Below are positions 1-64,000 of a stretch of DNA of 64,000 nt, in pieces. A program made the translations under genes and the position numbers. Numbering within the stretch: position 1 is the first letter of the stretch; each line of letters opens with the position of its first letter. Under the pieces are notes generated by a model, which saw only the letters and a list, made by a program, of their open reading frames with translations, ran no database searches and had not been told where the DNA came from. Origin of the DNA: Pempheris klunzingeri (lineage: Eukaryota; Chordata; Actinopteri; Acropomatiformes; Pempheridae); the NCBI RefSeq assembly GCF_042242105.1, contig NC_092016.1:3767501-3831500 (forward strand). The letters run 5' to 3'.

Positions 1-770
1 ATTGTTTGTTCATGCTTTTCACGAGGAACTGGACCCTTAAAGTAGACTGAACTGTGTGTTTTCCAGTACTGAGTGAGCATCAGCAGTGTCATTAAGGAGG
101 GACCACAACTGTGTTTTCTTCAAAGTCAGACAACAAGGTGGGTGAAAACTGTTTAAATCAATAAAAGACGTCTGTGCTGCTTGATGCCATCATGCAAAGT
201 GTCCTGAAGGACTTTCCTGATGGTCATCGGCACCAATACTTGTAGGGTGAATCATCCAGTGTCTGACATGTCGTGCCAGATGTTAGATCTGCTGCAGAGA
301 AGTCTGTCTGCAGCATCAGGGATCCAGAGAAAGTAGAAGATCCCACTGACAGCAGACCGCAGGCTTCTCTGCAGAGAGGCAGGAACGGTGACTGATTTGC
401 CAAAGAGATCTGAAGAGATTTAATAAAAAAGGCAACAAGCAGAGCACATTCCTGTCTTTGTTTTGCCAATGTGTTCATTTACAGCACCGGGTGACTCCGA
501 GATAAACAGTCAGACGTGAGTTAAGAATTAAAGGGAGCACAGTTTTACAGCCTGTTTAAGTAGATATTGTCAAGTAGAAATCTACAAAATAGCAGCAGGA
601 GATAACTAGTTATGATATTACTGATATACACTATAATTTGGTCCAATTCTACTTTTATTAGTTATTTTTTATCTCAGCAAATCAGTCTGTCTAAGAAACA
701 CTCCACCTCCCTCTGAGGCTCTTAATAAGTCATGTAAGTTAACTGCTTCCCTAACACACAGTGCATAGGT
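1..770 (+). other. Upstream non-coding DNA, probably 5' intron of abhd2
   Basis: No coding segment is recognised here. An acceptor-like pyrimidine/cacacag sequence ends at about 770, directly before the short 5' UTR of the first abhd2 coding exon. The stretch is therefore probably the end of an intron following one or more non-coding abhd2 exons that lie outside the window. The intron call is inference. Confidence 0.45.
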
Positions 771-787
771 CCTCTCCGGTGTCCACA

Positions 788-3700
788 ATGGCCACCCTCG
801 AGGACGGTGACATGCACACCTTCGGCCCAGAGCTGCCGGCCATGTTTGATGGCGTGAAGCTGGCTGCGGTGGCGGCGGCCCTCTACATCATCGTCCGCTG
901 TCTGAACCTGAAGAGTCCCACAGCACCACCAGAGATCATCTACCAGGACACGGCGCTCAGCCGCTATCTGCTGAAAACCTGCCCGCTGCTCACCAAAGAG
1001 TGAGTGTTTGTCATTATCTGGTCCCACTTTTAAAGATGTGGAGCGTTGGATGACTTCAGCTTTGGTCATTTTGGGTCTCGATCACCTACAAGTGTTACAT
1101 CTAAATGTAAATGACTGAGGACTTGATGTGACTTAAAGGACCAGAGGGCTTGGACATAATGATTCATGTTTATATCATTCTAATAGTTTATAAAGTGCTT
1201 TGACAGAGAAAGCAAAACAGGAAACTTAGGGAGCAATGAAACAGAGAAAAGTCAGGATTAATATGAATTTAAAACAGGAAGAAAAAGACAAAAACAGCAG
1301 CAGCAGAAGGAGAAGAAAGACATTAAAACATTGAAGAATGCAAAAATAACTAAATACAAATCTCCTCAGACGGCTCGTTCCAAAGCCGAGGAGACCTGAT
1401 GTTGTTGGACTGGGACTGAAATCTAAACACTGAGGACTCGAGTCAAACTGGGATGTAATTTAGTTTTCACTCTGTTTTTTAGTTGGAAATACAGCAGAGT
1501 AGTTTTCCTACACAATGAGGGGAAAAGAGCTGAGAGACACCTCAAAGTTAAAACAGATAAAGAGCCATGAAAGTAACAGCGTCGACTTCAAGTACGTGCT
1601 GAAAAACAGAAAAACTCTGAGGTCAGAAGTGGAGTTACTCGACTGGTTTGGACAGTTTTTAGTTAAATGTCAGAGGGATCAGTCAGCAGGGGAAGAGGAT
1701 GTTGCTGTCACACCTTGATTCCAACTTTCTAAAGGCGACATGTTCACAAAGTGTCCTCCGTCAGTTTAGCTCTGCACTCCTATAACTGATTCAGCTCAAC
1801 GAGAAATATAATCTTCTTTTTCATTCAACTCTTTCCTCTTCCTCGTCAAGACCTGGTGCCTACATTACCCACAATGCAACGTGACCACAGACAGTTCAGT
1901 TTGAGACTCGGTCATGCTTGTCGAGCCTTTAACCTCAAGCAGAGATGAGGAGCAGGATAAACATCACGCCTTTCTAACACCTCCAGGGTTTTGTTATTGA
2001 CAGAGGAATCTGTTTGTCAGCCGGCATCAATCGATTATTTGGCCACAAAAGGCTTTCATGCAACTGTTTTTTAGTGTAGCAGCGCACCCTAAGACCTGTA
2101 ACCAGACTGACGTGTAGTATCGATGCAGTTTCTGCCCTGCAGAAAGGGAGCGTCTGTAGGCGTTTTATTTATCTACTCTGTTTAATAAAGTTAATGCTAA
2201 CTGGGTTAATCCACATTTTTTTCCCTTTATCTAAACCACTGCTGCTTGTATTTGAACTTGGATGACAAATCTCGTTGGCCTGAGAGTTGCTTATCTCTGA
2301 CACATTTACAAATACTTGGGAGTAAGGAGTGGAGAGTTGCGTAATTTGTGAAAATCTCAGCCACAAATAAGCAGTCGTCTCTTAGCTCCGAGTCCAGATC
2401 CAACTCAAATGGCAGACTGTCGCCGTGTCTGCCCCCTCCTATAGTTGGTAGGTGTGTGTGCCTGCGCCTGCTGGGGTCACTTTTGTAAAGACTGTGCTGA
2501 AACGTCCTCAGGGTGAAGGCCTGCAGCTGTACTGTAATGTAATATCTCGCTCTTCTCTTCAGATACATTCCTCCCCTGTTGTGGGGTAAGAGCGGCCATC
2601 TCCAGACGGCCCTGTACGGCAAGATGGGACGTGTCAACACTCCAACGCCCTGCGGAGTCCGCAAGTTCCTCCCAATGCCGGACGGGGCCACGGCGTCCTT
2701 TGACCTCTTCGAAGCGCTCGGAGACCACAGCACAGGAGGTCAGAGGCAGAAACTAGTTTATCTGGTAAAGCAGCAAAGCAGCTGCTGCTGGATTTACTGC
2801 ATGTTTCAGATCTAATCACACAACTGCTGGTCTTCTCTTACTTTGACACACTAATTATTGTTTTGTTGAGCTGTTTTTCTATTCGCCTGTCATTCCTCCA
2901 GAGTTTTATGTCCTTATTTGGATCGTGAGTGCATCAGCCTCAAGTGATGAGCAGCTCATGCTGCAGTATACACCAGCAGGGAGACAGCTAATGAACTCCC
3001 TAGAGCAAAAATACCCTGCGTTTCAGCAGCCAATTGAATAAACACACACACAACATCCATTTTACTCCCACACATGACTCCACTTTGCATGTGTTCCCTC
3101 TTGTTTGTCTGTGTGTCTGTCTGTGTATGTGTATGTGTGTTTGGTAGATGACATTACCATGGTGATCTGCCCTGGGCTCGGTAACCATAGCGAGAAGAAC
3201 TACATTCGCACATTTGTGGATCACTCCCAGCGTCAGGGTTACCGCTGTGCCGTGCTCAACCACCTGGGAGCCCTGCCCAACATGGAGCTCACCTCGCCGC
3301 GCATGTTCACCTACGGTAACGAGCGAAGGCCACATTCATGATGGTACGCGGCGCCCTTTATCACTGTCACACATTCATAAAAGTGTCCGCCTTTCGTTCA
3401 GGCTGCACCTGGGAGTTTGCGGCCATGGTGAGCTACATCAAACGAGCTTTTCCCGAGACGCTGCTGGTGGTCGTGGGCTTCAGTCTCGGGGGGAACATCG
3501 TCTGTAAGTTCCTGGGTGAGAACCAGTCAAACCAGGACCGGGTGCTCTGCTGTGTCAGCGTCTGTCAGGGTTACAGCGCCCACAGGTTGGTGGGATGAGG
3601 GAAGAACGAATGAACGGAAACAGACTATACCTACACACCTGAGTTGCTTTAAAACAGCACTTTTGTTGAAACCTTTATTGGCTGAATGAATATACGCATG

Positions 3701-4189
3701 TGTGTTTTAAGCTTCAGTGTCTCAACAGTGGTCGGCTGTTCTTCCTGACTTGTACGTGGATGCATTTGTGTGCTTAGGGTCCAGGAAACATTCCTTCAGT
3801 GGGATCAGTGCCGGAGGCTCTACAACTTTGTGTTGGCAGACAACATGAAGAGGCTCATCCTGTCACACAGGTAGAGCACAGGTGTCGCACAACAAACGTT
3901 TCTGCAGCTACAGATGGACACTTACAGTTACCGACGAGTTGATCTGTTCAAGTGATAGTATGATAGCTTGGATGCTTCTCTATATTCATTGTTGCAGGAG
4001 ATTTCTGCTGCAAGAAAGGTGGTGACACAAAAAGATGAACATCAATAGGGGACAATATTTTCTTGAGTATAGACACAAAATTTGGCTAATTGTGTTAAAG
4101 CTCACCAGCCAGATGTAGCATAGATAGATAGACAGATAGACAGATAGACAGATAGACAGATAGACAGATAGACAGATAGACAGATAGAC

Positions 4190-4241
<52 letters not shown>

Positions 4242-7014
4242 TGACCTCCTGCCCTGTCTTGTCTAAATACCTTTACTGTGTTGTTTAACAGGAACAGTTT
4301 TCTCAGCATGAGCTCCAGCAACATCGGTGATGCAGACCTGAGCAAACTGTGCGCAGCGACGTCTCTGATGCAGATCGACGACAGCATCATGAGGTGAAGT
4401 TTGGGTGGACTTGATTGATTTTGATTGGTGTGCCGATTGCCGCTCCAGACTCCACTGGTTGGTTATCTCTCTGTCGCTGATGTTATCACGCCGTCTGTGC
4501 TGCAGGAAGTTTCACGGTTACAGCTCCCTGAAGGATTACTACGAGAGGGACAGCTGTGTGCACTACATCCACAACGTGAGTGACCAGTGTGCAAGTAATA
4601 TTAACATGAGTACTACTTTTACCTCTGCTGTGCTCTCACTTAACACTGCATCCACTACTGTATCACTACGACTACTTCTACTGCTTTTGCTGCTGCTCCT
4701 TTTCTACTGTTACAACTATCAGGACTACTAACAGTGCAAAGACGAATATTAACTCCTGCTAATGCTACTGCTTCTATTACTACAGCTACTACTACTATCA
4801 CAATGTGCTCATTATTACTACTATAACTACAGCTTTTTTTTTACCGTGTCTTCTCAGATAACTCGCCGAAGCTAAAGCTACAGGAATAGTTTACATTTTT
4901 ATTCACGTTCCCAGTGGGAGTTAGATGAACAGATTGACACCACTCTCGTGTGTTTGCTTTAACTATGGAGCTACAACCAGTGGGGGATCAGCTTAGCTTA
5001 TCATAAATACTGGGAGCGAGGCGCACAGAGCTAGCCTGGCTCTGCTCCGAGCTCCAAAAATGACTCACTGGCTCACTGGTTAACACACCGTATCTCATTT
5101 GTCTAACTATGACACAAAAAGTTTTTAGAAAGGACAGTTTGTGGTTTTAGAGGAAGTCTTGTGGTCTCAGTATTTTTTGGTGTGTCTGCTGGTTGCCTGG
5201 TAACCTCACTTCCTCAGCAACTCTCCCAAAACCACAAATAGGTTGTTTGCAGTCACACGATGTGTTTCGATGTGTAAACATCAAAATGGGGGCAGGAGAT
5301 GAAAACAGAATTGGCAAGATGGAGGAAGGTGGACTGAAAACAAGTATTATCTGACTCTGCTCCCCCCCCGGCTGCAGATTGAGGCAATTTTTGCTTAATT
5401 TTTCCGCCTTATGAACAACCCTAACCCTAACCCTCGCCTCTCGCCCGATGTCAGCTGGGACTGGCTCCAGCTCCCTCACAACCCTTCAGGATACACAGTT
5501 TAGACAATGGATGGATGGGTGAACTTTTGGTGCTAGATAAAAGCACCTTGTGGTTTCACTGTTTGATCCATTTGATTAATGGTAAACCACAGGCATCTGG
5601 AGAGTGTGTGATAGTGCTTCCAACGTGACCTCAAGTGCAAACAAGCTTTTGACACCCTGAGCCAGCCTGTCTTCAGTCTTGATGCTAAGCTAATCACCCG
5701 CTCTGCACTTAAAGCACTGACACAAGAATGGTGTCGATCCTGTGAATGAGCATAGATCCCAATGTCCTTTTATGAATGAAAGAGTGAACTAATTGAATAC
5801 AAATACTGCTTTTACTGCTACTTTACTATCACTGAACTTACCTGGCTCACCGCTACACCTTCTAACACTATTACTTCTACTATTACTGCTGCTGTTACAG
5901 CACTACTGGCACCACTACAGTACTAAACTAACTGACCCACCTCTATAACACCTTCTACTAATACTACTACTGTTACTAAAGTCACTGCCCCACCCAGAAA
6001 CACTGTGCATCCAAGTCATTCACAAACAAACTGTTGTTTCGTCTCCAGCTCACTGTGCCTCTCCTCCTGGTAAACTCCTCCGACGACCCACTAGTTCATC
6101 AGTCACTGCTGGCTATTCCACGCACACTTGCAGGTTTGTGTTGCAAGATAAGATTCATCCATCAGTGGTGGATAAACAGAGATATTTGGGGCACTATTCA
6201 ACTGTACACATGTAGTTATGCAGCAGATTGCAGAGGGTTGACTAAACCTTCGCTAATAAGGACTCACATTGTGTTTGTTTTGAATGTTTTGTGTGTTTCC
6301 TTGAGAGCAATGCTGACGACACTCAAGTATTGTCCTCCAGTGTTACAAACCCAGACAGTGTAGAGCAAATGAACCCGCTGTCCTTCCTCCAGAGCCGGAC
6401 ACCGGAGCCGGAGTCTTAAGTGTTGATAAAGTCAAGTTGTCGCGGCTATCTGCTCAACACCGCCCAGACAGTCTTGTTGAATTTTTCAGGGCCATGTGAT
6501 CCGCCTGGGCAGTTGGATTATATATATAGAGCAGTGTGTGTGTGTGTGCGGACACAGCCTGCTGCCCGGCCTTCGCAGGTCACATGCACTGGTCCTTGTG
6601 TGTGTAAATCAGTGTGTATAATGACTTAGACCTTGACAAGTGAAATTCTAAACTTGTGCTCTACTTCAAGGAAACACGAACACCCAGACTTATAGTTTCT
6701 TCTTTTAATTTTCCCCGTCTTCACTTATAGTGACTCAGGTGTAAGTGAACTGTTCCAAGAAACTGTTGATTAAGTTTGAACTGTGTTAATATCTCTAGTT
6801 TGTAAGCTAAATGTAATGATTACACTTTACCTCTTGCACACAGGAAACCCACTTAAAACCCACTGAGTAAAAAATATTACCACATTGGCTCTCACAGGTG
6901 TTTTCGGGGAATAGATTTAAGATTTGTCAACAGTTTTTATGAATCTATTAAAACACACACTTAAATGGTGTTTAGCTGTGTGTGTATGTGCAGGTGCACA
7001 CATGCATAAACAGG

Positions 7015-7071
<57 letters not shown>

Positions 7072-8711
7072 TGTAGAGTGACAGAAAGGGAAAGGGGGTG
7101 ACACATTTCTGGGAAGAAACCGAACGTGTTACCCGCTGACCTCACAGTCAGTCACCGAGCTGCATTTTAACGACGCCTCCACAGAGCAGAAGAGATGAAT
7201 TATTTATCTTCACATCGACAAGATCAGGAGCCTTTTAATTACTGAATGGCTGGAGATGCTTGACCAGAAACTCAAAGTGATGCAATGAAGTGCAAAAAGT
7301 CACAGCTGCAGACTTCAGCAGTCTTGTGCAGGGTGGAACTTAAGGGGGGGGATTTTTGGGCGTTATAAAATCAGGGGTTTCTTTAATTTATCAAAGCTCC
7401 TTTAATGGTGCAGTGTGGAGGATTTAGTGGCATCTAGTGGTGCGATTGCAGATTGCAACCAACTGAATACGGGTCAGTAGAAGCTACGGTGGCCAACAAG
7501 GGTTCACGCTCCCTTGCTGTTTCTTAAAATGCTAAATAATAAGCAGAAATAATTTATCAAAATGTAAACTTCTCTTTGTCTTCCAAGTGGTGCATTTGTG
7601 CCACTAAATTTAAGCTGTTGCCTCAATATAAAAACGCAAAAGGCCCTGTTTGTCTATTCTGGGCTTCTGTAGAAACATGGAGGTGCGACCGTGGATGTGT
7701 TTATGACCTGGATACTGGCTGGAGACTCAGCCCTGCTGCCAATGTGTCCCAATGGTCACCTGCAGTATTGCAATGACCATTTTGCTCCTATCAGCATGAT
7801 TTCGGTCGTTCTAATGAACCGCCTGCTCAGCACCAAACAGCAGACAGACAGCGAATAGCTGGTGAACACAGCGGAGCATTTAGCAGCTAAAATGCCAGAT
7901 ATTTCACTTAGAGAGGAGTTTTTGGAGAGCAAAACAGAGCTGAAAAGAGAGTAAATGTTGGACTGAGATTCATCAGGTGGCCTGAGACATGACTTCAAAT
8001 CATAATGTTGCTCGATATGTGACACACGTGTAAGTGTTGTGATCACAGCTTGTTTCTTTTGCCCCCAAGTGGCCAAAAACAGGTATTCCAGCTTTAAAAA
8101 AAAAAAAAGCCAGACACTGTAAAATAGTCATTTTGGTTGTAAGAGAAGCTGGTTCCTTATTTTTAAGATGATATTGGAGTCATTATATCCAGAATGGCAG
8201 CCGGACCTGCTTTAGATTTATCAAGATGTTTCATCCTTCACTTCTGAGCCAGTGTTTCAGGCCAAACTGTACACTGAGGTGAATATGATCTGCTCCAGAT
8301 GCTAATGAATCGGGTTGGTGAACTGTAACTTAACACAGAGGAACTGATGTCATGTTTGGCTCTGATGACACCAGTGATGGTTCAGGGCGTCTGTAGTTTA
8401 TACGGTTTGTACACAGAGAACCCAAACCAGCCCCGGCTTTTTTATCTTGTTACGACTTGGCACTAAATTAAAAGTTAGGCATGCTTAAACAGTAAATGCT
8501 GTTGATCATCTTACCTCTCCTTGTGTCTGTAGAAAAGAGGCCCAATGTGGTGTTTGCCCTGACCCAACACGGAGGCCACCTGGGCTTCTTTGAGGGAGCC
8601 GTGCTGTTCCCTCAGCCGCTCACCTGGATGGACAAGGTCATAGTCGAGTACACCGACGCCATCTGCCACTGGGAGAAGACCCGGCCGGCGTGCCGGAGGA
8701 GCAGGACGTGA
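788..8711 (+). CDS. abhd2: abhd2: alpha/beta-hydrolase domain protein 2 (monoacylglycerol lipase), 9 coding exons
   Basis: Coding exons: 788-999, 2563-2738, 3148-3315, 3402-3585, 3778-3870, 4292-4393, 4506-4575, 6049-6133, 8533-8711. All junctions are GT-AG and keep phase, giving 422 aa (human ABHD2 is 425). The family is a membrane serine hydrolase that splits monoacylglycerols such as 2-arachidonoylglycerol; in mammals it is the progesterone-activated lipase of sperm. Residues about 22-39 form a hydrophobic signal-anchor helix. The nucleophile elbow GFSLGGN places Ser213; Asp347 or 348 in SSDDPLVH and His379 in HGGHLGF complete the triad. The ATG at 788 was chosen because the protein then aligns with the human N-terminus ([15 protein letters not shown]). 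Fish may carry a and b paralogues and I cannot tell which this is. The last 9 residues look unlike the family and may be frame-shifted (see findings). Confidence 0.95.
1000..2562 (+). other. abhd2 intron 1
   Basis: The intron runs from the GTGAGT donor to the ctcttcag acceptor. It is AT-rich and contains a purine-rich stretch near 1210-1330. I recognise no coding exon, RNA gene or clear repeat family in it. Confidence 0.6.
4121..4240. repeat. GATA/GACA compound microsatellite
   Basis: About 120 bp of tetranucleotide repeats: alternating gata and gaca units, then a pure gata block, then a pure gaca block. It lies in abhd2 intron 5 and ends about 50 bp before the acceptor of exon 6 at 4292. 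GATA/GACA tracts are common and highly variable in fish genomes. Confidence 0.97.
4600..4840. repeat. Degenerate ACT/CTA trinucleotide tract, left part
   Basis: Imperfect act/cta/ctg triplets run through this part of abhd2 intron 7. A matching tract resumes at about 5810-5985, so the two look like one array split by the repeat element between them. Confidence 0.6.
4855..5720. repeat. Abundant teleost interspersed repeat block
   Basis: The segment holds motifs I recognise from very common fish repeats, for example gctagcctggctctg near 5030 and ttaacacaccgtatctcattt near 5080. A stretch near 5680-5695 (gatgctaagctaatcaccc) mirrors cagcttagcttatcata near 4990. The ends are approximate. No coding capacity is visible. 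Confidence 0.55.
5405..5520 (+). repeat. L2/CR1-type LINE 3' tail fragment
   Basis: The order cctcgcctctcgcccgatgt, cagctgggactggctccag, then gacaatggatggatggg resembles the conserved 3' end shared by many fish L2-like LINEs and dependent SINEs, which ends in ATGG units. Only the tail is present. Confidence 0.55.
5810..5985. repeat. Degenerate ACT/CTA trinucleotide tract, right part
   Basis: Imperfect tact/ctact triplets resume here in abhd2 intron 7, continuing the pattern of 4600-4840 just before exon 8 (6049). Confidence 0.55.
7019..7074. repeat. (GT)n microsatellite
   Basis: An uninterrupted run of about 27 GT units in abhd2 intron 8. Confidence 0.98.
7405..8095. repeat. Teleost interspersed repeat (ggatttagtggcatctagtgg family)
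   Basis: The left end reads ggtgcagtgtggaggattta then gtggcatctagtggtg, and the right end reads agtggccaaaaacaggtatt then ccagcttt. I recognise this pair of ends from a repeat found in many fish introns, probably a non-autonomous DNA element. The left agctcc and right ccagctttaaa may be short inverted ends. The family name is not known to me. Confidence 0.5.
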
Positions 8712-10875
8712 ACTCCTTCCTGCAGTAACACTCAGTGGGTGACATACGCACACGTCTGGAGAGAAAACAATAGACCAAAAAAACTTTAAAAAAACGTACA
8801 GACGCGTACTCAGCCTTCTATATTTGAACTAATTCAGTACTAATGGCCTTACAGTAATGCTGGGAAATGTAGGAAATGCATTAGAAAGGGCACGCTGAGA
8901 GGAAGTTGGAACATGAAGTTGCAATTTGAAACTCACATAAGATAATAACACTGGAAAATGTAATATGACCCCGAGGTGAATTGTTCCTTCCTCTTGTTCT
9001 CCTTCGGTGTAACTCGAGCTCACCCTCTGCTGGGTCGGGGGATATAATTAGTGGGGCGTGGTGGCGGCGGGGGGCTTCAACCACGGGATGAATGTGACCT
9101 TTGACCTGAGTGTAGAAAGAAGAGAAAAGTGTATTTTTATGCATTCGTTACTTTCCCAGACACTCAAATATCCCTAATTCAGGTTATTAGACATCTAGTA
9201 GAGATTAAATGATTCTAAAAACTGGAAAATCATCGCCGTTAAGTATGAAGGATACCGTTTGTCTGAAGTCTTAAAGCCTTAACCATAATATACTTTAAAA
9301 TATACCTGATGGCCCACACAGTTTACGTTGTGAGGCATTTTATTTTTATTCAGAAAGTTTCAGGATTTGACTCCTAAAGTTCACAGCCAGGCTTAAACAG
9401 ATTTGGTTTCTGGCTTCTCATGAATCATTGAGCTACCGACTCAGACTGATGATTTATGGTTTACAGTGGGGATTTCCAGCTGTTGTTAAGGCTCAGCATA
9501 ACACCTGTCGTGCTAATTTCTTTAATTTAATATGATAAGAACCTTGTTTGTCTCCATTAAGAGGTTTTATTGCAGGAAGAATGTTAAATAATACCTAGTT
9601 TTTCATTTTGCATTTCCAATGTGTGCAGTGGACCATCAGCCTGCATTGTTGCTGCTGACCTTTAAAAATGAAAGAATCAGTTTTTTAAAGGGGTTTAACA
9701 GCTAAAAAAAACACAGACAGGAACATAATCTTTCATTTAATTATGCTTTTCTGACAGTTTATCGTGTCGCTGAATGGAAATATGGGCAGATTATACAAAC
9801 TAGCGTTAGCATTGTACCACAGATATTGATCCAATTCAGTTTGTCCCTTGTTCTTTAAAACCAGCAGATAAACAGTTGTTACTAGTGATAGCATAAGGAT
9901 GGTCAGCTGGTTTAATTTCCCTAAATGCTGCTGTTTAGGAACTCTGATTCTAAAGCCCAGAAAAGGTCAAACTGTGTTTACAAAGGCTTTGAACAGAAAG
10001 GAGAGGAGAGAGTGCAAAGGGGACACAAACAGTAAGTGTATTAAATAAGAAATCCAATAGTGGACTCTCTATTTATACACTTGGACCAAAGCACTCTTAA
10101 CTTTTCAATATAAAACGTTGTACTTTTTCATGATTCAGCTGCATTTTGGACTCATCATGCTACAATAACGTCTCACATTCGACGCTGCTTTGAACAAGAG
10201 ATAACTGATTAGTTTTATAAGTGACCAAAGGGTTTGTTTTAAAGCTGCTTATTGCTGCGTATGGGATGGGTGGAATAAAAAAAAAAAACAACAAATACAA
10301 AATAAAATAAATAGAGTAAATGAAGGAGTAAAAACATTGTGTTAAAACACAGAAGCCGTGGAGACTCACCTCTGCTGTGGCTCATGATCGTATACTTCCA
10401 TGAGAAATGTACTGAGAAAGCAATCAAACACTGACAAAGTGAAGTTTATACGCAGGAGTTTTGTTGTCTGTGGTTTATTCTGGGCATTTTAAATGACAAA
10501 TTTGAGTCGCTATGGTGTGATAGTTTGCTTTTAATCACAGTTTCCTGTGAGTAACATCCTGACAGACACTGTAAATGCAGTGGACTCCACCATCAGACTC
10601 AATACAACTTTACTTCTCTATCTGCCCTTTAAAAGTCAAACACAACCTGCACCGGCACTGCTACTGTGTCTGTACGTGCAATATGTTTTGCCTGCACTTT
10701 GCTGTCTTTGCAGCTCCCTTTTGTTCTGTATGGCACTATTACTGTATGTATCAGCACATGGTTGTAACGTTTATAATGTAATAACAAAGTGTTTTGTTCA
10801 CATGTACTGCACAGCCATGACTGATTAATCAGATCTGAATTTAACCATTAATAAATATTTTTCACGAAGATCTGT
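8712..10875 (+). other. Probable abhd2 3' UTR
   Basis: The AT-rich sequence after the abhd2 stop has no gene of its own. An AATAAA signal at 10850-10855 is followed by a T-rich stretch with tgtttgtctg, as at a cleavage site. A long 3' UTR is usual for ABHD2. The extent is inferred from the signal alone. Confidence 0.5.
10850..10855 (+). terminator. Candidate abhd2 poly(A) signal
   Basis: A canonical AATAAA followed about 20 bases later by tgtttgtctg, a GT-rich downstream element. It is the best-placed signal before an interspersed repeat begins at about 10900. Confidence 0.45.
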
Positions 10876-10909
10876 TTGTCTGATGATTATTTATTATTAT
10901 TATTTACTG

Positions 10910-11250
10910 ATTATTACTTTGGTCCAGACTTAAATCTCTCAATAACTATTGGTTGGATTGTCATTAAAGTTTGCACAGACATTCATGGTCTGTGGAGGAT
11001 GAATCACACCGACTGTGGAGCTCCCCAGACTTTTCCTGATAGCATGGTGCTACAGGAAATGTTGTGAGATGTGAGTGAAATGCTTCAACATGTACTATTT
11101 GACTGCAGTTAAATTCAGTACAAACATTCATACTCCCCCTTGGATGAACTATAATAATTCGATTATTCATTGATTTGTCATTCAGCACCATCATCAGGTC
11201 AAAGTTTTAATACTTCTGACTAAATACTTACAAAGCCAAATTAAATGTTA
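10910..11250 (+). repeat. Abundant teleost repeat (attggttggattgtcatta family)
   Basis: The segment contains tattggttggattgtcatta, gacattcatggtctgtggag, and later caccatcatcaggtcaaag. This series is characteristic of a very abundant fish interspersed repeat. It is degenerate and non-coding. Confidence 0.6.
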
Positions 11251-12375
11251 GCATCTAAGATCGTGAACATGCTGAACATCAGCCGTCGACTCTTTCTCTT
11301 GTTTAGATTTGGGAATTGATGCAAAGACTGCAACTTATATTTATATACAGTTTATTGTACATTTATTGACATTCTTATTGGTGCACCAGGTAGCACAGTG
11401 GGTAAAACCTCATAATATTGAAGAACAATCTAAAAAACACACATGTGAGACAGGCACTTGTTGGAATATCAGCCTTGTACTTCAAGGAGAGACGAGGGGC
11501 CAGAGGGTGGAGACTGAGGAAGCTGGGGCCTGCCAGTGTTCAAACAAGCTGTGTGGGTGAACTGTGGGTCCAGACAAAGCACTGCGCAACACAGACGGTC
11601 TGTTGTTCAAAGCCAGGCAACATTGCGAGCACTCTCAGAGGTCGGCCTGTGTGCTTTTCATGACATTAAAGGAGTTTAATGCTCCTGAATGGTCACAGAA
11701 TTAAATATACTTCACAGCAGTAAAGACTATTTACCATAACTTGCCATTTTAGATTAAATACTGGCTCCCTGACAGCCATTGGCTTCTATTCATTTGAGTT
11801 TGGTAGGAAAATCATATTGTAAAGCCTTTAAGTCTGCTTAAAATTCACCACTGTGGACTTTTGGTCATTGTTATTTTTTGCTCAGTTACAGTAAAGCTGA
11901 GATCTCATGTTGGTGAGTCAGTAAAACAACGGACATTACAAAGATTATTGTGGATTTGGTCCTTTTGCTTGTAACAAACAAACAGAAAACTCTCAAATCC
12001 TGAATATCAGAGCTTTTTTTTTGGCGCAGTTGAGATGAGCTGCCTTTTTCACGACTAAGAAGGTTGATTTTCACACTGTACCGGTGTGAAGTGAAGTCAA
12101 TGGTTGCAATCTGTAAATGTATGAAGTATATTTAGTCTGTAATCACTGGCTTAGAGAGACCTGCCTTTCGGTCACCAGTGCTAAAAATGAGGAAGTGTGC
12201 GTTGCTAAAGCGTCGCCCGTGGCTTATACAGAATACTGCAGAGGGGAATAGTGACTGTACTTTGTCAGGACCTCAGGAAAACACTACCACACAGCCAGAT
12301 TGGGCTTTGAGTCTCCACAGTCTGTGGGGTGTGTAAAATATAACGGCTCTTCGCCTGCAAAGGGAGGGAGTGCGT
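11250..12375. other. Intergenic DNA and 3' flank of rlbp1
   Basis: The interval between abhd2 and rlbp1 contains no recognised gene. Its right part must include the rlbp1 3' UTR, because that gene is transcribed leftward and stops at 12376, but I could not choose a poly(A) site. The stretch near 11390-11660 may be an old repeat. Confidence 0.4.
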
Positions 12376-16825
<4,450 letters not shown>

Positions 16826-16837
<12 letters not shown>

Positions 16838-16865
16838 TTCTTCTGCTCTTTATATCAGCTTCTTC
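16826..16865 (-). other. rlbp1: rlbp1 exon 2 with 5' UTR and start codon
   Basis: On the minus strand an acceptor (cctgacag) ends just above 16865. About 28 bases of 5' UTR follow, then ATGGCTGTGGTT and the donor GTAAGT. The ATG at 16837 is the only one that joins in frame to the conserved SGTYRMVSEEEQ exon. Confidence 0.75.
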
Positions 16866-18018
16866 CTGTCAGGAGGAGAATGAAAAGGGAACCTGAAAAT
16901 AAACAATCGACATACTGTGCTCGTTAATCCCTCCTCATCCCACCCACTCTGCGATCACAGGGTAACTTATATTTAGCTCTTGCCCATTCCTGGATGATTT
17001 ACCAGGAGATTTAAGGTCCAGAGGTATTTTGGTTTCATAATCAACACGCCGACATTCGTCGTCAAGGTCTAAACTAAACTCTGGACAACCACAAATGTTC
17101 AGAAATTCAGTTTCAGTCAACGACTTGAACGTTATTATTCCCTTATATGTCACATAAAGTAGATAAAGTAAACACAGTTTGCTGTAGTATATGTAGTAGA
17201 GGACATCTTATTCTAATACTAATCCATTAATCGGCTGACAGACAAGTAAAGATACCATCTAACTCTATTATCCTCTCAGTTGTCAGGATATGTGTTTATC
17301 TTTGGCTTTTAGATAATTTGAGAACAACCCTCGTGTTTTAAGAGACTGTCGTGGGCATATTTAAGCATTTTCACTCCACTAAAGACCAAAATCATTAATT
17401 GAAGAACTAAACAGGTGTATCAGTAATTAGAATAACAGTTAGCTGCAGCCATCTAAAAATATATCACACTTAAACTGAGTGAAATTTCATTATTTCCCTG
17501 TAATCTGTGGAAACATGCACAGATGAGCGTTCATGACTGTTAAAAATAAGTTCCAGTTTCCTTGTATTGAATGTAACTTGGTCAGTTTCCCTCACGGTGA
17601 AGATTTGCAGGCTAAAATATATTCCACCAACCTCTGCATCACATTTATAGACATCTTTGTATTCTAGCGTAATATTTGCCACTCAGTAGACACTTCGATC
17701 CAAAGCAGAACCATGAACACTTGCATTTTTTGGGATTGTTGTTGGGAAGCAGCTCTGAACCTCACCAGTGTTTGTCCCATGATGCACCTACTGAACAAGA
17801 TATGACCAACAACAGCCTTTACTTCCTTAGATTTAGCACTTAAATGCCTCAAAATACAAGAAGAAAGTTTCATTTGGGATTTCTTTGAAAAGAAAAAGAG
17901 AGCATCATTGTCCCTGGTCAGAGTCAGTGCTTCATTACCAACAGGTGAGCTACAGCAGGAACAACATCCAAGACAAGAGCGTGAAGAAGCTGCACCAGCA
18001 GCAGCGGCTGAGTCTTAC

Positions 18019-18100
18019 CTGAGGCAGATGTGAAGTTGCTGGCGGGGAGTCACAGGGGTCTGTGTGGAGCGATGTGGACGGGACCTATGATTTGTAGTGT
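18019..18100 (-). other. rlbp1: Candidate non-coding first exon of rlbp1
   Basis: On the minus strand a strong donor (CTCAGG then GTAAGA) gives a low edge at 18019, which could splice to the acceptor at 16865. The upstream edge is not defined by the sequence; 18100 is a guess from the adjacent OTX/CRX-like motif. A non-coding first exon fits mammalian RLBP1 structure. Confidence 0.4.
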
Positions 18101-18102
18101 TG

Positions 18103-18108
18103 GGATTA
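18103..18108 (-). promoter_or_regulatory. OTX/CRX-type TAATCC motif near the rlbp1 promoter
   Basis: The minus strand reads TAATCC, the core of OTX2/CRX binding sites, close to the presumed rlbp1 start. OTX/CRX control of visual-cycle genes is established. A single hexamer is weak evidence alone. Confidence 0.3.
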
Positions 18109-18794
18109 GTGGCGTCACACCAGATTACATCCAGCAGATTTTTTCACCTTTTCAATCAGCATAAAAGTGGCAGAGGGTGGGAGAGAAGGGGGAGGAAGTG
18201 ATGGTGAGGGCGTCTGGCCAATGGTGAAGGTGCTCCCATGATGAAAGGCTGGGATGGATGATGTAATGTTGAGTACACACTTTAGGAAAGAGGTGCTTTA
18301 AGGGGGTGGAGGGATTTGATTGAATTCCAAGGAGACTTGGATGGAGTGAAAAGTGGCCATTGTGACGACGGATTCACAACGTGATCGCACTCGGGTGAGG
18401 AGAGAGGGGAGGCTGTATCCAAACAGTCTGCTTCACATGTTTAGAGGCCTGACGTGGACTAGAGGTTCGGTCTGGTTCTAATGTTGTGACTTATATTATA
18501 TATATAAATATTATCTCAATGGGAAAAAGACTTTTTTTAGTCTCAAATTGTTTTAAAGTCGATTTCTTATTACTGTGAAAACAAAGAGAGACATTTATAA
18601 TACGCCCTCTGTCTCTATCAGTGTTCATCACTTAGACGATCCCAGGTCCTCATTAGAGAAACATATTTTATATAATATATATATACATATAATAAACTAT
18701 ATATAACCTCCATCAGCTGACGGTGGATAAAGGTATTAAGGCCATTTTAGTTCAGAGTGAGAAAAGGTTTTGTTCATATGTTCAACAGAACAGG

Positions 18795-19030
18795 CTTAAA
18801 TTAATTCAGCAACTGTTCAATTAATGATTTGTCAAAAAAAAAAGGAATCAGTGACTGTTTGATATCAATTCATTAATTAAATTTTTGTCTTTTAAGCAAA
18901 AAAAAAAAAAGAGGATTTGCTGCTTTTCTCTGTTTTATATTGAATATCTTTGGGTTTGGGATTGTTGGTCAGACAAAACAAGCATAATGATATTTGAATT
19001 AATGATTAATTGGAACCCTACAATCACTGC
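18795..19030 (-). repeat. Teleost repeat of the ctgcaactaacgatt family, reverse orientation
   Basis: The sequence tgaatatctttgggtttggg, then ttgttggtcagacaaaacaa, then gaattaatgattaattgga matches, in reverse, an abundant fish repeat that opens with ggctgcaactaacgatt. Other copies in the window are near 33340, 34750 and 44840. Confidence 0.55.
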
Positions 19031-19878
19031 TATAAGGAAATTGTAATTAAAGTGCACAACAGTAAAAAAAAGCTATTTGTTCAGTGAATATTACTAATTG
19101 TACAAAAAAAAAATTCTATTATTATCTATTAATTACTAATAAAACTATAAATCCAGAACATCTCTGAGTTCAGAAACAGGAAGTACCTGCACATGCACAC
19201 ACTCGCCTCCTTCTCCACAAGGATTTGGATTTAAAGTTCAATGCATTCATATCACTTAACACGGACCCTAAAACTGTCCACAATTCCCTGTGATCAGATT
19301 AGTTCCCACATACACGTTATATCTCCGCACGCAGAGCACAATGACAGCGAGCACGTGCCCGTCACCTTGATAGCTGTGCACTTTGTGCTGCTGAGAGTAA
19401 TGTAAAGGTTTATATAATGTGATCATTCACAGTCACAACGGAGTGAGGTTGAGTAAAAACAATCTCTAGAATAATCTTAAGCAATTGAGCAACACAGAGG
19501 TATGCATGAAAACAACTTAAGAGCCGCTGGACGTTAAACACGACGGGATGCTGTAACCGTGGTGATTTCTGAGGTTTCAGCTGTTGGGTGAAAGTGATGG
19601 TTGATGATTTTTGTGTCTGTCTTCAGAAAAGTCTGCAGAAGCTGAGAAACACTTTCAAAACCAGCGTTTTTAAACCAGCGTTACGGGGCCTGAGGTGTGT
19701 CAGAGGTGAGATGACTGTGTTTATTTGCAGTGTTCATCAATCCACAGTCTAAAAACACCATCATCTGTTAATTTACTGAGTCAGTGCTGGTGATCAGGGA
19801 CATATTTTCATCTATAGATCCTGTTCAAAATGATTCCTTGTTTAAGCTGGAACAGGATTACACACAAATTTGAGTCCC

Positions 19879-20484
19879 TTAACCCTTTATCGGTCAAGGG
19901 ACCATACACTCCCCTCCAAAAGTATTGGAACAGTGAGGCCAGTTCCTTTATTTTTGCTGTAGACTGAAAACATTTGGGTTTGACATCAAAAGATGAATAT
20001 GAGACAAGAGATCAACATTTCAGCTTTTATTTCCAGGTATTTACATCTGGATCTGATACACAACTTAGAAGATAGCACCTTTTGTTTGAACCCACTCAGT
20101 ATTGGAACATGTGACTGACAGGTGTGTTTTGTTGCCCCGGTGTGTCCTGTTACATTGATTATTCAAACAATAAATAGCGCTGAATGTCTACGTTCAGTTT
20201 CAGATCTGGGTTTTGCCTGTGCAGACTGCATTTATAGTTAGAGGTGTGACCAACAGGAAAACCAGAGAGCTGTCCATGGGTGAAAAACAAGCAATTGTGA
20301 AGCTGAGAGAAGATGGAAAATCAATCAGTCATCAATCAATCAACCATGAGCCAAGTAGAACTACGAGATTTCTCCAAGACAATCAGGCTACATGACAGAC
20401 CGGCAAGAAATTCTTTTGAAAAACTCACAAAAGAAAAAGAGTCTTGATCACCAGTGTTTCAATGAGTGCCATATAAAGGGTTAA
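19879..20484. mobile_element. TTAA-flanked piggyBac-type element carrying a Tc1 fragment
   Basis: TTAA at 19879-19882 is followed by CCCTTTAT, and the right end reads ATAAAGGG followed by TTAA at 20481-20484. Exact 8-bp inverted ends inside a TTAA duplication are the hallmark of piggyBac-type elements. The interior is mostly a Tc1-like fragment (next entry), so the original element was probably much shorter. Confidence 0.6.
19915..20470 (+). mobile_element. Truncated Tc1/mariner element, 5' part
   Basis: A TA dinucleotide precedes cactcccctccaaaagtatt, a typical fish Tc1 terminal repeat; the repeat region extends for roughly 200 bp. A broken transposase start then encodes MGEKQAIVKLREDGKSI (about 20276-20326), resembling the N-terminal helix-turn-helix of Tc1 transposases. 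No catalytic domain or right inverted repeat is present. The right boundary is approximate. Confidence 0.65.
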
Positions 20485-20724
20485 ATCTCAGTTTGTCTAA
20501 GATGGTCATGCATCGGTGGCTATGTGTTTGATATTTACATAAAAACATCTTGTTTTGGACCAAAACTGACAAAAATGTAAAATATTCTATGTATAAATGG
20601 AGTTTTAGTCCAAACATAAAGCATCACTTAGATGATAAATAAATGCTGTTTTAATTTTAGTACGTTTGTCCAATTCGCCTTTGCAGCAAAGGTCCTCAGC
20701 TGGACCTGAGCTGGTGAGGCTAAA

Positions 20725-20800
20725 TCAATCAACCAATCAACCAATCGATCTTTATTCATATAGCGCCAATTCCTAACAGCGTTATCTCAAGACGCTGAAC
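20725..20800. repeat. Fish repeat tail (ctttattcatatagcgccaa family)
   Basis: The phrase atctttattcatatagcgcc, then aattcctaacagcgttatct is characteristic of a widespread fish repeat tail, probably the 3' end of a LINE or a SINE dependent on it. It is preceded by short aatcaacc repeats. Confidence 0.5.
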
Positions 20801-21418
20801 AGAACAGCCCTGATTTTAGTAGTTAATTAAATAAATAAAAAGCTCTTCCCTGAAGGAGAGGCCCTGTCACCTCTTATCCTTCCTCTGTACATTCAACCGT
20901 CTGTAAACTCATCACTGCTGCCGGTTGTTCTTTTGTGTGGAAGTCGGCCATTTTCCTCTCTCTGACCACTAACGTCACCGACACACGTTTTCCTCCCGAT
21001 ACAATGATGAAGGAGCAGGCAGCCGACTAGTAAGCTGCTAAATCAGGCCTGATCTGCTCAATATTTGGATTTGGAGAACAAAATTAGATGGATTGGGCAA
21101 ACAATGCTACTCTGTTCTCTCCCTATAGCCTGAGCTGTGGGGCCAAGTTCAGGCTTTAGATGTGTGTGTTTGCAGGTTTGAGGGGGAAAGAAAGAAGCGG
21201 AGGATCGAGGACAAAGCCACTTACAGATGCACGGAGCGTAACGACATGTACAGCACCACCTGCAGCTCGCTGGGCTTCATGTGCAGTTGAAGGAGAACTT
21301 TTTAAAACCTGGGCCCTATTACTGTTTTTAGGTTTGAAATGACTGTAGACTGCTGCAAAGTAACCCTTTGAGGCAACCACACCTGTCAAAGTCTGTACAC
21401 TTAAAATGCCTTTTTTAT

Positions 21419-21842
21419 GACAACATTATGGAGTAAGGAACCCTACAGAAATAGACCTGTGGGATCCGTTTTGTTTAACCAAAAGTTACGGCATTCGCTT
21501 CAAAGCCACCAGACTCCACCAACAAAAACATGAATTTTCCTCACAGAATGGGGGAGTGGCTGGTTACCGCTGCCTTCATCGGTTAGCTTGCTTGTGTTAT
21601 TGTATGACCTCTGTGTTTTGAAGGTTCGGTTCAGATCCAACACAATATTTTTGTAACAGACAAAAACACAAAGAAACCGAGGCAGCAGTAGGCCAGCAAC
21701 CTCTGTAACCTGTGGGGTAAAATTACTGTTTTTGTCCATGGAGTCTGGTGAAGAGTGATATAACAGCTGTGTCTGGTTAAACCAAAGGATTTTTACAGGT
21801 CTCTCTCTGTACGGATCCTTTCTATAATGTTGTCCGACACTT
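21419..21842. mobile_element. Palindromic MITE, copy 1
   Basis: The left end (gacaacattatggagtaagg, then aaccctacagaaatagacct) is the inverse of the right end (aggtctctctctgtacggat, then cctttctataatgttgtc). Internal inverted pieces also match, e.g. caaagccaccagactcc on the left and gagtctggtgaag near 21740. A second copy lies at about 48808-49162. No coding capacity; a non-autonomous fold-back DNA transposon. Confidence 0.65.
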
Positions 21843-22134
21843 AGAACAATAATCTGAGCCCGTCTGTGCCAAATACAAGCACTTTCACTGGATGCACTTT
21901 GGTCAGGTGCAGTTGCCCCAAAGGACTGGTTGTGTATAGATGTTAACCACAGAAGTGTTCGTGTTGTTTGTCATTGTGTCCTGATGAACCCGAACCCTTA
22001 TCCTAAACCTAACCTTGAATAATATGCTCAAATAGGGTCTAGGTTTAAAAATATTGGTGTTATCCTTTAATGTAAGTGAAAAGATATTCTACAATGGATC
22101 ATAATCCAGTGTCGCGCTCACATCTTTAGACAGA

Positions 22135-22450
22135 TGCAAACAAAAGATTGTGAGTGAGCTCAAGTATCTTGGCGTCACCTTGGACTCGGAAATTTCAAGC
22201 AAATCAGGCTCTTTAACAGTTAATGCTGCCTGGATGTTTTCTGCACATATTGAGTACTGTTTTATTAACAGTTCACTTAAACCAATAGAGCTACTTGTCC
22301 AGAAGCCATAAAGGTTTTTGATTAAACACTTTTACTTGGTCTTGCTCCACCTTCTTTAAACAAATTTATTAAAAAGCAACTCCACTTGACTCACACTCAC
22401 AGCAGCCACATGTCAATTTTCATGTTTTCAGCATTTATAAAAAAAAAACT
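22135..22450 (+). mobile_element. Decayed LINE relic (end of reverse transcriptase ORF)
   Basis: The frame at 22150 encodes VSELKYLGVTLDSE, matching the conserved (V/L)KYLGV.LD segment of LINE reverse transcriptases. The following sequence carries stops and shifts. An A/T-rich end near 22640 may be the old 3' tail. Confidence 0.5.
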
Positions 22451-23855
22451 CAAGTCCAAAACTGGTGCATCTGAGATCAGACCTGTGTCCTGTCAGTATT
22501 TTACCTATAAAATAAGAGTAAATACTGTTAGAGAACTCGTAACCTGAAATACTGCACAACATATTGTGTATCTTTACGTTTGTATATTAATTGTGTCACT
22601 TGTAATGTTTCTGTCTTGTGTTACCTGTCGGGAACTAACAAATTAAAGTAATAAATAAAAACACCCACATAAAGCTGTGCAGCCTTTCAGCTCAGTTTCC
22701 CACATGGAAGTATTCCAGTCACTGGGATCTAATGGGAACGCTGGCAGAGAAGAAAACCAACGATAAACCAATGTTAAAATGACCATTGTGCTTTTGTTTG
22801 ACTTGTATCTTCCCACTGTGGTGCTAAACGTCTTTGCTCTTTCTGGGGTCAGTGGACGTTGTAACCGGGTTGAACTTGGTGCCGTTGGATGATTTCACAT
22901 CCTGATCCAGTGTGTGTGTGACGACTCTGACTAACCGGCCTGGATGATCCCTGAAACGTTTCCCAACACTAGCAGGGCCGTGGTTTCATCCGTTAATGCT
23001 TCTGCTTGCTAACAATGCTGCTCTTAATGCTGACCTGGCGCTGGATCAGGAGGGATGACCGTGACGCCATAGTTGTAGCAATTAGCCTGACCTTTTTACA
23101 GGAACGATCAGGGCTCAGCTCACAGGCCTCAAAAGATACATGAGGAAACACACAAGTGGTAAATCAACACAGCTGATTACATCAACAGCTCCCCAGTTAA
23201 AACCTGGAAGTCATTATAAAGAGCTGAATTACGTTCTCCAGCTAGTCGCTAACTGTTGTTTAGTGTTGAGCACATAGTGGACAGTGGGTTTACTGAGAAC
23301 GGCCGCCTGTGGGGGCCAAAGAAACGACACTGAACATAAAGGGTGAAGCTGCAGGACCAAAACAACGACCTGAAAGACACAAGAGGGGAAACAGCAGAGT
23401 CCGGGAATAAGTTCTCTGTGGATTTGTCACTACAAATAAAACCTTTCACTCCACAAGTAGGAATTTAAAGCCTTTGTTATAAAAGTACAGTAAAGTTTTA
23501 AACATTAACCATTTTATAATTGGTGTTATATGGAGAAACAAACACTCCTTAATCTGTTTTCTTCTGTCAAAAATGTCTTTTTCACCCGGCGAGAGAATAA
23601 TAATCCTGATAACAAAGTGTTTTATATATTTTAAACACAAAAGAATGAGGCTGAGACCCAAGCAGAGCTGATGGGTGCACACATCACATGAGCGTCTTGG
23701 CAGCACTACACCACAAACATCAGCGAACTGAAGTGAAACCAGAGCACAAGACTGTAAAAGTGGCATAAAAGAGGCAAAACAGTAAAGAACAGCATAGTTA
23801 ATGTTCACATCCATTAAAAACAAAGTGACGGCGTTTCATTTCAACATGATGCAGT

Positions 23856-23861
23856 TTTATT
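23856..23861 (-). terminator. Candidate aen poly(A) signal
   Basis: The minus strand reads AATAAA here, about 670 bases after the aen stop codon. It is the clearest canonical signal in the expected 3' UTR (about 23835-24532). Confidence 0.4.
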
Positions 23862-24532
23862 GGACATTTAAGAGCAGCTTACAATGAGAGGTAAAGAGCC
23901 GCCATCAGTATAATCCAATATAAAACACACACGACAGCAGCAGTTTAACATGGAAACCAGTGAAGTTTTTAAAAATGTCTTTTCCTTTTGCCTTATAAAC
24001 ACTGAAAAACATTTTAAAAGCTGCAACTTGTCTGCTCCATTTGAGTAACATACAGTTGTGTTTTCCAAAACTGGTGCACCTTCTGGCCAAACATCAGTCC
24101 CGTGTCCTGTTAATGGTTCAATTTTACCTCTCAAATAAGAGTAAACACTCCAAACTCTGCATGTCATCAGTTAAATCACTACAAACTTAAAGTCTGTCAC
24201 AACTGTCAACTCTGCAGGCGAATATCCGGGAACACAGCGACAAGAAAGTGCCGTTAGGAACTCCAACCGTGTTTAAATGTAATAAGTTAATTCAGGAAAT
24301 AATAACACTCAAGTAATAAGTGATACAGTCCATCTTCTCATGAGACAATGCAGATGATCTTTCTCCCCCTAAAACGACTCATTTTGCACCAACTTCTATT
24401 AATTTTAGACTTAATTTAATTTTTTTCACACATATCTTATATTTATCCGACCCTGCTCTGAGGTCTCTGAGCTCTTCACCGCCGTGTAAATATGGATCTG
24501 TTGAGGTAATTTCCCACCCAAAAACCCTCCTC

Positions 24533-26898
24533 TCATTGGCCGTCGGCCATGACGTCATCGGGCCAGAACTCATCCTGCATGTAGTGGTTGGAGTCGGCGA
24601 GGCTCTGCTTGTGCGGAGCGTCTGCGGTCCTCAGCTTGTTCTGCCACTCCTGCTCCCACTCGCCCTCCACCAGCTTGTAGAGGTCGAGGGCGGCCTGGGC
24701 GTCCTCCACCGAGCAGTGACCTCTGCCCCCCACCTGGGCGGGGGAGCACAGACCCTCTAGTTACAGGTTATGTGTGTTATCAAAGGGAAATAATCCTCAG
24801 ATGCTCTCAGACTGTTTGACACCAGCGTTTCAATATGAAAGTTAAATTAATAATAAAATCAATGAAGCCCTGCAGCTGAATCAGGCAGCAAACAGTGACT
24901 TTTAATGAGAGTTAAAACACTAATAACTTCTAATATTTGGTTATACAGGTACGGTGAGCAGGATTTGCACTGAGCAGGTCTTTTCACAGTCAAAATAAAC
25001 TGATCAGTGCTCTCTGGTGGACAAACGTCATGGTGACTCTTTCTAAGTTACATCACATATCTATTTTCTTTTTTTTTCTTCTGTAGGCAAAAAAATAAAC
25101 TTTTTTTTTGCACATTTTTGGGATAATTTAAAAGAAAACCTTATTTTTCATTGATAATAATATCATATATAATAATATCATAATATAGGGATCAACGATT
25201 CACCGAAATGTAAACGTTTGAATATATAAATACATAAAAATCTTTTTTCCAGAGACTTGGTCCCGAAGGTCACATGCACACGTGCCGCCCTACACGCTCC
25301 ATGTGACATATGAGAGTAAGAGTAGAAGAAGAAAACAACGCTGTAGACTTTAAAATACCAGGAGCGAGCTTTGATGCTAAAGAACAAGAGGTGACTTCGC
25401 GTCAAAGTCGAACAGGACGTTGGTTGTGTAGACGTGTTCGGAGTTTAACTGTGTGTAACGTGACGTACTGCCGTGGATACAACATGAGGCAACACCACAC
25501 ATCTGTTCATTTCAGAAAGCACCATGAGACTGAAGCTATCAGCGTGTCAGTCAGGGCGAAGAATCAATAACTGAAATGTTCAAGAGTGCAGCTCTGAACG
25601 AGATTCAACACTGCGACTGACTGGAGATCACACATATCAGAGCCCTAACAAGGACACACATGTTTAACTGAACACACGTCTACAAAATAAACAAAGATAT
25701 AGAGATTTTTATCATTTCTAGTAGAAATAAAATGCATGTGAAGTCTGAAGAGGCGTCAGACACGGACGAACGCTCACCTGTATCCTCCTGTTCAGCAGCT
25801 TGCTGGCCAAGGTTTTGAGGGAGAGGCAGCACTTGCGGGGGAAACCGGCCAAACGGCTGAGGAAACGCGTCAAGCTGGTGTCCCTGACCATGTGACCTGG
25901 AAGGAGCACGTCCAGCACCCTGAAGTCATTGTAGATGGCGTGGCCGATGACCACTTTACCCTTGAGTATACTGAGGATCTGCAGGAGAGAGAAGAGAAAT
26001 AAATACGCCTGTATTCATTGATCATCAGAGTCCTGTACTCTCCAGATCTCTAATGAGAGGTTAGAGGCTAGTTACAGGTGGAAAAACACCTCTGGTGCTC
26101 GTCTGAATCTCACTTCGGGCTGACAGCTGAGAAAATTATGAATGTATGCTCATTGCAGGTGTTCACTCCTGAAGCTACATAAACTCTGAGTGTGCGTCTG
26201 CCTCGACATTCGGTAATGAGCATTTGGTGGTTTGCCCTTCTCACCTCCTCTCTGGCCTGAGCGAAGGGCGTGGCGTCATGCAGGTCGTGTCTCTGGATGC
26301 CGCTCCAGCGAGTCCTGTAGTCGGTGACGGGCTCACACGGTCTGACGTACTTATCATACAATATGTTGCCGTGATAGTCCAGGATGCTGCAGCGCGCCAG
26401 CTCGCTGCAGCGCCCGCCGGGCCCCGTCCCCACCATCTCACAGTCCAACGCCACCACCGTGGTCGGGCACACGCTGAGGCACGGTGAGCTCCGACCGCTG
26501 GCCGGAGGACTCGCCTCGGAGCAGAAACCACTGTCCACCTCCCAGCTGTCTCTGAGGGCCGCGGCTAAGCTGTGGTGGTCTGAAGCTTTGGGCTCAGACA
26601 CACAGAGTCCAGGTTTAGACACGTCGGCGCTCTTGTTTTCAGAGTTGAAAGTGTTTTCACTCTCCTGGCCCGTATCGCTCGATTTTGTTTTTTTGACCAG
26701 TCTATTTGTATCCAGTGGTTCGCTGCTGTTGTCCATTCTTTTCCTCTTCATGTTGGAGGTGATTATGTTCTGCTGGTGCTTCTTCCTGGCTCTTGCACTC
26801 TCCATGGCACGAAGCATCATGGTTTTTTTGCACAAGTACCGGTAATTCCCAAGAAGCCCCCGCGAGGTGACTTTATTCCTTTTCACCAACTCTGCCAT
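24533..26898 (-). CDS. aen: aen: apoptosis-enhancing nuclease (ISG20L1), 3 coding exons
   Basis: Coding exons: 26898-26245, 25978-25778, 24733-24533; GT-AG and in phase, 351 aa (human 325). AEN is a nuclear 3'-5' exonuclease of the DEDDh family that is induced by p53 and promotes DNA fragmentation in apoptosis. The motifs are complete: Exo [12 protein letters not shown] (Asp152, Glu154), Exo [10 protein letters not shown] (Asp236), Exo [13 protein letters not shown] (His291, Asp296). Basic stretches RARKK and MKRKR in the N-terminal tail suit nuclear or nucleolar import. The C-terminal [11 protein letters not shown] matches the human YMEDQYWPDD block, which separates AEN from ISG20. The start at 26898 gives MAELVKRNK. 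An acceptor 33 bases upstream (26931) implies a further non-coding exon. Confidence 0.94.
24734..25777 (-). other. aen intron between coding exons 2 and 3
   Basis: An AT-rich intron of about 1 kb containing T-runs near 25060-25110. An open stretch on the plus strand near 25310-25570 has no recognisable homology. Confidence 0.6.
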
Positions 26899-27452
26899 CA
26901 GCAACCAAAGAAACCGGCCTTGTCGTCATTTCTGAGGAAATAAAACACAAAAAACCCTGAATATCATGAAGAGAAAGGTCAGATTTAGTTTTTGAAACCT
27001 GCACATTTGCTCTGAAAACTGCAGAACTGTGTCCTCGGTCACTGAGGCTGCTGCATAACCTCTAATCTTGCCTGTGTTAGTGCCCACAGAGGAGTTTGGA
27101 GACGTGGTCGTGCAGAAATATCACAGACTTCAGGAGGCAAACGATTGACAGCGAAACATTACAACACGCCAATAACAAGCTGCACAGTCTTGATTTTAAC
27201 TGATGCATTTTCAGAATTGTTACGTTAATGTCCCTTCGCACACATTTCTTTTTTAAAACCAGCATCAGTTCTGATCATAAATATCAAATATTAATGAATT
27301 TTGAAAGTTTTTAACCAAGTTTTTGTCATGATGCAACTCATTTTATGGTCTAAAATACACAATAAACTATTTATTTTCTATATACTTCATGCAAACTGGA
27401 TTATTTTTGGTTTGATTATTGCAGCCTGGTGTATGTGAAATGTCAAATACTC

Positions 27453-29964
27453 ACATTTATGCACCCTTTGCACAAAAAAGTGCTCATCAAACCAATCAAT
27501 CGATTTTCTACTTTCTTTGAACTTTATTACCTGCACCAATCATAGATATCATTTGTGCTGTAAAAAAGAACCTCACCTATTAAATGTAACATTTCCACTT
27601 ATCTATTATGAAAAAAAAAAACCATAACAGCAAGAACAAGATCTATAAATGAACATAACCTGAATAACATAACATAACTACAGCATACAGAACAGTTCAG
27701 GGGACACAGGAGATGCAAAAGGTGTCGTAATGCTTCTTGCAAATATGTTTTCCACATTTTGTGCAGGTGCAGTAGACACGTCTCCGTTTAGGACAGAGCG
27801 CACACTGCTTCCTCACACAGGTGGTGGTGGTGTTAGTGGGGTTGGCCGAGTCTGTGGTGGGGTTACTTGAGCCAGCCTGAGCTTCTGAGGCGAGGCTGGT
27901 GGCCCATGGTGTCCGTGGGAGGTGTTGTCTGCGGGCCATCTGTGGGGTGACCAGTTTCTTCCCCAGCTCCTCCAGGAACAGCCTCCGCCTGTGGGGCTGT
28001 CCCTGATTCCTTTCTGGAAAAATGGCCGTCCACACAGTGTAAGCGTTGAGGGCACTGATGTCCAGCATGTAAAAAAAAATGGCCATGGGCCACCGCTTGG
28101 TCATCCTCCTGCAGCTGTATGTAGAGATCATCTGCAAAACAAAAAAGGACCAGAGACAAAGATGATGAACAATGTTTTTAAATATATAAAGAAATGCTGA
28201 ATAGTGAACATCTCAGACAAGCACATAAATTCTGCAAAACAAAAACAAAACATGTATGTTTTGATTTGCATAAACGTACCTCATCCACGGTATCCACTGC
28301 TCCTTTGCAGCGGTTATAATCAAGTATGATCTTGGGCTCCTTTTTCTCCCCACTGTCGATCTCCGGCTCCCGGTGTTTGGTGCTGAGCAGGATAATGTTT
28401 TTGTTCCGCTTAGGGGCGTAGGAAACCAGGGTGTGAGTTTGAGTGAATGCAAAGATGGAGGAGAAGACCTCTCTGCCTTGTGCCACCTGGAGCCGAGGGG
28501 GAAGCTCTGGACGTTTTTTATGCATCGCGCCAACTATGGTGATCTTCCTTCGGAGCAGCTCCTCTGCCAGCCCGAAGGAGGAAAAAAAACTGCCACATGT
28601 CACAGTCACCCCTCCCAGCCCCTCCGTCATGTCCAACACGACCCTCCGTCCTTGATTTTGTTCTGCCGGCGCACCAGCTTCTTGGCCGGTGTCAACAGAA
28701 GCCCTCCATACATATGATGTTTGTACGTCACAGGAGACCCACATTTTTAAGCCAAAGCGGGTCGTGCGCATGTACTGCCGGAATTCGCAGCGTCCCCGGT
28801 ATGGCACGAGTTGCTCATCCACACAAACGTCCACAGCTGGATTGAACATCCTGGGGAGCCGGGCAATCCACATATCCCAGATTACCCGGATCGCAGCCAG
28901 CTTATCCTTTCCCCGTTGCCGCACTCTGGACTTCCCGTCGTCAAAACGCAGCATTGTGCTGATCACCACAAAAGTTTTGAGAGACATGGTCGCCCGAAAG
29001 ATAGGCCGGCCCGTCTGGTCATCCCACAGGCTGCTGGTTGGTTCGCCGCGGGACCGATAGACGCCAGCCAACAGAAGGAGACCAAAGTAAGCCCGCACGG
29101 TGGTGGCATCAATGTCCTTCCACTCGGGGGCCACCTTTCTCCCGTGCAGGTTGGTATATTCAGTGACAAGCTTCGTGATCTCCGGGGTGATAAATAAATC
29201 AAAACTGTCACTCAGCTCACTGACTCTGGACACGGCATAGCGGGTGGGTCCTGGGATTAGAGTTGTGCCTCGAGGTTTAAACTGGAGCGTCATGTCATTT
29301 GTGGGTTCCCATTGGATCTCTCCGTTTTTGGACTTCCATGACTGGTCTGGTGGCGTCTCCCCTGCCCCAGGTAAGTCGGTGGAGGGTGGGCCGGCCCCGG
29401 GAGGTGCTCATCACCATCTGCATTGCCTGTGTCGGAGTCCAATTCCGAGGTTATGGACTTGTGCTCCATGGGCTCGGTATTGCACTCCGTGATCAAATCA
29501 CGTGCCTCCTCAGTGGTGTCCATCGTGCTCCTCTGTACCGTGCGGCAGCTGCATAAACAAAGTCGAGGTCTGGTTTGGTTCTCGGCGACTGTAACTTTCA
29601 TGTGCAGGAAAAGGTCCTGGTTTCGTTTATTTCAAAGCTGAGCGGGAACCCCTGTGTAGGCGCGTTTTACGTATTTTATAGTAAAAAAATGTCGTGGTGC
29701 TTTGAACGATGGCATAATAACTAAACACGAAATGGAGGATACAGAAACGGTGCCACTTGAAAGCTACCTGAGCTTTTATGCATTCAGTCATAGGGTAATG
29801 CAATGTGCACGCTGTAGACACACACACACACAAACTTAATGCCTCAGAGCTTGTGGAGAGAGGAGGGGGAGGATACAGTGTGAGTGCCCTCTACCACAAA
29901 AAACTGGTATTTTCTTCAATTGCCATATTTGGTAAAAACACGCGTGGGTGCATCAAAGGGTTAA
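27453..29964 (-). mobile_element. piggyBac-family transposon within the aen 5' intron
   Basis: The right end is clear: reading on the minus strand, TTAA (29961-29964) is followed by CCCTTTGATGCACCCACGCG, close in form to ends of Uribo-type piggyBac elements. The left end is poor: TTTATGCACCC at about 27456-27466 may be the partner, but TTAA is missing there. A second candidate, TTAACC at 27311, matches less well. The element carries a transposase gene (next entry) on the strand of aen and lies between aen's coding exons and its likely first exon. Confidence 0.75.
27697..29523 (-). pseudogene. piggyBac (PGBD4-like) transposase, nearly intact but catalytically altered
   Basis: Main exon 29293-28280 (338 codons from the internal Met; the frame continues upstream as EIQWEPTND), then a 148-bp intron with GTACGT donor and TGCAG acceptor, then exon 28131-27697 (144 codons). 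The family cuts and pastes DNA at TTAA using three Asp residues. Asp in CVDEQLVPYRG and in KGAVDTVDE are present, but the expected TCDNFF-type block reads TCGSFF, so one catalytic Asp is Gly. The conserved RRMTKRWPMAIFFYMLDI block spans the exon 2 start. A C-terminal cysteine-rich zinc domain (CALCP, CTKCGKHICKKH, CISC) is intact. An acidic N-terminus starting at ATG 29523 lies in another frame, implying an indel near 29360-29408. It is either a recently dead transposase or a domesticated derivative. Confidence 0.85.
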
Positions 29965-30653
29965 TAACATAAGTTAGTCTGGAAAACGTTTGAGGGCCAT
30001 TACTCAGGGATATCTCATAAGATAAGGGACAACACGTGCTGTTTTCACTTTAAAACGATGTCAAAATTCCTGCAAAATTCAAAATGCTAATTATATTGAT
30101 GGCAAATCCAGCTGCTGTACTTAGACCGCCCGTAAAGCCTGTCTGATAACGTATATAATCCATGCAAGACTACAGTGGAAACCCCAGCAAACTGTCAATC
30201 TTGTATTTTGTTTACAGTGATCTCACATGCCTGCTTCGTCAGCAGGCCGTGTTTGGAAATAGCAACCACTGTGTGACCAAACCACAGTTGTCTACCGCAC
30301 ACAGTTATGTACGAGGTGGTGATTGTTGGTGGTAATAAAGCCGAAATAACCACTGGCCCTTAAAGGTTCTGAAAAGGCGGTAATTTTTTGTTTTAAGTGG
30401 CGCTGAACGTTGTCGGTCGCCAAAACCGTCTAGAGTAGGCGAATATTTCAATGGAGTTCGGCGTTCCGTTCAGGAAAACCATTTAGCATTAGCATTAGCT
30501 AGCTGAGGAGAACCACGTCAACAACACACTAAACATGATTCCTCGACGAAACAAACAATAACGACTAATGTGAGGATATAAATAAGTAGATAACAGACAC
30601 ATTAGAACTACATTTAAAAAAAAGACGTGGCCATTTCCACATCAGTACGTTAC
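29965..30653. other. Rest of the presumed aen 5' intron
   Basis: AT-rich sequence between the right end of the piggyBac element and the candidate aen first exon. I recognise no coding exon or repeat family. Confidence 0.5.
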
Positions 30654-30780
30654 CTCGCATAGCAGCACGTGGACCGTCTGGACAAGCCTGGACAAGTCTT
30701 TTCAGGCCGCCGTCTGATTGGCTCTTTTTCTTCTTCGCTTGTTCTGAGACAGGAAGTGTTCGTCTGTCAAATACCTACAG
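30654..30780 (-). other. aen: Candidate non-coding first exon and promoter of aen
   Basis: On the minus strand TATGCGAG is followed by GTAACG, a plausible donor, giving a low edge at 30654. It could splice to the acceptor at 26931. The upper edge is not defined. The p53-type element at 30680-30699 fits a p53-inducible promoter and supports assignment to aen. Confidence 0.45.
30680..30699. promoter_or_regulatory. Consensus p53 response element (two half-sites, no spacer)
   Basis: GGACAAGCCT is followed directly by GGACAAGTCT. Both decamers match RRRCWWGYYY at every position and the spacer is zero, the form bound best by p53. It lies beside the candidate first exon of aen; mammalian AEN is an established p53 target. 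Function here is inferred. Confidence 0.7.
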
Positions 30781-30799
30781 AGGCGCCGCCTACTGGTTG

Positions 30800-31465
30800 A
30801 ATCCGCTATTACCCAAAAAAATATTCCACAAATGCAGCAATTGACACTTTATTTTCAATTTATTTATTTATATTAACAATTTATTTTCCCCAAATTTGAC
30901 TGAAAATATGATAATCTACTTCTTTAACATGGCTGATTAACTGTTGAAATGATTTATTGATTTAAATGTTTTCTACCATTCTGATATTATGGGTTATGGT
31001 AATTGTCTCTTTGCCTTTTGTCCTAAATTCTGTACTTACAGACCAAAACAAAATTATTTTAATCCAGTTTTTACATCCACATGAACAAATCTGTTTTACA
31101 AGTGCTGAAAACTTAAAACGATGGAATGCCAAATATTTGGAACAACTGAATAGTTAAATTTATTAAAGAGAATTTGATCTTGAATATCTTTAGATTTTGA
31201 GCTTGAATTGAAGAAGACATTTGCAGACTGGTCTATATAATAAATAAAGGGGGAAATATCCCCACAAGATTTTTCAATTAATTGAAATGAGATGGAGAAT
31301 AATACTAGTTTGCAGAGACTTACTTAATACACTCTTGGGAATTACAAGGAAGGTTTCATCTCTCCTGAAAAATAAAAATCAGCAGCAGTTTTATCTGCAA
31401 AGACAGTTTGATAAAAGCATTTAACATTCATGAATGAGAGCGTTTGTTTTGGTTTTGTGGGCCTT
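30800..31465. other. Intergenic DNA between aen and pdia3
   Basis: Short AT-rich interval with no recognised gene. The pdia3 3' UTR begins to its right. Confidence 0.5.
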
Positions 31466-31471
31466 TTTATT
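31466..31471 (-). terminator. Candidate pdia3 poly(A) signal
   Basis: The minus strand reads AATAAA about 500 bases after the pdia3 stop. A poly(A/T) run at 31522-31565 would lie in the 3' UTR. Confidence 0.35.
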
Positions 31472-31521
31472 ATTTCACAATCCTTCCAAATGTACAAAAA
31501 CAAAGACGTGTTACAAAAACA

Positions 31522-31565
31522 CAAAAAAAAAAAAAAAAAAAAAGAAAAAAGAAAAAGAAATAAAA
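31522..31565. repeat. Poly(A) run
   Basis: An A-rich tract interrupted by a few G bases, within the presumed pdia3 3' UTR (T-rich in the transcript). Confidence 0.9.
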
Positions 31566-31971
31566 AGGAATTCACCATTACCATTATCCCCTGTGACGAC
31601 AACAACGACAAAAACCAAAAGCGACAGATGACTGGAGACTGGTGTCAAACCAAAGTGCATCAGCCTGAGGTGTGGTACAACAGACCAGGGGAAATAAAAA
31701 TCTCAATTTTTCAAAAGCTGTCCCCTCTTCCCTAAAAATTTGTTTTTGTTTTAAATCATGGGGCAGGCCCTGGCCACCACCTCTCCACCTTCCACAGTTT
31801 TCCCAGAGCAGCGGAGGACCTAAAGGGGGCGCCGCGTCTTTTCGACTTGGCTTCAGAGCATTCGGTAGTTCACTAAGAGAGTGGAATATAATTTAGTTCT
31901 TTCTTTGCATGGATTTCCCCAATCCTCCTCCTCCTCCTGGTGGGGGGATGTTGAGTTCCTGTATGGAGCTT

Positions 31972-38729
<6,758 letters not shown>

Positions 38730-38952
38730 CGCACTGCGCTAGCTTAAAAACCTACTCGGCTTTATGCTAGGTATAAAAAAAAAAGTTGGAGATTGCGTCC
38801 GCGGCAGCCGACCTCCTCTTCTGCTCTCCGGCAACGTGAACGCCAAGGCTGGTCGGACAGGGCCAAAGGCGGACTGGTCGACAGAGAAAGAGAAAGAGAG
38901 ACGGAGGCGGTGAAGATGTTCAGGCAGGCAGCGGCACCGCTCCTAACCACAG

Positions 38953-38971
38953 TGTGGCAGCTTCCCATTGG
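38953..38971 (-). promoter_or_regulatory. ERSE-like element in the pdia3 promoter
   Basis: On the minus strand the sequence is CCAAT, nine bases, CCACA, located about 225 bp upstream of the pdia3 start codon. The ER stress element consensus is CCAAT-N9-CCACG (NF-Y plus ATF6/XBP1), so this differs at one base. ERp57 is an unfolded-protein-response gene in mammals. Two more ATTGG/CCAAT boxes lie within 100 bp. Confidence 0.55.
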
Positions 38972-39689
38972 TCGACCCGGCACGTCGCTCCGCCTCCGTC
39001 AGCCAATGAGAGGCGCGCAAAGGCGGGCTCATCCTCTCAGAACCAATCACAGCTCGACATAAAAAATCTAAACTCCTCTCTCACAAGCGGAGGTGATCAT
39101 GTTGGTAGTTCACTGCTTGAAATCAGGTTTTTTTTTTTTTTTTTAAAGAACTGCAAATCTATGATGAGCATGTAAGTGTACAGCAGTTATTTAATGTGTC
39201 ACAATACATACAAGTGTGCACCAAAAATACAGATGCAGTGAGATAAGACACTTTATTGTCATCCATCTGTGTACAGTTTGTACATTAAGGAAGGAAAATT
39301 GTGTTTCTCCTCATTCCTGCAGCAACAAACACAAAATAGCAAATGATGCAACATTCAGTGGAGTAAATCAGACGTTCAGATCTAATATAAGCTGCAGCGA
39401 CAAGCATATAATGTGCAATAACAGGTCAACTGTACATATACTTGTAAATATCTAAAAATATAAACATGATAGTGTAAATAAATTAAGCATTTGTCAGACA
39501 AGAACACAACTTATCTCATGTAACATTAGAGTAAATCAGAATCAGCTTCACTGGCCAAAACAAGAAATATTTAGCTATGGACGGATATAAATGTGTATAA
39601 AAAACGACATATAAAACAGAAGTTTAGGGTTAAAGGTCTTTTTTTTGTTTTAAAGATGCAACCCTTAGAAGTTCCAGACTTGTTTCTGT

Positions 39690-39790
39690 TGTGGTTCTTC
39701 GTAGTCCACAAGTCGTGAGCGCTTTGGTTCAATTTCTGGCTCCTCCAATCCACATGTTGAAGGTACTGAATCCTAAACTGCTCCCTTCCA
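39690..39790 (+). repeat. Possible tRNA-derived SINE fragment
   Basis: ggttcaatttctggctcctc resembles a decayed B box followed by a common fish SINE body; aggtactgaatcctaaactgc matches a frequent fish phrase. A related reverse copy may be at about 57530-57625. Box A is not clear, so confidence is low. Confidence 0.35.
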
Positions 39791-40031
39791 TCTCATATAC
39801 TCTGCGTGTTATCATATATTCTCATGATCATCAGTTCGTATATGCTTGTTTAGCTTACATGGTCTTAACAGTATCTTCCTGGGAACTCCAGTTTGACCTG
39901 ACCTCGAAAGTCAGACCAACTTTTCAACTTTACTCCCTTTGCCTCAGTCTGCTGCACAAGCAAAACTCCCTTTTCTCTCTAAACTCAAATAATAGGATGT
40001 CCTTATGGCAAACGAGGGGTAGCACCTGTCC

Positions 40032-40063
40032 AGGAGAGGAGGAGGAGGAGGAGGAGGAGGAGC
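40032..40063. repeat. (GGA)n microsatellite
   Basis: About ten GGA units in intergenic DNA. Confidence 0.95.
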
Positions 40064-43000
40064 AAACTTACTATAAGACTCCCACCCCGAGATTAGCTCG
40101 GCGAAGAACCTTGTATCACTCCTGTGATGACTTGTCTCTTCCTCTTGCAAGACGATTAAACCAAACTTAAACTCCAGACGTCAGACTCGTCTTTATTCAT
40201 ACAATACAAACATTTCCACCACAGTGCACGAACAGGTGAATGTAAATCTAGTGTTAAAGCTCTTTAAGTGGTTGAAAAGCCTCGACAGGTGCTGTAGAAG
40301 TACGGTCGGTTCACCATGTTTCCAATGAACCAACATTATAACGCAATCATCAGTTTAATCACTCCAGAAAGAAATTAGAAAGTAAAGAACAACTGATAGA
40401 TACAATAAATCTGATAATCATATAAATAAATAAATAAAAGTTGATGTTTTAATGTGTAAAGGTAATTTATTCCAATTCCTGTACCCATGTTGGTATTAGA
40501 TAATCATGTCCAGATTAACTGATCGGTCTGTAAAACACAAGCAAAGGGAAGTCTCTCTGAAGTCTGGAGAGATGGACGCGATGCTCCCACGTTAATCTCG
40601 GCTGAGACGTATGAGAACAGATCAAACCCACTGATCACCATGTTGTTCGGCAGCTCACTGTGCCTCATACAGTATCTGTTGTGGAAAAACTAAGCCCCCC
40701 TGGATTCAGCGTGCCGGAACCGTCACCGGTATCACAAACGTTTCTCAGAAATTCACTTCCATTACCTGAAGCTTGTTTTCTTTTTGGTTCTGTATCTGTC
40801 CATTTTCCACGATCCTCTGACGAGCCGAGCAGGATTCTGTGTCACCACGTGTGTCATCTCCAAGATTACTGCGAAGGTCAAACTTAAACATTAATATTAA
40901 GTTACACGAACAACAGAGAAGAGAACTTGTACACTGCCCTCATTACAGCAACGATAATTATGTGTTTTAAGATGATTTGTTTTGTTTATTAATTCAGTTT
41001 TTACATCTTTTTGCACAGTTTTTTCATTAAAACACAGATAAACTGCACACATTTCTATTTTATATGTTTCTCATATTCTGTATTGTAAATATCTCTGGTT
41101 TATATTCTATATTTTGCATTTTATGTTTCTTGATTATGCACCATTATACCAGGGCAAATTCCTTGTAATGTGAAAATTTAGCTGGCGTCACATCTAATTC
41201 TGTAGTTTATATTGTGCTCACATGGTGAAAAATCAGAATTATCACAAACACAAAATCTTGAAACTTTGTAAAATGCTTAATTTTAACTGTTACGCTTTCA
41301 AGGTTTGGAATATGCTTGACTTTCAACATAATCTGGTGTTTCAACTACACAATCAGTCCTGTAAGCAAAATATCTATCAAATATATTATTTAACACAGTA
41401 TATTATTTTATTTTTGATTTAACTTTCATTGAGTCAGACAGTGTCATTGAGACAAAGATCTCTTTTACAAGAGAGACCTGAAAACAAGCAGCATTCACGT
41501 GAAGACAAACAGACCAGAAATGTACACAATTACACAATAACAAGAATTAAAGAGGCAGTTTCATGAAACAGTTGCCAGAATCCACGAGGACGTCAGGTAA
41601 CGAGGTAAAACTAGACAACAGGAGGCAGGCTGTGATTTTTAAATAATAAGACTTGCTGTGGGTATAAATGAATTCTTTTCATTTGCATTTATAGTAACAA
41701 TTTAGATGTGATGATGAGGTGAGGCTTCGAGAGTCCGGAGACTTCTGGGTTTGGTACCTTTACAGTGCTTTAGAAGAGTACCTTGGATTTTACTCTTAAA
41801 AAGCAGAACAAAACAGAAACCTGGAGGAAACAGCCACCAGGTTAATGTGTGTGATATTATGAGACTACAGTCTCTCTTTCATTCCTTCTAATCACATTAA
41901 ATGTTGTTGAAGCTTTCGGTTTTTAAAAGTATTGAAACTATTTGGTTATTATTGTGAAAATCATTAATATTTATCACATAGACCACAGTATATATAGTTT
42001 AACTTACAGAGCTGCTTAGATTTATTTTGGCAATTTATCATTTCCGCCTGATATTTGTATTTATTTTGATTCTATAATTATTTCTATATTTATCACCTTT
42101 AGTTTTTGTCAAATTTACAACAGGGTCCGGATCAGGAAAAGTTCGGGAGCTCTGTTTGTCCTCACATGCCACTCCAAATATTATTAATGTTTTTGGATAC
42201 ATGCCTATATTGTATTTGTCGTGCGTTTGCATATTTTTTATTCTTTCTTTCTGCTCCTTTAGGTGAGTTTACTCCATGTTTAGGCTCACAGGTAGCTTGT
42301 TGTAAATATATACAAAAGGAAATATTAGTCTCAGCACAGACTCACTGTATTCTTGTCAACATTTATGAATAAAAACAAAAGAAACTGTGGTTGTCTGTCC
42401 TTATTTGTGTTGTTTTCTATGCTGCTGTTTGTCTGTTGATGTTTCATGTTCTCAGGTTTCTCTTGGATCCCAATTTCAACGAATCGCCCTGATTAAATAA
42501 AGGTTTAAATCTGCTCAGGTGGATGGACATTTGTCTGACTTTCGTAACAAAACCCCTCCAGCAGGTTTTATACTTATTCTTAAAGAAAAAAACGTTCCTT
42601 CGTTATGAAGCTGCAGTCGTATCATCAGGCCAGCAGAAGGAGCTCTCTGACAACACAGAGTCCTCCTCAGTCAGCAGTAAACAAAACTGTCCAGTCGGGT
42701 AAAAATATGGCTGATGCTATTTGCACCTGGGTGTCAGTAGTCAACAGTCAACACCATCAGCACCAGGTGTATGTTGGAAAGAAGATATTCTGTATTTAAT
42801 GTACCCTGTCTTTTATATTTGTATTTGACTTATTATTATTTCATCCACGATGTCTTCTTAAACCTTACCAAATAGTTTTAGTGCCTCAACCTCAAACTGT
42901 GACTGAAAACTGATAATAACAAAAGGAAACAACAAATAAATGCATGTAATTTACTGCTGGTCTCACACAGGATTTAAACCCCAGTCCTCAACCTGACCAG

Positions 43001-44192
43001 GTGTACATGGCCAGATAGCAGCGGTCTTAGTTCAAATAGACACTCTGTGAAAATATAATGTTACTTCTTGTGCATACTTTTTTCATATTTGTATTGAGAA
43101 TAAATTACATTTTAATATAACTGTATAACTGTAAGTCCTATGCTTATAGGATCCAATATGTCGCTCTATGTAACCTGTTTAAGTGTCGTTTCTTTTTGAC
43201 AATATTTCCTTTAGTTCACGCTTTTCCATTAGATTCATGCTCCTCCTCTTCAGACTGCAGCTGTAGTTAGTTACCCTAACAAAGGTGTAAATGTTAAAGT
43301 CATTTACACTCTGTCTTGTACCCTCATTACTTCAAATTACTTTGCTTTACTTGAAGAGGGCAGTTAGAGACAGAGAGTGAAAAGTAATTATTTTACAATC
43401 TGAAAACACAAACACTATTTAACACTCACACTATTCAAAGAGCTATCTGACCTTGATTTAGCTAAACAGGTGTTTTTTATTTAGAGCACTATAGAGAAGA
43501 TTTCAGGTATCAACGCTGACCATACAGTGGTATGGATCCTTTGTGTCTTGCTTGGGTTAAAAAGTTGACATAATTATTTAAGCACTGATGGATGTTCATG
43601 ACTTTCAATCCAAAAAAAGCTCCATCAGAGTGGAAAGCATTCCTTTCTCATAAACCTTGCTTCCTAAACAGACCTTTCGGCAGCACTCCAGAAAGTTCCC
43701 TCTTCTCTGTGGCTCAGACTGAGCTAATCCTTTAAAGCAGAGCCGCCTTTCTTCCACACCAGCCACCGTTTACTGTAAACTCACAGCTGAGATGGGAACG
43801 GCAGCATTACATGGAGATAATATAGGGACTGAATGAGGTGAGAGGAGGGCTGACGGTCAGTGTCAGACACAGTATTACACCACACAGCACTTTTTTAACA
43901 TCTGGACTGTTTCAAGGTCACTGATCGGACACCCACTGGCATCTTAGCGTATCGTCTATACACATCACATATTAATACTGTGGGCTGGAGCACTGTCATC
44001 ATCATCTAATCATCATTTTATCCCACTAAACACAGACTGTTACTGTATTGTCATCACTATCAAACCACTAGTTTATCCCAGGAACCTGTGTGTGTGTGGC
44101 TGCAGCACTCTTCTGCACTGTAGAGCTTTGTTTGCCGTTACCCACAAAGCCCCTTCCCTCCCGATTCGGAGCCCCCATTGCCTCCTTGAAGC

Positions 44193-44208
44193 GGTTGCCA
44201 CGGCAACC
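44193..44208. promoter_or_regulatory. RFX X-box-like palindrome
   Basis: GGTTGCCACGGCAACC fits the RFX X-box consensus (GTTNCC-AT-GGNAAC) with near-perfect dyad symmetry. It sits in a more GC-rich patch of an otherwise AT-rich intergenic region. The target gene is unknown. Confidence 0.45.
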
Positions 44209-44292
44209 CGCTTGCTCCTCAGCCATATGTGGAACAAGGAGGAGGAGACGAGAGGTCTGCAGCGTTAATGCGTGTGACAAACTCGGAGAGAT

Positions 44293-44293
44293 T

Positions 44294-44324
<31 letters not shown>

Positions 44325-44332
44325 AGGGAGGA
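44293..44332. repeat. (GA)n / (AGGG)n microsatellite
   Basis: A run of GA units passing into AGGG units. Confidence 0.95.
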
Positions 44333-44663
44333 AGAGGATGTTTGTGTGTATTCAGGCCATCACAACCTTCCTCCAAGCGCTGACAGGGGGAGAGAAACAG
44401 ATTCCTCATGCCTCGCGACACCAACACATGACGTCTCAGCTGCGTCTTGTCAGAGCACAAGAACGCCTTGTTGTCCTGTCAGCGTCCAGACCAAAACACT
44501 GGAAAAATTGTTGCCCGTTTCATCGCTGTAGACAATAAAAACCTTCTCAGTCACAGCGGGACAAAGCACTCACAGCGCAGAGAAAACACTGGTGTCAATA
44601 CTCTCACTTTCAAATAAAAGACGGGCACATATTTAGCTTCATATTCACCCCAGAGTGCAGATG

Positions 44664-44693
44664 ATACTATACTATACTATACTATACTATACT
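44664..44693. repeat. (ACTAT)n microsatellite
   Basis: About six tandem copies of the pentamer actat. Confidence 0.95.
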
Positions 44694-44839
44694 GTGTGTT
44701 CAGTCAGATTTAAGGGTAATTCATCAGGAAGGTTGAAAGACAACTGCCAATATTTTATATTTTTGTTATAGTAAAAACAACATCTGACTCTCAATATTTT
44801 CCAAATGTATACTTACGTAAAGGCAAAATAATCATTATG

Positions 44840-44965
44840 GCTGCAACTAACAATTACTTTCTCTGTTTATTGATGATGAATTGCCAAATCATTCCAACTC
44901 TAACAATTACCTCAAACAGCTGGCAAATCCACGGCTATTTGAAGCTGTAGTCCTTGTGCACAGGT
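44840..44965 (+). repeat. Teleost repeat of the ctgcaactaacgatt family, fragment
   Basis: The 5' end is well kept: ggctgcaactaacaattact then ttctctgtttattgatgatg. Only the first 100-odd bases are present. Confidence 0.6.
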
Positions 44966-45413
44966 GGGATTGTTCATGGTAATAAAGGAACACGTCCCCC
45001 AGTGTAAGCGTGTGTGCCATTAATGTGTTTTAAATATGTCTGGGACAAAAATGGAGCTCTATGGCACAGAGGAATAAGTTATATCAGGCTTTGGACAGTT
45101 GTCAGTAGGATTAATTAATTGTTGGTATCACAAGCCTTGTGTCCATAACAGAGGCCTTGGCTCTGTGCAAAAGAGCTGACTCAGACTGAACATTGTCACA
45201 TGACACTATGCAACCACGCTGATCGCAATCACGCTCCTCGAGCTTGGTTACCAAGGTTACTCAAAGCTTGGGCTTCATGCTCCGGCAAAATCCCCTCGGA
45301 TACCAAAGAATTAAATGCTGTTGTTGCAGAAACTAAAAAAAAAAAAAGCAACGCTCTGTCAACAAATGAGAGCCAGACAGGGAGGGAGGAGGTACTGTTA
45401 AATAGATGATTTC

Positions 45414-45419
45414 TTTAAT
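45414..45419 (-). terminator. Candidate ckmt1 poly(A) signal (ATTAAA)
   Basis: The minus strand reads ATTAAA, the most common variant signal, about 820 bases after the ckmt1 stop codon. Confidence 0.35.
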
Positions 45420-46080
45420 AAAAGACATTACAGTGTGACATTCAGTGATGAGCTGGAATGATATTGCTTCAGTAGCTTACAGTACGGAGACCAGCCCGGG
45501 CCAGTGCGCGTTATAACACAACATGTTAACACCAGCGCGTCATCAAACATACAAATCCTCTGGAGAACGCAGGTCTCTTCGTTATTCTACATTCAAATCC
45601 ACTCAAAATGGTGAGAAGAAACTGTGTACACACACTCCACGATGGAAAGTATACCACAAATGGACGGACTATACAAGCACCAGGTAATAGGAATGACCAA
45701 TCAGCACACGGGGATGAGGGGAAGGGACAGGCTGAGTATAGGACATGCGTCAGGAAGCGACAGAGGCAGGTTAAAGCCAGGTTTGGTGGGCTGAGGCTGA
45801 GGAGTGCTTTGGGAGCAGAGCCATAGATACTGTTTGGTGGCCATGCGGAGACGGGCAAACTGGCGGCCATCTTTGCTCCAGTCTGTGGCAGCAGCCTACG
45901 GTTTATGCATCCTTCATTTACCTTTGCTGCTATTTTAGAGCCAGGTGTGACTTTGTGTTTAAAGTTAAAAACCCTTGAAATGCATCTGAAACAGCCCAAT
46001 GCAGTATTCTGGGACTCTGGTTTGGTTTAGCCAGATAGCTGCGTATAATATATGTAGATTATATTATAGAGAGGTATACT

Positions 46081-46115
46081 GGGAGGGCAGGGAGGGCAGG
46101 GAGGGCAGGGAGGGG
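46081..46115. repeat. 9-bp minisatellite (gggagggca)
   Basis: Nearly four tandem units of gggagggca lie in the presumed ckmt1 3' UTR, C-rich in the transcript. Confidence 0.9.
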
Positions 46116-46239
46116 TGATTAGATAAGTAGTAGTAATAGGAAATGACATAGATATTTAGAATATCTATGGGCACAGAGCGGGGTGTTTGTGCAGGTGTGT
46201 GTGCCCAGAGGTTTGTGGGGTGAGGTCAGGGGTCAGTGT

Positions 46240-61325
<15,086 letters not shown>

Positions 61326-61480
61326 TTTTAGTTTGGGTTTTTTTGTTTTTCCTGCTTGTGTAGGTGTAGTTTAAAAAAGCTGTTGTCTCCAGGGAGGGAG
61401 GGACAGACAGGTGGATGGGTGTCGGTGATGAGGCGCCTCTGCTGGAATGATGGAACCGGGAGGACGATTTAACCGGAGCG

Positions 61481-61520
61481 ACGTCAAGATGGCGGAGACT
61501 AGCTGGACCAGACCGGAAAT
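61481..61520. promoter_or_regulatory. CRE-half, YY1 and ETS motifs upstream of ckmt1
   Basis: ACGTCA (61481-61486) overlaps CAAGATGGCGGA (61485-61496, YY1-type), and ACCGGAAAT (61512-61520) is an ETS/GABP-type site. This trio is typical of TATA-less, often bidirectional promoters of mitochondrial and housekeeping genes. The ckmt1 start codon is 160 bp away on the other strand. Confidence 0.5.
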
Positions 61521-61556
61521 CAGCTCCGGCTTCAAAATAAAAGCACAAGATTTGAG
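61489..61556 (+). CDS. Candidate first coding exon of an unidentified divergent gene
   Basis: An ATG inside a YY1-type motif (CAAGATGGCGGA) opens 22 codons, MAETSWTRPEISSGFKIKAQ then DL, ending at AG followed by the donor GTAAAA. There is no stop in the exon. The arrangement, an ATG in a YY1 site next to an ETS site and head-to-head with ckmt1 (163 bp between start codons), is typical of a bidirectional promoter. I do not recognise the protein and see no second exon in the window, so the rest would lie beyond 64000 or the exon may not be real. Confidence 0.35.
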
Positions 61557-61603
61557 GTAAAATAAAATACCACGTTTATTTATTATGGGAAAAGAGAGAG
61601 AGA

Positions 61604-62018
61604 CAAAATAAAAATACAAAATGTGGCTCTAATGCTGGATTCTGATAATTATCACCACATTGGATGTGCTCCAATATGATGCAATATGCATTAGTCCCTG
61701 ATTTTATCACAAGGATGTAATAATGCCAACGATGAATGGATGATATTGCTGCTCGCTTGTGAACTGTGATGCAGCCAAGAGGATGTCCCCACAACAATAT
61801 AGTTGTCGGGGATGATTTGAGCCAATACTGCTGCAGCTATCAATCAAAAATAAACCTGCTCTATGCCCATATGACAATAAAGTCCTCTTTATTTTGCCAG
61901 CTTTATCTCTTCCCTACCATCATACTAGTTTTAATGATTAATAACATCAAATCAGGCGTGTCCCACTGGCAGGATTATCTATCATATATTTTCCCTCTGA
62001 GATTATGCATTTTATTAT
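61604..62018 (+). repeat. Direct repeat copy B (upstream of ckmt1)
   Basis: Partner of copy A: caaaataaaaatacaaaatg, aatatgcattagtccctgat, ataataatgccaac and caggcgtgtcccactggcag occur in the same order and orientation. It begins about 280 bp upstream of the ckmt1 start codon. Confidence 0.85.
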
Positions 62019-63050
62019 GGGGATGTTTCATCAGTGCTGGGATCAGATTACTTTGTAATTCAGGAGAATTACTGAATACAATTTATGCATATTACAATGA
62101 CATTCAAAGATTTCCAAACAAGCATTTCTGATGAAACAATCTTATCATAATCATAATTAAAATCTAACTTCCTGTGTGCAACAATCACTAATGCACCACC
62201 TACTGAACGCACAGTTTCACACTTTCAGTGTACTGACCTCCGAACAGGCAGGTGACTACAGGGTGAAAGCATCAGGTCTCTTTTTATTTGCTGGCAGCTG
62301 ATAAACTTGGATTATAAAAGTCACACACAGAAGAAAAGTCTGCACAGTAAAGTGAACAGTGTTAGTTTACGTTACTGTGTTGGGTTTTTTTGTATTTCCC
62401 TGCTTTGCAAACTCCATCGAGGACAAGATTATTAAAAAAAAACAAAAAAAAAAAAACAGAAAACGGATATTTATTTACATAAGGCGTTGGCAATGTAAGA
62501 TATTTACAATATGACTCCATCATCAGGCCAAGCCTTGTACTATAAAATAACTTTATAACTTATAAGAGTCACACACAGAGTTTCATCAGTGCTGGGACGT
62601 AAACAGGGTTGGGTCTGATTACTTACAGATGAATACAGTCAGTTACAAGTACAAATTACATACATTTTGTAATTTATGTAATTTAGTAGATTATAAAATA
62701 TGTGATCTAATCTGTATGAGCGCTCACTAAAAGGCTTTTATTGTGAAATTTTCTTTGTGCAGGAAGTCTTATATTTTATTTTGGCTAACTTAACAGTGGT
62801 GGAGAAGTGCGTGGAGTGAATACTGAAGGACATCAGAGAGCAGAGCTGCAGCACTGAGAGGTTTCACATCCCACTGGCCAACAACTCCGGCTCTTAAACC
62901 CAGAACAAGGTTAACTCAGTCATTCACACCAGAAGGAACCCGCTCCAGCTTCCTCAAGGTGATAACAGCAAGCGGGTTAACTATGACCTCCAAACAACTT
63001 GGAGCATGCACTAAATCAATATTGCTGAGGAGAATGAAGCTGTACCTAAA
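62019..63050. other. Repeat-rich intergenic DNA
   Basis: No gene is recognised. The phrase gtttcatcagtgctggga occurs twice (about 62026 and 62579), the second followed by gggttgggtctgattactta, a common fish repeat start. A poly(A) run is near 62432-62458. Confidence 0.5.
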
Positions 63051-63084
63051 CCAAGCAACACAGACCTCAGATCAGTTTTCCACC

Positions 63085-63500
63085 TGTAGGGAAGGCAAAG
63101 TTATCTCTACAGCACCATTCAGACACAAGGCAATTCAAAGGGCTTTACGGGGACATAAAACATTAAAATTACATGTAAAAGATAATAAAAGCACAAGGAA
63201 ACAGTTAAAGCTTAAGAGAAGATGGATAAACAGTTATAAATTAAAAGAAAGTTGTGCAGCTCTATTATTGGAAAGCCTCAGTAAGCGGTGATGTTTCCAG
63301 GCCTGATTTTAATGGGACAGTTTCAGCAGAGCTCAGGTGTTCAGGAAGCTTGTTCCACAGGTGAGCAGCACAGAGACTAAAAAGCTGCTTCACCTTGTTT
63401 AGTTCTGATTCTGAGGACGCTGAGTAGACCTGCAGCAGATGTAGATCCTGTCTGAGACCTCATCTGTCTTTTCTGTTTGGTACACGATGTTGGTGCATGT
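63085..63500 (+). repeat. Teleost interspersed repeat (gacacaaggcaattcaaagg family)
   Basis: The order ccattcagacacaaggcaat, then tcaaagggctttacggggac, and later tcaggaagcttgttccacag matches a widespread fish repeat. An open stretch across it (62959-63291) is a by-product of the repeat and is not called as a gene. Confidence 0.55.
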
Positions 63501-64000
63501 AAATCGTCTTATTTTTGTCAAAACTTCTAAAAAAAAAAAACCAAACAAACATGTAATTTGAATGAATTAGGCAGCAGTCAGTAATGAGGTGTGTGTGGTG
63601 AGCAGCTGCTGACCGGTGCCCTGAGCAGTCAACAGTCTCCAGACAGAGACCACACTGTTTTATATTCAGGGCCTGAGCTCCTTATGCAGGATAACTCAGT
63701 AATCTGTAGATTAAGGAGGAAATATTGGGCATCTAGTACTCAAGATCAAAGTTCACATTACAGTCCTGCAGGACCTGGAATTACTTCCCAACACACAGGA
63801 TGTATCAGAACAAATAATGTATCAATAATGTAGATAAAATATGAGTAATAAAACACATTTTTATAGGTTAATTCAAATTAAGTACAAATATGACATCAGT
63901 CCGTCTCCCACCTGTGCTTCTCACTGTACGTGAGCGTTTACTCTCTGGTTATCAGAACTGGGAGGCAAACAACACACCTCAGAGGTGTGTCACCTAATCT
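63501..64000. other. Unassigned end of window
   Basis: I see no gene, RNA or defined repeat in the last 500 bases. Confidence 0.5.

Follow-up and report, generated by a model that had tools for sequence, protein, structure and literature searches.

A perfect zero-spacer p53 consensus element in the likely promoter of a very probable aen gene of Pempheris klunzingeri

The p53 tetramer binds two adjacent decamers without a spacer, and aen occurs in zebrafish p53-response gene lists. In the closest described system, that of human AEN/ISG20L1, the original report places a zero-spacer element, CCACATGCCC-0-GGGCAAGCCC, about 450 bp upstream of the start and describes p53, p63, and p73 at the element by ChIP (PMC2873442). 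AEN is also listed among the 86 direct p53 targets predicted in both mouse and human, and p53 is reported to oppose DREAM at the mammalian gene, according to another paper (PMC6755996). The premise of an earlier note on the DNA studied here, that mammalian AEN is a p53 target, is borne out by these two papers, including a zero-spacer element in the promoter. In Xenopus, aen was upregulated together with tp53 in Neil2 morphants and was termed a direct Tp53 target (PMC6768664). The p53-AEN link itself is known already and is not new; it is also probably old, with support that comes from the Xenopus expression data and not from the fish site at 30680-30699.

Several properties of p53 elements in general, and of fish p53 in particular, bear on how a site in a fish genome should be read. 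The activity of human p53 is highest on CATG cores, followed by CAAG and CTTG, and is weakest on CTAG, while zebrafish p53 showed little discrimination in a yeast reporter panel that included the CAAG-core elements CON3 and MMP2 (PMC4323202). In zebrafish, consensus pairs with spacers of 0-15 bp occur at 2.25 per Mb, 47% of them in repeats or transposable elements, and among 10 such sites all were p53-dependent in reporters and 7 were called bound in embryos (PMC5007497). The zebrafish sites tested there, such as those of traf4a, hspa8, and runx1, are RRRCWWGYYY pairs near genes, identified with the pattern also used for the element described below; aen is not mentioned in the main text of that paper. 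Elements of this kind can turn over or be lost, as is suggested by the ddb2 promoters of zebrafish and cavefish, which were found to have no p53 consensus site where the human promoter has one (PMC7891740). Our literature search, which was conducted mostly at the level of titles, found no p53 element of any fish aen gene.

The window, by which we mean the whole 64-kb stretch of P. klunzingeri DNA that was analyzed, with positions counted from its first letter, contains at 30680-30699 the sequence GGACAAGCCTGGACAAGTCT. As had been claimed in the earlier note, it consists of two adjacent decamers that match RRRCWWGYYY at 20 of 20 positions with a spacer of 0, and with both decamers present and the spacer inside the range of 0-15 bp, its sequence is that of a canonical p53 response element. 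On the strand of aen it reads AGACTTGTCC-AGGCTTGTCC. The element and the repeat that it belongs to are as follows.

30680..30699, no strand assigned: perfect zero-spacer p53 response element, GGACAAGCCT-GGACAAGTCT, by consensus match
30676..30699, no strand assigned: 10-bp tandem repeat making up the p53 element, 2.4 units with one mismatch

No other zero-spacer site in the window has fewer than two mismatches, and the expected number of perfect zero-spacer sites per 64 kb is 0.0034-0.0084 with Markov models of orders 1-5, 0.0038 with uniform bases, and 0 to 0.011 from simulated 12-Mb sequences with four different orders. Uniform bases would give about 40 such sites by chance in the whole 646 Mb. 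In a background sample of 20 stretches of 10 kb from the same 646-Mb genome (200 kb in total, including 2,512 N), neither a perfect RRRCWWGYYY pair at spacers of 0-15 bp nor a zero-spacer site with at most one mismatch was found. Looser p53 sites, with up to 3 mismatches, number 20 in the window against 20.8 expected, and hence show no general enrichment. The two decamers of the element are, however, not independent draws, because both are part of the 10-bp tandem repeat at 30676-30699: they are identical at 9 of 10 positions and lie inside a 24-bp stretch of period 10. Allowing for tandem duplication by means of the tandem-decamer clusters, 78 of which were counted in the 200-kb background and 10 in the window, the expectation would rise, as a rough estimate, to about 0.01-0.02 sites per 64-kb window.

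A wider repeat as the source of the element finds no support within the window, where the 500 bp around it (30400-30899) have no second copy and the other matches extend over 12-23 bp with E values of 0.018 or worse. The promoter DNA also gave no match in a plasmid collection, as expected. A second perfect p53-consensus pair, GAGCATGTTT-4 bp-AAACTAGTCT, is present at 33736-33759 between coding exons of pdia3 and is likely due to chance, so that it could serve as an internal control; with spacers of 0-13 bp pooled, 0.06-0.12 perfect pairs are expected per window from the Markov models.

The gene beside the element lies on the minus strand, and its three coding exons (coding parts 26898-26245, 25978-25778, and 24733-24533) join into an open frame of 351 codons, from the ATG at 26898 to the stop at 24533.

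26245..26931, minus strand: aen exon 2, with acceptor AG at 26932-26933, start codon at 26898-26896, the start of the exonuclease domain, and donor at 26244
25778..25978, minus strand: aen exon 3, 67 codons
24533..24733, minus strand: aen exon 4, the coding end, with TGA at 24535-24533

A profile search found an Exonuclease domain (PF00929) in exon 2 with an E value of 3.1e-7, and a comparison of the joined catalytic exons with PDB chains gave human ISG20L2 (1.9e-58) and ISG20 (6.9e-43), AEN itself being absent among the nine solved-structure matches. The possibility that the gene is ISG20L2 is nevertheless disfavored, since a gene on another contig of the same genome (L003) fits human ISG20L2 better, with 99.5 bits against 88.4 bits for the gene in the window, over 71 residues each. 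Because the protein is an exonuclease of the ISG20 family, the gene on the other contig is closer to ISG20L2, and an rlbp1 exon (13967-14272) is found in the same window, the gene can be called aen with high probability and is separate from the ISG20L2-like gene of the genome, and the identification made in the earlier note very probably holds. Human AEN and RLBP1 lie together in 15q26, and the C-terminal YMxDxxWPDD stretch of the protein presumably resembles human AEN. The genome search that found the gene on the other contig returned four matches from which the window's own exon was missing, and from so incomplete a list a further copy of aen may have escaped elsewhere in the genome. Searches of microbial and viral collections with the aen protein turned up no relative.

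The element is situated 3.8 kb upstream of the aen ATG, on the far side of an intron in which a piggyBac-type transposase frame is found, in a region with the features below, which are listed after the island in their order along the strand of aen, the p53 element standing between the CCAAT box and the E-box.

30201..30850, no strand assigned: CpG-rich island in which the aen promoter and first exon may lie, with a CpG observed/expected ratio of up to 1.28
30750..30757, plus strand: ETS-like motif CAGGAAGT, separated from the element by 50 bp, by motif definition
30715..30723, minus strand: CCAAT box of the NF-Y type, AGCCAATCA, located upstream of the element and separated from it by 15 bp, by motif definition
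30666..30671, no strand assigned: E-box CACGTG, separated from the element by 8 bp
30652..30653, minus strand: candidate splice donor GAG|GTAACG, about 26 bp from the element; a non-coding exon 1 would end at 30654

The CpG observed/expected value of 1.28, reached at 30401-30700, is the third highest among the 300-bp windows ranked, and values of at least 1.28 occur in 0.54% of 1,297 background 300-bp windows with a GC content of at least 0.40. A similar CpG peak, at 38.2-38.7 kb, is found at the 5′ end of pdia3, the start codon of which was read at 38729. On an approximate matrix the candidate donor at 30653 scores 2.8, a moderate value within the top 2.65% of 4,080 minus-strand GT sites, compared with 5.7 and 6.7 for the internal donors of aen and 3.3 for a GT at 30226, and the acceptor before exon 2 at 26932 is good. 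Because the CpG-rich island encloses the element and the CCAAT box and the moderate candidate donor stand on either side of it, a promoter or first-exon place is likely for it. The earlier proposal that the element stands at the likely first exon of aen is supported insofar as its surroundings are promoter-like; the start would be near 30.65-30.8 kb, and the sequence is compatible with a position of the element either within exon 1 or just upstream of that start. Simple patterns for CHR and E2F motifs, i.e., DREAM elements, gave no match in 30250-31000. Should exon 1 be spliced at 30653, a short upstream frame would begin with an ATG at 30660 (30658-30660); joined to exon 2 and read by eye, this frame overlaps the aen start codon and may exert translational control on aen.

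The human AEN/ISG20L1 element and the fish element have in common the gene, as best inferred, the zero spacer, a position that is probably promoter-proximal in the fish as well, and one CAAG core. They differ in that the human element fits the consensus at 18 of 20 positions, whereas the fish element fits at all 20 and has two CAAG cores, and in their distance from the start, which is about 450 bp for the human element, an upstream one, and apparently short for the fish element. Their bases are the same at 13 of 20 positions, against a mean of 11.9 for random consensus sites (P = 0.36). Base identity thus provides no signal of shared ancestry between the two elements, and the antiquity of the p53-AEN link, which the earlier note had read from the fish site, cannot be drawn from a resemblance that 36% of random consensus sites would show. 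Closer in sequence are the human MMP2 element, with 16 of 20 bases the same (chance 7%) and CTTG as its second core, and the artificial CON3 element, with 15 of 20 (chance 20%). Both resemble the fish element in their perfect consensus, zero spacer, and CAAG cores (Table 3 of PMC4323202) but, unlike it, are not elements of aen.

From these features, we consider it probable that the 20-mer acts in the aen promoter as a canonical response element of the p53 family, through which genotoxic stress induces aen. Under such stress a p53 tetramer, or p63 or p73, would occupy the two adjacent decamers, the bound factor would stimulate transcription of aen at the CpG-rich promoter next to the CCAAT box, and the aen nuclease would then take part in cell death or autophagy. 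Stress-induced p53 binding with induction of aen seems most likely because the zebrafish consensus sites tested were all active and mostly bound and zebrafish p53 discriminated little among elements that included CAAG-core ones. Against this reading, three of the ten zebrafish sites tested were not bound and nearly half of the zebrafish consensus sites lie in repeats or transposable elements (PMC5007497), both cores of the fish element are CAAG, which is weaker than CATG for human p53 (PMC4323202), and simple patterns found no CHR or E2F motif in 30250-31000 despite the reported antagonism of p53 towards DREAM at mammalian AEN (PMC6755996). The turnover of p53 elements exemplified by zebrafish and cavefish ddb2 (PMC7891740) and the moderate score of the candidate donor, which is exceeded by that of the GT at 30226, also weigh against it. 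The higher score of that GT, together with a CpG richness that reaches to about 30.2 kb, would suit a variant in which aen starts elsewhere, with its first exon either closer to 30.2 kb or immediately ahead of exon 2, and the element acts as a nearby enhancer. We hold this variant to be unlikely, as the CpG peak, the CCAAT box, and the candidate donor cluster at the site and the 5′ end of pdia3 has a like CpG peak.

Another possibility is that a 10-bp tandem duplication in the promoter matches the degenerate consensus by accident and has no function, and that p53 regulates aen in this fish via another element or not at all. The near identity of the decamers and their place in the period-10 repeat are in keeping with such an accident, as are the abundance of tandem decamer pairs in the background and in the window, the presence of another perfect pair, within pdia3, that has no obvious role, and the frequency of zebrafish consensus pairs, many of which are in repeats (PMC5007497). 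Even with duplication allowed for, however, far less than one site is expected per 64 kb, and the match falls in the promoter-like island of aen, the sole known p53 target among the four genes identified in the window (rlbp1, aen, pdia3, and ckmt1). Chance alone is not favored in view of the low expectations and the empty 200-kb background, and although the tandem-repeat structure weakens this argument, we regard the accident as quite unlikely. It is highly improbable that the element, while real, serves mainly p63 or p73 and not p53 stress induction. On the human ISG20L1 promoter, p63 was present with and without cisplatin and the binding of p73 rose about 15-fold with rapamycin, but more p53 was likewise found on the same region after cisplatin (PMC2873442), and the family members are indistinguishable from sequence. 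With induction by p53 retained as the preferred reading, p63 and p73 may share the fish site, by analogy with the human one.

The tandem-repeat structure speaks for a local origin or reconstruction of the element as much as for its inheritance, and the full site probably arose when a 10-bp half-site was duplicated. A more far-reaching idea, which we hold only tentatively and consider rather doubtful, is that the control of AEN by p53 has been kept across vertebrates while the DNA element has not, a fresh site near the start having arisen by tandem duplication of a half-site and replaced an ancestral upstream site. If that is true, the locus would make visible the birth of a response element with the identity of the target kept. 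If the element is used, direct control of AEN by p53 at the promoter level would extend from mammals and frog to fish. The question raised is whether the element was inherited from a common ancestor or was rebuilt locally with the target gene unchanged, and its 20 bp could be deleted cleanly in an animal with easily scored p53 stress responses.

The neighbors of aen stand side by side on one strand: rlbp1 (13967-14272), aen (24533-26931), pdia3 (32937-33152), and ckmt1 (57115-57513), the last encoding a mitochondrial-type creatine kinase; rlbp1, pdia3, and ckmt1 were recognized by exons. As the human counterparts of rlbp1 and aen are in 15q26 and those of pdia3 and ckmt1 in 15q15, the window unites two blocks found at separate places in human. 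Further peaks of CpG observed/expected at 60801-61300 (up to 1.39) and 58101-58600 (up to 1.16) probably mark more gene starts. The piggyBac-type transposase frame, within what is presumably intron 1 of aen, occupies 27697-29524 on the minus strand, and a profile search assigned 28178-29407 to DDE_Tnp_1_7 (PF13843) with an E value of 2.3e-56. GGGTGC...CAAAGGGTTAA at 29946-29964 and GCACCCTTTG at 27461-27470 may represent the imperfect ends that belong to this transposase frame.
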